DNA of 64,000 nucleotides, from assembly GCF_009834125.1 (NCBI RefSeq), contig NZ_CP047146.1, positions 2,287,501 through 2,351,500 on the forward strand, written 5' to 3'. A program made the translations under genes and the position numbers. Under the pieces are notes generated by a model. The model saw only the letters and a program-made list of their open reading frames with translations. It did not search any database and was not told where the DNA came from. This stretch comes from Streptomyces sp. GS7. GTDB lineage: Bacteria; Actinomycetota; Actinomycetes; Streptomycetales; Streptomycetaceae. This document shows positions 1 through 64,000 of this stretch, in pieces. The first letter of the stretch is position 1, and every line of letters begins with the position of its first letter.

Positions 1-1
1 C

Positions 2-568
2 CCGATCGCAGGCACCCGCCCGCGCGGCGCGACCGTCCAGGAGGACCAGGCGCTGGCCGACGAGCTGATGGCCGACCCCAAGGAGCGCGCCGAGCACCTG
101 ATGCTGGTCGACCTCGGCCGCAACGACCTGGGCCGGGTCTGCGAGCCGGGCAGCGTCGAGGTCGTCGACTTCATGTCCGTCGAGCGCTACAGCCACGTCA
201 TGCACATCGTCTCGACGGTGACCGGGACGGTCGCCGAGGGCCGTACCGCCTTCGACGTGCTCACCGCCTGCTTCCCCGCCGGCACCCTCTCCGGCGCCCC
301 CAAGCCGCGCGCGATGCAGATCATCGAGGAGCTGGAGCCGACCCGGCGCGGGCTCTACGGCGGCTGCGTCGGCTACCTCGACTTCGCCGGCGATTCCGAC
401 ACCGCCATCGCGATCCGCACCGCCCTGCTGCGGGACGGCACCGCCTACGTCCAGGCCGGCGCCGGCATCGTCGCCGACTCCGACCCGGTCGCCGAGGACA
501 CCGAGTGCCGAAACAAGGCCGCGGCCGTGCTGCGCGCCGTGCACACCGCCAACCACCTGGGCACATGA
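2..568 (+). CDS. trpE: anthranilate synthase component I, 3' part (starts outside the window)
   Basis: C-terminal 188 residues of the chorismate-using subunit of anthranilate synthase, the first step of tryptophan synthesis. The frame is open from base 2, so the start lies upstream of the window. Family blocks are visible: PIAGTRPRG at the first codons, [19 protein letters not shown], then [15 protein letters not shown] and [10 protein letters not shown] near the end. These belong to the chorismate-binding fold. The stop is TGA at 566-568. It is followed by a small membrane-protein gene usually found beside trp genes in actinomycetes. The allosteric N-terminal part cannot be assessed. Confidence 0.97.
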
Positions 569-623
569 CCGGCCGCACCCCCGCGCGACGGGCCGCACCG
601 GCCCGTAGGCGATAGTGGTACGC

Positions 624-1295
624 GTGAGTGCCGCACCCCAGTCCCGTACCGACACCGAGCCCGGCGGCGAGTCCGGCGCCGAGCCCGCGACCGCCCGGCC
701 CGCGCGCAGTGCGATGCGCAGCCTCGCCCTCGCGCTGCTCCTCGGCGCCGCCGGCGCCGGCCTGGCACTGCTGGCCTCCGGCCGCACCTGGGCGCAGGGC
801 AACGCGGTGCTGGCCCAGGGCGAGCTGCCGCGCACCGTGACCGGCGCCGATGTCACCGGCGTGCCCGGCGCGCTGGCCGTGGTCGGGCTGGCCGCGCTGG
901 TCGCCGTCTTCGCGGTCCGCCGGACCGGCCGGATCGCGGTCGCCGCGCTGCTGGCGCTCAGCGGCCTGGGCGTCGCCGTCGCCGCGGCGCTCGGCAACTC
1001 CGACACCTCCGCGCTCCGCGAGAAGGCGTCCGACGCGGTCGGGATGACCGGTGCCGATGTGCATCACGTCACGCACACCGTCTGGCCGTGGGTCGGCGCC
1101 GGCGGCGGTCTCCTGCTGCTCCTCGCCGGCGTGCTGGCCCTGGTCTACGGGCGCTACTGGCCCGCGATGTCGGGCCGTTACGAGCGCACCCCCGGCGGCG
1201 CCCGCGGACCGCGGCGCGCCCCGGCGCCGCCGGACCTGGACCGCCCGGAGGAGATCTGGAAGTCCCTGGACCGCGGTGAGGACCCCACCCGGTAA
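624..1295 (+). CDS. Trp-operon-associated membrane protein (TIGR02234 / Trp_oprn_chp family)
   Basis: About 223 residues with four hydrophobic helices: around residues 25-42, 67-85, 92-108 and a last one near 150-175. The termini are hydrophilic. This matches the TIGR02234 family of actinobacterial membrane proteins encoded beside trp biosynthesis genes; no biochemical role is established. I prefer GTG at 624, because a GATAGT -10-like element (611-616) just upstream would suit leaderless transcription. An in-frame GTG at 615 is the alternative. It lies 55 nt after trpE, and the next gene follows after 85 nt. Confidence 0.88.
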   Translation: MSAAPQSRTDTEPGGESGAEPATARPARSAMRSLALALLLGAAGAGLALLASGRTWAQGNAVLAQGELPRTVTGADVTGVPGALAVVGLAALVAVFAVRRTGRIAVAALLALSGLGVAVAAALGNSDTSALREKASDAVGMTGADVHHVTHTVWPWVGAGGGLLLLLAGVLALVYGRYWPAMSGRYERTPGGARGPRRAPAPPDLDRPEEIWKSLDRGEDPTR

Positions 1296-1380
1296 AAGTG
1301 CTCCGCGCGCCATCGGTGACAATGGACGACGAGATTTCCGCGCCCGTACCCCGGCGCGACCGAGTAACGAGGAGCACTCA

Positions 1381-1620
1381 ATGTCGAGCAGTGGCCACGG
1401 ACACACCCCCGCCGCCTGGACCGGCGTCATCATCTCGTTCATCGGCTTCTGCGTCTCGGGAGCCTTCATCGTGATGGCGAACGTGCCCGGATTCTGGGCG
1501 GGCATCGTGCTGATCGGCGCCGGTGCCGTGGTGGGTGGCCTGATGCGCGCGGCCGGCCTCGGCCAGGAGCCCAAGCGCGCGGCGAAGCCGGTGGCCAAGG
1601 CGCAGCCGCAGGAGGGCTGA
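1381..1620 (+). CDS. HGxxPAAW-motif small membrane protein
   Basis: 79 residues with the signature GHGHTPAAW at residues 6-14. Two hydrophobic helices follow (about 16-35 and 39-56), and the tail is basic and Ala/Pro-rich. The HGxxPAAW family is a conserved actinobacterial small membrane protein of unknown function, often found in this trp neighbourhood. Start is ATG at 1381 with a good ribosome site (GAGGAG) 7-12 nt upstream. Confidence 0.9.
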   Translation: MSSSGHGHTPAAWTGVIISFIGFCVSGAFIVMANVPGFWAGIVLIGAGAVVGGLMRAAGLGQEPKRAAKPVAKAQPQEG

Positions 1621-1768
1621 GTCCCCCGCTCGACACCCCCGGAACACCCCCGAAGGCGCCGCTTCCCGGCCCGTACGCCCGCCCACGGCGCACCGGCCGT
1701 CCGTGCCCGCCCCCCATATGGCGGCCGAGAAGCTGCGCCTTCGCGCATGCGGTAGCAGCATCGGCACC

Positions 1769-2209
1769 GTGAGCGATCCAGTGGTCCCGGCGCGGCCGGA
1801 CGGATTCCGCGGCCCGCTGCGGCGTCTCGTCGCGCCGGTGGCCACGCTCGCAGCGCTCACCGCCGCCTTCGCCGGGGTCGGCGCCGTCGACCCCAACGAA
1901 CCCGGCCACTACCCCGTCTGCCCGCTGCTGCACCTCACCGGCATCTACTGTCCGGCCTGCGGCGGCCTGCGCAGCGCCCACGCCGTCGCACACGGCGACC
2001 TCGCCGCGGCCCTGGGGGACAACGCCCTCGCGGTGGCCGGCTACGCCGCCTTCGCGCTCTTCTGGCCGGTCTGGTTCACCCGCGCCGCACGCGGACGCCG
2101 GACGGCCGGGCCGCGCCCGCGCCCCGGCCACTGGTGGGCGCTGGGCGGGCTGCTGCTGGCCTTCACCGCGGTCCGCAACCTCCCCTTCGGCGCCGGGCTG
2201 CACCCGTGA
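1769..2209 (+). CDS. DUF2752 domain membrane protein
   Basis: About 146 residues. The motif [18 protein letters not shown] contains the paired cysteines of DUF2752, and hydrophobic segments flank it. DUF2752 proteins are small membrane proteins of unknown function. Start is uncertain: GTG at 1769 is preferred because a TAGCAG -10-like hexamer lies about 12 nt upstream, suggesting a leaderless message. In-frame starts at 1703 and 1718 would add a basic N-terminus. It sits between the HGxxPAAW gene and trpC, all on the same strand. Confidence 0.85.
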
Positions 2210-2384
2210 ACCGCACACCGCGACAAATCCCCGCGAATCCTGGAGATGTCCAGGTAGTGGGACCGCGCTCCACCGGATGCGGGACCTGCGCCCCGCGGCG
2301 GATACCATCGGAGAACCAGCTGGGGCAGTGGTTGAGTCCCGCAGGTCACTGTCCCCTCCACCGTTCAAGAAGGAGGCCGCTCGC

Positions 2385-3194
2385 GTGAGCGTGCTCGATG
2401 AGATCATCGACGGAGTCCGCGCCGACCTCGCAGAGCGGCAGGCGCGCGTCAGCCTCGACGAGCTCAAGGAGCGGGCCCGCAAGGCGCGCCCGGCGAAGGA
2501 CGGTGTCGCCGCCCTCAAGGGCGAGAGCGTCACGGTGATCTGCGAGGTCAAGCGGTCCAGCCCGTCCAAGGGCGCGCTCGCCGCGATCGCCGACCCCGCG
2601 GGCCTGGCCGCCGACTACGAAGCGGGCGGCGCCGCCGTCATCTCCGTACTCACCGAGCAGCGCCGCTTCGGGGGCTCGCTGGCCGACCTGGAGGCGGTCC
2701 GCGCCAAGGTCGACATCCCCGTCCTGCGCAAGGACTTCATCGTCACCGCCTACCAGCTGTGGGAGGCCCGTGCCTACGGTGCCGACCTGGCGCTGCTGAT
2801 CGTCGCCGCGCTGGAGCAGGAGGCGCTGGTCTCGCTCATCGAGCGGGCCGAGTCGATCGGGCTGACGCCGCTGGTCGAGGCGCACGACGAGGAGGAGGTC
2901 GCCCGCGCGGTGGACGCCGGCGCCCGGATCATCGGGGTCAACGCCCGCGACCTCAAGACCCTTGAGGTCGACCGGAACACCTTCGCCCGGGTCGCCCCCG
3001 AGATCCCCGACCACATCGTCAAGGTCGCCGAGTCCGGGGTGCGCGGCCCGCACGACCTGATCGCGTACGCCAACGAGGGCGCCGACGCCGTGCTGGTGGG
3101 CGAGTCGCTGGTCACCGGCAAGGACCCCAGGACCGCGGTCGCCGACCTGGTCGCGGCGGGCTCCCACCCGGCGATCCGGCACGGCCGGGACTGA
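2385..3194 (+). CDS. trpC: indole-3-glycerol phosphate synthase
   Basis: 269 residues. Closes the ring of CdRP to form indole-3-glycerol phosphate, the substrate of TrpAB. It is a TIM barrel with recognisable strands: [11 protein letters not shown] (catalytic Lys region), [44 protein letters not shown] and DAVLVGES. Start is GTG at 2385, eight bases after a near-perfect ribosome site AAGGAGG (2370-2376). A 175-nt leader separates it from the DUF2752 gene. It is followed 32 nt later by trpM, then trpB and trpA, forming one transcription-sized unit. Confidence 0.97.
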
Positions 3195-3226
3195 CCGGCC
3201 GGACCGAGGAGACAGGGACCACCGAC

Positions 3227-3397
3227 ATGACCGCCGTCCGCCGCCGCCCCGAGGCCAAGTTCTCGGCGCTGCCCTCGTGGCACCGCGGCTGCCGGGCCCC
3301 CGCACGCCGGGTCCGCGGACGGCGGGTGCGGTACCACATCGGCTCCGAACCGGGCCAGATCAACGGGACGCGATGGCGCCCGGGGACCGCGCGCTGA
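3227..3397 (+). CDS. trpM: tryptophan biosynthesis modulator TrpM (trpX)
   Basis: 56-residue basic protein between trpC and trpB, read from ATG at 3227 to TGA at 3395-3397. A GAGGAGACAGGG ribosome-site region lies upstream. The core GCRAPARRV and the stretch YHIGSEPGQINGTRW match my memory of the small Streptomyces TrpM/TrpX protein, reported in S. coelicolor to modulate tryptophan synthesis and differentiation. About a fifth of the residues are Arg, so nucleic-acid or phosphate binding is possible but unproven. The identification rests on position, size and this motif. Confidence 0.8.
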   Translation: MTAVRRRPEAKFSALPSWHRGCRAPARRVRGRRVRYHIGSEPGQINGTRWRPGTAR

Positions 3398-3501
3398 CGC
3401 GTCCGTCCCCGTAAGGGCGACGCGCCAGCGCGCAGCACCCGCCATGTCATCCCGATATACCGGACCTCCGGGGCGGTAGGCCCCGGTCGAGGAGTGCTCA
3501 G

Positions 3502-4781
<1,280 letters not shown>

Positions 4782-4782
<1 letters not shown>

Positions 4783-5612
4783 TGGCGGGCAACATCGAAC
4801 TGCTGACGTCCGTGCTGGCCCAGGCCCGCAAGGAGGACCGGGCGGCGCTGGTCGGCTACCTCCCGGCCGGTTTCCCCACCGTCGACGGCGGTGTCCGGGC
4901 GATGACCGAGATGCTCGACGGCGGCTGCGACATCGTCGAGGTCGGCCTCCCGCACAGCGACCCGGTCCTGGACGGCCCGGTCATCCAGACCGCCGACGAC
5001 ATCGCCCTGCGCGGCGGCGTCAAGATCGTCGACGTGATCCGCACGGTCCGCGAGGTGCACGCCGCCACCGGCGCGCCGGTGCTCTGCATGACGTACTGGA
5101 ACCCGGTCGACCGCTACGGCGTCGAGCGGTTCGCCGCCGATCTCGCCGAGGCGGGCGGCGCCGGCTGCATCCTGCCGGACCTGCCGGTCGAGGAGTCCGA
5201 GGCGTGGCGGAAGGCCGCCGAGCAGCACGGGCTGGCCACCGTCTTCGTGGTCGCCCCGAGCAGCCGGGACGAGCGGCTCGCCAAGATCACCGCGGCCGGC
5301 AGCGGCTTCGTCTACGCCGCCTCCCTCATGGGCGTCACCGGCACCCGCGAGTCCGTCGGCCGCGAGGCCGAGGACCTGGTGGCCCGCACCCGCGCCACCC
5401 CTGGTGCCCGTCGCGGACTCCCCGTCTGCGTGGGGCTCGGCGTCTCCAACGCCCAACAGGCCGCCGAGGTGGCCCGGTTCGCGGACGGGGTGATCGTCGG
5501 CTCCGCATTCGTCAAGTGCCTGCTGGCCGCGGAGGGCGACCTCGACGCCGGGCTCACGGCGGTCCGCACCCTGGCGGGACAGCTGGGCGAGGGCGTCCGC
5601 CGGAACGGCTAG
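4782..5612 (+). CDS. trpA: tryptophan synthase alpha chain
   Basis: 276 residues. Cleaves indole-3-glycerol phosphate to indole and glyceraldehyde 3-phosphate. Catalytic residues are in place: Glu in DIVEVGLPHSDP and Asp in the following LDGPVIQ. It is a TIM barrel with GCILPDLPVEE, YAASLMGVTG and VGLGVSNAQQA. The ATG overlaps the trpB stop by one base. The operon ends here, followed by a strong hairpin terminator at 5661-5688. Confidence 0.98.
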
Positions 5613-5660
5613 GAGCGGCCCGCACGAGGGGGTGGATCCCCCGATAGGGCGAACATCGCG

Positions 5661-5688
5661 GCGGAGGGGTGCGGCAGCGCCCCTCCGC
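5661..5688 (+). terminator. intrinsic-type terminator after trpA
   Basis: A 12-bp stem (5661-5672 with 5677-5688, one G-U pair) with loop GGCA, followed by TTCGTT. It lies 48 nt after the trpA stop and just before the next gene, so it probably closes the trpCMBA unit. Confidence 0.7.
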
Positions 5689-5704
5689 TTCGTTGTCCAG
5701 GGGC

Positions 5705-6499
5705 GTGAGCCAGAACCATGACAAAACGAGCAGTGCCCGCGAGCGGCTGCAGGCCCAGCGTGCCCAGGAGAAGACCCGCACCCGGCGGATCCGCCAGGCG
5801 ATCGTCGGCGGATCGGTGGTGGCGGTGCTGGCGGTCGCCGGCGGTATCGCGGTCTGGGTGTCCTCCGGCGGCGGGTCCGGCAGCGTCGCGGACAGCGAGA
5901 TCGTGCTCCCCAAGCAGGCCAGCGACGGCGACAAACCCGCCATCCCCGTAGGCCAGGCCAAGGCCCGCTCCACCCTCGTCGTCTGGGAGGATTTCCGCTG
6001 CCCGGCCTGCCAGCAGTTCGAGACCGGCTTCCGCCCGGTGATCCACGAGCTGGAGGACTCCGGCCAGCTCAGGACCGAGTACCACCTCGCCACCCTCATC
6101 GACGGCAACACCGGCGGCAAGGGCTCGCTGACCGCCGCCAACGCCGCCCTCTGCGCCCAGGACGCGGCCAGGTTCCGCGACTTCCACGACGTCCTCTACT
6201 CCCACCAACCGCCGGAGCAGGAAGACCGGTTCAGCGACAAGAAGTACCTGATCCAGCTGGCCGGCAAGGTCCAGGGCCTGGTCACCCCCCGGTTCACCAA
6301 GTGCGTCGACGACGGCACGTACAACGGCTTCGTGCGGAAGTCCCACGCCGCCTTCACCGAGGCCGGCTTCCACGGCACCCCGACCGTCCTGCTCAACGGC
6401 AAGGACCTCGCCAACGAGAAGAACGGCCAGGTCACCCCCGCGCACCTGAAGCAGATGGTGCTGGACGCGAACAAGGGCAAGCAGTCGGGCAAGAGCTAG
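5705..6499 (+). CDS. DsbA-like thioredoxin-domain membrane-anchored protein
   Basis: 264 residues. The N-terminus is charged and Gln/Arg-rich (residues 1-32), one membrane helix follows (about 34-55), then an extracytoplasmic thioredoxin-like domain. The redox motif is CPAC in FRCPACQQFE. The downstream GFHGTPTVLLNG carries the cis-Pro loop. This fits a DsbA/DsbG-type thiol-disulfide oxidoreductase that folds exported proteins. Start GTG at 5705 is chosen because translation upstream would run through the trpA terminator hairpin. It precedes lgt, another envelope-protein maturation gene. Confidence 0.9.
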   Translation: MSQNHDKTSSARERLQAQRAQEKTRTRRIRQAIVGGSVVAVLAVAGGIAVWVSSGGGSGSVADSEIVLPKQASDGDKPAIPVGQAKARSTLVVWEDFRCPACQQFETGFRPVIHELEDSGQLRTEYHLATLIDGNTGGKGSLTAANAALCAQDAARFRDFHDVLYSHQPPEQEDRFSDKKYLIQLAGKVQGLVTPRFTKCVDDGTYNGFVRKSHAAFTEAGFHGTPTVLLNGKDLANEKNGQVTPAHLKQMVLDANKGKQSGKS

Positions 6500-6555
6500 C
6501 CGCCCGGGGCGGTGTGTACGGGCCGCCGGCGCGCCGGGGACGTTACGCAGCCGTT

Positions 6556-6586
6556 GCCGGGCAGGTTGTCGTCAACCCTGCCCGGC
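6556..6586 (+). terminator. hairpin between the DsbA-like gene and lgt
   Basis: GCCGGGCAGGTTG (6556-6568) pairs with CAACCCTGCCCGGC (6573-6586) with one bulge and a TCGT loop. There is no T-tract. It may be a terminator for the upstream gene, or overlap the lgt promoter: TTGTCG at 6566 and TAGCGT at 6591 with a long 19-nt spacer. Confidence 0.45.
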
Positions 6587-6606
6587 GCGGTAGCGTCGAC
6601 CCTGCC

Positions 6607-7725
6607 ATGGACCTCGCATTCATTCCCAGCCCGTCGACCGGTGTCGTCCATCTCGGCCCGATCCCGCTGCGCGGCTACGCGTTCTGCATCATCATCGGCG
6701 TGTTCGTCGGCGTCTGGCTCGGCAACAAGCGCTGGGTGCAGCGCGGTGGCCGCTCCGGCACCGTCGCCGACATCGCCGTATGGGCGGTGCCCTTCGGACT
6801 GGTGGGCGGCCGTCTCTACCACGTCATCACGACCTACGAGCCGTACTTCGGCAAGAACGGCCACCCCCTCGACGCCTTCAAGGTGTGGCAGGGCGGCCTC
6901 GGCATCTGGGGCGCCGTCGCCCTCGGCGCGGTCGGCGCCTGGATCGGCTGCCGCCGCCGCGGCATCCCGCTGCCCGCCTACGCCGACGCGCTGGCGCCGG
7001 GCCTCGCCCTGGGCCAGGCGATCGGCCGCTGGGGCAACTGGTTCAACCAGGAGCTGTACGGCAAGCCGACCGACGTCCCGTGGGCGCTGAAGATCAGCTC
7101 CGACCCGGCCATCGGGCGCATCGGCGGCACCTACCACCCGACGTTCCTCTACGAGTGCCTGTGGTGCATCGGCGTCGCGGCGCTGGTGATCTGGGCGGAC
7201 AAGCGCTTCCGGCTCGGCCACGGCCGCGCCTTCGCGCTCTACGTCGCCGCCTACTGCGTGGGCCGCGCCTGGATCGAGTACCTGCGCGTCGACGAGGCGC
7301 ACCACATCCTGGGCCTGCGGCTGAACGACTGGACCTCGGGGATCGTCTTCCTGCTCGCCGTGGCGTACATGGTGATCTCGGCGAAGAAGGCCCCGGGCCG
7401 CGAAGAGGTCGTCGAGCCGGGCGCGCAGCTCGCGGAGGGCGAAGAAGGCACGGGCGGTGCGGCAGGCGCGGCACGCGAGGAGGCCGCCGCGGGCGAGGGG
7501 TCCGCGGCCACCGGTCCGGCGGAGCGCGCCGAGGACGCCAAGGATGCCAAGGGCGCCGACGTCGATGCCCAGGACGCCAAGGGCGCCGACGACGCCGGGC
7601 CCGGGACGGGTGCTGCGGGGGCGAAGGACGGTGCCGCGGACGGTACGGCCGGGGGCGGCAAGGAAGCGGCGGAGGACTCCGGCAAGCATGCCGGGAGCGG
7701 CAGCAGCGGTACCGGGAAGCCCTGA
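6607..7725 (+). CDS. lgt: prolipoprotein diacylglyceryl transferase
   Basis: 372 residues. Transfers diacylglycerol to the lipobox cysteine of prolipoproteins, the first step of lipoprotein maturation, in the cytoplasmic membrane. Multiple membrane helices are followed by the Lgt signature in GRWGNWFNQELYG and HPTFLYE. ATG 6607 lies 10 nt after a TAGCGT -10-like element, so the message may be leaderless. The enzyme core ends near residue 262. About 110 further residues form an Ala/Gly/Glu/Asp/Lys-rich low-complexity tail with DAKGAD repeats. Such tails occur in actinobacterial Lgt and are probably cytoplasmic and disordered. Confidence 0.97.
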   Translation: MDLAFIPSPSTGVVHLGPIPLRGYAFCIIIGVFVGVWLGNKRWVQRGGRSGTVADIAVWAVPFGLVGGRLYHVITTYEPYFGKNGHPLDAFKVWQGGLGIWGAVALGAVGAWIGCRRRGIPLPAYADALAPGLALGQAIGRWGNWFNQELYGKPTDVPWALKISSDPAIGRIGGTYHPTFLYECLWCIGVAALVIWADKRFRLGHGRAFALYVAAYCVGRAWIEYLRVDEAHHILGLRLNDWTSGIVFLLAVAYMVISAKKAPGREEVVEPGAQLAEGEEGTGGAAGAAREEAAAGEGSAATGPAERAEDAKDAKGADVDAQDAKGADDAGPGTGAAGAKDGAADGTAGGGKEAAEDSGKHAGSGSSGTGKP

Positions 7726-7757
7726 CCAGGCGTCCTGACGAGAAGCTCCGAGCAGGC

Positions 7758-7785
7758 GTCCTGACGGGTGTTCCGACGTCAGGAC
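7758..7785. terminator. hairpin in the convergent gap lgt / CitE-like gene
   Basis: GTCCTGACG (7758-7766) and CGTCAGGAC (7777-7785) form a perfect 9-bp stem with a 10-nt loop. A second copy of CAGGCGTCCTGACG lies at 7727-7740. It lies between convergent genes and could end both transcripts. Confidence 0.5.
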
Positions 7786-7835
7786 CTCTCATCAGGTCAG
7801 GGCCGCGGGCCGGTCACAGCGCCGGGCGGACTCGT

Positions 7836-8801
7836 TCACACCGGGTCGGCCCGGCGCTTCGCCGTTCGCCCGGCCAGTGCCAGCACCCGCCGCGCGCCCG
7901 CCACCACGGCCGGGTCCACGAACCGGCCGTCGGTGAGCGCCAGCGCCCCGGGCCGTGCCGCGGCGGCCCGCACGATCTCCGCCGCCGCCTCGGTCTCCTC
8001 CGCCGTGGGACGGTAGGCCGCCTCGATGACGGGCAGCTGGCGGGGGTGGATCGCGGCCCGGCCCAGGAACCCCAGCGCCCGGCCCCGTGCGCAGGAGCGC
8101 GCCAGCCCGTCGAGATCGCGGACGTCCGGATGCACCGACTGCGGTGGTGGCGCCAGACCCGCCGCGCGGGCCGCGACCACCACCCGGCCGCGCGGCCAGG
8201 CCAGCCCGGCCTCGTCCCGCAGCCCCAGTTCGGCGCGGAGATCGGCCTCGCCGAGCGCGATCCCGCGCACCGCCGGATGCGCGGTGGCGATGGTGTAGGC
8301 GTGCTCCACACCGAGCGCGGATTCGAGCAGGGCGTACAGCGCGGGGATGCGCGCCGGTGCGGTGGCCGGCGGGGCGGCGGTGGCGGTGGTGCCGGGCGGG
8401 GCGGCCCGCCCGGACGCCGCGGCGGCAGGCTCCGCGGACCGCACCGGATCCGTCGCCCAGGCCGCCGCCCGCAGCACGTCCGCCGGACCGTGCACCTTGG
8501 GCAGCCGCAGCCCGGCCAGCCCCGGCAGCGCGGCCAGGATGCGGATCTCGGCCGCGGCGCGCGGGCCGTCCAGCGCGTTGACCCGGACGTGCACCGGGGC
8601 CGGCCCGGGCGCGGGGTCGCTCAGCAGCTCGGCCGTGGCGCCCAGCGCGTAGTCCTTGCGGTCCGGAGCGACCGCGTCCTCCAGGTCGACGACGACCGCG
8701 CCGGCTCCGCAGCCGAGCGCCCGGGCGACCAGGTCCGGGCGGTCACCGGGCGCGTACAGCCAGGTCAGGGGAGGGACGCCGGGGTCCGGCCGCGGCCTCA
8801 C
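7836..8801 (-). CDS. CitE/HpcH-type CoA-ester lyase
   Basis: 321 residues of the HpcH/HpaI aldolase and citrate-lyase-beta family. Members cleave beta-hydroxyacyl-CoA esters such as malyl-, citramalyl- or citryl-CoA in a Mg-dependent TIM barrel. Visible motifs: VVVDLEDAVAPDRKDYA near residue 30, RVNALD, LRLPKVH, YALLESALGVEHA (metal-binding Glu) and GIALGEADLRAELG. An Ala/Pro/Thr-rich insert lies near residues 130-155. GTG at 8801 overlaps the upstream CaiB stop by 4 nt (GTGA). It is the last gene of a six-gene minus-strand operon, so it presumably works on a CoA ester made by the neighbouring transferase. The substrate is unknown. Confidence 0.92.
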   Translation of the reverse strand: MRPRPDPGVPPLTWLYAPGDRPDLVARALGCGAGAVVVDLEDAVAPDRKDYALGATAELLSDPAPGPAPVHVRVNALDGPRAAAEIRILAALPGLAGLRLPKVHGPADVLRAAAWATDPVRSAEPAAAASGRAAPPGTTATAAPPATAPARIPALYALLESALGVEHAYTIATAHPAVRGIALGEADLRAELGLRDEAGLAWPRGRVVVAARAAGLAPPPQSVHPDVRDLDGLARSCARGRALGFLGRAAIHPRQLPVIEAAYRPTAEETEAAAEIVRAAAARPGALALTDGRFVDPAVVAGARRVLALAGRTAKRRADPV

Positions 8802-10048
8802 AGCGCGCCGGCCGCACGCAGCTCGGCGATCTCCGGGGCGGTCATGCCGAGGCCGGTCAGCACCTCGTCGGTGTCCGCGCCGTGCGGGCGGCCCGCCCAG
8901 CGGATGGCGCCCGGCGTCTCGGAGAGCCGGAAGAGGACGTTCTGCATCCGCACCGAGCCCAGTTCGTCGTCCGGGATCTCGGTGAGCGTGCCGAGCGCCC
9001 GGTACTGCGGGTCCGCCAGCACATCGCGGATGTCGTAGACGGGCGCGACGGCCGCCTCCGCCTCCTCGAAGGCGGCCAGCACCTCGGCCCGGTCGTGCCG
9101 GGCGATCCAGCCGCCGACCGCGGCGTCCAGCTCGTCGGCGTGCCGGGCCCGCCCGGCGCCGGTCGCGAACCAGGGCTCGGCGGTGAGTTCGGGCCGGCCG
9201 ACCAGCCGCAGCACCCGCTCGGCGACGGACTGGGCGGAGGTGGAGACCGCGACCCAGGAGCCGTCGGCGGTGCGGTAGGTGTTGCGCGGCGCGTTGTTGG
9301 CGGAGCGGTTGCCGGTGCGCGGCTGGACGTGGCCTAGCTGGTCGTACCAGAGGGGCTGCGGGCCGAGGACGGTCAGCATCGGCTCGATGATCGCCAGGTC
9401 GACGACCTGGCCGCGGCCGGTGGCGTCCCGCCCGCGCAGCGCGGCCATCACGGCGTACGACGTGGTCAGCGCGGCGATCGCGTCGGCCAGGCCGAACGGC
9501 GGCAGGGTCGGCGGGCCGTCCGGTTCGCCGGTGAGCGCGGCGAATCCGCTCATCGCCTCGGCGAGCGTGCCGAATCCGGGGCGGTGGGCGTACGGCCCGA
9601 ACTGGCCGAAGCCGGTGACCCGGGCGAGCACCAGCCGCGGGTTGGCGGCGGACAGCTCCGCCCATCCCAGGCCCCACTTCTCCAGCGTGCCGGGGCGGAA
9701 GTTCTCGATGACGACATCCGCGCCGGCGGCGAGCCGGAGCAGCACGTCGCGCCCGCCGGGCCTCGACAGGTCGAGCGTCATGGCGCGCTTGTTGCGGCCG
9801 AGCAGCTTCCACCACAGTCCGACGCCGTCCTTGGCGGGGCCGTGGCCGCGCGACGGGTCGGGCCGGCGCGGATGCTCGATCTTGATCACCTCGGCGCCGA
9901 AGTCCCCGAGCAGGGTGGCGGCGAGCGGACCGGCGAACAGGGTGGCCAGGTCGAGCACCCGCAGCCCGGCCAGGGGGCCGGCGGTCGGCACGGCGGCGGT
10001 GGCCGGGGCGGGCCCGGACGCGCCGCCGGCGAGGAACGGGTCGGTCAT
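8798..10048 (-). CDS. CaiB/BaiF (family III) CoA-transferase
   Basis: 416 residues. Family III CoA-transferases move CoA between carboxylic acids through an aspartyl-CoA intermediate. Family marks: GLRVLDLATLFAGP, LLGDFGAEVIKIEHP, RNKRAMTLDLSRPGG, DVVIENFRPGTLEKWGLG, and PPFGLADAIAAL with the likely catalytic Asp. Both ends overlap neighbours by 4 nt (ATGA and GTGA). With the CoA-ester lyase downstream it forms an activate-then-cleave pair. The four ARH-fold genes upstream could supply or process the acid. The acid substrate cannot be read from sequence. Confidence 0.93.
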   Translation of the reverse strand: MTDPFLAGGASGPAPATAAVPTAGPLAGLRVLDLATLFAGPLAATLLGDFGAEVIKIEHPRRPDPSRGHGPAKDGVGLWWKLLGRNKRAMTLDLSRPGGRDVLLRLAAGADVVIENFRPGTLEKWGLGWAELSAANPRLVLARVTGFGQFGPYAHRPGFGTLAEAMSGFAALTGEPDGPPTLPPFGLADAIAALTTSYAVMAALRGRDATGRGQVVDLAIIEPMLTVLGPQPLWYDQLGHVQPRTGNRSANNAPRNTYRTADGSWVAVSTSAQSVAERVLRLVGRPELTAEPWFATGAGRARHADELDAAVGGWIARHDRAEVLAAFEEAEAAVAPVYDIRDVLADPQYRALGTLTEIPDDELGSVRMQNVLFRLSETPGAIRWAGRPHGADTDEVLTGLGMTAPEIAELRAAGAL

Positions 10049-11589
10049 GGTGCGGGGGCCTTCGGTCGGTGGGCGGGACGGGGGGAGTGCGGGTGCGCGG
10101 GGCCGCGGGAGTGCCGCGGGGCGCGGTGGCGTACTGCGAGTGCGGCGGTGCGGCGCGCGAGGGTGTCGAAGCCGACGCCGTCCAGCCCGCCGACGGTGGT
10201 GGTGAGCCGGTTGCGCAGCGGCGCGGTCCAGCGGGCGGGCAGCGTGGCGGGGGAGCCGGCGAGCAGTCCGGCGAGCGAACCGGCGGTGGCGCCGTTCGAG
10301 TCGGTGTCCCAACCGCCGGACACCGCACGGCAGATGGAGCCGGTGAAGTCCCCGTCGGCATGGGTGAGCGCGGCGGCCAGCAGTGCCGCGTTCGGCACCG
10401 CGTGCACCCAGTGGTGGTGCCCGTAGGCGTCGTGCAGCCGGTCCACCACGGCCGCGAACCCGGCGGCGGTGCCGGTCGGTTCGTCGTGCGCCGCCGCGAT
10501 GCCGTGGCGCACCGCCCCGGCGAGCCGGGACCGCGGGGGGATCACCGCGAGTCCGGCCCGCAGCGCACCGTGCACGTCGTCGCCGCCGCCCGCCGCGGCC
10601 AGCGCGGCGGCCACGAACATCGCGTCGTACACCCCGTTCGCGGTGTGGCTGAGCGTGGCGTCCCGCCAGACCTGGGCGGCGGCGCCCGCCGGGTCGCCCG
10701 GCCGCGTCCAGCCGTGCACGTCCGCCCGGATGCGGGCGCCGATCCACTCCCGGAACGGGTTGCGGTGGCGGGCGGTCGCGGGTGGCTCGACGCCGTCCAG
10801 CAGGTTGCGGTACGCGACGCGCTCCGCGGTGAAGGTACGGCCCGCGGGCAGTTCGTCCAGCCACAGCCGCGCGAGGTCGGCGGTGCGGAATCCGGGGCCG
10901 TGGCGTTCGAGGAGGAGCAGGCCGAGCAGCGGGTGGTCGAGGTCGTCGTCCTCGGGCATGCCGTCGAGGGTCTCGGCGAGCGAGGTGGCCCGGCTGCGGC
11001 GGTTCCACGGGTACCGGGCGGCCACCGCCGGATCCAGCCCCTTGCCGGTGAACCACGAGTCCAGCGGCCAGTTCCCGGTCGACCGGGCGATCTCCCGGAT
11101 GCCGGTGAGCGGCAGCTTCTCGACGGGCTTGCCGAGCAGGCAGCCCGCGGCCCGGCCGAGCCAGGCGGCTTCCAGACGGTCCGTCAGTTCCGGAAGCTCG
11201 GTAAGTTCTGGAGGGTCCTGAGGGTCCGGAGGGTCCTGAGTCAACTCGTCTTCAAGGAAGGGAAGTTGGGGGCAGAGCGCCGCGATCGCGTCCCGGTCGG
11301 TCGGTTCGTCGGCGGCCGACGGGCAGGGCAGCAGCGCGAGTTCGTCGAGCAGCCGGCCGGCGAGGGCGCGCAGCGCGGGGTCCGCCGGGCCGGGGGAGGC
11401 GCCCGCCCGCGCGGGGGCCGGTCCGCCGCCCGCCGCCCGCCACCGGCGCGCGATCCCGGCCGCGTCCCGCCCGTCCTCGGCCGCCTGCCGCAGCTCGTGC
11501 CCGACCAGGTCCTCGGGCTGTACCCAGGTGACCCGGAGCCCCGGCCCGGACCCGGGCGGGCGGGCCGCGCCCGCGCCGCCGTCCTTCAC
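10045..11589 (-). CDS. ADP-ribosylglycohydrolase-family protein, long form
   Basis: 514 residues. The first about 160 contain WVQPEDLVGHELRQAAEDG and a Pro/Glu/Leu-rich linker. The ARH fold then starts at AAWLGRAAGCLLGKPVEKL. Metal-site motifs are EDDDLDH and GGWDTDSNGATAGSLAG, both with the expected acidic residues, so it is likely active on an N- or O-glycosidic bond. The known architecture with an N-terminal WVQPEDL region is of unknown substrate. GTG at 11589 overlaps the next gene's stop by 4 nt (GTGA), and its own stop overlaps the CaiB ATG. Confidence 0.88.
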   Translation of the reverse strand: MKDGGAGAARPPGSGPGLRVTWVQPEDLVGHELRQAAEDGRDAAGIARRWRAAGGGPAPARAGASPGPADPALRALAGRLLDELALLPCPSAADEPTDRDAIAALCPQLPFLEDELTQDPPDPQDPPELTELPELTDRLEAAWLGRAAGCLLGKPVEKLPLTGIREIARSTGNWPLDSWFTGKGLDPAVAARYPWNRRSRATSLAETLDGMPEDDDLDHPLLGLLLLERHGPGFRTADLARLWLDELPAGRTFTAERVAYRNLLDGVEPPATARHRNPFREWIGARIRADVHGWTRPGDPAGAAAQVWRDATLSHTANGVYDAMFVAAALAAAGGGDDVHGALRAGLAVIPPRSRLAGAVRHGIAAAHDEPTGTAAGFAAVVDRLHDAYGHHHWVHAVPNAALLAAALTHADGDFTGSICRAVSGGWDTDSNGATAGSLAGLLAGSPATLPARWTAPLRNRLTTTVGGLDGVGFDTLARRTAALAVRHRAPRHSRGPAHPHSPRPAHRPKAPAP

Positions 11590-12878
11590 CGCCCGCTCAC
11601 CTCCGCCCGCGTCGCGCGGGCCGAGATCGCGCCGAACGCCTGCTCGTGCCGGAGGTTGCGGGCCTGGTCGCGGGCGAAGACCTCGCGGGCGACGGCGGCC
11701 AGCGCGGTCGCCGGCGCGTGCAGATCGAGCCGGCTGGCGCGGGCGACCTCGCCGCTCCACTCGTCCGGTACCGCGGACGCGCCGGCCAGCGCGCCGGCCA
11801 GCGCCCCGCTCATCGTGGCGATCGAGTCGCAGTCGCGGCCGTAGTTGACCGAGCCGAGGACGGTGGCGCGGAAGTCGCCGTCGGCGACCAGCAACATGCC
11901 CAGCGCGATGGGGAGTTCCTCGACGGCGTGCAGCCGGGAGGGGCGGCGGGCACCCAGCGAGGGGTTGCGGTAGTCCGGGCCGACCGTGTCGAACGGCGCG
12001 ACCGCCGCCCGCAGCGGCACCAGCGCCGACTCGTAGTCGGTGTGCGGCGCGGCGACGTCGCAGACCGCCTCGATCGCCGCGCGGGTACCGTCCTTCGCCA
12101 GCCGCAGCGCATGCCCGACGACCGAGGCGGGAGTGGCGTCCGGCAGGAACGCGGCGGCCACCGAGGCGGCGAAGACGCCCGCCGCCTCCCGCCCGTAGGA
12201 GGACTGGTGGGCACCGGAGAGGTCGATCGCCTCGGCGTAGGCCCGGTCGGGGTTGCCGGCGTTGACGATCCCGACCGGCGCCATGTACATCGCCGCACCG
12301 CAGTTGACGATGTTGCCGACGCCGGCCTCCCGCGGATCGGCGTGCCCGTAGTGCAGCCGCGCCACGATCCACTTCTCGGCGAGGAAGATCCGCTGCAACG
12401 GCAGCGCCTCGGCTTCCAGTTCGGGGATCCAGCGGGGGACGCTGATCAGGTCCGGGACGAGGTGGTCGGCGACGTCGTAGGCGTCGAGGTGGTCGCGCAC
12501 CGTCTCGTAGACGCGGACCAGCGCATGGGTCATCAGGGTGTCGTCGGTGACGTGGCCGTCGCCCTTGTGGTACGGCGCGATCGGCCGGGCGGTGCGCCAG
12601 TCCTCGTGGAACGGCCCGACGATGCCCTCGACCCGGCCGCCGTGCCGGGCCACGATCTGCTCCGGCGTCCAGCCCTCCACCGGTCCGCCCAGCGCGTCGC
12701 CGACCGCGGCCCCGACCAGGGCGCCGGTCGCCCGGTCCTCCAGGGGCGCGGCCTCGGGCCGGTCGTCCGCGGCCCGCGGCCCCGGGGGCTCCGGGGGGCC
12801 CGGCGCGGCGGCCGGGGCCGCGGGCTCCCGGGCGGGTGCCGGGGCCGTGGCGGGCGTGGTCTCCGTCGTATCCGTCAT
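11586..12878 (-). CDS. ADP-ribosylglycohydrolase-family protein
   Basis: 430 residues. After a Pro/Ala-rich N-terminus of about 45 residues the ARH core begins at AVGDALGGPVEGWTP. It contains HVTDDTLMTHALV (first metal ligands, TDDT) and NYGRDCDSIATMSGALAGAL (second site, D-x-D-S). All canonical acidic ligands are present. The family binds two Mg ions and hydrolyses ADP-ribosyl or related ribosyl linkages, although many bacterial members act on unknown small molecules. ATG 12878 and the stop each overlap the neighbours by 4 nt. Confidence 0.9.
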   Translation of the reverse strand: MTDTTETTPATAPAPAREPAAPAAAPGPPEPPGPRAADDRPEAAPLEDRATGALVGAAVGDALGGPVEGWTPEQIVARHGGRVEGIVGPFHEDWRTARPIAPYHKGDGHVTDDTLMTHALVRVYETVRDHLDAYDVADHLVPDLISVPRWIPELEAEALPLQRIFLAEKWIVARLHYGHADPREAGVGNIVNCGAAMYMAPVGIVNAGNPDRAYAEAIDLSGAHQSSYGREAAGVFAASVAAAFLPDATPASVVGHALRLAKDGTRAAIEAVCDVAAPHTDYESALVPLRAAVAPFDTVGPDYRNPSLGARRPSRLHAVEELPIALGMLLVADGDFRATVLGSVNYGRDCDSIATMSGALAGALAGASAVPDEWSGEVARASRLDLHAPATALAAVAREVFARDQARNLRHEQAFGAISARATRAEVSGR

Positions 12879-14140
12879 GTGCGGGTGAGTCCTTCCACGG
12901 TGGGGGTGGGCGGTGCGGCCGGGTGGGGGTCCGGGACGGGTGCCGGTACCGGTTCCGGTGCGGCATGTGCGGCATGTGCGGCATGTGCGGCGAGCCGGCC
13001 GGCCAGCGCCACCAGGTCCGTCCCGGCCAGCCGCGGCAGCGCGCAGCCGGCGAGCACCCGGCAGGAGTCGCGCCAGGCGCGGGGGAGGGCGCCGGCGCCG
13101 CCGAGCGCCCCGGTCAGTGCCCCGGTCAGCGCGGGCGCGGAGTCGGCGACCCGGGAGAGGCAGGCGGCGGCCGGTACCGCCTCGGTGATCCGCCCGTCCG
13201 CCGCCAGGACGAGCGCCAGCGCCACGGGGACGGTGTCGGCGGCGGCGACGCCGTAGCTGTATACGTGGTCGACGATCTCGTGCTCCAGCGCGGGCACCAG
13301 CGCGAACGCCGCACCGGGGCGGCCGGGCCGCCCGTCGGCGAGCCGCGCGAGCCGGACCGCGTGCCGGGCGGCCCGGCCGATCTCGGTCTCCTCCGGCAGC
13401 TGGCCGAGCGCCGCGGCGACGCAGCCGGCCGCCGGTACCCCGCCCAGCGCGGCGGCGGCCGCGGCGGCCAGCGCCCGCGCGCCGTGCACCCCGTCGCCGT
13501 CCTGGGTGTGCCGCGCGTCGTACTCGGCCAGCGCGGCCGCGGCGGCCGGCGCGCCGGGGTGGACGGCGGCCAGCACGGCGGCCCGGACGCAGGCCGCGTC
13601 GTCGAAGAAGTGCGGGTTGTCGTGCCCGGCCGCGGGCGGTCGCAGGCCGGCGGCGAGGTTGGCCAGCCCGGCGCGTACCGAGATCCGGGCGCGCAGCGGG
13701 GGCGTCCCGCCGGCCGCCTCCGCCGGCCCCGCCGCCGTCTCTTCCGCCAGCGTGTGCCAGGCGCGGTCGAGGGCGGCCCGGACCCGGCGGGCCCACCCGG
13801 GGCCGCCGCCCGCGGCGAGTACCGACTCCGCGGTGAACGCGGCCCATTCGGCGTCGTCGGACGGGCCCAGCAGCAGCGGCGCGGGCCGCTGGTTGAGCGC
13901 GAACGGCACCGGGAGCGCGGTGCTCGCGGTCCGCTCGGCGACGTCGTCCAGCTCGCGGGCCAGCCGCCGGGTCCAGGCCGGCAGCAGGGCCGCCCGGTGC
14001 CGCGCCGCGGGCCACCCGGCGGCGTCCCCGGCGGCCAGGCCGAGCAGCAGGCCCTCGACGCGCGAGCGGGTGGGCTCCGCGCCGCCGGTGTGGGACCCGG
14101 CACCCGGCCCCGGAACCCGGGCCGCGCCGACGCCCGTCAT
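12875..14140 (-). CDS. ADP-ribosylglycohydrolase-family protein with altered metal site
   Basis: 421 residues of clear ARH fold (LLLGLAAGDAAGWP near residue 30). The TDDT motif reads GPSDDAEWAAF. The second motif reads SRVADSAPALTGALTGAL where active relatives have GRDxDT, so at least one metal-binding Asp is lost. It may be a pseudoenzyme or partner of a sister protein. The C-terminus has an AAH tripeptide repeated from three 9-bp DNA repeats (12962-12988), then a Pro-rich tail. ATG 14140 and the stop overlap the neighbours by 4 nt. Confidence 0.87.
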   Translation of the reverse strand: MTGVGAARVPGPGAGSHTGGAEPTRSRVEGLLLGLAAGDAAGWPAARHRAALLPAWTRRLARELDDVAERTASTALPVPFALNQRPAPLLLGPSDDAEWAAFTAESVLAAGGGPGWARRVRAALDRAWHTLAEETAAGPAEAAGGTPPLRARISVRAGLANLAAGLRPPAAGHDNPHFFDDAACVRAAVLAAVHPGAPAAAAALAEYDARHTQDGDGVHGARALAAAAAAALGGVPAAGCVAAALGQLPEETEIGRAARHAVRLARLADGRPGRPGAAFALVPALEHEIVDHVYSYGVAAADTVPVALALVLAADGRITEAVPAAACLSRVADSAPALTGALTGALGGAGALPRAWRDSCRVLAGCALPRLAGTDLVALAGRLAAHAAHAAHAAPEPVPAPVPDPHPAAPPTPTVEGLTRT

Positions 14141-15153
14141 CCGGCGCTCACCGCGGCCCCGGTGAGCGCCGTGGCCCCGCCCGCCGCCACCAGCAACTCC
14201 GCGACGTCCAGCACGTGGTACCCCGCCACCGACGGCAGGCAGCTGCCGCGCGCCGGGCCGATCGCGGCGGCCCAGGCGGCGGGGATCGCCGCGGCCCCGC
14301 GCAGCGCCCCCGCCAGCGCGCCGGCGACCGCCCCGGTGGTGTCCGCGTCGCGCCCCATGTTGACCGCGGTCAGCACCGATCCGGCGGGATCGCCGCCGGC
14401 CGCGGCGAACGCGCCGAACGCCAGCCCGACGGCCTCGGGCGCCAGATCCGCCCAGGGGTACCCGTCGACCACCACGGCGTTCCGCACCGCGTCCTCGGCG
14501 GCGCGCCCCGCGGCCCCGGCCCGGCGGGCCGCCGCCACCGCCCGCCGCAGCGACCGCCCCGTCCAGGAGTCCTCCGGTACGGCGGCGAGCGCGGCGGCGA
14601 GCACGGAGTCGGGGGAGTCGGCCGTCATCGCGGCGGCGACCCCGGCGGCCACCGCCCGCCCGCCGTGGATGCCCTCGCCGGTGTGGCTGACCGCGCCGTC
14701 CACGGCGGCCAGCCGGGCGGCCTCGGAGGGCCGGCCGGCCGCGAACACCCCGAACGGCGCGGCCCGCATCGCCAGTCCGTCGCTCCAGGCGTGCCGGTGC
14801 TGGGCGGAGCGCGGTGCGGCCAGGCCGCGGCGCAGGTTCTCCAGGGTGCCGCGTTCGCTGAAGCCGGCGCCGCGGAACGGCCCTTCGTCGCGGTCGGCCA
14901 GGCACCGGCGCCAGGCGGCCTCGACCTGCGCGGTGGTCAGCGCCGCACCGTGCGCGGCGAGCAGCAGGCCGGAGAAGACGGCGTACTCGGTGTCGTCGGT
15001 GCCGGCCGGGTCGTCCGTGACGAACCCCTCGATCCGCCCCCAGCGGCACTGGATCTGATGGGGTGTCAGGTTCTCGGCGGGGGCGCCCAGCGCGTCCCCG
15101 ACGGCCAGTCCCAGCATCGCTCCACGCGCCCGGTCCGGTACGTTTCCGCCCAC
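14137..15153 (-). CDS. ADP-ribosylglycohydrolase-family protein, first gene of the operon
   Basis: 338 residues, close to a minimal ARH domain. Motifs: AMLGLAVGDALGAPAENLTP, GTDDTEYAVFSG (TDDT ligands) and NMGRDADTTGAVAGALAGAL (D-x-D-T ligands). All metal ligands are present, so it is probably catalytic. Start is GTG at 15153 behind a GAAGGGCGGGC purine-rich stretch. As the 5'-most gene of the overlapping set it should carry the operon promoter in the 360-nt gap to the divergent VIT1-type gene. Confidence 0.9.
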   Translation of the reverse strand: MGGNVPDRARGAMLGLAVGDALGAPAENLTPHQIQCRWGRIEGFVTDDPAGTDDTEYAVFSGLLLAAHGAALTTAQVEAAWRRCLADRDEGPFRGAGFSERGTLENLRRGLAAPRSAQHRHAWSDGLAMRAAPFGVFAAGRPSEAARLAAVDGAVSHTGEGIHGGRAVAAGVAAAMTADSPDSVLAAALAAVPEDSWTGRSLRRAVAAARRAGAAGRAAEDAVRNAVVVDGYPWADLAPEAVGLAFGAFAAAGGDPAGSVLTAVNMGRDADTTGAVAGALAGALRGAAAIPAAWAAAIGPARGSCLPSVAGYHVLDVAELLVAAGGATALTGAAVSAG

Positions 15154-15513
15154 GCTGCCCGCCCTTCGGTCGTACGGCTCGGATGCGCGGCCCGGGACGA
15201 CGCGGACCGCTGCCCCGTATCCGTGCCACGCGGCGGCCCGGCTCTCCTGCCCCGCGCGGCAGGGTCACCCGGTCGACCTCCCCCGGCCCCCGTGTGCGGT
15301 CGCCGCTCCGCCGGGCGAAACGGCCCGCGAGAGTCCCCGAAAACGCCGTGTGACCCGGATCTCAGGCCAGAGCTTGTCGCAAAACCGCAGGTCAGGCGGG
15401 TAAGTACGGCCTTCCTTGCTAGCGGCGGAAGGCAATTCGCGCATAACTTCGAGGTGTTGAAGGGGAAAGTGCCGCCATCGGCCCACACCTCGCTGAAGGG
15501 AGCAGGTCCCGAC
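15154..15513. promoter_or_regulatory. divergent intergenic region, ARH operon / VIT1-type gene
   Basis: 360 nt without a convincing reading frame. It should hold the ARH operon promoter (minus strand) and that of the transporter (plus). Two stem-forming repeats are visible on the transporter side: GCCTTCC/GGAAGGC (15409-15415 with 15427-15433) and CGAGGTGT/ACACCTCG (15450-15457 with 15485-15492). The second surrounds the leader just before the ribosome site. I see no IdeR/DmdR-type iron box. Confidence 0.5.
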
Positions 15514-16254
15514 ATGTCCGTCATGGAGATCATGGATGCCGCCGCGCCGACGCATGTGGCGCACCGCGACAATCACACCCACCGCGATGTGAACGGCGGC
15601 TGGCTGCGCCCCGCCGTCTTCGGTGCGATGGACGGCCTGGTGTCCAATCTCGCGCTGATGACCGGTGTCGCCGGCGGCGCGGTCTCGCAGCAGACGATCA
15701 TCATCACCGGCCTCGCGGGGCTGGCGGCCGGTGCGTTCTCGATGGCCGCGGGGGAGTACACCTCGGTCGCCTCCCAGCGCGAGCTGGTGATGGCCGAGCT
15801 GGACGTCGAGCGGACCCAGCTGAGCAAGCACCCGAAGGACGAGCAGGCGGAGCTGGCGGCGCTCTACGAGTCCCGCGGGGTGGAGCCGGAACTCGCCCGG
15901 CAGGTCGCCGAGCAGCTGTCCCGCGACCCCGAGCAGGCGCTGGAGATCCACGCCCGCGAGGAATTGGGCATCGACCCGTCGGACCTTCCTTCTCCGGCCG
16001 TCGCCGCCGTTTCCTCCTTCGGATCCTTTGCGCTCGGCGCTCTTCTTCCTCTCCTTCCCTATCTTTTGGGAGCCTCCTCCCTCTGGCTCGCGGTGCTGCT
16101 GGCGCTGGTCGGACTGTTCGGCTGCGGTGCCGTCGTGGCGCGGGTGACGGCCCGCTCGTGGTGGTTCAGCGGACTGCGCCAACTGGCTCTGGGCGGCGCC
16201 GCGGCGGGCGTGACCTACGGCCTGGGAGCACTGTTCGGCACGGTCGTGAGCTGA
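15514..16254 (+). CDS. VIT1/CCC1-type iron/manganese transporter
   Basis: 246 residues. Vacuolar-iron-transporter family; bacterial members are thought to export Fe or Mn. The first helices hold RPAVFGAMDGLVSNLALM and GLAAGAFSMAAGEYTSVASQ. Then comes the charged, helical cytosolic metal-binding domain (about residues 88-155), then three helices to the C-terminus. Length is typical. ATG 15514 follows AAGGGAGCAGG. A block of T-ending and otherwise rare codons sits at the start of the third helix (about 15980-16085). Confidence 0.92.
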   Translation: MSVMEIMDAAAPTHVAHRDNHTHRDVNGGWLRPAVFGAMDGLVSNLALMTGVAGGAVSQQTIIITGLAGLAAGAFSMAAGEYTSVASQRELVMAELDVERTQLSKHPKDEQAELAALYESRGVEPELARQVAEQLSRDPEQALEIHAREELGIDPSDLPSPAVAAVSSFGSFALGALLPLLPYLLGASSLWLAVLLALVGLFGCGAVVARVTARSWWFSGLRQLALGGAAAGVTYGLGALFGTVVS

Positions 16255-16495
16255 GGCCCCGGAACGGGGAAGGGTTGACGTCCCCTACGGGTGACCGCAT
16301 CATTACCGCGTTACTCAGCGGTTTCGGTTCGTTGACAGCCGGGCATAAGGCTCTGGCGTCGCGGGCAACGTCGCTCGCCGAACGCCGCCGTACGGGACGG
16401 CCCTGTTTCCGTCCGCGTCCCACTTGAGACTCACCGCATGCGCGGTGTCCGCATGTTGGAAGGCACTATCCGCTTTTCGAGAAGCGGGCCATCCT

Positions 16496-16511
16496 GTAAC
16501 CTGCACGAAAT
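16496..16511 (+). promoter_or_regulatory. candidate GlnR binding site
   Basis: GTAAC-CTGCAC-GAAAT fits the Streptomyces GlnR consensus gTnAc-n6-GaAAc at nine of ten defined positions. It lies 62 nt before the gltB start. GlnR controls nitrogen assimilation, so a site before glutamate synthase is biologically sensible. Matching was by eye only. Confidence 0.45.
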
Positions 16512-16522
16512 TTCGCGGAGGG

Positions 16523-16565
16523 CCAACGTCGTCCCTCGGCAATGCCTTTGCCACGACGACGTTGG
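16523..16565 (+). promoter_or_regulatory. leader hairpin at the gltB ribosome site
   Basis: CCAACGTCGTC (16523-16533) pairs perfectly with GACGACGTTGG (16555-16565). The 21-nt loop holds a smaller GGCA/TGCC stem. The 3' arm ends in the first two G of the ribosome site (16564-16570), so folding could limit initiation. Confidence 0.5.
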
Positions 16566-16573
16566 GAGAGCCG

Positions 16574-22649
<6,076 letters not shown>

Positions 22650-22721
22650 GCGGCCGTCACCCGATGTCCCGTACAACGTCGTACGGAGGCATGGGGACCG
22701 GGTGAATCCCGGGACCCGTGT

Positions 22722-22762
22722 GCGGCGCCTGTCCCCTCCCCCGACCGGAGGGCAGGCGCCGC
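22722..22762. terminator. terminator hairpin between gltD and the convergent flavin-reductase-like gene
   Basis: A 10-bp outer stem GCGGCGCCTG/CAGGCGCCGC (22722-22731 with 22753-22762) encloses an inner CCTCC/GGAGG stem. It lies between convergent genes, so it probably ends both messages. Confidence 0.75.
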
Positions 22763-22799
22763 GCTCTTCTGTCCGGCACTCCTGGCCCGGCCGCTGCCG

Positions 22800-23369
22800 C
22801 TACGCGTCCCGCTGCGCCGGAAAGCGCCGCCCCAACTGCCGCGCCAGCTCCCGTGCGGGCGCCGGTGCGGCCGGTGGCGGGGGCGTGCGCGGCGGCCGGA
22901 AATCGTGTACCGGTGGGCGCCAGGCCGAGACGTCGACGGTGCCGTCGCCCAGCGGCAGCACCCAGCGCGGGTCCGCGTGCACCCGCAGCACCTGCGCCTC
23001 GATCTGCGTCCAGGCGCCATCGGTCACCGTGCGCTCACCGACCCTGCGCGCCTCCAACTGCACGGGGCAGTGCGCCAGTCGGGGCGGCCGTACCAGCTCG
23101 GACGGTTCCGTCCAGGGCGCCTGCTCCGCGTCGGTCCCGCTGCCGGCCCCCTCCTCGGCCGCCGCCTCCTTCGGGGGGAGGTTGAAGACGACGTCCGGCC
23201 GTACGGCGAGATTCTGCGCGGTCCGCCCGCGGGACGGCAGCCAGACACTCACCACCGGGCCGAGATCCCATCGGATCCGCAGCGTGACCAGCACGAACGT
23301 GCCGTCGTCGTTCTCCGTGGACAGCAGCGCCGGTACGACGGAACTGCTCTTCTCCAGCGCGGTTTTCAT
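22800..23369 (-). CDS. flavin-reductase-like FMN-binding split-barrel protein
   Basis: 189 residues, divergent. The middle shows the flavin-reductase pattern: VVPALLSTENDDGTFVLVTLR, then SVWLPSRGRTAQNLAVRPDVVFNLPP, a variable acidic loop, HCPVQLEARRV and AQVLRVHADPRWVLP. The C-terminal 35 residues are Pro/Ala/Arg-rich. Related proteins are the flavin reductase family proteins of Streptomyces; the substrate is unknown. Start ATG 23369. It is transcribed away from an HTH regulator 66 nt away with a perfect inverted repeat between them, so it is probably that regulator's target. Confidence 0.75.
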   Translation of the reverse strand: MKTALEKSSSVVPALLSTENDDGTFVLVTLRIRWDLGPVVSVWLPSRGRTAQNLAVRPDVVFNLPPKEAAAEEGAGSGTDAEQAPWTEPSELVRPPRLAHCPVQLEARRVGERTVTDGAWTQIEAQVLRVHADPRWVLPLGDGTVDVSAWRPPVHDFRPPRTPPPPAAPAPARELARQLGRRFPAQRDA

Positions 23370-23393
23370 GCCCTGAGGATAGAAGCCGGACGA

Positions 23394-23409
23394 TTCGGTT
23401 CTCACCGAA
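23394..23409. promoter_or_regulatory. inverted repeat in the divergent promoter
   Basis: TTCGGT-TCTC-ACCGAA is a perfect 6-4-6 inverted repeat lying 25 nt from the reductase start and 26 nt from the regulator start. A TTATAT -10-like element follows on the plus strand (about 23413-23418). Candidate operator for the ArsR/HTH protein. Confidence 0.5.
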
Positions 23410-23435
23410 GTGTTATATGTGATTACGCTCTGCAC

Positions 23436-24200
23436 ATGAACCGATGGGACGCCGATCACGAAAGCACCGCGGAGACCCCCGACCTGGCCGCTCTCGCGGC
23501 GCTGCTCGCGGACCGTACCCGTGCCGCCATCTGCATCGCCCTGCTCGACGGCGGCACCTGGACCGCCGGTGAACTGGCCGAATACGCCGGGGTCGCACCG
23601 TCCACCGCGACCGAGCACCTCAACCTCCTGGTCTCCGGCGGGCTGTTGGCCGAGGAGCGGCAGGGCCGGCGGCGCTATGTCCGGCTGGCCGGGCCGCACA
23701 CCGCGGAGACGCTGGAGAACCTCGCCGGGCTGGCCCCGTACCGCCCGGTCAGGATCCGCTCGCTGGCCGAGGCCAACCACCGGCGGGCCCTGCACCACGC
23801 GCGCACCTGCTACGACCACATCGCCGGGGCGCTCGGTGTGGCCATCGCCGAAACGATGACCGAACGCGGGCTGCTGGCACGGGAGTACGGCCTGGTGCTC
23901 ACCACGGCCGGCGCCGACTGGCTGGCCGCCCTCGGCATCCCCGAGGCCGGCTACTCGCCGACCCACCGGGCGCACGTCCGCACCTGTCTCGACTGGACCT
24001 CGCGCCGCCAGCACCTCTCCGGCGCGGTCGGCGCGGCCCTCTACCGGCACGCGCTGGAGCACCGCTGGATCATCAAGGCCCCGGCCAGCCGCATCCTCGC
24101 GGTCACCGAGTCCGGGCGGGCCGCCTTCCGGGCGCAACTGGGGCTGCCCGCCGAGGTGCTGACGCCCACTCCGGCGGTGCTGCCGCCGCGCACCCCGTAA
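23436..24200 (+). CDS. ArsR-type winged-helix transcriptional regulator
   Basis: 254 residues. The N-terminal winged helix at about 15-85 (ALLADRTRAAICIALLDG, TAGELAEYAGVAPSTATEHL for the recognition helix, then GRRRYVRLA for the wing) is typical of ArsR. The C-terminal 160 residues resemble the extended domain of Streptomyces ArsR/HTH_20 repressors and end with a second winged-helix-like stretch (ILAVTESGRAAFRAQLG). No metal-binding Cys pair is evident, so the ligand is unknown. Start ATG 23436. It is probably autoregulated through the inverted repeat at 23394-23409. Confidence 0.87.
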   Translation: MNRWDADHESTAETPDLAALAALLADRTRAAICIALLDGGTWTAGELAEYAGVAPSTATEHLNLLVSGGLLAEERQGRRRYVRLAGPHTAETLENLAGLAPYRPVRIRSLAEANHRRALHHARTCYDHIAGALGVAIAETMTERGLLAREYGLVLTTAGADWLAALGIPEAGYSPTHRAHVRTCLDWTSRRQHLSGAVGAALYRHALEHRWIIKAPASRILAVTESGRAAFRAQLGLPAEVLTPTPAVLPPRTP

Positions 24201-24398
24201 GGGGCGTCGGTCCGTGCCGACGTCGCCGACGGGGTCGATGCGGTCGTCGCCCGGCCGCCGCCGCCAGCGGCCGCGCGGGCGCCGTCGCGGACGTCACGGG
24301 GGCGGCGGCCTTCCCGCGTCACCGGCGGACCGGCACCTCACCGGCCAGGCGCAGAACGTCAACGGGGGCGCCCGCAGCACCCGTTGATCGCGCGCGCG

Positions 24399-24872
24399 TC
24401 AGGCGTCCGGGTCGACGAGGCGGGCCGGGAAGCCGCCGGTCGCGATCGGGCCCCAGCGCCGCGGCGTCACCCGGATCAGGGACTTGCCCTGCTTGCGCAT
24501 GGCCGCGCGGTACTCGTCCCAGTCCGGGTGCTCGCCGGCGATGTTGCGGTAGTACTCGACCAGCGGCTCGATGGAGTCCGGGGCGTCGATCACCTCGGCC
24601 TCACCGTCGACCTGCACCCACGGGCCGTTCCACTCGTCGGACAGCACGAGCACGCTGACCGACGAGACCCGGCGGGCGTTGCGCGCCTTGGCACGTTCCG
24701 GATACGTCGACATCACCAGCCGCCCGGAGTCGTCCACCCCGCAGGTCAGCGGCGAGCACTGCGGGGTGCCGTCGGAGCGGCGGGTGAGCAGGATCGCGCG
24801 GTGCCGGGGGCGGACGAACTCCAGCAGGGCGGGCAGTTCGACGCGGGTGTTGGTGGCGATGGAAGGGCTCAT
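24399..24872 (-). CDS. PPOX-class F420-dependent oxidoreductase
   Basis: 157 residues of the pyridoxamine-phosphate-oxidase-like split barrel: HRAILLTRRSDGTPQCSPLT, LVMSTYPERAKARNARR, SVLVLSDEWNGPWVQVDGEAEV and a C-terminal Trp/Arg-rich end. Actinobacterial members use the deazaflavin F420. Substrate unknown. ATG 24872 is chosen over an upstream in-frame start because the palindrome TGGAGTGCACTCCA (24891-24904) lies in the promoter there. The gene is alone on this strand between a regulator and a lipoprotein gene. Confidence 0.9.
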   Translation of the reverse strand: MSPSIATNTRVELPALLEFVRPRHRAILLTRRSDGTPQCSPLTCGVDDSGRLVMSTYPERAKARNARRVSSVSVLVLSDEWNGPWVQVDGEAEVIDAPDSIEPLVEYYRNIAGEHPDWDEYRAAMRKQGKSLIRVTPRRWGPIATGGFPARLVDPDA

Positions 24873-24890
24873 GGCCGCGAGCCTAGGGCG

Positions 24891-24904
24891 TGGAGTGCAC
24901 TCCA
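24891..24904 (-). promoter_or_regulatory. 14-bp palindrome at the F420-oxidoreductase promoter
   Basis: TGGAGTGCACTCCA is a perfect palindrome 19 nt upstream of the ATG at 24872. On the minus strand a TTGGAG -35-like element overlaps it and TAGGCT follows. The form recalls sites of MerR-type regulators. No regulator gene of that class is next to it. Confidence 0.5.
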
Positions 24905-24935
24905 AGGCCGACAGCCGGGCCCGGCCAGCCGCCTG

Positions 24936-25433
24936 TCAGCCCTTCAGCAGCTGCCTCCCGGTGGCCGCGTCCACGATCTTGCGGCCCGCCAGCGGGCTCT
25001 TCAGCCGCACCTTCACCTTGTCGGTGGCCAGCTGCTCGGTGCACATCCCCTTCGCGCTCTTCTTCCTGCCCCAGCCGGTGACCACCACCAGGTCCTTCGA
25101 CTCCAGGCTACGGGCGCCGAAATGGAGGTCGCAGGCGCTGTGGCCGACGGTCACCGTGATCTCCCGTACGCCGGTGCCCTGCGGGCGGTCGGCGCCGGCC
25201 AACGGGAGCAGCGCCTCCTGGCGGCCCGGCACGGGGGAGACCTTCGGCCAGTCCTGCACTATCTGGGCGGCCCGCCGGGCGAAGGCGTCCTGCGGCGCGG
25301 GCGGCGCCGCGGCACCCACCCGCTGGTCCCCCTTGGCGCAGCCGGAGAGCGCGACGGCGCCGGCCGCCGCCACGGACAGGACCAGGGCGGTCGTACGGAT
25401 GCGGGAACGGGAGCGGTGAGCGGCGTACTGCAT
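24936..25433 (-). CDS. small lipoprotein of unknown function
   Basis: 165 residues. The signal peptide has basic residues (HRSRSRIRTT), a hydrophobic core and the lipobox LSGC, so the mature protein is lipid-anchored after Lgt processing. The mature part has two further cysteines in HSACDLHFGARS and KGMCTEQL that could form a disulfide, and several Lys/Arg-rich strands. I recognise no enzymatic motif. ATG 25433 follows a perfect AGGAGG ribosome site 7 nt upstream. It is divergent from the metallo-beta-lactamase-fold gene. Confidence 0.82.
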   Translation of the reverse strand: MQYAAHRSRSRIRTTALVLSVAAAGAVALSGCAKGDQRVGAAAPPAPQDAFARRAAQIVQDWPKVSPVPGRQEALLPLAGADRPQGTGVREITVTVGHSACDLHFGARSLESKDLVVVTGWGRKKSAKGMCTEQLATDKVKVRLKSPLAGRKIVDAATGRQLLKG

Positions 25434-25581
25434 GACATGCCTCCTTGGGTCGCCGATGGGACGCGGCAGCGGCACGACGGGTTCCGCCCGGGACCTCCAC
25501 CGGGCGCTTTCGCCCTCCGCTCAATCCGCCCACGGCACAAAGCGGAGACGGGCCGGACGCGCGGCGGCTAGCGTCCCGGAC

Positions 25582-26319
25582 ATGGACGCAGCACTCACCC
25601 GGATCGGCCGGCACATCTGGCAACTCCCCTTCCCCGTAGGGCATGTGTACCTCGTCGCGCTGCCCGGCGACGGCTACGCCGCCATCGACACCGGCATCCC
25701 CGGATCCGGCCCCGCCGTCCTCGGCGCCCTGGCCGAGCTCGGTGCCCCACCCGCCGCGCTGCGGCAGATCGTGCTCACCCACTGCCACGTCGACCACATG
25801 GGGTCGGCCGCCGAACTCGTCGACGCCACCGGCGCCCGGGTGCTGGCCGGCGCCCTGGACGCCCCGTACATCCGCGGCACCGCCCCCGAACCGCCGCCGG
25901 TCCTCGGCCCGGCCGAACAGCAGCTGCACGAAGGCATCATGGCGGGGCTCGCGGCCGGCGGGATGCCGCCGCTGCGCCACACCGAGGTCGACCGCGAGCT
26001 GCACGACGGCGACACCCTCGACGACTGGCACGAACCCGTACGGGTGCTGCACGTCCCCGGCCACACGCCGGGCGGCATCGCGCTGCACCTCCCGGAGAGC
26101 CGGCTGCTCTTCCCCGGCGACATCATCGGCGCCGACCCGGACGGCGCGCACGCGGTCCTCGGGCCCATGAACGTCGAACGCGCCGTGGCCGTCGCGTCGT
26201 TCCGGCGGCTGGCGGCCCTGGAGGACCTCGACACGGTCTGCGTAGCGCACGGCGGCCCGATCCGCTCCGGTGCCCGCGAGGTGCTGGCGGCGGCCACGCC
26301 CGAGGAGGACTGGCGCTGA
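25582..26319 (+). CDS. metallo-beta-lactamase-fold hydrolase
   Basis: 245 residues. The two-metal site is visible: HCHVDHMG (about residues 72-79), HVPGHTPGG, the bridging Asp in LLFPGDIIG, and the final His in VCVAHGGP. The family includes glyoxalase-II-like thioesterases, lactonases and other hydrolases. Nothing here selects one. ATG 25582 is close to a CTAGCGT -10-like element, so the leader is short. It is divergent from the lipoprotein gene and followed by a 361-nt region with no clear gene. Confidence 0.92.
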   Translation: MDAALTRIGRHIWQLPFPVGHVYLVALPGDGYAAIDTGIPGSGPAVLGALAELGAPPAALRQIVLTHCHVDHMGSAAELVDATGARVLAGALDAPYIRGTAPEPPPVLGPAEQQLHEGIMAGLAAGGMPPLRHTEVDRELHDGDTLDDWHEPVRVLHVPGHTPGGIALHLPESRLLFPGDIIGADPDGAHAVLGPMNVERAVAVASFRRLAALEDLDTVCVAHGGPIRSGAREVLAAATPEEDWR

Positions 26320-26680
26320 CCGGCCGGGCACGGACGCGGCGGGCGGCCGGTCAGGAGGATGCGCGCGCCACGGGGCGGAAGGTGCCGAGCCGGTGGACCG
26401 AGGGTACGGCGGCCGGGTCGCGGACGAGCCCGTCGACCAGCCCGGCGATCCGCTCCGGCGCGGCGGGCAACGGCCGTGCTGGACGGTGGAGTTGGGGTGG
26501 CCGGGGGAGCGGCGGGATCGGTCATGCCGCCGGGCGTCCTCGCAGAGGGGTCTGCGCCGGCGGTTCGCGGGCTCCGGGTACGGCCCCCGCGCAGTGACAC
26601 GTGTAACGTCGGGCCCGGCCGCGCCGACCCTGGCCTGTCGGACAGGCCCTGCGGCGCGAACCCGGCGAGAGGGGCACGGT
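26320..26680. other. gap with only a frameshifted gene fragment
   Basis: 361 nt between the metallo-hydrolase and the alpha/beta hydrolase. It holds the possible broken small gene at 26351-26525 (minus). The remaining 155 nt should carry the promoter of the alpha/beta hydrolase gene; GTAACGTCGG near 26602 and a GAGAGG ribosome site at 26667 are the only marks I see. Confidence 0.4.
26351..26525 (-). pseudogene. possible small gene broken by a frameshift
   Basis: On the minus strand an ATG at 26525 opens with MTDPAAPPATPTPPSSTA. After a shift of one base near 26462 the next frame continues with PERIAGLVDGLVRDP and HRLGTFRPVARASS to a TGA at 26351-26353. The second part looks like real protein, while the unshifted frame turns into Arg/Pro-rich text. 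The joined product would be about 57 residues. It is either a pseudogene, a sequence error or chance. I do not recognise the family. Confidence 0.35.
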
Positions 26681-27376
26681 ATGCAGCTGCACACCCATGA
26701 ATGGGGGACCGGCGACCGGATCGCGGTGCTGGTCCACGGGATCATGTCCGACCACCGCACCTGGCACCGGGTCGGCCCGGCCCTCGCCGGGCGGGGCTAT
26801 CGCGTCATCGGCGTCGATCTGCGCGGCCACGGCCGCAGTCCGCGCGGCGAGTACAGCCCGGAGCTGTTCGCCGACGACCTCGTGGACACCCTGCCGGCCG
26901 GCGCCGACGTCGTCATCGGGCACTCGCTGGGCGGGCTGGCGCTGTCCCTGGCGGCCGAGCGGCTGCGGCCGGCACGCGCGGTCTACAGCGATCCGGCGTG
27001 GTCGCTGACCGAGGCGGCGCAGCCGGTCGATCCCGCGGTGTTCGTGACGTTCAAGCGGGCCGAGCGCACGCTGGTGCGGAACTTCAACCCGCGCTGGGAC
27101 GACGCCGACGTCGACGTCGAGCTGGCCACGCTCGCCGACTGGGACACCGGGACGGCCCTGGCCCTGTCCGGGCACCACCTGCGCGACCGGACGCCGCAGC
27201 GGCCGGTGGTCCCGTCGCTGGTGCAGATCGCGGGGGAGGGGTTCCTCTTCACGGAGGAGGCGGCGAAGGAGCTGACCGCCCGCGGATTCGAGGTCCGTAC
27301 GGTGCGGGGCGCGGGGCACACCATCCACCGGGACGACCTGGAGGGGTTCCTGGCCGGGCTGGAGGGCTGGATCTGA
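26681..27376 (+). CDS. alpha/beta-fold hydrolase
   Basis: 231 residues. Oxyanion HG motif in VLVHGIMSDHRTW, nucleophile elbow GHSLGGLAL (catalytic Ser about residue 90) and catalytic His in GAGHTIHRDD near the C-terminus; an acidic residue in between is not assigned. The overall pattern GVDLRGHGRS fits small esterase/lactonase-type hydrolases. Substrate unknown. ATG 26681 follows GAGAGGGGCACGG. It is convergent with the metalloprotease-like gene, with a twin palindrome in the 45-nt gap. Confidence 0.92.
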   Translation: MQLHTHEWGTGDRIAVLVHGIMSDHRTWHRVGPALAGRGYRVIGVDLRGHGRSPRGEYSPELFADDLVDTLPAGADVVIGHSLGGLALSLAAERLRPARAVYSDPAWSLTEAAQPVDPAVFVTFKRAERTLVRNFNPRWDDADVDVELATLADWDTGTALALSGHHLRDRTPQRPVVPSLVQIAGEGFLFTEEAAKELTARGFEVRTVRGAGHTIHRDDLEGFLAGLEGWI

Positions 27377-27393
27377 CCGGCCCGGCGTGCAGC

Positions 27394-27424
27394 TGACGTT
27401 GCGTCATTCATTGACGTGGCGTCA
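27394..27424. repeat. two tandem TGACG-N3-CGTCA palindromes
   Basis: TGACGTTGCGTCA (27394-27406) and TGACGTGGCGTCA (27412-27424), separated by TTCAT. Each is a perfect 5-3-5 inverted repeat, and they repeat with an 18-bp period. They sit in the convergent gap and run into the stop codon of the protease-like gene. They may be a dimer-pair binding site or a terminator hairpin. Confidence 0.6.
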
Positions 27425-28330
27425 GGTATCGCAGTCCAGAAGGGTTCCGCACAGGCCGCAGCGGGCCTGGAGACGGCCGCGGACCGGGACGCGGATGCGC
27501 TGCCAGCAGGCCGGGCAGGGGAACGACACCCGCGCGGGGGGCCCGGCACCCGCCGCCGGTTCGAAGGCGTAGCCGTCGCCGGCGGCGGGCCCGGCGGTGC
27601 GCCCGCGCTCCCGGGCCAGCCGGCGGTCCTTGGCATAGCGGAGCCGGGCGGCCCAGCCGGCGGCGGCCAGCGGCGGGCGGCGGGCGTCCTGGCGGGCCCG
27701 CGCCCGCCCGGTGAGGTACGCCTCGTACGCCTGCGGGCTGGTGAACCACGGCGCCGGGTCCTCGTCGAAGAACTCGGCGCGCTTGGCGAGGACGTAGCCG
27801 AACTCCTCCGGCGTCAGGTAGCCGAGCTTCTGCGAGAACGGGCCGTGCTCGCGGTAGGCGTCCAGCAGCAGCCAGCCGGCGCCGAGGTAGGTGGTGGCGG
27901 TGTCGGTGAGGATCTCGTTGTCGCGGGTGCCGGGGAACGACAGGTCGAGCCGGTGCAGGTAGACGTGCGTCACCTCGTGGGCCAGGGCGGCGCCGATGTC
28001 CTTGCGGTGCTTCTTGAAGCGCTCGTTGAGCTCGACGAAGTACTCGGGGCCCGCGGTCAGTTCGACATGGGCGGCGTGCTCCATCTCGCGGAAGGTGATC
28101 ACGATCCGGGCGTCCGGCAGCCGCAGCTGGTGGACCATGGCGCGGGCGACGCGCTGGGCGCCCAGGTGGATGTCCTCGGTGTCGTCGAAGGCGACGTCGA
28201 CGGGCAGCACGCTGGTGCCGAAGGTGTCGACCGTGTCGCGGGAGAGGCGCCTGAAGAGGGCCGTGAGGGCCGCCCGGACCGTGTCGAGATGGGGGAATCC
28301 GTGCTGGATGTCGCTGCCGCCGCTGGCCAT
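27422..28330 (-). CDS. HEVTH zinc-metallopeptidase-like protein with C-terminal zinc ribbon
   Basis: 302 residues. The centre carries AAHVELTAGPEYFVELNERF, then ALAHEVTHVYLHRLDLSF, where HExxH is the zinc site of gluzincin-like proteases, then DNEILTDTATTYLG with a possible third ligand (Glu/Asp). The last 35 residues hold CPACWQRIRVPVRGRLQARC followed by GLCG, a four-Cys zinc ribbon. No signal peptide, so it is cytosolic. Related actinobacterial proteins are uncharacterised. ATG 28330. Convergent with the hydrolase gene. Confidence 0.8.
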   Translation of the reverse strand: MASGGSDIQHGFPHLDTVRAALTALFRRLSRDTVDTFGTSVLPVDVAFDDTEDIHLGAQRVARAMVHQLRLPDARIVITFREMEHAAHVELTAGPEYFVELNERFKKHRKDIGAALAHEVTHVYLHRLDLSFPGTRDNEILTDTATTYLGAGWLLLDAYREHGPFSQKLGYLTPEEFGYVLAKRAEFFDEDPAPWFTSPQAYEAYLTGRARARQDARRPPLAAAGWAARLRYAKDRRLARERGRTAGPAAGDGYAFEPAAGAGPPARVSFPCPACWQRIRVPVRGRLQARCGLCGTLLDCDT

Positions 28331-28560
28331 CCGGCCACTGTACGGCCCGGCGGGCGCGCCGGGCGCGGTCCGTACGGGGTCGGCGTGGTGCGGGAGTTGG
28401 CCGGATGTTGACCCGTGTCACTCCCTTCCCGCACTCCACATAATCGCAGGGCGCTTTACGGGTTCATTGCCAGCGGACCCGGACGCTCTGCGATGCGCTG
28501 CCGTTCTTCCCGTTTCCGCGGTGGCGCATGCGCCACCGTCCAGGGTTGCCATGAGCCTGC

Positions 28561-28987
28561 CATGGTGCGCTGCGCCCGGCCCGGCAAGCCCGGCGTGTAC
28601 ATCCACGCCGCGCTCCGCGGCGGCGCCTGCGGCTTCCTCCTCAAGGACGCCAGCCCCGCCATGCTCGTGGAGGGCGTCCGCGCCGCCGTCGGCGACTCGC
28701 TGGTCTCGCCCGCCATCACCCTGCGGCTGCTGCGCGAGTTGACCCCGGCCACCGGGCGGGGCGGCTGCGCCCGGCAGCCGTCCGAGCAGCTCACCGAGCG
28801 CGAGGAGGACGTCGTCCGGGCGCTGGCGAGCGGCCGGACCAATGCCGAGATCGCCGACGAGCTGTTCGTCTCGCTGTCCACCGTCACGTCGCATCTGGCG
28901 AACGTGCAGACCGAGCTGGCCGCCCGCAACCGGGTCGAGATCGCCGCCTGGGCCCGGGAGACCGGGCCGGCCACAGGCGGACCGTGA
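28561..28987 (+). pseudogene. truncated LuxR/NarL-type response regulator
   Basis: What remains is the last quarter of a receiver domain (IHAALRGGACGFLLKDASP, where Lys is the conserved receiver Lys) followed by a full LuxR helix-turn-helix: LTEREEDVVRALASGRTNAE, then IADELFVSLSTVTSHLANVQ. The phosphoacceptor Asp and most of the receiver are absent, and upstream sequence in frame is not receiver-like. The boundary I give begins at ATG 28561; GTG 28594 is another choice. A protein with HTH only could still be made. A histidine-kinase piece follows directly. Confidence 0.7.
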
Positions 28988-29023
28988 CCGGCCGGACCGC
29001 CGGCCGCCGCGGCGGACCGCCCG

Positions 29024-29195
29024 GATGAGCCCGACGCCCGCTTCACCGCCCTGGACGGGACGCGGGCCGGCGCCGCCTTCGAACGGATCGAGACCGCCGG
29101 CGGCGAGGCGCTGGGCGCGATGCGCCGACTGGTACGGGTGCTGCGCGAGGACGAGGCCCGCGCCCACCCGGTGGCCGGTACCGCCCCGGCGGCGC
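29024..29195 (+). pseudogene. histidine-kinase fragment (HisKA_3 end)
   Basis: In the same frame as the response-regulator remnant, after its stop, the text GAAFERIETAGGEALGAMRR followed by LVRVLREDEA matches the end of the dimerisation helices of NarL-type sensor kinases. No ATPase domain, phosphoacceptor His or membrane part is present. The frame runs on into pepN without a stop, but this looks accidental. With the preceding fragment it marks the grave of a two-component system. Confidence 0.6.
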
Positions 29196-29257
29196 CGCCC
29201 GACCGGCCCGGCCAAACCCCTGTGCGGCCCCCACCGGCCGTGCGGCAGCATGACTCC

Positions 29258-31855
29258 ATGCCCGTACTGCAGCGCGCCGACGCGCAATCCCGAGCCCGGC
29301 TCATCGACGTCCAGCGTTACGACATCGCCCTCGATCTCACCCAGGGCGACGAGCAGTTCACCTCCCGCACCACCGTGCACTTCACCGCCCGCGAACCCGG
29401 CGACACCTTCGTCGAGATCCGCCCCGACACCCTCCACACCGCCACCCTCGACGGCCACCCCCTCGACCCCGCCACCCTCGACGACAACCGCCTCCCCCTC
29501 ACCGGCCTCACCCCCGGCCCCCACGAACTCCGCCTCCACGCCACCATGCGCTACTCCCGCACCGGCGAAGGCATGCACCGCTTCACCGACCCCGCCGACG
29601 GCGAGAGCTACGCCTACACCCAGCTCTTCATGGACGACATCCAGCGCGTCTTCGGCGCCTTCGACCAGCCCGACCTGAAGGCAGTCTTCGCGCTCACCGT
29701 CACCGCCCCGCCCACCTGGACCGTCCTGGCCAACGCCCGCACCGAGCAGCAGGCCGACGGCACCTGGCAGGCCGCCCCCACCCCCCGCATCAGCACCTAC
29801 CTCGTCGCCGTCGCCGCCGGCCCCTGGCACTCCGTCCGCACCGAGCACGCCGGCCTCCCCTTCGGCATCCACTGCCGCCGCTCCCTCGCCCCCCACCTCG
29901 ACGCCGACGCCGACGAGATCCTCGACCTCACCCGCCGCTGCTACGACCGCTACCACCAGATCTTCGAAGAGCCCTACCCCTTCGACTCCTACGACCAGGC
30001 ATTCGTCCCCGAGTTCAACGCCGGCGCCATGGAGAACCCCGGCCTGGTCACCTTCCGCGACGAGTTCGTCTACCGCTCCGCCGTCACCGACACCGAACGC
30101 CAGACCCGCGGCATGGTCATCGCCCACGAGATGGCCCACATGTGGTTCGGCGACCTGGTCACCCTCCAGTGGTGGGACGACATCTGGCTGAACGAGTCCT
30201 TCGCCGAATACATGGGCTACCAGGTCCTGTCCGAAGCCACCCGCTTCACCGACACCTGGACCGACTTCGCCATCGCCCGCAAGGGCTGGGGCTACGACGC
30301 CGACCAGCGGCCCTCCACCCACCCCGTCGCCCCCACCCCCGAAGACGTCCCCGACACCGCCTCCGCACTCCTCAACTTCGACGGCATCTCCTACGCCAAG
30401 GGCGCCTCCGCACTCCGCCAACTCGTCGCCTGGATGGGGGAGAAGGACTTCCTCGCCGGCATCAACGACCACTTCGCCCGGCACCGCTTCGGCAACGCCA
30501 CCCTCGCCGACTTCCTCGACTCCCTGGCCCGCGCCACCGACCGCGACGTCCACGCCTGGGCCGCCCGCTGGCTGCGCACCACCGGCGTCGACACCCTCAC
30601 CCCGGCCACCACCGAGGACCGCGACACCTGGCACCTGGACATCACCCACACCGGCAGCCGCCCGCACCGCATCGCCGTCGGCGCCTACGACCCCGACCCC
30701 GCCGACCCCGGCCGGCTCACCCTGCGCGACCGCTTCGAGGTGGACATCCCGCAGCAGGAAGGGCGGACCCGCCGGACCTTCTCCCGGCCCGCCCCGGCCC
30801 TCGTCGTCCTCAACGACGGCGACCTGACCTACGCCAAGGTCCGCTTCGACACGGCGTCCTGGCAGACCGCCGCCCGCTCCCTCTCCGGACTGCCCGCCCC
30901 GCTCACCCGCGCCGTCGTATGGAACGCCGCCCGCGACATGGTCCGCGACGGCCAACTCCCGCCCGCCGCCTACCTGGACGCGGCCCGCGAACACCTCCCG
31001 CACGAGACCGACCTGGCCATCGTCCAGGGCGTCCTCGCCTTCGCCCGCACCCAGATCGCCGACCGCTACCTCCCCCTCCCCGAACGCCACACCGCCCTCG
31101 CCACTCTCACCGGCATCAGCCGCGACCTGCTGCGCCGCACGGAAGGCCCCGCGAACGGCACCGGAGCGGGCCTGCGCCTCACCGCCGTACGCACCCTCAT
31201 CGACAGCGCCACCAGCCACGAAGGCATCCAGGAGTGGCTCGACGACGGCAGCGTCCCCGGCGGCCCCGACCTCGACCACGAACTGCGCTGGCGCATCCTC
31301 GCCCGGCTCGCGGCACTCGGCGCCGCCCCCCTCGCCGAGCTCCGCGACACCATCGACGCGGAACTCGCCCGCGACCAGAGCGCCACCGGCCGCGAAGGCG
31401 CCGCCCGCTGCCACGCGGCCCTCCCCGACCCCGCCGCCAAACAGGCCGCCTGGAACGCCCTGTTCACCACCGGCGGCGAACGCACCGACGGCGGCGAAAC
31501 CGGCACGCCCGCGGAAGCCGCCGAACCCGCCGAACTTGCCGAGCTCTCCAATTACCTCTTCACCGCGACCGCCGCCGGCTTCTGGGCCCCCGAACAGCAC
31601 GACCTGCTCCGCCCCTACGTGGCCCGCTACTTCGCCGCCGTCCCCGCCCTCGCCGCCCGCCGCGGCCCCGCCCTCGCCAAGGCCGCCGGCCGCTACGCGT
31701 TCCCCGCCACGTTCGTCGAGGAGGAGACCCTCCGGCTCGGCGAGCGCTGCCTCGCCGACGCCGACCCCACCCCCGCCCTGCGCCGCACCCTCGCCGACCA
31801 ACTGGACGATCTGCGCCGCGCGTTGCACGTCAGGGAAGCCGCCGCACAGCGGTAG
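29258..31855 (+). CDS. pepN: aminopeptidase N (M1 family)
   Basis: 865 residues, normal for actinobacterial PepN. Removes N-terminal residues from peptides; cytosolic zinc enzyme. Exopeptidase motif GAMENPGL (about residue 258), zinc site HEMAHMWFGDL with the third ligand Glu in WLNESFAEY. The C-terminal part is the helical ERAP1-like domain. ATG 29258 is chosen because MPVLQRADAQSRARLIDVQ is the usual start, although the frame is open upstream through a kinase remnant. Two strong hairpins follow the stop. Confidence 0.97.
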   Translation: MPVLQRADAQSRARLIDVQRYDIALDLTQGDEQFTSRTTVHFTAREPGDTFVEIRPDTLHTATLDGHPLDPATLDDNRLPLTGLTPGPHELRLHATMRYSRTGEGMHRFTDPADGESYAYTQLFMDDIQRVFGAFDQPDLKAVFALTVTAPPTWTVLANARTEQQADGTWQAAPTPRISTYLVAVAAGPWHSVRTEHAGLPFGIHCRRSLAPHLDADADEILDLTRRCYDRYHQIFEEPYPFDSYDQAFVPEFNAGAMENPGLVTFRDEFVYRSAVTDTERQTRGMVIAHEMAHMWFGDLVTLQWWDDIWLNESFAEYMGYQVLSEATRFTDTWTDFAIARKGWGYDADQRPSTHPVAPTPEDVPDTASALLNFDGISYAKGASALRQLVAWMGEKDFLAGINDHFARHRFGNATLADFLDSLARATDRDVHAWAARWLRTTGVDTLTPATTEDRDTWHLDITHTGSRPHRIAVGAYDPDPADPGRLTLRDRFEVDIPQQEGRTRRTFSRPAPALVVLNDGDLTYAKVRFDTASWQTAARSLSGLPAPLTRAVVWNAARDMVRDGQLPPAAYLDAAREHLPHETDLAIVQGVLAFARTQIADRYLPLPERHTALATLTGISRDLLRRTEGPANGTGAGLRLTAVRTLIDSATSHEGIQEWLDDGSVPGGPDLDHELRWRILARLAALGAAPLAELRDTIDAELARDQSATGREGAARCHAALPDPAAKQAAWNALFTTGGERTDGGETGTPAEAAEPAELAELSNYLFTATAAGFWAPEQHDLLRPYVARYFAAVPALAARRGPALAKAAGRYAFPATFVEEETLRLGERCLADADPTPALRRTLADQLDDLRRALHVREAAAQR

Positions 31856-31860
31856 GGCCC

Positions 31861-31902
31861 GTGCGGTGGGCCGGCCGGAAGGTCCCGGCCGGCCCACCGC
31901 AC
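31861..31902 (+). terminator. pepN terminator 1
   Basis: Perfect 18-bp stem (31861-31878 with 31885-31902) with a 6-nt loop, beginning 5 nt after the pepN stop. Confidence 0.8.
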
Positions 31903-31904
31903 AG

Positions 31905-31936
31905 GGGTGCCGCCGGACCGGCAGCCGGCGGCACCC
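31905..31936 (+). terminator. pepN terminator 2
   Basis: Perfect 12-bp stem GGGTGCCGCCGG/CCGGCGGCACCC (31905-31916 with 31925-31936), right after the first hairpin. The tandem pair would insulate the iron-regulated operon downstream. Confidence 0.65.
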
Positions 31937-32014
31937 GAACACATGCGGGACAACCATCCCCCGAACGGGTGATCCCGGGGCAACCGGTGGATACCCGCCG
32001 TACCGGGACAGTAA

Positions 32015-32030
32015 CTTAGGTCGGCCTAAG
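32015..32030 (+). promoter_or_regulatory. iron-box-like palindrome (DmdR/IdeR type)
   Basis: CTTAGG-TCGG-CCTAAG is a perfect 6-4-6 inverted repeat containing the TTAGG and CCTAA half sites of actinobacterial iron boxes. It lies 46 nt before the decarboxylase ATG. The spacing is shorter than in the 19-bp consensus, so repression by iron-loaded DmdR/IdeR is likely but unproven. Confidence 0.6.
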
Positions 32031-32076
32031 GTCTGTGCCCCGTCGCACCCAACTCCCGCTGAAGAAGAGCCTCTTG

Positions 32077-33489
32077 ATGCCAGTTGCCCCTGCCGGCACC
32101 GCCCTCGCAGGCGGCACCAACGGCCCCCGCGCGCTCCGACCGCTCCTTGACACCGTCCTCGACGCCCTCACCACCGGCGCCCAGGACCGCTCCGGCCCCC
32201 TCCCGTCCGGCGGCCCGGACACCGTCGCCCGCGCCGTACGCGACACCTGCCTGCCCCTCCTCCCCGAACACGGCACCGGCCCGCACGCCGCCCTGCGCAC
32301 CCTCGTCCACACCCTCGCCGCCGGCGCCGCCGACCCCGCCGACCCCCACTGCGCCGCCCATCTGCACTGCCCGCCGCTGGCCGTGGCCACCGCCGCCGAC
32401 CTCGCCGCCGGCGCCCTCAACCCCTCCATGGACTCCTGGGACCAGGCCCCCGCCGCCTCCGAACTCGAAACCCTCACCAGCCGCGAACTCGCCGCCCTCG
32501 TCTACCCCCAGGCCGCCGAACCCGACGCCCTGATCACCACCGGCGGCACCGAATCCAACCAACTCGGCATCCTCCTCGCCCGCGAGGCCCCCCACCCCCC
32601 GCACACCAACGGCCCCCTCCAGATCGTCTGCGGCGCCAACGCCCACCACAGCATCCACCGCGCCGCCTGGCTCCTCGGCCTCCCCGAACCCGTCACCCTC
32701 CCCACCCCCGACGGCACCCTCGACCCCGACACCGTCCGCACCTGCCTCGCCGAACTCGCCGCCCGCACCGGGCCCGTCCTGCTCACCGCCACGGCTGGCA
32801 CCACCGACACCGGCGCCATCGACCCCCTCCCGGCCCTCGCCGACCTCGCCGACCACCACGGCGCCCGCCTCCACATCGACGCCTCCTACGGCGGCCCGCT
32901 CCTCTTCAGCGACACCCACCACACCGCCCTCAACGGCCTCGCCCGTGCCCACACCGTCACCCTCGACCTGCACAAACTCGGCTGGCAGCCGGTCGCCGCC
33001 GGCCTCCTCGCCGTCCCCGGCCCCACCACCCTCGCCCCCCTGGGCCACCAGGCCGACTACCTCAACGCCGACGACGACACCGAAGCCGGCCTCCCCGACC
33101 TCCTCGGCCGCTCCCTGCGCACCACCCGCCGCCCCGACATCCTCAAGATCGCCGTCACCCTCAAAGCCCTCGGCCGCCAGGGCCTCGGCGACCTCGTCGA
33201 CCGCACCCTCGCCGCCGCCCGCACCCTCGCCGACCTCATCGACGCCCACCCCCACTACGAACTCCACTCCCACCCCACCCTCACCACCGTCCTCTTCCGC
33301 CCCACCGACGCCGACGACACCACCCTCGCCGCCATCCGCCGCTCCCTCCTCACCGAAGGACACGCCGTCCTCGGCCGAGCCACCACCCCCACCGGCCTCT
33401 GGCTCAAGGCCACCCTCCTCAATCCCCACACCCAACCCGGAGACCTCACCACCCTCCTCAAACTCGTGGAAGGCCACACCCCCCGATGA
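32077..33489 (+). CDS. PLP-dependent amino acid decarboxylase (DesA-like, siderophore type)
   Basis: 470 residues of the group II decarboxylase fold (DDC / DesA / diaminobutyrate decarboxylase). AAHLHCPPLAVATAADLAAG and NPSMDSWDQAPAASELE match the N-terminal consensus, TGGTESNQLGILLARE binds PLP phosphate, HIDASYGGP holds the Asp, and LDLHKLGWQP the PLP Lys. Probable reaction: lysine to cadaverine or ornithine to putrescine as a siderophore building block. ATG 32077 is preferred; GTG 32035 would start almost in the iron box. It overlaps the hydroxylase by 4 nt (ATGA). Confidence 0.88.
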   Translation: MPVAPAGTALAGGTNGPRALRPLLDTVLDALTTGAQDRSGPLPSGGPDTVARAVRDTCLPLLPEHGTGPHAALRTLVHTLAAGAADPADPHCAAHLHCPPLAVATAADLAAGALNPSMDSWDQAPAASELETLTSRELAALVYPQAAEPDALITTGGTESNQLGILLAREAPHPPHTNGPLQIVCGANAHHSIHRAAWLLGLPEPVTLPTPDGTLDPDTVRTCLAELAARTGPVLLTATAGTTDTGAIDPLPALADLADHHGARLHIDASYGGPLLFSDTHHTALNGLARAHTVTLDLHKLGWQPVAAGLLAVPGPTTLAPLGHQADYLNADDDTEAGLPDLLGRSLRTTRRPDILKIAVTLKALGRQGLGDLVDRTLAAARTLADLIDAHPHYELHSHPTLTTVLFRPTDADDTTLAAIRRSLLTEGHAVLGRATTPTGLWLKATLLNPHTQPGDLTTLLKLVEGHTPR

Positions 33490-34934
33490 ACACCCCACCG
33501 CACACCGAACCCGAAACAGGCACCGGCACCCACGGCCCCGACGAACCCCTCGACCTCGCCGGCATCGGCATCGGCCCCTTCAACCTCTCCCTCGCCGCCC
33601 TCGCCCACCCCCTCACCCACCTGCGCACCGCCTTCTACGACCTGCACCCCGCCTTCCACTGGCACCCCGGCCTCCTCATCGACGGCGCCACCCTCCAAGT
33701 CCCCTTCCTCGCCGACCTCGTCACCCTCGCCGACCCCGCCAGCCCCTGGAGCTTCCTCAACTACCTCAAAACCCGCGAACGCCTCTTCCCCTTCTATTTC
33801 GCCGAGCGCTTCCACATCCACCGCGCCGAATACGACGCCTACTGCCGCTGGGTCAGCGAAAACCTCCCCACCCTCCACTTCGGCCACCAGATCGACGCCG
33901 TCCGCTGGAACCACGAACGCAGCCTGTTCGAAGTCGACTTCACCCAACTCGGCGCCGAAGGAGAAGCCGAAGCCCTCGGCCGCAGCTACGCCCGCAACCT
34001 CGTCCTCGGCATCGGCACCGCCCCCCACATCCCCATCCCCCTCCGCCCCCTCACCGAGGCCCCCGCCGTCCCCGTCATCCACTCCGCCGACTACCTCGAC
34101 CACCGCGAACGGCTGCTCGCCGCCGAACACCTCACCGTCATCGGCGCCGGTCAGTCAGGCGCCGAAATCTTCCTCGACCAGCTCCGCGCCCGCCCCGCCG
34201 GCCGCGAAAACCTCCACTGGCTCGCCCGCACCCCCGCGTTCGCGCCCATGGAATACAGCAAACTCGGCCTCGAACACTTCACCCCCGACTACACCCGCTA
34301 CTTCCACGCCCTCCCCGAACGCGTCCGCGACGAGCTCCTCCCCGCCCAATGGCAGCTCCACAAAGGCATCGACCACGACACCCTCGCCGCCATCCACGAC
34401 GAGCTCTACCGCCGCACCCTCGACGGCGGCTGGCCCACCACCACCCTCACCCCCGGCGTCCGCGTCCGCACCGCGGGACGCGTCGGCACCACCAAAGTCG
34501 AACTCCACCTCGAACACACCCAGCAAGGCAGCCGCTCCCGCCTCACCACCGACGCCGTCGTCCTCGCCACCGGCTACCGCGAACGCCGCCTCGACACCCT
34601 CCTCGCCGCCCTCGACCCCTACCTCCGCCGCGACGCCTCCGAACGCCCCCGCATCGACGAACACCACCGCCTCGTCCTCGACCCCTCCATCACCGCCACC
34701 GGCTGCCGCATCTACGTCCAGAACGCCGAAACCCACACCCACGGCGTCGGCACCCCCGACCTCGGCCTCGCCGCCTGGCGCAGCGCCACCATCCTCAACT
34801 CCCTCACCAGCAGCACCGCCTACCCCCTCCCCAGCCGCACCGCCTTCACCACCTTCGGCCTCGCCCACCCCACACCCCACCGCACCACCCCCACCGTCCC
34901 CCGCCAGACCTCCACCCTCGTCCCCCGCCACTGA
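33486..34934 (+). CDS. lysine/ornithine/diamine N-hydroxylase (siderophore FAD monooxygenase)
   Basis: 482 residues. Family of IucD/RhbE/DesB/SidA flavin monooxygenases that make hydroxamate precursors. FAD site AGIGIGPFNLSLAALAH, substrate/FAD region VPFLADLVTLADPASPWSFL, NADPH fold LTVIGAGQSGAEIFLD, and ATGYRERR followed by GTPDLGLAAWR near the end. Start ATG 33486 overlaps the decarboxylase stop. No acyltransferase or NIS-type synthetase follows, so the operon has only the first two steps of a hydroxamate path. The last 30 residues are Thr/Pro-rich and not conserved in appearance. Confidence 0.93.
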   Translation: MNTPPHTEPETGTGTHGPDEPLDLAGIGIGPFNLSLAALAHPLTHLRTAFYDLHPAFHWHPGLLIDGATLQVPFLADLVTLADPASPWSFLNYLKTRERLFPFYFAERFHIHRAEYDAYCRWVSENLPTLHFGHQIDAVRWNHERSLFEVDFTQLGAEGEAEALGRSYARNLVLGIGTAPHIPIPLRPLTEAPAVPVIHSADYLDHRERLLAAEHLTVIGAGQSGAEIFLDQLRARPAGRENLHWLARTPAFAPMEYSKLGLEHFTPDYTRYFHALPERVRDELLPAQWQLHKGIDHDTLAAIHDELYRRTLDGGWPTTTLTPGVRVRTAGRVGTTKVELHLEHTQQGSRSRLTTDAVVLATGYRERRLDTLLAALDPYLRRDASERPRIDEHHRLVLDPSITATGCRIYVQNAETHTHGVGTPDLGLAAWRSATILNSLTSSTAYPLPSRTAFTTFGLAHPTPHRTTPTVPRQTSTLVPRH

Positions 34935-34940
34935 ACGCCA

Positions 34941-34986
34941 CCGCCCCTCCCACCCCGCCCGACACCGGACAGGAGGAGAGGGGCGG
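34941..34986. terminator. hairpin in the convergent gap hydroxylase / nucleotidase
   Basis: CCGCCCCTC (34941-34949) pairs with GAGGGGCGG (34978-34986); the loop is 28 nt. Lies between convergent genes. Confidence 0.45.
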
Positions 34987-35016
34987 CACACCCGCAACCG
35001 ACGAAATCGACCGGCC

Positions 35017-36825
35017 TCAGAACACCGGCTTCCCGGCCCGCGTCAGCCGCCAGCCCACCGAAGCGAACACCGCCGGATCGATGACCTTCTTCGCCTTCAC
35101 CCACGCGATGATCGTGTTGCGGATCTCCTCCGAGTTCGACCACACCGACGTCGCCTTCGCCACATGCGGGAAACCACCACCGCCGTTCGCCCGGTAGTTG
35201 TTCACCGCCAGCACGAACTGCGCCTTGTCGTCCAACGGCTTGCCCTGATACCGCAGGTTCGCGATCCGCGAACCCGCCGGCTTCGCGATGTCGATGTCGT
35301 ACGTGAGCCCGCCGATCACGTCGTAGTTGAAGTCAGGCGTGTTGTCCGCGTTCGTCAGCTTCTTCGGATCCACCGGCACACCCGGCGCCGTCTGCACGAA
35401 ATACCGCGCCGAGAACTCCAGATAGTCCCGCAGCTGCGCCCCCGTCATCAGCCGCGCATCCAACGTGTTCTCGTACACGTACAGCCCCGCCACATCACGC
35501 AGCGACACCTGACCCGCCGGAATCGCCGCCGACCGCGAGAAGCACGCCGCCTGCGACAGCACCGGCAGCGAGGCGTACTTCGTACCGGCCAGCGCCGCCT
35601 TCACCGTGTCCACCTGCACGAAGTTGATGAAGTCGATGATCGGTGTGTCCTTGTACGGAGCCTCGGCCGCCGACATCGCCGCCTTGCACGTCCCGACCAC
35701 CTGGTTCACGTACTTCACGACCGCCTGGTGCTCACGCCGCACCAGCCGCGCGATCTCCGGATCCTCCGCCGCCGTGTTGGCGTTGCGCACCTCCGCCGTG
35801 ACCGACACCACCTCCCAGCGGCCCCGGCGCAACTCCACCTCGAAGTCGAAGACACTCAGCCGCATCCCCCACATCAGCGGCTCGGACAGCACCACACTGC
35901 GCCCCGTCTCCTTGTTCACCACCGTCCGGGACGCCACCTCCTTGTGCGTATGACCCACCAGGATCGCGTCGATACCCGGCACCTGCTCGGCCACCAGCGA
36001 CGACGCGTTCTCCGGATACGGCAGCGCATCCCCGTACGACGTCGAACCGTCCAGACCCGAATGATCCGTACAGACCACCACGTCACAGCCGAGCGAGCGC
36101 AGCTTCGGCACATACACCTTCGCCTGCTCGACCAGCCCCGGGAACGTCATCTTCCCCTGCACATTGGCCTTGTCCCACACCGCGATACCAGGATTCGTCA
36201 GCCCCAGAATGCCCACCCGGATATCCCGGTGACCCGGCACCTTGATCCGCTTCACGACATACGGCGGAAACGCCGGCTTCAACGTCCGCGCATCCAGCGC
36301 GTTCGCCGCCAGCAACGGGAAATCACACTGCTCCTGGAACTTCCGCAGCACCGGAATTCCGTAATTGAACTCATGATTGCCGAGCGCCGCCGCGTCGTAC
36401 CTCATCCTGTTCATCGCCAGCGCCATCGGATGCTTCGGACCGTGCGGCGCGGTGATCGGATCGACCCGCGCGTAGTAATACGACAGCTGAGTGCCCTGAA
36501 TGATGTCGCCCGCGTCGATCAGCAGCGTACGATGCCGCCCCGCCTCCTTGCGGGCCTGCTCCACCAGCGTCGAGATCTTCGCCAGCCCGACATCGTTGTG
36601 CGCCGCGTCGTCATACTCCTTGTCGGTGAAATAGTCCCAGTTGAAAACATGCCCGTGCACATCCGTCGTGCCCAGCACCCGGAACGGGACCCGCTTGCCC
36701 CGCCCGCGCCCCGGCCGCCGCTCCGGCTCCTGCGCCTGCGCGGCCTGCGGCAGCGCCCCCGTGAGCGCCACCCCCGCACCGGCCGCGGCCGAACGCCCCA
36801 GGAACTTCCTGCGGTTGAACGACAT
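35017..36825 (-). CDS. Tat-exported bifunctional metallophosphatase / 5'-nucleotidase
   Basis: 602 residues. Twin-arginine signal NRRKFLGRSAAAGAG at the N-terminus, so it is exported folded. The two-metal phosphoesterase domain shows TTDVHGHVFNWDYF, DAGDIIQGTQLSYYY, LGNHEFNYGIP, DHSGLD and GHTHKEV. The C-terminal 5'-nucleotidase domain is marked by NNYRANGGGGFP. Probably dephosphorylates nucleotides or cyclic phosphates outside the cell (UshA/CpdB type). Start ATG 36825. Two 12-bp direct repeats lie 63-86 nt upstream; no Pho box was recognised with confidence. Confidence 0.95.
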   Translation of the reverse strand: MSFNRRKFLGRSAAAGAGVALTGALPQAAQAQEPERRPGRGRGKRVPFRVLGTTDVHGHVFNWDYFTDKEYDDAAHNDVGLAKISTLVEQARKEAGRHRTLLIDAGDIIQGTQLSYYYARVDPITAPHGPKHPMALAMNRMRYDAAALGNHEFNYGIPVLRKFQEQCDFPLLAANALDARTLKPAFPPYVVKRIKVPGHRDIRVGILGLTNPGIAVWDKANVQGKMTFPGLVEQAKVYVPKLRSLGCDVVVCTDHSGLDGSTSYGDALPYPENASSLVAEQVPGIDAILVGHTHKEVASRTVVNKETGRSVVLSEPLMWGMRLSVFDFEVELRRGRWEVVSVTAEVRNANTAAEDPEIARLVRREHQAVVKYVNQVVGTCKAAMSAAEAPYKDTPIIDFINFVQVDTVKAALAGTKYASLPVLSQAACFSRSAAIPAGQVSLRDVAGLYVYENTLDARLMTGAQLRDYLEFSARYFVQTAPGVPVDPKKLTNADNTPDFNYDVIGGLTYDIDIAKPAGSRIANLRYQGKPLDDKAQFVLAVNNYRANGGGGFPHVAKATSVWSNSEEIRNTIIAWVKAKKVIDPAVFASVGWRLTRAGKPVF

Positions 36826-36887
36826 ATCGATTCCCCCAAGAGGTCAAATGGTCCCAATACGCCCAGTGGCACGCCGCTCAGGAACAA

Positions 36888-36911
36888 CGCGCGTAGATTC
36901 GCGCGTAGATT
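36888..36911. repeat. 12-bp direct repeat, two copies
   Basis: CGCGCGTAGATT occurs twice in tandem (36888-36899 and 36900-36911) in the divergent gap between the nucleotidase and SIMPL genes. Possible regulator site; function unknown. Confidence 0.55.
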
Positions 36912-37016
36912 GTGGCCCCAACCACCCCCGACGCAACAGCCCCACAACATTGCGAACAGGTGACTCCCCAGTGACCAGTTGGCCGGAAAGCCGGCACCGG
37001 CTGGCAAGCTGACACC

Positions 37017-37712
37017 ATGACCCAGCCCACCCCGCACCTCCCCTACGGCACCCCCGACGCCCCCCGCCTCGCCGTCCGCGGCGAAGCCCGCCTCGAAGTC
37101 GACCCCGAAACCGCCCGCATCACCGTCACCGTCAGCGCCCGCGGCACCGACCGCAAAGCCGCCCTCGCCGACCTCACCCGCCGCAACGAACACGCCCTCA
37201 CCCTCATCAAGAGCTACGGCGACGCCGTCGAAAAACTCGAAACCGGCAGCTTCACCCTCACCCCCCAGCTCACCGACAAGGGCCGCCACGAACGCATCCG
37301 CGCCTACCACGGACGCGTCACCCTCACCGCCACCCTCAACGACTTCACCGCCCTCGGCGAACTCACCACCCGCCTCGCCGACCTCGAACTCACCCGCGTC
37401 GACGGCCCCTGGTGGGCCCTGCGCCCCGACTCACCCGCCCACCGCGCCGCCCGCACCCAGGCCGTCCGCGAAGCCGTCCAGCGCGCCCGCGAATACGCCG
37501 AAGCCCTCGGCGCCCGGCTCGACGCCGTCCTGGAGGTCGCCGACGCCGGCGCCGAGAACACCGCCCCCATGCCCGCCCCCGGCATGCGCGCCTTCGCCGG
37601 CTACGGCGGCGCCGTCCAGGAATCCGCCCCCGCCCTCGACCTGGAACCCCAGCGCCAGACCGTCTACGCCCACGTCAACGCACGCTTCACCATGACCCGT
37701 CCCGCACTCTGA
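37017..37712 (+). CDS. SIMPL-domain protein (DUF541)
   Basis: 231 residues. Pattern of the SIMPL family: LAVRGEARLEVDPETARITV at the start, KSYGDAVEKLETGSFTLTPQL in the middle, ARTQAVREAVQRAREYAEAL helix, and final QTVYAHVNARFTM. Unlike many family members it has no signal peptide, so it may be cytosolic. The function of this group is not established; the name comes from a mammalian kinase-interacting protein. ATG 37017, no obvious ribosome site, consistent with a short or absent leader. Confidence 0.88.
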   Translation: MTQPTPHLPYGTPDAPRLAVRGEARLEVDPETARITVTVSARGTDRKAALADLTRRNEHALTLIKSYGDAVEKLETGSFTLTPQLTDKGRHERIRAYHGRVTLTATLNDFTALGELTTRLADLELTRVDGPWWALRPDSPAHRAARTQAVREAVQRAREYAEALGARLDAVLEVADAGAENTAPMPAPGMRAFAGYGGAVQESAPALDLEPQRQTVYAHVNARFTMTRPAL

Positions 37713-37857
37713 GACCACACCGCACGCGGGCGAAATTCCGCTCATCGGAGCGGCGTCCCGCGCATTCCATTACTTGTCAACAGCCTTTCACCAAGCGCTC
37801 GTTGAGCAGTCGCTTCTCCACAGTTCCCTACCGCCGGGTAAGTCATAGAGTCGAAAC

Positions 37858-39294
37858 ATGCGCCGAGCAAAGATCGTCTGCACACTGGGACCCGCCACCG
37901 ACTCGTACGAGCAGATCAAAGCCCTCGTCGACGCCGGAATGGACATCGCCCGCTTCAACCTCAGCCACGGCACCTACGCCGACCACGAAGCACGATTCGA
38001 CCGGGTCCGCAAAGCATCCGAAGAAACCCGTCGCAGCGTCGGCATCCTCGCCGACCTTCAAGGCCCGAAGATCCGTCTCGGCCGATTCCGCGAAGGCCCC
38101 GTACTTCTCGAACGCGACGACGAGTTCACCATCACCGTCGAACCCTCCGTCGAGGGCGACCGCCACCTCTGCGGCACCACCTACAACGGCCTCGCCGCCG
38201 ACGTCACCCCCGGCGAACGCATCCTCGTCGACGACGGCAAGGTCACCCTCGAAGTCACCGCCGTCCAAGGACCCCGCGTCCACACCAAGGTCATCGAAGG
38301 CGGCATGGTCTCCGACCACAAGGGACTCAACCTCCCCGGAGTCGCCGTCTCCGTCCCCGCCCTCTCCGAAAAAGACCAGGACGACCTCCGCTGGGCACTG
38401 CGCTACGGCGCCGACATCATCGCCCTCTCCTTCGTCCGCAGCGGCCGCGACATCGAAGACGTCCACCGCATCATGCGCGAGGAAGGCCACTTCCTCCCCG
38501 TCATCGCCAAGGTCGAAAAGCCCCAGGCCGTCGAGAACATCGACGACATCGTCGCCGCCTTCGACGGCATCATGGTCGCCCGCGGCGACCTCGGCGTCGA
38601 AATGCCCCTGGAAACCGTCCCGATCGTCCAGAAGCGCGCCATCAAACTCGCCAAGCGCAACGCCAAACCGGTCATCGTCGCCACCCAGATGCTCGACTCG
38701 ATGATCGACAACTCCCGGCCCACCCGCGCCGAAGCCTCCGACGTCGCCAACGCCGTCATCGACGGCACGGACGCCGTGATGCTCTCCGGCGAAACCAGCG
38801 TCGGCAAATACCCCACCGAAACCGTCCGCACCATGAGCCGCATCGTCGAAGCCGCCGAGGAGGACCTCCTCGCCAAGGGCCTCCCGCCGCTCACCGAAGC
38901 CAACAAGCCCCGCACCCAGGGCGGCGCCGTCGCCCGCGCCGCCGCCGACATGGGCGACTTCCTCGGCGCCAAGTTCCTCGTCGCCTTCACCCAGTCCGGC
39001 GACACCGTCCGCCGCCTCTCCCGCTACCGCTCACCCATCCCGCTCCTCGCCTTCACCCCCGACCCGGCCACCCGCTCGCAGCTCAACGTCAGCTGGGGCG
39101 TGGAGACCTTCCTCGGCCCGACCGTCAACTCCACCGACGAGATGGTCGCCCAGGTCGACGAGCAACTCCTCAAGATCGGCCGCTGCCAGAAGGGCGACAC
39201 CGTCATCATCACCGCCGGCTCGCCCCCCGGAGTCCCCGGCTCCACCAACCTCGTCCGCGTCCACCACATCGGCGAGGACGACTCGCCCAAGTAA
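37858..39294 (+). CDS. pyk: pyruvate kinase
   Basis: 478 residues. Final glycolytic step, PEP plus ADP to pyruvate plus ATP. All family signatures are present: RRAKIVCTLGPAT, ARFNLSHG, LADLQGPKIRLG, catalytic Lys and metal site in VIAKVEKPQAVENID, MVARGDLGVEMP, and ATQMLDSMI. The C-terminal allosteric domain ends VRVHHIGEDDSPK. Start ATG 37858 has only a weak ribosome site (AGAG). A hairpin after the stop overlaps the end of the convergent LAGLIDADG gene. Confidence 0.98.
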   Translation: MRRAKIVCTLGPATDSYEQIKALVDAGMDIARFNLSHGTYADHEARFDRVRKASEETRRSVGILADLQGPKIRLGRFREGPVLLERDDEFTITVEPSVEGDRHLCGTTYNGLAADVTPGERILVDDGKVTLEVTAVQGPRVHTKVIEGGMVSDHKGLNLPGVAVSVPALSEKDQDDLRWALRYGADIIALSFVRSGRDIEDVHRIMREEGHFLPVIAKVEKPQAVENIDDIVAAFDGIMVARGDLGVEMPLETVPIVQKRAIKLAKRNAKPVIVATQMLDSMIDNSRPTRAEASDVANAVIDGTDAVMLSGETSVGKYPTETVRTMSRIVEAAEEDLLAKGLPPLTEANKPRTQGGAVARAAADMGDFLGAKFLVAFTQSGDTVRRLSRYRSPIPLLAFTPDPATRSQLNVSWGVETFLGPTVNSTDEMVAQVDEQLLKIGRCQKGDTVIITAGSPPGVPGSTNLVRVHHIGEDDSPK

Positions 39295-39320
39295 CACCCC
39301 CTCCCGCACCTGAAGAAGCT

Positions 39321-39363
39321 GGGCCGAGGTACCTGACTGCCGTCCCTGTCAGTGCTTCGGCCC
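39321..39363. terminator. hairpin at the pyk / LAGLIDADG gene junction
   Basis: GGGCCGA (39321-39327) with TCGGCCC (39357-39363) encloses CTGAC/GTCAG (39333-39337 with 39348-39352). It lies 26 nt after pyk and overlaps the last codons of the convergent gene. Confidence 0.5.
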
Positions 39364-40155
39364 GATGTGTCTGTCCATGAGGGCGACGGAGGCTTTGCGG
39401 GCCACGGAGATGTTGAACGGGTCGCTGCCGCGGGCGAGGACGGTCCATTCGACGCCGACCTTGGTCAGCGTGTCGGAGCAGAGCTTGCGGATGTCATCGG
39501 ACTTGTTGGTGAAGAAGTACCGCGGGTACTCGTAGCGCTTGCGCTCGCCGCCGACCATACGCGTCGTCCAGTTGGTGATCCGGCACCCGTCGGAGTGGAT
39601 CAGACCGCGGAGGAACTCCCAGGGGTGCGCGTCGACGATCTCCTGCTGCCATGGTTCGAGGGCAATCTGCCGCTCGTGCTTCTTGCCCGGGCCGTGCTGG
39701 GGAAACATGCACCATAAGTGCTTCGAGTAGACCTTCACGTTGTGGCAGCCGGTCTTCCTGACGCGGCACACGGAGTTCTCGGGGAACACCGCCCGCATCG
39801 CGGCTTCGCATTCGTTCATGAGAACCGGCCAACTGTCGTCGCACGTGACCATGAGACTCGGAACGCGGTGCTCCGAGTACTGGATGAGGTGTCCGTCGCC
39901 GAGGTAGAGAGCCAAGAGGTAGGCGTAAGCCGCCCGATCGAGAGCACGCCCGTCGCACCGTGGGCACTTCGGGTTGTGAGCACCCGGGCACTCCCCGCGT
40001 TTGGCACGGTCCATGTGCCGCCAGTAGCCGATTGTGCCGATGGGGAGGCCCAAGGCTCGGGCCACATCCGCGTTCTTCGCCCCCGCGCGGAGTTGCGTGA
40101 GGGCCTTCTGTCGCACATCTGTGCCATGGGAGATCATGACGTCACTGTGCGTCAT
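39349..40155 (-). CDS. free-standing LAGLIDADG-type homing endonuclease-like protein with HTH
   Basis: 268 residues. N-terminal helix-turn-helix (about 24-47: KNADVARALGLPIGTIGYW), a Cys/His knuckle (CPGAHNPKCPRC, 56-67), then two LAGLIDADG helices, LLALYLGDGHL (80-90) and FLRGLIHSDGCR (181-192), about 100 residues apart as in single-chain enzymes. The acidic residue at each helix end (Asp87/Asp88 region and Asp189) is kept, so DNA cleavage is plausible. It lies 63 nt from tRNA-Leu(CAA) on the same strand. It is often labelled a transcriptional regulator. I see no intron or intein around it. Confidence 0.8.
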   Translation of the reverse strand: MTHSDVMISHGTDVRQKALTQLRAGAKNADVARALGLPIGTIGYWRHMDRAKRGECPGAHNPKCPRCDGRALDRAAYAYLLALYLGDGHLIQYSEHRVPSLMVTCDDSWPVLMNECEAAMRAVFPENSVCRVRKTGCHNVKVYSKHLWCMFPQHGPGKKHERQIALEPWQQEIVDAHPWEFLRGLIHSDGCRITNWTTRMVGGERKRYEYPRYFFTNKSDDIRKLCSDTLTKVGVEWTVLARGSDPFNISVARKASVALMDRHIGPKH

Positions 40156-40218
40156 GGCTGATGAGCTTGGGGTGAAAACGTGCGGGATTCACGCGAAGGT
40201 GAAAATCCGCCTGTTCGG

Positions 40219-40304
40219 TGGTGCCGGGTGCGGGATTCGAACCCGCAAGCCCTTTCGGGCAGATGTGTTTGAGACATCCGTGTATGCCGTTCCACCAACC
40301 CGGC
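40219..40304 (-). tRNA. tRNA-Leu, anticodon CAA
   Basis: Class II tRNA. Acceptor stem GCCGGGT (40304-40298) pairs with ACCCGGC (40229-40223), discriminator A at 40222, and CCA is encoded at 40221-40219. The anticodon loop CTCAAAC gives CAA (40271-40269). The long variable arm GCCCGAAAGGGC and the T loop TTCGAAT are clear. It reads UUG leucine codons, which are rare at this GC content. It lies upstream of the LAGLIDADG gene on the same strand. Confidence 0.97.
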
Positions 40305-40392
40305 TGATGGCACAGACACCATACCGTGTGAGTAACGATGGCCGCCTCTAGGTAGGCTGCAATGGCACCACCTGCCAGGAACGAGGAGTCCC

Positions 40393-41058
40393 GTGAGCGC
40401 CGCCGAGCCCGAGCAGCCCGTCGTCGATGACGATCAGTCGCATGTCCCGCCGCTGACCACGCGCGTCGTGATCGCCGAGGACGAGGCCCTCATCCGTCTC
40501 GATCTCAAAGAGATGCTGGAAGAGGAGGGCTACACCGTCGTCGGCGAGGCCGGGGACGGGCAGACCGCGGTGGAGTTGGCCCGGGAGCACCGTCCCGATC
40601 TGGTGATCCTGGACGTGAAGATGCCCGTCCTGGACGGGATCTCGGCGGCCGAGAAGATCGCCGAGGAGAGCATCGCGCCGGTGCTGATGCTGACCGCGTT
40701 CTCGCAGCGCGAGCTGGTGGAGCGGGCGCGGGACGCGGGTGCGATGGCGTATCTGGTCAAGCCGTTCTCGAAGAGCGATGTCGTGCCGGCGATCGAGATG
40801 GCGGTGAGCCGGTTCACCGAGTTGAAGGCGCTGGAGAAGGAGGTCGCGGACCTCACGCAGCGGCTGGAGACGCGGAAGCTGGTGGACCGTGCGAAGAGCG
40901 TTCTGCAGACGCAGTACGGGCTGACGGAGCCGGCGGCGTTCCGGTGGATCCAGAAGACGTCGATGGACCGGCGGCTGTCGATGCAGCAGGTCGCGGAGGC
41001 GGTCATCGAGGATGCCGAGGAGAAGAAGCAGGCGAAGCAGCAGCAGAAGAGGGATTAG
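40393..41058 (+). CDS. pdtaR: ANTAR-domain response regulator (PdtaR type)
   Basis: 221 residues. Receiver domain (about 25-140) with acidic pair in VVIAEDEALIRLD, phosphoacceptor Asp in LVILDVKMPVLDG, Thr in MLTAFSQ and Lys in YLVKPFSK. A coiled linker leads to the ANTAR RNA-binding domain (RLETRKLVDRAKSVLQTQYG, then FRWIQKTSMDRR). PdtaR-type proteins antiterminate by binding paired RNA hairpins when phosphorylated by PdtaS. No kinase gene is adjacent. GTG 40393 follows ACGAGGAG. A good terminator follows. Confidence 0.93.
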   Translation: MSAAEPEQPVVDDDQSHVPPLTTRVVIAEDEALIRLDLKEMLEEEGYTVVGEAGDGQTAVELAREHRPDLVILDVKMPVLDGISAAEKIAEESIAPVLMLTAFSQRELVERARDAGAMAYLVKPFSKSDVVPAIEMAVSRFTELKALEKEVADLTQRLETRKLVDRAKSVLQTQYGLTEPAAFRWIQKTSMDRRLSMQQVAEAVIEDAEEKKQAKQQQKRD

Positions 41059-41080
41059 CGGCTGCGTGGAGTTGGGTGGG

Positions 41081-41111
41081 CGGCCCCGTACCGGCGATCG
41101 GTGCGGGGCCG
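41081..41111. terminator. terminator between the ANTAR gene and livF
   Basis: 13-bp stem (41081-41093 with 41099-41111, one G-U pair) with loop GCGAT, in the convergent gap. Confidence 0.75.
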
Positions 41112-41145
41112 TTCGCGTGTCCGGGGGTGGGTGGGGCGGCGGGGT

Positions 41146-41862
41146 TCAGTCCTCGCCGAGGTAGGTCTTGCGGACGGATGCGTCGTGGAGGAGGTGGGCG
41201 CCGGTTCCGGAGAGGGCTATGCGGCCGGTTTCCATGACGTGGGCTTCGTCGGCGAGGGTGAGGGCGGCCTGGGCGTTCTGTTCGACGAGCAGGATGGTGG
41301 TGCCCTGGGTGCGGAGTTCGCGGATGGTGTCCATGATCTTCTGCATCATGATCGGGGAGAGCCCCATGGAGGGTTCGTCGAGCATGAGGAGTTTGGGGCG
41401 GGACATCAGGGCGCGGCCCATGGCGAGCATTTGCTGTTCGCCGCCGGAGAGGGTGCCGGAGGGTTGTCTGCGGCGCCGGCCGAGGATGGGGAAGAGGTCG
41501 TAGACGCGGTGGATGTCGCCGGCGATGCCGGCGGTGTCCTTGCGGAGGAAGGCGCCGAGTTGGAGGTTCTCGGCGACGGTGAGGCGGGGGAAGAGGCGGC
41601 GGCCTTCGGGGGAGTGGGCGAGGCCGCGTTCGACGATCTTGTGGGCGGGGAGGTCGTTGAGGGGGCGGCCGTCGAAGGTGATCTTTCCGGTGCGGGGGGT
41701 GAGGAGGCCGGAGAGGGTGCGCAGGGTGGTGGTTTTGCCGGCGCCGTTGGTGCCGATGAGGGTGACGACCTGGCCTGCTCGGACGGTGAAGGTGATGCCT
41801 TTGACGGCGTGGATCCTGCCGTAGGCGACGTGGAGGTCCTCGACTTCGAGCAGGGGGGTCAT
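41146..41862 (-). CDS. livF: branched-chain amino acid ABC transporter ATPase LivF
   Basis: 238 residues. Walker A GTNGAGKTTTL, signature LSGGEQQMLAMGRAL, Walker B LLMLDEPSMGLSP and His switch VEQNAQ. The Q/E-rich signature and length are LivF-like. Start ATG 41862 overlaps the livG stop (ATGA). It is the last gene of livKHMGF and pairs with LivG as the ATP-hydrolysing heterodimer. Confidence 0.96.
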   Translation of the reverse strand: MTPLLEVEDLHVAYGRIHAVKGITFTVRAGQVVTLIGTNGAGKTTTLRTLSGLLTPRTGKITFDGRPLNDLPAHKIVERGLAHSPEGRRLFPRLTVAENLQLGAFLRKDTAGIAGDIHRVYDLFPILGRRRRQPSGTLSGGEQQMLAMGRALMSRPKLLMLDEPSMGLSPIMMQKIMDTIRELRTQGTTILLVEQNAQAALTLADEAHVMETGRIALSGTGAHLLHDASVRKTYLGED

Positions 41863-42716
41863 GGGGTGGCTCCGGTGGTGTCGGCTCCGGTGTCGTCGGT
41901 GGGCGTCGGGGTTTCGTCCGGTGTGGTGGTGGGGTCGGTGGGGGTGCCGAGGTAGGCGGCGATGACGCGTTCGTCGGCCTGGACGGTGTCGGCGGTGCCT
42001 TCGGTGAGTTTGTGTCCTTGGACGAGGACGGCGACGCGGTCGCAGAGATTGAAGATGAAGCGCATGTCGTGCTCGATGACGAGGACGGCGGTGCCCTGTG
42101 CGCGGATGGCGTGGACGAGGTCCTGGGTGGCGCGGGTTTCCTGGGGGTTCATGCCGGCGGTGGGTTCGTCGAGGAGGAGGAGTCCGGGTTCGCTGGCGAG
42201 GGCGCGGGCGATTTCGAGCTTGCGTTGTTCGCCGTAGGGGAGGTTGCGGGCGAGGCGGTCGCGGTGGGCGGCCAGGCCGGTGAAGTCGAGGAGTTCCAGG
42301 GCGCGTTGCGCGCTGTCGCGTTCGGCTTTCCTGAAGCCGGGGGTGCGGAGGAGCGCTGACCAGAGTCCTTCCTCGGTGCGGGTGTGGCGTCCTACGAGGA
42401 CGTTTTCGAGGACGGTCATGTTGGCGAAGAGGCGGATGTTCTGGAAGGTGCGGGCGATGCCGGCCTGGGTGACGAGGTGGGGTTTGCGGGAGAGGGGGGC
42501 GCCTCGGTAGCTGATGGTGCCTTGGGTGGGGGTGTAGAGGCCGGTGAGGCAGTTGAAGAGGGTAGTTTTCCCGGCGCCGTTGGGGCCGATGAGGCCGAGG
42601 ATTTCGTGGGTGTTGATGGTGAGGTCGACGTGGTGTACGGCGGTGAGTCCGCCGAAGCGCATGGTGACGCCGGTGGCTTCGAGGACGGTGCCGGTGGTGG
42701 TTGTGGGTGTGGTCAT
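41859..42716 (-). CDS. livG: branched-chain amino acid ABC transporter ATPase LivG
   Basis: 285 residues. Walker A GPNGAGKTTLFNCL, signature LPYGEQRKLEIARAL, Walker B LLLLDEPTAGMNP, and switch VIEHDM. The C-terminal Thr/Pro-rich extension (about 25 residues) is extra. ATG 42716, six nt after the livM stop. Confidence 0.96.
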   Translation of the reverse strand: MTTPTTTTGTVLEATGVTMRFGGLTAVHHVDLTINTHEILGLIGPNGAGKTTLFNCLTGLYTPTQGTISYRGAPLSRKPHLVTQAGIARTFQNIRLFANMTVLENVLVGRHTRTEEGLWSALLRTPGFRKAERDSAQRALELLDFTGLAAHRDRLARNLPYGEQRKLEIARALASEPGLLLLDEPTAGMNPQETRATQDLVHAIRAQGTAVLVIEHDMRFIFNLCDRVAVLVQGHKLTEGTADTVQADERVIAAYLGTPTDPTTTPDETPTPTDDTGADTTGATP

Positions 42717-42722
42717 GGTGGG

Positions 42723-44507
42723 TTACGCCTTTGCCTGGGTGGCGCCGAGGGGGGTGGTGGGGTCGGTGCGGCGCCGGTCGGGGGCGTCGGGGGCGGTGGG
42801 GTCGTGGAATTCGAGTTGTTTGCGGTGGTCGGGGATGAGTCCTTCGGGGCGGTAGCGCATGAGGAGGACGAGGGCGAGGCCGAAGAGGAGGAGTTGGTAG
42901 TCCTGGAGGAAGTCGAGTTTGGCGGGGATGAGGAAGAGGAGGGCGGCGCCGACGAGGGGGCCGCTGAGGGTGCCCATGCCGCCGAGGATGACGGCGGCGA
43001 GGAGGAAGGCGGAGTTGGGGGGTTGGGGGCCGGCGAACTGGAACTGTTCGGGGGTGGCGGTGGTGACGACGTGGGCGTGGACGGTGCCGGCGAGTCCGGC
43101 GAGGGCGGCGCCGAGGGCGAAGGCGAGGAGGCGTAGTCGGAAGCTGTTGATGCCCATGGCGACGGCGGCGGTTTCGTCTTCGCGGATGGCGATCCAGGCG
43201 CGGCCGATGCGGGAGTCGGCGGCGCGGCGGAAGACGAGGACGACGAGGGCGGTGACGAGGATCATGAGCAGGTAGTAGTTGCCGTAGGGGGCGAGGGGGG
43301 TGCCGAGGACGGAGTGGGGTCGGCCGAAGTTGAAGCCGAGGATTTCGAGGTTGGGGATGTTGGGGATGCCCATGGCGCCGTTGGTGAGGTCGGGGCCGGT
43401 GGTGCCGTTGAGGTTGAGCATGGCGATGCGGAAGATCTCGCCGAAGCCGAGGGTGACGATGGCGAGGTAGTCGCCGCGGAGGCGGAGGGTGGGGGCGCCG
43501 ATGAGGACGCCGAAGGCGAGGGAGGCGGTGGCTCCGGTGAGGAGGGCTGCCCAGAAGGGGAAATGGAGGCCGAGGGCGGATTCGGGGGAGCCGGAGACGA
43601 GGGCGGCGGCGTAGGCGCCGACGCCGAGGAAGGCGACGTAGCCGAGGTCGAGGAGGCCGGCGAGGCCGACGACGATGTTGAGGCCGAGGGCGACGGTGGC
43701 GAAGATCAGGATGTTGGCGCCGACGATGGTGTATTGGTCGGTGTCCTGGGTGAAGGGGAAGGCCGCGGCGGCGAGGAGTGCGGTGGTGAGGGCGGCGCCG
43801 CGGTGCCGGTGGGTGAGTTGGGTGAGGCGGGCGGTGAGTCCGGCGCGGCCCAGGGCGGGGACGGCGAGTGCGACGAGGATGAGGTAGCCGATGAAGGGGG
43901 CGCCGTCGTCGGTGTCGATGCCGTAGGTGAAGGCGAGGAGTGCGGCGGCGTGGGTGGCGGCGATGGCCAGGATCTCGGCTCGGGGCGGGAGTTGGCGGGT
44001 GGGTGGCCTCAGGGGGGTGGTGGCGAGGGCGGCGGTGAGGCGCTGCCGGAGGCCGGTGGGGGGTGGGGTGGTGGGTTGGTCGGGGGGTAGGGCGAGGGCG
44101 CCGAGGAGGGTGGTGAGGGAGGTGATCGCGGCGGCGAGGCCGCCGGGTTCGAGGTTGACGAGGCCGCCGAGGTGGAGGGCGATGGCGGCGAGGGTGAACC
44201 AGGTTGTGGTGAAGGTGGCGAGGGCGGCGAGGAGGGTGGGGGCGTTGCGGCCGGCGGGGGTGAGCCAGCGCAGTCCGCGGATGCCGAGTGCGGAGGCGGT
44301 GAGGAGGAGGGTGAGGAGGGCGCCGGTGAGCGTGGTGAGTTGGAGGCCGGCGGGGGCGCCGTAGTGGGTGAGGTCGCCGGGGAAGTCGCTGGTCCAGGTC
44401 CAGGCGAGGGCGGTGGTGGCGGTGGTGAGGGCGCCGGCGGCGGTGGTGAGGCGGGCGGTCTTCTCGGGGAGGGGGAGGAGGCCGGTGGTGGTAGGGGTGG
44501 TGGTCAT
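42723..44507 (-). CDS. livM: branched-chain amino acid ABC transporter permease LivM
   Basis: 594 residues, longer than enteric LivM because of an N-terminal membrane region of about 230 residues with several helices. The canonical permease part starts near NILIFATVALGLNIVVGLAG and contains GDYLAIVTLGFGEI and the EAA-like loop RIGRAWIAIREDETAAVAMG. Start ATG 44507; GTG 44516 (GTGA overlap with the livH stop) is equally possible and would add three residues. Confidence 0.94.
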   Translation of the reverse strand: MTTTPTTTGLLPLPEKTARLTTAAGALTTATTALAWTWTSDFPGDLTHYGAPAGLQLTTLTGALLTLLLTASALGIRGLRWLTPAGRNAPTLLAALATFTTTWFTLAAIALHLGGLVNLEPGGLAAAITSLTTLLGALALPPDQPTTPPPTGLRQRLTAALATTPLRPPTRQLPPRAEILAIAATHAAALLAFTYGIDTDDGAPFIGYLILVALAVPALGRAGLTARLTQLTHRHRGAALTTALLAAAAFPFTQDTDQYTIVGANILIFATVALGLNIVVGLAGLLDLGYVAFLGVGAYAAALVSGSPESALGLHFPFWAALLTGATASLAFGVLIGAPTLRLRGDYLAIVTLGFGEIFRIAMLNLNGTTGPDLTNGAMGIPNIPNLEILGFNFGRPHSVLGTPLAPYGNYYLLMILVTALVVLVFRRAADSRIGRAWIAIREDETAAVAMGINSFRLRLLAFALGAALAGLAGTVHAHVVTTATPEQFQFAGPQPPNSAFLLAAVILGGMGTLSGPLVGAALLFLIPAKLDFLQDYQLLLFGLALVLLMRYRPEGLIPDHRKQLEFHDPTAPDAPDRRRTDPTTPLGATQAKA

Positions 44508-44512
44508 CGGTA

Positions 44513-45442
44513 TCACGCCCGATCCGCGACGCGTTCGCCCAGGAGGCCCTGTGGTCTGAGGAGGAGTACGAGGATGAGGAGGACGAAGGCCCAGACGTCC
44601 TTCCAGGCTCCGCCGCCGAACTGCTGCATGCCGGGGATGTGCTCGATGTAGGCGGTGGCGAGGGCTTCGGCGATGCCGAGGACGAGGCCGCCGAGCATGG
44701 CGCCGTAGATGTTGCCGATGCCGCCGAGGACGGCTGCGGTGAAGGCTTTGAGGCCCATGATGAAGCCCATGCGGAACTGGACCTCGCCGGTGCGCAGTCC
44801 GTAGGCGACGGCGGCGATGCCGGCGAAGGCGGCGCCGATGGCGAAGGCGAGGACGATGATGCGGTCGGTGTCGATGCCCATGAGGCGGGCGGTGTCGGGG
44901 TCCTGGGCGGTGGCCTGCATGGCGCGTCCGCTGCGGGTGCGGGTGACGTAGAGGCCGAGGGCGGTCATGCAGAGGGGGGCGGCGAGGAGGACGAAGAGGT
45001 CGCCGCGTTGGACGGTGGCGCCGAGGAGGGTGAGGGCGTGGCCTGTGAACTGGGGGAAGACGCGGGCTTGTTTGCCGTCGGGGTACCACTTCCAGACGGC
45101 TTGCTGGAGGGCGATGGACAGGCCGATGGCGGTGATGAGGGGGGCGAGGCGGGGTGCGCCGCGCAGCGGGCGGTAGGCGAAGCGTTCGGCCGCGACGCCG
45201 ACGAGGACGGAGACGGTGATGCCGCCGAGGAGCATGGCGGGGAGGGCGAGGGTGAGGCTGGTGCCGGTGGGGAGGGCGAGGTGGACGGTGAGGGCGCCGA
45301 AGCCGCCGACCATGAAGATCTCGCCGTGGGCGAAGTTGATGAGCTGGACGATGCCGTAGACCATCGTGTAGCCGATCGCGATGAGGCCGTACATCGCGCC
45401 GAGGATGAGTCCGTTGGCCAGCTGTTGCGGCAGTTCGGTCAC
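44513..45442 (-). CDS. livH: branched-chain amino acid ABC transporter permease LivH
   Basis: 309 residues, hydrophobic throughout. LivH marks: NGLILGAMYGLIAIGYTMVY, then INFAHGEIFMVG, and the coupling loop RTRSGRAMQATAQDPDTARL. Start GTG 45442. The gap of 124 nt to livK contains G/C-rich stems that could lower permease expression relative to the binding protein. Confidence 0.96.
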   Translation of the reverse strand: MTELPQQLANGLILGAMYGLIAIGYTMVYGIVQLINFAHGEIFMVGGFGALTVHLALPTGTSLTLALPAMLLGGITVSVLVGVAAERFAYRPLRGAPRLAPLITAIGLSIALQQAVWKWYPDGKQARVFPQFTGHALTLLGATVQRGDLFVLLAAPLCMTALGLYVTRTRSGRAMQATAQDPDTARLMGIDTDRIIVLAFAIGAAFAGIAAVAYGLRTGEVQFRMGFIMGLKAFTAAVLGGIGNIYGAMLGGLVLGIAEALATAYIEHIPGMQQFGGGAWKDVWAFVLLILVLLLRPQGLLGERVADRA

Positions 45443-45512
45443 CGCGGGGCCTCCGTGGGGTGGGAAGGTGTGGGTTTCCGTGGTGCCGGGGGCCGCGCCG
45501 GGGCGGGGGTGG

Positions 45513-45528
45513 GGGCCGGGCGCGGCCC
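45513..45528 (-). terminator. possible weak attenuating stem between livK and livH
   Basis: GGGCCG-GGCG-CGGCCC (45513-45528), within a run of overlapping G/C-rich stems. Such stems often reduce read-through after an abundant binding-protein gene. Weak evidence. Confidence 0.3.
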
Positions 45529-45566
45529 GGAGCGCCGGGGCCGGTGTGGCCGGTCGGCTCGTGCCG

Positions 45567-46802
45567 TCAGCTTTTGTCGAACTTCTTGAATTCGGCGCTG
45601 AAGCGGGAGATCCAGGCGCCCTTGTCGACCTGGTAGGCGGTGATCATGGTGTTGGTGGTGTCGCCGTATCGGTCGAAGGCGACGTGGCCGGTGACGCCGT
45701 CGAAGGCGACCTTGTTCATGGCGTCGGTGACTTTTTTGCGGGCGTCGTCGGGGAGTTTGCCGTTGTTGCCGGTGACGACGTTCTTGACGGCCTGGACGAG
45801 TGCCCAGGTGGCGTCGTAGGTGGAGCCGCCGTATGCCTCGTACGCCTCTTTGAAGCCGGCTGCTTTGTAGTCGGCGATGAACTTCTTTGCGGAGGGGAGC
45901 TGTTCGACGGGTTTGCCGACGGAGGACGCGTAGTCGCCCTGGGCTTTTGTGTTGAGTTTGATGTAGTCGGCGCTGTACATGCCGTCGCCGCCCATGAGGG
46001 GGGCGGTGACGCCGCCGTCCTTGAGTTGCTGGCTGAGGGGGCCGGAGGCGGGGTATTCGCCGCCGTAGAAGACGAGGTCGGGGGCGGCGGCCTTGGCCTT
46101 GGCGACGACGGCTTTGAAGTCGCGGTCGTCGGGGCTGATGTGGTCGGTGCCGGCGATGGTGCCGCCGAGTCTGCCGAACTGGTCCTTGAAGGAGGAGGCG
46201 AGGCCGACGCCGTAGGTTTTCTGGTCGTCGATGACGTATGCCTTTTGGGCCTTGATCTTCTCCCAGGCGTACTGGCCGTCGAAGGCGCCTTGTACTTCGT
46301 CGGTGGTGGCGGTGCGGAAGTAGGTGGGGAACTGGCGGACGCGGTGGTTCTGCTTCCAGTCCTTGCCCTGGGTGAGGTCGGGGGTGGTGTTGGCCGGGGA
46401 TATCAGGGTGAGGTTGTTCTGCTGGGAGACCTGCTGCATGGACTGGGCGACGCCGGAGTTGAGCGGGCCGACGATGCCGAGGACGTTTTTGTCGCCGGCG
46501 AGTTTGGTGGCGTTCTGCTGGCCGGCGTTGGGCAGTGCCTTGTCGTCGAGGGCTTCGAGTTTGAAGGTGATGCCTTTGACCTCGCCGGTCTTGTTGGCGG
46601 TGTCGACGGCGAGTTGGGCGGAGTTGCGGATGCCGAGGCCCAGGGCGGAGAGTTCGCCGGTGGTGGGGGCGTCGAGGCCGATGGTGACGGTGGTTTTCGC
46701 GCCGTCGCCGTTCTTGGTGTCGCTGCGGGTTCCGCAGGCGGTGAGGGTGAGGGCGCCGGTGGTGAGTGCGGTGGTGATGAGGAGCAGGGCACGGTGACGC
46801 AC
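45567..46802 (-). CDS. livK: branched-chain amino acid ABC transporter substrate-binding lipoprotein
   Basis: 411 residues. Lipoprotein signal: RHRALLLITTALTTGALTL, then lipobox TACG. Periplasmic-binding type I fold (IGLDAPTTGELSALG, GIVGPLNSGVAQSM, AYVIDDQKTYGVGLASSF). It captures Leu/Ile/Val-type ligands for LivHMGF; exact specificity is unknown. Start GTG 46802 follows GGAAAGGACAG. First gene of the operon. Confidence 0.95.
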   Translation of the reverse strand: MRHRALLLITTALTTGALTLTACGTRSDTKNGDGAKTTVTIGLDAPTTGELSALGLGIRNSAQLAVDTANKTGEVKGITFKLEALDDKALPNAGQQNATKLAGDKNVLGIVGPLNSGVAQSMQQVSQQNNLTLISPANTTPDLTQGKDWKQNHRVRQFPTYFRTATTDEVQGAFDGQYAWEKIKAQKAYVIDDQKTYGVGLASSFKDQFGRLGGTIAGTDHISPDDRDFKAVVAKAKAAAPDLVFYGGEYPASGPLSQQLKDGGVTAPLMGGDGMYSADYIKLNTKAQGDYASSVGKPVEQLPSAKKFIADYKAAGFKEAYEAYGGSTYDATWALVQAVKNVVTGNNGKLPDDARKKVTDAMNKVAFDGVTGHVAFDRYGDTTNTMITAYQVDKGAWISRFSAEFKKFDKS

Positions 46803-47265
46803 GATCTGTCCTTTCCCTGGCCGCGGCCACGGCTGTCGCCTGGCCGGATCGCGCGCCGGGCCCGTTTCGGGGCTGTGGGGGCGTCCGTGCTCGCAGTGCG
46901 CCCGGCGGCGCGGTGACTGGCGGTGAACTCTAGAGCGGTGTCGGGTGGGCCGGAACGGGCGCAGTCGAGGATGTGACGCTCTTGTTATGACCTTCGATGA
47001 GCGTTTTGCCGTGATGGTCCTTACCGTGGCATGTCCGCCGTGCGGAGGGTGAACTCGCACTTCCTCAGGGGAATTTGGGCTTCCGGGCCGGTTATGCCTC
47101 CGGCATCCGGAGGGTGCGGCCGGAAGCGGGCGGCTCGCGAGCCGCCCGCACGGCATGCGTGTTACGCAGCGTTACCGGAATGCGTGCGGCCCCGCCCCCG
47201 GAAGGCCGGGTGCGGGGCCGTGCCGGCGGGCGCCAGGGGCCCGCCGCGGTGGTGTGAGCGCGATG
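46803..47265. promoter_or_regulatory. livK upstream region with a 24-bp palindrome
   Basis: 463 nt without a gene. Near livK an ACGCTC/GAGCGT inverted repeat (about 46976-47005) may be regulatory. A perfect 24-bp palindrome occupies 47126-47149 (half site GCGGGCGGCTCG), and the thioesterase terminator lies at 47187-47220. No consensus -35/-10 pair was assigned with confidence. Confidence 0.5.
47187..47220 (-). terminator. terminator after the PaaI-type thioesterase gene
   Basis: Stem CGGCCCCGC/GCGGGGCCG (47187-47195 with 47212-47220) plus an inner CCCGG/CCGGG stem, 46 nt after the stop at 47266. Confidence 0.7.
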
Positions 47266-47739
47266 TCAGGAGCGGTAGAGGTCCTGGTCGACGTCGCGCA
47301 GCAGGCAGGTCAGCCGGGCGGTGCACACCCGCTTGTCCTGCTCGTCGGTGATGACGATTTCGTAGGTGGCGGTGGACCGGCCGCGGTGCACGGCGGTCGC
47401 GACACCGGTGACCAGCCCGGAGCGGACCCCGCGGTGGTGGGTGCAGTTGAGGTCGACGCCGACCGCGGCCTTGGTGGGGCCGCCGTGCAGCATGGACCCG
47501 ACGGAGCCGAGCGTTTCGGCCAGTACGGCGGAGGCGCCGCCGTGCAGCAGCCCGTAGGGCTGGGTGTTGCCCTCGACGGGCATGGTGCCGACGACCCGGT
47601 CCGGGGCGGCCTCGACCACCCGCACGCTCATCCGCTCACCGAGGTGCCCCGCGGAGAAGAGCGACGGCAGGTCGACGCCGACGTCGGACCACTGGTCGAG
47701 GACCTCCTGCGGGAACTTGGTCGTGCTCTGCTCACCCAT
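47266..47739 (-). CDS. PaaI-type hotdog-fold thioesterase
   Basis: 157 residues. Hotdog fold with QPYGLLHGGASAVLAETLGS (HGG loop and active-site Glu region) and DLNCTHHRGVRSG. PaaI-type enzymes hydrolyse aryl- or acyl-CoA esters. The specific substrate is unknown. Start ATG 47739. Separated from the YdeP gene by 140 nt with two palindromic stems, so probably a separate transcript. Confidence 0.92.
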   Translation of the reverse strand: MGEQSTTKFPQEVLDQWSDVGVDLPSLFSAGHLGERMSVRVVEAAPDRVVGTMPVEGNTQPYGLLHGGASAVLAETLGSVGSMLHGGPTKAAVGVDLNCTHHRGVRSGLVTGVATAVHRGRSTATYEIVITDEQDKRVCTARLTCLLRDVDQDLYRS

Positions 47740-47807
47740 GGACTGCTCCGTTTCGCTCGGCCTCGCGCCCTCGGTCGCCGCGGATCCGCGGCCGTTCCTG
47801 TCAGGCC

Positions 47808-47825
47808 GCCGGGCGGGCGCCCGGC
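47808..47825 (-). terminator. short hairpin after the YdeP-type gene
   Basis: GCCGGGCG-GG-CGCCCGGC (47808-47825), an 18-bp palindrome; a 16-bp palindrome GCCGCGGATCCGCGGC lies at 47777-47792. Both fall between two minus-strand genes. Confidence 0.4.
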
Positions 47826-47879
47826 GCGGGGTTGTTCGTTCCCGGCCAACCGGGACGTGTCGGGATGTCGTGCGGCGGG

Positions 47880-50189
47880 TCAGCCGCGCCGCGCCGGCTC
47901 CAGCCGTACCACCACGGACTTGGCGGCCGGGGTGTTGCTGATGTCGGCGGTGTGGTCCAGCGGGATCAGGACGTTGGTCTCGGGGTAGTACGCGGCGGCG
48001 CAGCCGCGGGCGGTGGGGTAGTGCACCACCCGGAAGCCGGGGGCGCGCCGCTCGCTGCCGTCGGTCCACTCGCCGACCAGGTCCGCGTACGCGCCGTCCG
48101 CGAAGCCCAGCCGGCGGGCGTCGTCGGGGTTGACGAGCACCACGCGGCGGCCGTTCCTGATGCCGCGGTAGCGGTCGTCGAGGCCGTAGATGGTGGTGTT
48201 GTACTGGTCGTGGGAGCGCAGCGTCTGGAGCAGCAGCCGTCCTTCGGGGGCGGTGGGGTACTCCACGGGGGCGGCGGTGAAGTTGGCCTTGCCGGTGGCG
48301 GTGGGGAAGCTGCGGCTGTCGCGGGGTGCGTGCGGCAGGGCGAAGCCTCCGGGGCGGGCGACCCGGGCGTTGAAGTCCTCGAAGCCCGGCACCACGCGGG
48401 AGATCCGGTCGCGGATCACCGCGTAGTCCTTCTCGAACTCCTCCCAGGGGGTGCGGCTGTCCGGGCCGAGGACGCGCCGCGCGAGACGGGCGACGATCGC
48501 GGGCTCGGACAGCAGGTGCGGGCCGGCGGGCGCCAGCCGGCCGCGTGAGGCGTGCACCATGCCCATGGAGTCCTCGACCGTCACGAACTGCTCGCCGCCT
48601 GCCTGGAGGTCGCGTTCCGTACGGCCCAGGGTCGGCAGGATCAGGGCGCGGGCGCCGGTGATCGTGTGCGAGCGGTTGAGCTTGGTGGAGACGTGCACGG
48701 TGAGGCGGGCGCGGCGCATCGCGGCCTCGGTGACCTCGGTGTCGGGCGTGGCGGAGACGAAGTTGCCGCCCATCGCGAAGAAGACCTTCGCCTGCCCGTC
48801 GCGCAGCGCGCGGATGGCGCGGACCACGTCGAGGCCGTGCTCCCGGGGCGGCGCGAAGCCGAACTCCTTCTCCAGGGCGTCGAGGAAGGCCGGCGCGGGC
48901 CGCTCGAAGATGCCCATGGTGCGGTCGCCCTGGACGTTGCTGTGGCCGCGTACGGGGCAGACGCCGGCGCCGGGGCGGCCGATGTTGCCGCGCAGCAGCA
49001 GGAAGTTGACGACTTCCCGGATGGTGGGGACGGAGTGCTTGTGCTGGGTCAGGCCCATCGCCCAGCACACGATCGTGCGCCGCGACGCGAGGACCATGGC
49101 CAGGGCGCGCTCGATCTCCTGGCGGGTCAGTCCGGTGGCGCGCAGGGTCTCGGACCAGTCGTCGCCGGCGCGGGCCAGCGCCGCGAACTCCTCGAAGCCG
49201 TGGGTGTGTTCGCGGATGAACTCCTCGTCGACGGCGCCCGAGCCCGCGCCGGAGGCGCTCGACGAAGCTTCCAGGATGAGGCGGTTGAGGGCGCGGAAGA
49301 GGGCCTGGTCGCCGCCGAGGCGCACCTGGAGGAAGAGGTCGGTCAGGGCGGTGCCGCCGCCGGCCAGGCCGCGCGGGGTCTGCGGGTTCTTGAAGCGCTC
49401 CAGGCCGGCCTCGGGCAGCGGGTTGATCGAGATGATCTTCGCGCCGCCGGCCTTCGCCTTCTCCAGGGCCGACAGCATCCGGGGGTGGTTGGTGCCCGGG
49501 TTCTGGCCGGCGACGATGATCAGGTCGGCCTTGTGGAGGTCCTCCAGCAGCACGCTGCCCTTGCCGATGCCGATGGTCTCGGTGAGCGCGGAGCCCGAGG
49601 ACTCGTGGCACATGTTGGAGCAGTCGGGGAGGTTGTTGGTGCCGAACTCGCGGGCGAAGAGCTGGTAGAGGAAGGCGGCCTCGTTGCTCGTACGGCCGGA
49701 GGTGTAGAAGACGGCCTCGTCGGGGGAGTCGAGGGCGGTCAGCTCCTCGCCGATGATGTCGAACGCCCGCTCCCAGGAGACCGGTGCGTAGTGGTCGGCG
49801 CCCTCGGCCAGGTACATGGGGTGGGTCAGCCGGCCCTGCTGGCCGAGCCAGTAGCCGCTGCGGGAGGCGAGGTCCGCCACGGGGTGGGCGGCGAAGAAGT
49901 CCGGGGTGACGCGCCGGAGGGTGGCCTCTTCGGCGACGGCCTTGGCGCCGTTCTCGCAGAACTCGGCGGCGTGCCGCTTGTCGCCCTCGGGCCAGGCGCA
50001 GCCGGGGCAGTCGAACCCGGTCTTCTGGTTGACCCGCAGCAGGGTGAGGGCGGTGCGGCGGACGCCCATCTGCTGCTGGGCGGCGCGCAGCGTGTGCGCG
50101 AGGGCCGGCAGGCCGGCGGCGGCGCGCTGGGGGGCGCTCACCTTCGGCGCGTCCTGGACAGGGTCCGACGCGGGCGGCTTGCCTGCCAT
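47880..50189 (-). CDS. FdhF/YdeP-family molybdopterin oxidoreductase
   Basis: 769 residues. Molybdopterin oxidoreductase fold: GFDCPGCAWPEGDKR at the N-terminus, SNMCHESSGSALTETIGIGK, VAGQNPGTNHPRMLSALEKA, RGNIGRPGAGVCPVRGHSNV, and the C-terminal molydopterin-dinucleotide-binding domain (TLRSHDQYNTTIYGLDDRYR). Related to E. coli YdeP, which is linked to acid resistance. The N-terminal CxxC alone is too few for a normal 4Fe-4S site. The electron donor is unknown. ATG 50189 follows GGGAGAG. Divergent from polA. Confidence 0.93.
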   Translation of the reverse strand: MAGKPPASDPVQDAPKVSAPQRAAAGLPALAHTLRAAQQQMGVRRTALTLLRVNQKTGFDCPGCAWPEGDKRHAAEFCENGAKAVAEEATLRRVTPDFFAAHPVADLASRSGYWLGQQGRLTHPMYLAEGADHYAPVSWERAFDIIGEELTALDSPDEAVFYTSGRTSNEAAFLYQLFAREFGTNNLPDCSNMCHESSGSALTETIGIGKGSVLLEDLHKADLIIVAGQNPGTNHPRMLSALEKAKAGGAKIISINPLPEAGLERFKNPQTPRGLAGGGTALTDLFLQVRLGGDQALFRALNRLILEASSSASGAGSGAVDEEFIREHTHGFEEFAALARAGDDWSETLRATGLTRQEIERALAMVLASRRTIVCWAMGLTQHKHSVPTIREVVNFLLLRGNIGRPGAGVCPVRGHSNVQGDRTMGIFERPAPAFLDALEKEFGFAPPREHGLDVVRAIRALRDGQAKVFFAMGGNFVSATPDTEVTEAAMRRARLTVHVSTKLNRSHTITGARALILPTLGRTERDLQAGGEQFVTVEDSMGMVHASRGRLAPAGPHLLSEPAIVARLARRVLGPDSRTPWEEFEKDYAVIRDRISRVVPGFEDFNARVARPGGFALPHAPRDSRSFPTATGKANFTAAPVEYPTAPEGRLLLQTLRSHDQYNTTIYGLDDRYRGIRNGRRVVLVNPDDARRLGFADGAYADLVGEWTDGSERRAPGFRVVHYPTARGCAAAYYPETNVLIPLDHTADISNTPAAKSVVVRLEPARRG

Positions 50190-50451
50190 GTCGCTCTCCC
50201 TTGAGCCGTGTGCCGGGTCCGCCCCGCCGGATCGCGGCGATCGTTGCCGTGCACATCTGATTCGTGCGCCTCCGATCCTGTCATGGACGGGGGCGGGGGA
50301 GTAGGGGGGATCTTGGAGTGCTGCCGGCCGCACTCCGGGCGCCCGGAAGGCCGCGGGCGGCGGGCCCCGGCGCGGCCCGGACGGCGGCCGGTGCCCCCGC
50401 CGCAGGCCGTCGCGGCGGGGATTGTCAGTGGGGCGTGGCAGGATCGGGGGC

Positions 50452-53190
50452 GTGGCAGCAAAGGCAGCGAAGAAGAGCGAAGCGACCGGCACCGAGGCGG
50501 CGGCGGGCGGCCGTCCGCGCCTGCTCCTGATGGACGGGCATTCCATGGCATACCGGGCGTTCTTCGCCCTGCCCGTGGAGAATTTCACGACCGCGTCGGG
50601 GCAACCGACCAATGCGATCTACGGCTTCGCGTCGATGCTCGCGAACACCCTGCGCGACGAGGCGCCCACGCACTTCGCGGTGGCGTTCGACGTCTCCCGC
50701 AAGACCTGGCGGTCCGAGGAGTTCCCCGAGTACAAGGCGAACCGCTCCAAGACCCCCGACGAGTTCAAGGGCCAGGTCGAGCTGATCGGCGAGCTCCTCG
50801 ACGCCATGCACGTCAAGCGCTTCGCCGTGGAGGGGTTCGAGGCCGACGACGTCATCGCCACCCTGACCACCCAGGCCACGGCCCAGGGCTTCGAGGTCGC
50901 GATCGTCACCGGCGACCGCGACTCCTTCCAGCTGGTCTCCGACGACGTCACGGTCCTCTACCCGACCAAGGGCGTCTCCGAGCTGACCCGCTACACCCCC
51001 GAGAAGGTCGCCGAGAAGTACGGCCTCACCCCCGCCCAGTACCCGGACTTCGCGGCCCTGCGCGGCGACCCGTCCGACAACCTCCCCGGCATCCCCGGCG
51101 TCGGCGAGAAGACCGCCACCAAGTGGATCAGCCAGTTCGGTTCCTTCGCGGAGCTGGTGGAGCGGGCCGACGAGGTCAAGGGCAAGGCGGGGCAGAACCT
51201 CCGCGACCACCTGGAGTCGGTGAAGCTCAACCGCCGGCTGACCGAGATGGTCCGCGACGTCGCACTGCCCTGCGGCCCCGCCGACCTCACCCGCCAGGCA
51301 TACGACCGCGAGGCCCTGAAGGTCTTCCTCAACGCCCTGGAGATCCGCAACCAGGGCCTGCGCGACCGGCTGCACGCCGTGGACCCGGGAGCGGAGGAGA
51401 CCGCCGACCAGGCCGAGCCGGCCGCCGGCGTCGCCGTGGACGGCACCGTCCTCGGCACCGGCGAACTCGCCCCGTGGCTCGCCGAGCACGGCACCGGCCC
51501 GCTGGGCGTGGCCACCGTGGACGTCTGGACGCTGGGCAGCGGAAGCGTCGCCGAGGTGGCGCTGGCCGCCGCCGGCGGCCCGGCCGCCTGGTTCGACCCG
51601 GCCCAGCTGGACGAGGCCGACGAGCGCGCCTTCGCCGCCTGGAGCGCGGACGCCGCCCGCCCCAAGGTGATGCACAACGCCAAGGGCCTGATGCGGGTCT
51701 TCGGCGAGCACGGCTGGCGCATCGACGGCGTCACCATGGACACCGCACTGGCCGCCTATCTGGTCAAGCCCGGCCGCCGCTCCTTCGCGCTGGACGCCCT
51801 CTCCCTCGAATACCTGGGGCGCGACCTCGCCCCCGCCGCGGCCGGCGACGGCCAGCTGGCGTTCGGCGCCGACGAGGAGGCCGAGGCCGAGGCCCTGATG
51901 GGGCAGGCCCGCACCGTCCTCGACCTGGGAACGGCGTTCGGGACGAAGCTGGCGGAGGTCGGCGCCGCCGAGCTGCTGCGCGACGTGGAGCTGCCCACCA
52001 GCGAGCTGCTGGCCCGTATGGAGCGGGCCGGCATCGCCGCCGACGGCGGCTGGCTGGAGCGGATGGAGCAGCAGTTCGCGGGCGCGGTGCAGCAGGCCGT
52101 GAAGGAGGCACACGCCGCCGCGGGCCACGAGTTCAACCTCGGCTCGCCCAAGCAGCTCCAGGAGGTCCTCTTCGGCGAACTGGGCCTGCCCAAGACCAAG
52201 AAGACCAAGACCGGCTACACCACCGACGCGGACGCGCTGGCCTGGCTGGCGTCGCAGACCGACAACGAACTCCCGGTGATCATGCTCCGCCACCGGGAGC
52301 AGGCCAAGCTGCGCACGACGGTCGAGGGCCTGATCAAGACCATCGCCGCGGACGGCCGGATCCACACCACCTTCAACCAGACCGTGGCGGCCACCGGCCG
52401 GCTGTCCTCCACCGACCCGAATCTGCAGAACATCCCGGTGCGGACGGACGAGGGCCGGGCGATCCGCCGCGGCTTCGTCGTCGGCGACGGCTTCGCCTCG
52501 CTGCTGACGGCCGACTACAGCCAGATCGAACTGCGGGTGATGGCCCACCTCTCCGAGGACGAGGGCCTGATCGAGGCGTTCACCTCCGGCGAGGACCTGC
52601 ACACCACCGTCGCCTCGCACGTCTTCTCGGTCGCCAAGGACGAGGTCGACCCGGAGATGCGCCGCAAGATCAAGGCGATGTCGTACGGCCTGGCCTACGG
52701 CCTGTCGGCGTTCGGCCTCTCCCAGCAGCTGGGCATCCAGCCCGACGAGGCCCGCAAGCTGATGGACAACTTCTTCGAGCGGTTCGGCGGCGTCCGCGAC
52801 TACCTCCAGCGCGTCGTCGAGGAGGCCCGCGCCACCGGCTACACGGAGACGATGCTCGGCCGCCGCCGCTACCTCCCCGACCTCAACAGCGACAACCGCC
52901 AGCGCCGCGAGATGGCCGAGCGGATGGCGCTGAACGCCCCGATCCAGGGCACCGCCGCCGACATCGTCAAGATCGCGATGCTGCGGGTCGACACGGCCCT
53001 GCGCGCCGCGAAGCTGACGTCGCGGATGCTGCTCCAGGTCCACGACGAAATCGTGGTCGAGGTGGCCCCAGGGGAGCACACCGAGGTCGAGGAGCTGGTC
53101 CGCCGCGAGATGGCCGGCGCGGTCGAGCTGAGCGCCCCGCTGGACGTCTCGGTCGGCTACGGCAAGGACTGGGAGTCCGCGGCGCACTAG
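50452..53190 (+). CDS. polA: DNA polymerase I
   Basis: 912 residues. 5'-3' exonuclease domain at the N-terminus (LLMDGHSMAYRAFFAL, then GFEADDVIAT and VTGDRDSFQLV), a middle 3'-5' exonuclease-like domain without its catalytic acids, and the polymerase domain: motif A LLTADYSQIELR (about residue 684), motif B RRKIKAMSYGLAYGLS, motif C QVHDEIVVEV (about 862). Gap filling and Okazaki maturation. Start GTG 50452; GTG 50428 and TTG 50422 are possible. A 20-bp-stem terminator follows. Confidence 0.97.
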   Translation: MAAKAAKKSEATGTEAAAGGRPRLLLMDGHSMAYRAFFALPVENFTTASGQPTNAIYGFASMLANTLRDEAPTHFAVAFDVSRKTWRSEEFPEYKANRSKTPDEFKGQVELIGELLDAMHVKRFAVEGFEADDVIATLTTQATAQGFEVAIVTGDRDSFQLVSDDVTVLYPTKGVSELTRYTPEKVAEKYGLTPAQYPDFAALRGDPSDNLPGIPGVGEKTATKWISQFGSFAELVERADEVKGKAGQNLRDHLESVKLNRRLTEMVRDVALPCGPADLTRQAYDREALKVFLNALEIRNQGLRDRLHAVDPGAEETADQAEPAAGVAVDGTVLGTGELAPWLAEHGTGPLGVATVDVWTLGSGSVAEVALAAAGGPAAWFDPAQLDEADERAFAAWSADAARPKVMHNAKGLMRVFGEHGWRIDGVTMDTALAAYLVKPGRRSFALDALSLEYLGRDLAPAAAGDGQLAFGADEEAEAEALMGQARTVLDLGTAFGTKLAEVGAAELLRDVELPTSELLARMERAGIAADGGWLERMEQQFAGAVQQAVKEAHAAAGHEFNLGSPKQLQEVLFGELGLPKTKKTKTGYTTDADALAWLASQTDNELPVIMLRHREQAKLRTTVEGLIKTIAADGRIHTTFNQTVAATGRLSSTDPNLQNIPVRTDEGRAIRRGFVVGDGFASLLTADYSQIELRVMAHLSEDEGLIEAFTSGEDLHTTVASHVFSVAKDEVDPEMRRKIKAMSYGLAYGLSAFGLSQQLGIQPDEARKLMDNFFERFGGVRDYLQRVVEEARATGYTETMLGRRRYLPDLNSDNRQRREMAERMALNAPIQGTAADIVKIAMLRVDTALRAAKLTSRMLLQVHDEIVVEVAPGEHTEVEELVRREMAGAVELSAPLDVSVGYGKDWESAAH

Positions 53191-53310
53191 GTGTGCCGTC
53201 CGATGGGCCGGGGTCGGACCGCCCCCAGGCCCTTCCCGCCCCCGACCCCATCGGGCAGACCCCAGGGCCTGCCCCGAAGCGCAACAGGACGGCGCGTCCC
53301 CACGGCCCAA

Positions 53311-53355
53311 CACGACGGCGCGGCCCGTGCTCATGGCACGGGCCGCGCCGTCGTG
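53311..53355. terminator. bidirectional terminator polA / DUF4184 gene
   Basis: Perfect 20-bp stem (53311-53330 with 53336-53355) with loop TCATG in the convergent gap. It is the strongest hairpin in the window. Confidence 0.85.
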
Positions 53356-53370
53356 CGCAGGGGCCGGAGG

Positions 53371-54327
53371 TCAGGCCGCCGGCTCCGCACCCGCCCCCGA
53401 CGGCTGCCCCGGCACGCCCCCGTCCGCCGCCCGCCCCCGAGGCGCGCGCCGCTGGAGGAGCCGCACGGCCAGCGCGTACCCCAGTAGTCCCGCCACGAGC
53501 CCCGCGCCCGCACCGAAGAGCAGGTCGGGGACATAGTCGAACCAGCCCACCGTCGCGCCGTGGACGGCATACGCCCGTGCGGTGCGGTAGGCGCCGCCGA
53601 GCAGCGTGCACACCACGACCGGCGCGGTCAGCAACAGCCGCAGCCGCAGCGCCGGTTCGGGCACCGCGGGTACCGGCGCAGCCGGTACGGCGGCTCCGTC
53701 GGGCCCGGCCGCCCCGGCGCCGGAAGCCGGGTCGCCGGCCGTCGTACCGCCCGGCTCGCCGCGCAGCACCGCCCACAGGAACCCCCCGATCCCCGCCAGC
53801 GCCAGCGCCGACGTCCCGTACTGGAGATACATGGCGATCGGCCGGTCGCCCACCACGGTGTTCAGCGCGGGCACCAGCTGCGTGCCCCAGCGGCCGGGGT
53901 GGGTGAAGGCGTCCCAGACGACATGCGTGACGGATCCCAGCACCGCCGACAGGAAGAACCAGCCCGCAAGCACCGCCCGTTCGCGGGTCCCGAGCGGCGT
54001 CCAGGGGCGACCGCGGGCGAAGGCGTGCAGCCGTCCCCGCCCGGCTCGCGGCAGCAGCGCCAGCAGCGCCAGCAGCGGTTCGCGCAGCAGCAGCCAGCCG
54101 CCGACCAGGGCCGCGGTGATCAGGACATCCACGGTCAGCACGCCGGGCAGGGAATGGGTGACCGTGCCGAACGCCATACCGCCCGGAACGACGGTGTCCG
54201 TGTAGAACGGCAGGTCCGGTGCGAAGGAGCCCGCGACCAGCGCGGAGGCGACCAACGGGCCGCGAGCGGCGCCGGTTTGCCGGATGAACGGAAGGACAGC
54301 GGCGGCATGACTGAGGGTGAACGGCAT
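53371..54327 (-). CDS. DUF4184 family membrane protein
   Basis: 318 residues. Starts MPFTLSHAAAVLPF, the usual DUF4184 opening, followed by SFAPDLPFY and HSLPGVLTVDV, then SVTHVVWDAFTHPGRWG. Several membrane helices. His/Asp motifs resemble those of membrane-bound metal-dependent hydrolases of the YdjM type. Function unknown. The C-terminus is Ala/Gly/Pro-rich. ATG 54327; divergent from the lytic transglycosylase gene. Confidence 0.88.
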   Translation of the reverse strand: MPFTLSHAAAVLPFIRQTGAARGPLVASALVAGSFAPDLPFYTDTVVPGGMAFGTVTHSLPGVLTVDVLITAALVGGWLLLREPLLALLALLPRAGRGRLHAFARGRPWTPLGTRERAVLAGWFFLSAVLGSVTHVVWDAFTHPGRWGTQLVPALNTVVGDRPIAMYLQYGTSALALAGIGGFLWAVLRGEPGGTTAGDPASGAGAAGPDGAAVPAAPVPAVPEPALRLRLLLTAPVVVCTLLGGAYRTARAYAVHGATVGWFDYVPDLLFGAGAGLVAGLLGYALAVRLLQRRAPRGRAADGGVPGQPSGAGAEPAA

Positions 54328-54547
54328 CTGCGGCTCCTCGATCGATTCGGATCATTATGTGACCGATGTGAGTGGTATATGTGGCCAAGCGGAGTGGTGG
54401 CCGTGCGGACCGAGTTGTCGTAGTGTCACCGGAGTTGGGCACCGGGGGCGCCCATGCGGCGTCCCGCACGACGGCGACGCACCACACGGCAGTCAGGCAC
54501 CCGCGACAGGTAGGCGCGCGGCAGGTCAACGCGGAGGTACGGCACTG

Positions 54548-56332
54548 ATGGCAGCCACATTCCGGCGGCGGCTCCAAAGGGGAGCGGCCTCGACGGCCGT
54601 GGCGGCACTGGCGCTTGCCTCCCTCACCGCCTCCCAGACACCGGGCGCCGCCGCCCGCGCCGCCCACCGGGAACAGGCCACCCCCACGCCGCCCGCCGAC
54701 ACCCCCATCGACGGCGGCTCGCCGTACTACACCGATCCGCCGCCCCGCAACAGCCCCGCACCGCCCAAGGGTTCGGGCCACTCCGGCGCCGGCAAGGTCG
54801 TCACCGGCCCCTCCCAGGCGGGCATCCCGGCCACCGTCCTCGCCGCCTACAAGAGCGCCGAGGCGCGCATCCACGCCTCGGCCCCGGGCTGCCGGCTGCC
54901 CTGGCAGCTGCTCGCCGCGATCGGCGAGGTGGAATCCGGCCAGGCCCGCGGTGGAGCGGTCGACGCCCAGGGCACCACCCTCCAGCCCATCCTCGGCCCG
55001 GCGCTCGACGGCCGCCACGGCTTCGCCCTGATACCCGACACCGACGGCGGTCGCTACGACGGGGACTCCGTCTACGCCCGCGCCGTCGGCCCGATGCAGT
55101 TCCTCCCGTCGACCTGGTCCAAGGGCGGCCCCGACGGCACCGGTTGGGGCGCCGACGGCAACGGCGACGGCATCAAGGACCCCAACAACATCTTCGACGC
55201 CGCCCTCGCGGCCGGCCACTACCTCTGCGCCGGTGGCCGCGACCTGACCGTACCGGCCGACCTGGACCGGGCCGTCCTCGGCTACAACGACTCCACCGAC
55301 TACCTCCGCACGGTGCTGTCCTGGTACGCGTTCTACCGCAAGGGCACGTACGAGGTCCCGGACGGCAAGGGCACGGTCCCCGTACGGCGCGGCGGCACCG
55401 GACGGGGCGAGCAGGGCAAGCAGGGCGGCGGCGCGACGCACCCCGACCGCGGCGCCGGTGCCCCGAACGGCCGGCCCCCGGCGCCCGGAGGCACCCCGCA
55501 CCAACCGGGCACCCCGGCCCCCACCCCGAAGCCCACGCCTACGCCCACGCCGAAGCCCACGCCCACGCCGACGCCCCCGGCCGAACCCGCGCCGCTCACC
55601 GCCCTCGAACGGGCCGGCGGCAAGGACGGCGGCGACGGCAAGGAGCTCACGGCCACCGCGGGCGGCGAGTTCGCCACCTCCCCGCAGGTCCGCGCCAAGG
55701 ACGCCGCGGGCAAGCCGGTCGCCGGCGCCCCCATCCGCTTCACCCTCAGCGGCGACACCGCGGCCCGCTTCCCCGGCAACGCGACCGCCGTCACCGTCAC
55801 CACCGGCAAGGACGGCCTGGCCACCGCCCCCCGGCTGCGCGCGGGCGACAAGGCCGGCGCCTTCGCCGTCCGCGCCACCGCCGTCGGCCGCGACGTGCCC
55901 CCCGTCGACTTCGCCGCCACCGTCACGGCCAAGCCGGCACCGAAGGCCGACACACTCGCCCGCACCTCCGCCAAGAAGCTCCGGACCACCGCCGGAACCG
56001 CCTACGCGGACGACGCCGTCGAGATCAGGGCCACCTACCGGGGCAAGGCCGCGGCCGGGGTGGCGGTCACCGCGACCATGGTCACCGGCGACCCGAAGAA
56101 GCCCGTGCAGAACGACAAGGGCCCGTACTTCAAGGACCCCAAGGCCACCGGCGCCGACAAGGACAAGCCGGTCCGCACCCTGACCACCCTCACCACGGAC
56201 GCCGACGGCCGGCTCACCCTCCCGAAGATCTACACCGACGCCCACCCCGGCACGTTCCAGCTGCGGCTGACCACCGCCGACGGTGCCGTCCTCACCGTCG
56301 AACTCACCGTCACCGCACCGGCCGGCGCCTGA
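54548..56332 (+). CDS. secreted lytic transglycosylase with Pro/Thr linker and Ig-like C-terminus
   Basis: 594 residues. Signal peptide about 1-38 (RRRLQRGAASTAVAALALAS). The transglycosylase domain (about 90-260) has LPWQLLAAIGEVESG with the catalytic Glu, AVGPMQFLPSTW, and GDGIKDPNNIFDAALAAGHYL, so it cuts peptidoglycan glycan strands. Then comes a PTPKPTPTPTPKP linker, and two immunoglobulin-like repeats (GKPVAGAPIRFTLSGD; GKAAAGVAVTATM) likely holding the enzyme in the wall. ATG 54548 follows GGAGG. Followed by the SPW_0924-type gene. Confidence 0.92.
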   Translation: MAATFRRRLQRGAASTAVAALALASLTASQTPGAAARAAHREQATPTPPADTPIDGGSPYYTDPPPRNSPAPPKGSGHSGAGKVVTGPSQAGIPATVLAAYKSAEARIHASAPGCRLPWQLLAAIGEVESGQARGGAVDAQGTTLQPILGPALDGRHGFALIPDTDGGRYDGDSVYARAVGPMQFLPSTWSKGGPDGTGWGADGNGDGIKDPNNIFDAALAAGHYLCAGGRDLTVPADLDRAVLGYNDSTDYLRTVLSWYAFYRKGTYEVPDGKGTVPVRRGGTGRGEQGKQGGGATHPDRGAGAPNGRPPAPGGTPHQPGTPAPTPKPTPTPTPKPTPTPTPPAEPAPLTALERAGGKDGGDGKELTATAGGEFATSPQVRAKDAAGKPVAGAPIRFTLSGDTAARFPGNATAVTVTTGKDGLATAPRLRAGDKAGAFAVRATAVGRDVPPVDFAATVTAKPAPKADTLARTSAKKLRTTAGTAYADDAVEIRATYRGKAAAGVAVTATMVTGDPKKPVQNDKGPYFKDPKATGADKDKPVRTLTTLTTDADGRLTLPKIYTDAHPGTFQLRLTTADGAVLTVELTVTAPAGA

Positions 56333-56480
56333 CCGCACCCGGCCCCGCACCCGCCGCACCGCCGTCCCGCCCCCCGCCCCGGGGCGGGACGGCGGTGCAA
56401 CGTGTTCTCATCTCCGCCCGCCGTTGCTACGGTGCCCCCGCCCTGACGCTGCATCAGCTCAGTTCTCCGGGAGGACCGCC

Positions 56481-56615
56481 ATGCGCGCCCTGACAGCAGC
56501 CGCGGTCGGACTCGCCGCGGCGCTCGCCCTCGTCTTCGCCCTCACCGCCCTCGGCGCCCCCCAGGGCCACACCTCCCCCAAACCGCTGCTGACCACCGTC
56601 CCCGAGCACCCCTGA
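56481..56615 (+). CDS. SPW_0924-type small membrane protein
   Basis: 44 residues. One hydrophobic helix (about 5-26), then HTSPKPLLTTVPEHP, a C-terminus I recall from the tiny Streptomyces SPW_0924 family. ATG 56481 follows GGGAGGACCGCC. Unknown function. The DUF3068 gene starts 18 nt later, so both are probably on one message and may work together in the envelope. Confidence 0.8.
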   Translation: MRALTAAAVGLAAALALVFALTALGAPQGHTSPKPLLTTVPEHP

Positions 56616-56633
56616 GGGAGGGACGCCACCGCC

Positions 56634-57683
56634 ATGCCCCGAACCCCGCCCACCCGGCACCCCGCCCCGGCCAAGGGGATGCGCCGCACGGCGAGCCTCG
56701 TGCTGCTCGCCTTCGCCGTCTTCTTCACCGCCCTGTCCCCCCTGATGCGGTGGTACGCCTTCCCCCGACTCGCCAAGATCCCGCCCGGCCAATACCAGGA
56801 CATGGTCCTGGAGGCCGCCCCCGCCACCCTCATCGACTACGGCACCATGAAGGCCAAGCAGGTCCCCAAGGTCACCATCGTCCAGACCCTCAAGGGCAAC
56901 GTCGCCGAAGCCCGGCGCATCAAACAGACCGCCGGCCGCGACGTCGTCGTCTGGGACGCCCTCTCCTACGTGGCCGGCCCCGACGGCAACATGGTCTCCG
57001 AGGTCCCCGAGCGCTACATCTTCGACGCCCACTCCCAGGAACCCGTCCACGCCACCGGCGAGACGGTCGACGGCGACCCCGTACGCCGCGCCGGCATCGA
57101 GTACAAATGGCCGTTCCTCACCCAGAAGCGCGACTACACCTACTTCGACGCCCAGACCCGCACCTCCGCCCCCATCCACTACAAGGGAACCCGCACCTTC
57201 CACGGCCTGAAGGTCTACTACTTCGAGCAGACCATCCCCTGGACCAGGGTCCCGCTCCCCAAGAAGATGCCCGTCAAGGGCATCACCCCCCAGGCCGTCG
57301 AGAAAACGGGCACCACCCGCTGGTACACCACCACGCGGATGTTCTGGGTCGACCCCGTCACCGGCGCTCCCGTCAACGGCGAGGAAATCCACAAGGAAGA
57401 ACTCCGCGGCGGCCAACTGCTGCCCGGCGGCGGCACCGTCACCGCCTTCGCCGGCCACGTCAGGATGCGGGACGACTACGTCAGGTCCACCGTCGCCCAG
57501 GTCACCGCCCAGCGCACCCTCGTCCTGCTGCTCACCAGCTACCTCCCCTGGGGCTTCCTGACCCTCGGCACCGCCCTGCTCGCCCTCAGCCTGCTCCTCG
57601 AAGCCCGCGGCCGGCACCCGCGGAAGGCGACCGGAGAAACGGAAACGGCGCAGGCAGCGGGCGTTGTCAGTGGCAGCCCGTAA
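56634..57683 (+). CDS. DUF3068 / PorA-like envelope protein
   Basis: 349 residues. A membrane helix near the N-terminus (ASLVLLAFAVFFTALSPLM), a long extracytoplasmic region (YRNGVVS-less but with IEYKWPFLTQKRDYTYFD and FWVDPVTGAPVNGEEIHKE), and a second helix (LTSYLPWGFLTLGTALLALS). This is the DUF3068 layout, now often called PorA-family. Whether it forms pores in Streptomyces, which lacks an outer membrane, is doubtful. ATG 56634 follows GAGGGAGGGACG. Confidence 0.9.
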   Translation: MPRTPPTRHPAPAKGMRRTASLVLLAFAVFFTALSPLMRWYAFPRLAKIPPGQYQDMVLEAAPATLIDYGTMKAKQVPKVTIVQTLKGNVAEARRIKQTAGRDVVVWDALSYVAGPDGNMVSEVPERYIFDAHSQEPVHATGETVDGDPVRRAGIEYKWPFLTQKRDYTYFDAQTRTSAPIHYKGTRTFHGLKVYYFEQTIPWTRVPLPKKMPVKGITPQAVEKTGTTRWYTTTRMFWVDPVTGAPVNGEEIHKEELRGGQLLPGGGTVTAFAGHVRMRDDYVRSTVAQVTAQRTLVLLLTSYLPWGFLTLGTALLALSLLLEARGRHPRKATGETETAQAAGVVSGSP

Positions 57684-57846
57684 CGTGGAGGCATGGCATC
57701 GACACAGCATGTGACCACCCACCGGGCGCGCCGCCCGCACCACCCGGACCGGCAACGCACCGCCCGGAGGCCGCAGTCGACCCACCCACCCGCCCGGCCG
57801 TGGCCGCCGCGACACCGCCACCGCGCCGGACGGCCCCTCGCCCCCG

Positions 57847-60459
57847 TCACCCCCGCCGCAGCCGCGCCGCCGTGTGCCGCGTCGGCTCCGCCGTCGAAGG
57901 ATCCTCCGGCCAGGGATGCTTGGGGTAGCGCCCCCGCAACTCCGCACGCACCGACCGGTAGCCGTCCCGCCAGAACGACGCCAGATCCGCCGTCACCGCC
58001 GCCGGCCGCCCCGCCGGAGACAGCAGATGCACCAGCACGGGCACCCGCCCGCCCGCCACCCGCGGCGACTCCCGCAACCCGAACAACTCCTGCAACTTGA
58101 CCGCCAGTACGGGCTGTTCGCCCCCGTAATCCACCCGCACCCGCGAACCGCTCGGCACCGCCAGGCGCTCCGGCGCCAGCTCCTCGAACCGCACCGCCTC
58201 ACCCGTCGCCCACGGCAGCAGCCGCACCAGCGCCCGCCCCGCGTCGACCCGCTCCAGGTCGGCCCGCCGCCGCGCCCGCCCGAGCTCCGGTCCCAGCCAG
58301 TCCTCCAGCCGCTCCAGCAGCGCCGCATCCGACACATCCGGCCACGGATCCCCCAACTCCCGGTGCAGAAACGCCATCCGCTCCCGCACCCCGGCCGCGT
58401 CGGCCGTCCACCGCAGCAGCCCCGGCCCCTCCCGCCACAGGCCGTCGACGACCGCAGCGCGCAGCAGCCCCGGATCCGGCGCACCCAGCGGCCGGGCCGC
58501 CAGCTCGATCGCCCCCAGCCGGGTCACCCGCCGCGCCACCACATCCCCGTCCGCCCAGCGCACCTCCTCCCCGGAGGAACACAGCGCCCCGGCCGCCGCG
58601 CGGGCGGTCTCCTCGTCGATCACCGCCGCGAGCCGGATCCGTGCGGACGCCGCCGCCACCGGCCGGTCCGCCACCGCCACCGCCAGCCACCGCGCATCCC
58701 GCAACCGCGACCCGTCACCGGCACCCGCCGGCTCGGCCCCGGTCCCGGACGCCATCAGATAACTCCCCGCCCCGCGCGCCCGCGCCACCCGCTCCGGAAA
58801 CGCCAACGCCGCAACGAGACCCGCGACCGCATCGTCCGACCCCGCCCCAGCCCCGCCCGCCGAAACCGGCAGCCGATCCCCGGCCCCCGACGCGGCCCCC
58901 GCCCCGGCTTCCGGCTCGCCGACGGCCGACACCAGCCGTCGCGCCTCCTGCCGCCACCGCGCGGCGTACGCATCGCCACCCCGGCGCGCCGTCCGCCACG
59001 CCGCCGCCAGATCGTCCCCATAGGACCGCGGCGGCTCCTCGCTCAGCAGCGCCACGACCTCCGCCGCCCGCCGCACCCCCACCTCCCGCGCGCCGTCCAG
59101 CAGCGCACGGGCCAGCCGCGGATGCAGACCGAGCCGCGCCATCCGCACACCCCGCTCCGTCGCCCGGCCGGCCCCGTCCACCGCACCGATCGCCGCCAGC
59201 ACCTCCCGCGCCGCCGCCAGCGCCCCGCCCGGCGGCGCGTCCAGCAGCGCCAGCCCCTCCGCCGACGGATCCCCCCAGCACGCCGCCTGCAGCGCGAACG
59301 CCGTCAGATCGGCCACCCTGATCTCCGGATCCGGGAACCGCGGCAGCCGCCCGTCCTCCCCCTCCGACCAGCACCGGTAGACCACCCCCGGCGCCTCCCG
59401 CCCGGCCCGGCCCGCCCGCTGCCGAGTCGCCGCCCGCGACGCCCGCACCGTCGCCAGCGCACTGAGCCCCCGCGCATGATCCCGCCGCGGCACCCGCGCC
59501 AGCCCGCTGTCCACCACCACCCGCACCCCCGGCACCGTCAGACTCGACTCCGCCACAGAGGTCGCCAGCACCACCCGCCGCACACCGCCCCCGCCGGCCA
59601 GCACCGCGTCCTGCACCTCCGCCGGCGCCCGCCCGTGCACCTGCAGCACCTCCGCGTCCACACCCGCCAACTGCCCCGCGACGCGCCCGATCTCGCCGAC
59701 CCCCGGAAGGAAACACAGCACATCACCGGCCCGCTCACGCAATGCCCGCCGCACCACCCCCGCGACATGCGCCAGCAGCGCCGGATCCACCCGCATCCCG
59801 TGCGCCGGCGCCACCGGCCGCTCCGCAGGCGCCCATAGCACCTCCACCGGATGCGACACCCCCGCCGCCTCCACCACCGGAACCGGCCCCCCGGCACCAC
59901 CCAGCAGCCTTGCCCACCCCTCCGCGTCCGTCGTCGCCGACGCCGCCACGAGCCGCAGCTCCGGCCGCAGCGTCTCCCGCACATCCAGCAGGAACGCCGC
60001 ACACGTATCCGCGTCCAGATGCCGCTCATGGCACTCGTCCAGCACCACGACGTCCACCCCGGCCAGCTCCGGATCCCGCTGCAACCGCTGCAGCAGCACC
60101 CCGGTGGTCACCACCTCCACCGCCGTACGGGCCCCCGCGCGCCGCTCCCCGCGCACCGTGAAACCCACCGACCCGCCGACCTGCTCACCCAGCAACCAGG
60201 CCATCCGTCGCGCCGCCGCGCGCGCCGCGATCCGCCGCGGCTCGGCCACCACCACCCGCCGCCGCGGCCCGCCGCCCGTCAGCCCGGCGAGCTCCAGCGG
60301 CACCAACGTCGTCTTGCCGGTACCGGGCGGAGCACACAGCACCGCCGCGCCGGCCCCGTCGAGGGCGGCACGCAGCGCGGGCAGCGCACTGCGCACGGGC
60401 AACTGGGCAAGGGCGGCGGCACCAGGGGTACCCCCGGCGTCAGGGAGGGGGAGCGTCAC
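57847..60459 (-). CDS. hrpB: ATP-dependent RNA helicase HrpB
   Basis: 870 residues. DEAH-type helicase: Walker A CAPPGTGKTTLVPLEL, VTTGVLLQRLQRDPEL, Walker B VVLDECHERHLDAD, SATTDAEG, and motif VI QRAGRAGREAPG. HA2 and the HrpB C-terminal domain follow (EDWLGPELGRARRRADLERV, then RVDYGGEQPVLAVKLQELFG). The acid box is DECH rather than DEAH, as in many HrpB. In bacteria it may act in mRNA processing. GTG 60459. Convergent with the DUF3068 gene, with no strong hairpin seen in the 163-nt gap. Confidence 0.94.
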   Translation of the reverse strand: MTLPLPDAGGTPGAAALAQLPVRSALPALRAALDGAGAAVLCAPPGTGKTTLVPLELAGLTGGGPRRRVVVAEPRRIAARAAARRMAWLLGEQVGGSVGFTVRGERRAGARTAVEVVTTGVLLQRLQRDPELAGVDVVVLDECHERHLDADTCAAFLLDVRETLRPELRLVAASATTDAEGWARLLGGAGGPVPVVEAAGVSHPVEVLWAPAERPVAPAHGMRVDPALLAHVAGVVRRALRERAGDVLCFLPGVGEIGRVAGQLAGVDAEVLQVHGRAPAEVQDAVLAGGGGVRRVVLATSVAESSLTVPGVRVVVDSGLARVPRRDHARGLSALATVRASRAATRQRAGRAGREAPGVVYRCWSEGEDGRLPRFPDPEIRVADLTAFALQAACWGDPSAEGLALLDAPPGGALAAAREVLAAIGAVDGAGRATERGVRMARLGLHPRLARALLDGAREVGVRRAAEVVALLSEEPPRSYGDDLAAAWRTARRGGDAYAARWRQEARRLVSAVGEPEAGAGAASGAGDRLPVSAGGAGAGSDDAVAGLVAALAFPERVARARGAGSYLMASGTGAEPAGAGDGSRLRDARWLAVAVADRPVAAASARIRLAAVIDEETARAAAGALCSSGEEVRWADGDVVARRVTRLGAIELAARPLGAPDPGLLRAAVVDGLWREGPGLLRWTADAAGVRERMAFLHRELGDPWPDVSDAALLERLEDWLGPELGRARRRADLERVDAGRALVRLLPWATGEAVRFEELAPERLAVPSGSRVRVDYGGEQPVLAVKLQELFGLRESPRVAGGRVPVLVHLLSPAGRPAAVTADLASFWRDGYRSVRAELRGRYPKHPWPEDPSTAEPTRHTAARLRRG

Positions 60460-60516
60460 GACCCCAGTCTGCCGCCCCGCAAACCGGTACCCGCCCGCCG
60501 CCCCGGCCCGGAGCCG

Positions 60517-61341
60517 CTACGCCGCCCCCGCCGTGCACACGAAGATCGCCGTCCCCGGGATCAGATGCCCGCGCAGCGGCGACCAGCCGCCCCACTCCTG
60601 GGTGTTCCAGTCGGGCCACTCCGGCTCCACGACGTCCTCCAGCCGGAAACCGGCCGCCACCACATCCCGCACCCGGTCGCCCAGTGTCCGGTGATGCTCC
60701 ACGTACACCGCCCGCCCGGCCTCGTCCTGCTCGACGTACGGAGTCCGGTCGAAGTACGACGCCGCCACCGACAGCCCCTCCGGCCCCGGCTCGTCGGGAA
60801 ACGCCCAGCGGATCGGATGCGTCACCGAGAAGACGAACCGGCCGCCCGGCCGCAGCACCCGCCGCACCTCCCGCAGCACCCGCACCGGATCCGCGACGAA
60901 CGGCAGCGCCCCGTAGGCGGAACAGGCCAGATCGAAGCAGCCGTCGCGGAACGGCAGCGCCCCCGCGTCCGCCTCCACCAACGCGACGGCGTCCCCCTCC
61001 GCCCCGTTCGCGATCCGCAGCGCGTGCTGCAACTGCCGGTGGGAGAGATCCAGCGCCACGGGCAGCGCGCCCTGCGCCGCCAGCCAGCGGGAGCACTGCG
61101 CCGCGCCCGCCCCGATCTCCAGCACGCGGCGCCCCTTGAGTTCCGCGGCCGGACCCAGCAGGGCGGCGTCCGCCTCGTCGAGCCCCTCGGGCCCCCAGAC
61201 GAACCGGTCGTCGCCGAGGAACGCTCCGTGCTCGCTCTGATACTCGTCCGCGTTGCGGTCCCACCAGCCCCGGCTGGCCCGGCTGCTCTCGGCGTCCGAG
61301 GCGTCACGGCGGGTCGCCTCCGGCTCGTACTCTTGGTTCAT
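60517..61341 (-). CDS. class I SAM-dependent methyltransferase
   Basis: 274 residues. SAM-binding motif I in VLEIGAGAAQCSRWLAAQGA, then VALDLSHRQLQHA, post-motif ADAGALPFRDGCFDLACSAYGALPF, and RRVLRPGGRFVFSVTHPIRWA. It resembles small-molecule methyltransferases of the Methyltransf_11 type; acceptor unknown. ATG 61341. Divergent from rpsA, and followed at 57 nt by hrpB on the same strand. Confidence 0.92.
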   Translation of the reverse strand: MNQEYEPEATRRDASDAESSRASRGWWDRNADEYQSEHGAFLGDDRFVWGPEGLDEADAALLGPAAELKGRRVLEIGAGAAQCSRWLAAQGALPVALDLSHRQLQHALRIANGAEGDAVALVEADAGALPFRDGCFDLACSAYGALPFVADPVRVLREVRRVLRPGGRFVFSVTHPIRWAFPDEPGPEGLSVAASYFDRTPYVEQDEAGRAVYVEHHRTLGDRVRDVVAAGFRLEDVVEPEWPDWNTQEWGGWSPLRGHLIPGTAIFVCTAGAA

Positions 61342-61711
61342 CGCGCCCGTCGTCGTAGTCTTCGCTGTGCTTGTCGCAGCGGGGGCCGCGAGGCTGTACG
61401 ACCTCGCGGAACATCGCGTGTGCCGGTTATGGGGCGTTCCGCCCCGGGTGTGCGCCTTCGCGCATTGACCGTCTCCGGCTGCCCCCGTATGCTACAAGTT
61501 GCGCTGCGGGCCTGCGCGCCTCAGACGGAGCAGGCCGCGCTCGCATCTGTATGAATGTCCCCTCGGTTTTCGAGGCGTTTCGGGTCGCTCCGCCTTTGCG
61601 GGGCTTCCGGAGGGTGCGCCTCTGACGCTGTCCGGCTTATGCAGAGGCGATACCGGCTCTCGGCGTAGCAGTACCTACGACTTCAATGTCCGTACCGGAG
61701 CCCTTTCCCAC
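61342..61711 (+). promoter_or_regulatory. rpsA promoter and long leader
   Basis: 370 nt without a gene. A consensus-like vegetative promoter is at 61465-61493: TTGACC, 17-nt spacer, TATGCT. A start near 61500 gives a leader of about 210 nt before ATG 61712, in keeping with S1 autoregulation seen in other bacteria. The leader has several short G/C stems. The ribosome site is weak (CCGGAG near 61696). The first 120 nt should also hold the divergent methyltransferase promoter. Confidence 0.7.
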
Positions 61712-63229
61712 ATGACGAGCAGCACCGAGACCACCGCCACCACCCCGCAGGTTGCGGTCAACGACATCGGTAACGAGGAAGCCTTCCTCGCCGCGATCGA
61801 CGAGACGATCAAGTACTTCAACGACGGCGACATCGTCGACGGCGTCATCGTGAAGGTCGACCGGGACGAGGTCCTGCTCGACATCGGTTACAAGACCGAA
61901 GGCGTCATCCCGAGCCGTGAGCTCTCGATCAAGCACGACGTCGACCCCAACGAGGTCGTCGCCGTCGGTGACGAGATCGAAGCCCTTGTTCTCCAGAAGG
62001 AGGACAAGGAAGGCCGCCTGATCCTCTCGAAGAAGCGCGCCCAGTACGAGCGTGCCTGGGGCACCATCGAGAAGATCAAGGAAGAGGACGGCATCGTCAC
62101 CGGTACCGTCATCGAGGTCGTCAAGGGTGGTCTCATCCTCGACATCGGCCTCCGCGGCTTCCTCCCGGCCTCCCTGGTCGAGATGCGCCGCGTTCGCGAC
62201 CTGCAGCCCTACGTGGGCAAGGAGCTCGAAGCCAAGATCATCGAGCTGGACAAGAACCGCAACAACGTGGTCCTGTCCCGCCGCGCCTGGCTGGAGCAGA
62301 CCCAGAGCGAGGTCCGTCAGACCTTCCTCACCACCCTCCAGAAGGGCCAGGTGCGCTCCGGCGTCGTCTCCTCCATCGTCAACTTCGGTGCCTTCGTGGA
62401 CCTGGGTGGCGTGGACGGCCTGGTGCACGTCTCCGAGCTCTCCTGGAAGCACATCGACCACCCCTCCGAGGTCGTCGAGGTCGGCCAGGAGGTCACCGTC
62501 GAGGTCCTCGACGTCGACATGGACCGCGAGCGCGTCTCCCTGTCGCTCAAGGCCACCCAGGAAGACCCGTGGCAGCAGTTCGCCCGGACCCACCAGATCG
62601 GTCAGGTCGTCCCGGGTAAGGTCACCAAGCTCGTCCCGTTCGGCGCGTTCGTCCGCGTCGACGAGGGCATCGAGGGCCTGGTCCACATCTCCGAGCTGGC
62701 CGAGCGCCACGTCGAGATCCCGGAGCAGGTCGTCCAGGTCAACGACGAGATCTTCGTCAAGGTCATCGACATCGACCTGGAGCGCCGCCGCATCAGCCTC
62801 TCGCTGAAGCAGGCCAACGAGTCCTTCGGCGCCGACCCGTCGGCCGTCGAGTTCGACCCGACCCTGTACGGCATGGCCGCGTCCTACGACGACCAGGGCA
62901 ACTACATCTACCCCGAGGGCTTCGACCCGGAGACCAACGACTGGCTGGAGGGCTACGAGGCCCAGCGCGAGGCGTGGGAGCAGCAGTACGCCGAGGCGCA
63001 GCAGCGCTTCGAGCAGCACCAGGCCCAGGTCATCAAGTCCCGCGAGGCCGACGAGCAGGCCGCGGCCGAGGGCGCTGCGGCTCCCGCGGCGGCCGGTGGC
63101 GGCCAGGCCGGCGGCGGCAACGTCTCCGGTGGCTCGTACTCCTCGGAGTCGGCGGACAACTCCGGCGCCCTGGCGTCGGACGAGGCCCTCGCCGCGCTCC
63201 GCGAGAAGCTGGCCGGCGGCCAGAGCTGA
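61712..63229 (+). CDS. rpsA: 30S ribosomal protein S1
   Basis: 505 residues, typical for actinobacteria. Four S1 RNA-binding domains at about 35-105, 122-187, 208-276 and 293-362 (for example GDIVDGVIVKVDRDEVLLDI, GLILDIGLRGFLPASLVE, VSSIVNFGAFVDLGGVDG, VTKLVPFGAFVRVDEGIEG). Then comes a Tyr/Glu/Gln-rich segment and a Gly/Ala/Ser-rich tail ending EALAALREKLAGGQS. Binds mRNA on the small subunit. ATG 61712. Codon bias is very strict, as expected for a highly expressed gene. Confidence 0.98.
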   Translation: MTSSTETTATTPQVAVNDIGNEEAFLAAIDETIKYFNDGDIVDGVIVKVDRDEVLLDIGYKTEGVIPSRELSIKHDVDPNEVVAVGDEIEALVLQKEDKEGRLILSKKRAQYERAWGTIEKIKEEDGIVTGTVIEVVKGGLILDIGLRGFLPASLVEMRRVRDLQPYVGKELEAKIIELDKNRNNVVLSRRAWLEQTQSEVRQTFLTTLQKGQVRSGVVSSIVNFGAFVDLGGVDGLVHVSELSWKHIDHPSEVVEVGQEVTVEVLDVDMDRERVSLSLKATQEDPWQQFARTHQIGQVVPGKVTKLVPFGAFVRVDEGIEGLVHISELAERHVEIPEQVVQVNDEIFVKVIDIDLERRRISLSLKQANESFGADPSAVEFDPTLYGMAASYDDQGNYIYPEGFDPETNDWLEGYEAQREAWEQQYAEAQQRFEQHQAQVIKSREADEQAAAEGAAAPAAAGGGQAGGGNVSGGSYSSESADNSGALASDEALAALREKLAGGQS

Positions 63230-63264
63230 CGCTCCACCCCGCTGCGCACTAGCTAGCTGAAGGG

Positions 63265-63298
63265 CGAAGGCCCGCTCCCTCCGGGGAGCGGGCCTTCG
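63265..63298 (+). terminator. rpsA terminator
   Basis: 15-bp perfect stem (63265-63279 with 63284-63298), loop TCCG, followed by TCGTCG, 35 nt after the rpsA stop. Confidence 0.85.
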
Positions 63299-63379
63299 TC
63301 GTATACGTCGCGCCGCAGGGTGGCACATCGCGGCGCACCGCCCTGCGGCGCACCGGCCAGGCTCCCTGCGGCCCACCAG

Positions 63380-63431
63380 AACGCCGGGCTGGAACGCCGG
63401 GCGGGAACGCCGGGATGGAACGCCGGGATGG
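63380..63431. repeat. 13-bp tandem repeat, four copies
   Basis: Units at 63380, 63393, 63406 and 63419 with consensus AACGCCGGGATGG; the first two read CTGG and CGGG at the end, the last two are identical. Degenerate copies (AGCGCTGGGG, AACGCTGGG) continue to about 63460. Confidence 0.75.
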
Positions 63432-63726
63432 AGCGCTGGGGAACGGGGGCGAACGCTGGGATCGGAATCTGCACGATGTCGCTCGTTGACCCTCTCGCCG
63501 GTCCTGCCGCCCGCACCGCCCGAGCTGCCCGTCCTGTCGATGTAGACCACCCTCACCCTTCCACGCCCTCCTGAGGCTCTGAGAGAAAGAGGCTCGAGAG
63601 GCGTCGTGGACGGCGGAGTTCTGGATGGCCCGCCCTTCCCGGAATCGCGAAAGTACACGCCCTCCGTGGCCAGGCCGCGAGCAGTGACCGCATCGAAATC
63701 GAAGACGACACCGGTCCGGACAGCCA

Positions 63727-63876
63727 TCACGCTCCCCTCCCTACCGCTGGTAGGCGTTCCCCCTTGCCGGTCCAGTAGGCCGCCCTGTCCGGACGGACGT
63801 CGTGACGGTGCGGACGGTACCCGCTGCCAGGGACGGGCCGGCGGAGACTGCAGTCAGCGGCCGACCGGACACACAT
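63727..63876 (-). CDS. doubtful 49-residue reading frame
   Basis: From ATG 63876 with a good GGGAAGGGAAG ribosome-site region to TGA at 63727-63729. Arg/Pro-rich product without known motif (MCVRSAADCSLRRPVPG at the start). Its stop overlaps the ATG of a second frame at 63728 (MAVRTGVVFDFDAVTARG) that has no plausible end before it runs into the antisense of rpsA. The stop/start overlap and GGGAGGGGAGCG region suggest coupling, but coding character is weak. Confidence 0.25.
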   Translation of the reverse strand: MCVRSAADCSLRRPVPGSGYRPHRHDVRPDRAAYWTGKGERLPAVGRGA

Positions 63877-64000
63877 GTCAACTTCCCTTCCCTGCATGAA
63901 CGTTGGGCGGACATGCAATTCGCGAGGGACGTGGCGAGCTGCAGGTGCGGACCAATGGGCGTGTACCTCGGGGTGGTTGGTGCAGCGACAACTCCACTAA

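What the first reader, a model, noticed from the sequence alone, without database searches (positions are those of the whole stretch)
7836..15153. Six-gene overlapping operon: four ARH-fold hydrolases with a CoA-transferase and a CoA-ester lyase
All five junctions are 4-nt ATGA or GTGA overlaps, so the six proteins are made as a coupled set. Four different ADP-ribosylglycohydrolase-family proteins in a row is far more than needed for protein de-ADP-ribosylation, and no ADP-ribosyltransferase is nearby. Family knowledge: ARH proteins cleave ribosyl or ADP-ribosyl bonds, CaiB enzymes load CoA on carboxylic acids, and CitE enzymes cleave beta-hydroxyacyl-CoA. Inference: a catabolic or salvage path in which glycosidases free an acid or its conjugate, which is then CoA-activated and split. 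A regulatory or conjugate-removal system is also possible. I know of no described pathway with this set.
Basis: partly seen in the sequence, partly recalled or inferred. Interest (0 to 1): 0.8.

Follow-up and report, generated by a model that had tools for sequence, protein, structure and literature searches.

The report
ARH enzymes repurposed for riboside catabolism
Six overlapping genes of a streptomycete, whose counterparts in many other actinobacteria sit beside genes for a sugar importer and a ribokinase, are predicted to take apart a still unidentified ribose-containing compound, so proteins named for removing ADP-ribose from other proteins would here be sugar-cutting digestive enzymes.

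Summary
In detail: six minus-strand genes (15153-7836), five 4-nt overlaps, four PF03747 (ARH) proteins, one CaiB and one CitE-like protein. The set is the reduced form of a widespread actinobacterial operon: LacI regulator, two permeases, sugar-binding lipoprotein, ARH-A, -B, -C, -D, ribokinase, sometimes a glycosidase-like protein X and an esterase, then CaiB and CitE. This genome lacks the importer and the operon's ribokinase. The four ARH proteins are four old clades; A and C keep the full metal site, D most of it, and B has lost two acids in every aligned row that covers them. CaiB-CitE is optional: absent beside the ARH genes in 20 of 80 loci; 16 of those genomes were checked and all hold a sister-type CaiB elsewhere, CitE beside it in 15. 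Best reading: catabolism of a ribose-containing glycoside or ester; ARH proteins cut it, ribose is phosphorylated, the acid part is loaded on CoA and split. Substrate unknown; no activity measured here. In S. coelicolor the ARH genes are listed as uncharacterised DraG homologues, and two of the presumed orthologues were inactive on a uracil-ADP-ribose probe. I found no paper describing the operon.

The parts
14137..15153 (-). gene A, ARH-fold hydrolase (338 aa, GTG start); metal-site residues D20, E27, T52-D53-D54, D269, D271, T272
   Evidence: PF03747, 183 bits; motif conservation in 38 aligned rows; aligned to DraG
12875..14140 (-). gene B, ARH-family protein with degenerate metal site (Glu position is A46, first Asp of DxDT is V331); likely non-catalytic or altered partner of A
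   Evidence: 118 bits; Glu absent in 26 of 26 rows that cover it, first Asp absent in 35 of 35; sister clade of A
11586..12878 (-). gene C, ARH-fold hydrolase (430 aa); D61, E68, T111-D112-D113, D349, D351, S352
   Evidence: 181 bits; best solved chain by sequence MJ1187
10045..11589 (-). gene D, ARH-fold hydrolase with unassigned N-terminal part of about 130 aa; C150, E157, E213-D214-D215, D428, D430, S431
   Evidence: 149 bits; alignment; predicted model has the ARH fold over residues 131-490
8798..10048 (-). gene E, family III CoA-transferase (CaiB/BaiF), Asp189 aligned with an Asp column of solved relatives
   Evidence: (PF02515, 423 bits)
7836..8801 (-). gene F, CitE-like CoA-ester lyase; E160, D187, R73 kept
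   Evidence: (PF03328, 104 bits)
15514..16254 (+). divergent neighbour, VIT1-family protein (not part of the operon; marks its upstream edge)
6607..7725 (+). convergent neighbour lgt, after trpA and a DsbA-like gene (not part of the operon; marks its downstream edge)

Best explanation
The six genes are the reduced form of a widespread actinobacterial operon that most likely breaks down a ribose-containing glycoside or ester: ARH-fold proteins would cut the ribosyl bonds, a ribokinase (present in most sampled relatives, absent from the operon here) would phosphorylate the ribose, and the CaiB and CitE proteins would load the freed acid onto CoA and split it. In relatives a LacI-type repressor and a CUT1-type ABC importer precede the ARH genes, and some also have a glycosidase-like protein X and an esterase with a signal-like N-terminus. 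Shown: gene content, order, conservation, metal-site residues, predicted fold of D, optional presence of E-F. Inferred: ribose as the sugar (from the ribokinase and from the ARH fold's chemistry), a hydroxy acid as the other part (from CaiB plus CitE, and from the GntR/DctM company of the sister-type free-standing pairs), import of the substrate, and B as a non-catalytic partner of A. In this genome the importer is missing, so the substrate either enters by another route or arises inside the cell.
Against: No substrate or activity is known. This genome lacks the dedicated binding protein (best 27% identity) and the operon's ribokinase (best 48%); all 21 trp-linked loci of the 30 family loci lack the importer, yet keep ARH genes, E and F, so import and ribose phosphorylation by operon products cannot be general. 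ARH enzymes of known activity act on ADP-ribose, and another S. coelicolor ARH, SCO5809, removes phosphate-linked ADP-ribose from RNA (PMC11833690, passages read). E is absent beside the ARH genes in 20 of 80 loci, and the free-standing E proteins of 8 genomes put in a tree form a clade of their own (100/99) apart from the ARH-linked ones, so they do not show that the same acid is used there. That SCO2028-SCO2031 are genes A-D is inferred from locus order and the trp neighbourhood; I did not fetch that genome.
Confidence: 0.6

Rival explanations
1. The ARH set reverses ADP-ribosylation of proteins or nucleic acids, as DraG and ARH1/3 do; CaiB and CitE are unrelated passengers.
For: PF03747 membership and kept metal sites in A and C; S. 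coelicolor ARH homologues are listed as candidate ADP-ribose hydrolases (PMC5087735, PMC9411070; passages read); SCO5809, another ARH, is active on RNA phosphate-linked ADP-ribose (PMC11833690).
Against: Sugar importer, LacI-type regulator and ribokinase in the same operon of most sampled relatives; SCO2028 and SCO2030 inactive on U-alpha-ADP-ribose (PMC13036486; one probe only); DraG and Tri1 equivalog models far below cut-off (best 62.1 of 337.05 and 48.8 of 490 bits). B and D show no stretch like the NGAAMR of DraG that A matches with DGLAMR and C with CGAAMY (by sequence only).
Confidence: 0.13
2. An internal salvage or repair path: the ARH proteins act on ribosides that arise in the cytosol (for example from NAD or nucleotide breakdown), and E-F disposes of an acid made there.
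For: All 21 trp-linked family loci and this genome keep ARH genes, E and F without the importer; E. coli yegTUV pairs an ARH with a kinase and a nucleoside symporter and has been tied to ADP-glucose and glycogen (PMC10819704, passages read).
Against: The importer is in 70 of 80 named loci, in four Streptomyces loci still at the trp site (L116, L131, L161, L162), and an esterase with a signal-like N-terminus in some is present in 16 of 80.
Confidence: 0.2
3. The sugar is not ribose: the ARH proteins cleave another furanoside or hexoside and the PfkB protein phosphorylates another sugar.
For: One of three ribokinase homologues tested falls just under the ribokinase cut-off (298.3 of 299.65); X resembles hexosidases in a low-confidence model; A, C and D are far from any solved ARH by sequence (B not tested).
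Against: Two of three pass the ribokinase equivalog cut-off and all 14 solved chains found at E 1e-30 are ribokinases.
Confidence: 0.15

Closest known systems
E. coli yegTUV (YegU ARH-like, YegV PfkB kinase, YegT nucleoside symporter), repressed by GgaR/YegW
   Same: ARH protein, sugar kinase and transporter in one operon under a dedicated repressor (passages of PMC10819704)
   Different: one ARH instead of four, MFS symporter instead of ABC importer, GntR-type regulator, no CoA-transferase or CoA-lyase; function also unsettled
DraG / ARH1 / ARH3 (ADP-ribosyl)hydrolases
   Same: Pfam family, fold (D model), metal-site residues in A and C
   Different: equivalog models not met, D and B have altered metal motifs, sugar-catabolic gene company in relatives
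S. coelicolor SCO2028-SCO2031, listed as uncharacterised DraG/ARH homologues
   Same: very probably the orthologues of A-D, by locus order next to trp genes (inferred)
   Different: the passages read list them singly and do not mention an operon with CaiB, CitE or ribokinase
Itaconate/citramalate-type CoA routes (RipC, CitE, family III CoA-transferases)
   Same: CoA transfer to an acid followed by a CitE-type cleavage (recalled pathway knowledge)
   Different: below the equivalog cut-offs (F 131.6 of 375 for RipC; E 247.9 of 750 for succinate-glutarate CoA-transferase); no hydratase in the operon
Actinobacterial CUT1 sugar operons (LacI regulator, binding protein, two permeases, glycosidase)
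   Same: gene order and families of the importer half in relatives
   Different: the place of the glycosidase is taken by ARH proteins

Membership tests
ARH family PF03747 | Pfam score above curated cut-off | tested here: met
   A-D 118-183 bits, cut-off 26.2
ARH family PF03747 | all-helical ARH fold | tested here: met
ARH family PF03747 | metal-site residues as in ARH3 (D34, E41, T76-D77-D78 named in PMC8319183; D314, D316, T317 partly recalled) | tested here: inconclusive
   A and C carry all (S for T317 in C); D has C for D34, E for T76, S for T317; B lacks the Glu in 26 of 26 covering rows and the first D of DxDT in 35 of 35
DraG (TIGR02662) and Tri1 (NF041672) | equivalog cut-off | tested here: not met
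   best 62.1 of 337.05 and 48.8 of 490 bits
(ADP-ribosyl)hydrolase by activity | cleaves ADP-ribosyl bonds | not testable with these tools
   literature only: presumed orthologues SCO2028 and SCO2030 inactive on U-alpha-ADP-ribose (PMC13036486)
family III CoA-transferase | PF02515 over full length and catalytic Asp | tested here: met
   423 bits, profile 1-366 of 366; D189 aligned to an Asp of 4ed9, 10uh and 9fn0; that this column is the catalytic Asp is recalled
named CoA-transferase types (formyl-CoA, succinyl-CoA:mesaconate, succinate-glutarate) | NCBIfam equivalog cut-off | tested here: not met
   best 247.9 of 750
CitE-like CoA lyase | PF03328 and acidic metal ligands | tested here: met
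   104 bits; E160, D187, R73 kept against 3qll and 8khl; their role is recalled
RipC / CitE equivalogs | NCBIfam cut-off | tested here: not met
   131.6 of 375 and 124 of 443.4
ribokinase (gene of relatives) | TIGR02152 cut-off 299.65 | tested here: met
   2 of 3 tested pass, third 298.3
sugar-catabolic operon with its own importer | dedicated importer in the operon | tested here: not met
   absent in this genome and in 21 of 21 trp-linked family loci; present in 9 of 30 family loci and 70 of 80 named loci

The most novel reading that the evidence does not exclude
The ARH fold, known for erasing ADP-ribose marks, has in actinobacteria founded a family of true glycosidases: a four-protein relay (two core cutters C and D, and a catalytic-plus-silent pair A-B) that takes apart an undescribed ribose-bearing natural compound whose acid part is consumed through CoA activation and CitE-type cleavage.
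Probability: 0.45. Interest if true: 0.82.

Novelty: new variant of a known kind. Interest (0 to 1): 0.64.

Why it matters
PF03747 proteins are commonly annotated as ADP-ribosylglycohydrolases and counted as ADP-ribosylation erasers. A widespread operon that places two to four of them between a sugar importer and a ribokinase suggests that the annotation can mislead, points to an unknown ribose-containing compound used by actinobacteria, and gives a direct way to find it through the binding protein. It could also help to explain why S. coelicolor has far more ARH proteins than characterised ADP-ribosyltransferases (PMC9411070, passage read).

Tried and rejected
Rejected: a set of recent tandem duplicates. 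The tree gives A, B, C and D as four clades, each spanning several families. Rejected: E and F as obligatory partners of the ARH genes; E is absent beside them in 20 of 80 loci. Weakened on checking: that those genomes simply keep the same E-F elsewhere. All 16 that I searched hold an E of 66-74% identity, but in a tree of 38 rows (8 of the 16 used) the free-standing E proteins form their own clade (100/99), and the ARH-linked ones form another group at 86/92 that also takes in L190 and L191, which are not ARH-linked. Rejected for now: reading X as a sulfatase-modifying enzyme; it matches PF03781 over 489-587 only, and the first 400 residues look like a sugar-hydrolase barrel in a model of low confidence (pLDDT 58.7), so X stays a guess. 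Led nowhere: paper searches for the operon (searches found no description; one found nothing on ARH-type ribosidases; 41 was too broad); the homologue search with X (the 120 rows listed of 1792 carry only PF03781). Foldseek and VIA-align gave no known fold for the first 130 residues of D; that part was barely tested. The single match of that part in G120 falls in an IclR regulator gene and looks like chance. Not done: residue-level test of the adenosine pocket of ARH3 in A, C and D, and a scan of the whole window for ADP-ribosyltransferases.

Counting notes: gene calls in scripts come from a home-made codon-usage caller with blastp to reference proteins, so absences of A, B, C or F in single loci may be calling errors (for example B in L023 and L025 is missed by the caller, but found by tblastn). 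X is counted 36 of 80 and 37, because the X-esterase fusion in L163 was labelled esterase in the first. The motif counts use the loci fetched before and the window (A 38, B 35, C 40, D 39 rows), not the 80. Loci L048-L057, L077-L083, L085 and L086 are paralogues, neighbours or misses and were left out of the orthologue counts.
Full report
What is there. The window lies at 2287501-2351500 of a 9.07 Mb single-contig genome. Its neighbours are trpA, a DsbA-like gene and lgt on one side and a VIT1-family gene and gltB on the other; the trpA side is shared by 21 of 30 family loci. A-D are PF03747 proteins, E is a family III CoA-transferase, F is CitE-like. The genome has seven PF03747 genes, four of them here.

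Conservation in the family. D was searched in 121 family genomes: 45 have some match, 30 (own included) have a strong orthologue (529 bits or more) and one more (G110) has a shortened one. In the 30 fetched loci of other genomes the order A-B-C-D-E-F is the same; all six are readable in 28, one locus is cut by its contig end (L046) and one has a deletion in C and D (L047). E at or above 700 bits is found in exactly these 31 genomes, while eight further genomes have a weaker E (matches of 441-635 bits) without D.

The missing pieces. In 22 of the 30 loci a ribokinase gene sits between D and E. Two of three homologues tested pass the curated ribokinase cut-off, the third misses it by 1.4 bits, and all 14 solved chains matched at E 1e-30 are ribokinases. 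In 9 of the 30, none of them near trpA, a LacI-type regulator, two ABC permeases and a sugar-binding lipoprotein stand upstream on the same strand. The window genome has neither: best match to the binding protein 27% identity, best match to the operon ribokinase 48%.

Across the class. A class-wide sample of 128 genomes gave 23 with a D match, among them full operons in other families. A scan of the genome collection with a D alignment gave 80 named loci from Jiangella, Micromonospora, Nonomuraea, Amycolatopsis, Nocardioides, Streptomyces and others. In these: LacI 68, permeases 70, binding protein 70, A 39, B 46, C 77, D 80 (by construction), ribokinase 66, X 36, esterase 16, E 60, F 57 of 80 (X 37 on recount). 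Micromonospora loci have C, D, ribokinase, X and mostly E and F, without A and B; Nonomuraea loci have B, C, D, ribokinase and mostly A, without E and F; four loci of Nocardiopsis kin have A-D after the importer and nothing more of the set. Four Streptomyces loci (L116, L131, L161, L162) keep the importer at the trp locus, so the window's form is best read as loss. Ribokinase-X and X-esterase fusions occur once each (L140, L163).

X and the esterase. X (about 650 aa) has a C-terminal PF03781 match and an N-terminal part that in a low-confidence model (pLDDT 58.7) resembles sugar-hydrolase barrels. The esterase is PF00756 in 5 of 5 tested; that it is secreted is my reading of its N-terminus in some loci, and the fused form in L163 has no such start.

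The acid module. Of the 20 named loci without E, 16 genomes (12 Nonomuraea, 4 Nocardiopsis kin) were searched; all hold an E of 66-74% identity elsewhere. There F adjoins E in 15 of 16 (the sixteenth is cut by its contig end), a GntR/FCD-type gene is adjacent in 16 of 16 (blastp 53-100% to one of them; Pfam-checked in two), and a DctM-family transporter follows in 5 (Pfam-checked in three). In a tree these free-standing E proteins (8 used) are a clade of their own, close to but apart from the ARH-linked ones. So E-F pairs of this type can stand alone as acid-using modules, but whether the Nonomuraea pair meets the same acid is open. In the eight family genomes with a weaker E, and in further copies, E often sits with MmgE/PrpD, PF04199 cyclase and amidohydrolase relatives (Pfam-checked in L194, and in part in L185; the rest by eye). 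This is company for small hydroxy- or dicarboxylic acids. E and F fall below all named equivalog cut-offs, so the acid is not identified.

Mechanism. Best reading: an external ribosyl conjugate, perhaps deacylated by the esterase, enters by the ABC importer; C and D, with A-B or X for further bonds, release ribose and an acid; ribokinase makes ribose 5-phosphate; E makes the CoA ester and F splits it. In Streptomyces the importer is mostly absent from the locus, so there the substrate comes by another door or from inside. Everything after gene content and residues is inference.

Literature. S. coelicolor SCO2028-SCO2031 are listed as uncharacterised DraG/ARH homologues (PMC9411070; SCO2028-2030 in PMC5087735; passages read). 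SCO2028 and SCO2030 were purified and showed no activity on U-alpha-ADP-ribose (PMC13036486, passages read). Another ARH, SCO5809, acts on phosphate-linked ADP-ribose of RNA (PMC11833690, passages read). E. coli yegTUV is the nearest analogue (PMC10819704, passages read). Searches for a description of the operon found none in this library; subscription papers and preprints are not covered.

Verdict. The catabolic idea is right in outline and now has strong context; the fixed six-gene coupling is not. It is a new variant of a known kind (sugar-conjugate catabolic operon) in which the ARH fold likely does the cutting.

Noticed in passing
L048 9444-11900 and 16930-17439; similar in L050, L051: A stand-alone D-like ARH (44-51% identical to D) in other Streptomycetaceae is followed in L048 by a NUDIX gene and a Sir2 gene, with a macrodomain gene 5 kb on (Pfam-checked in L048; L050 and L051 by eye): a more classical ADP-ribose neighbourhood.
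   Followed up: partly
L081 8960-10946 and L082 4829-6833: A two-gene A-B form next to LacI, binding-protein and permease genes; in L081 a DctM transporter and a fused NAD-binding/RraA-type aldolase protein lie within 6 kb (Pfam).
   Followed up: partly
L047 (G110) about 9594-10353: C and D are both shortened while ribokinase, E and F are still there: an operon that seems to be decaying.
   Followed up: no
L185, L186, L190-L195, L196-L200: CaiB homologues of E next to MmgE/PrpD, PF04199 cyclase and amidohydrolase genes, often with a CitE-like gene (Pfam-checked in L194 and in part in L185; the rest by eye): possibly a degradation pathway for cyclic imides or related acids.
   Followed up: partly
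L078 1593-11189: A distant D-like ARH (38%) with a LacI gene, an ABC importer and an HpcH/HpaI aldolase (PF03328) on the same stretch: the ARH plus importer plus aldolase theme may be wider.
   Followed up: partly
window 10045-11589, residues 1-130 of D: The N-terminal part with the conserved stretch LTWVQPEDLxGHELRQAAEDG has no assigned family or fold.
   Followed up: partly
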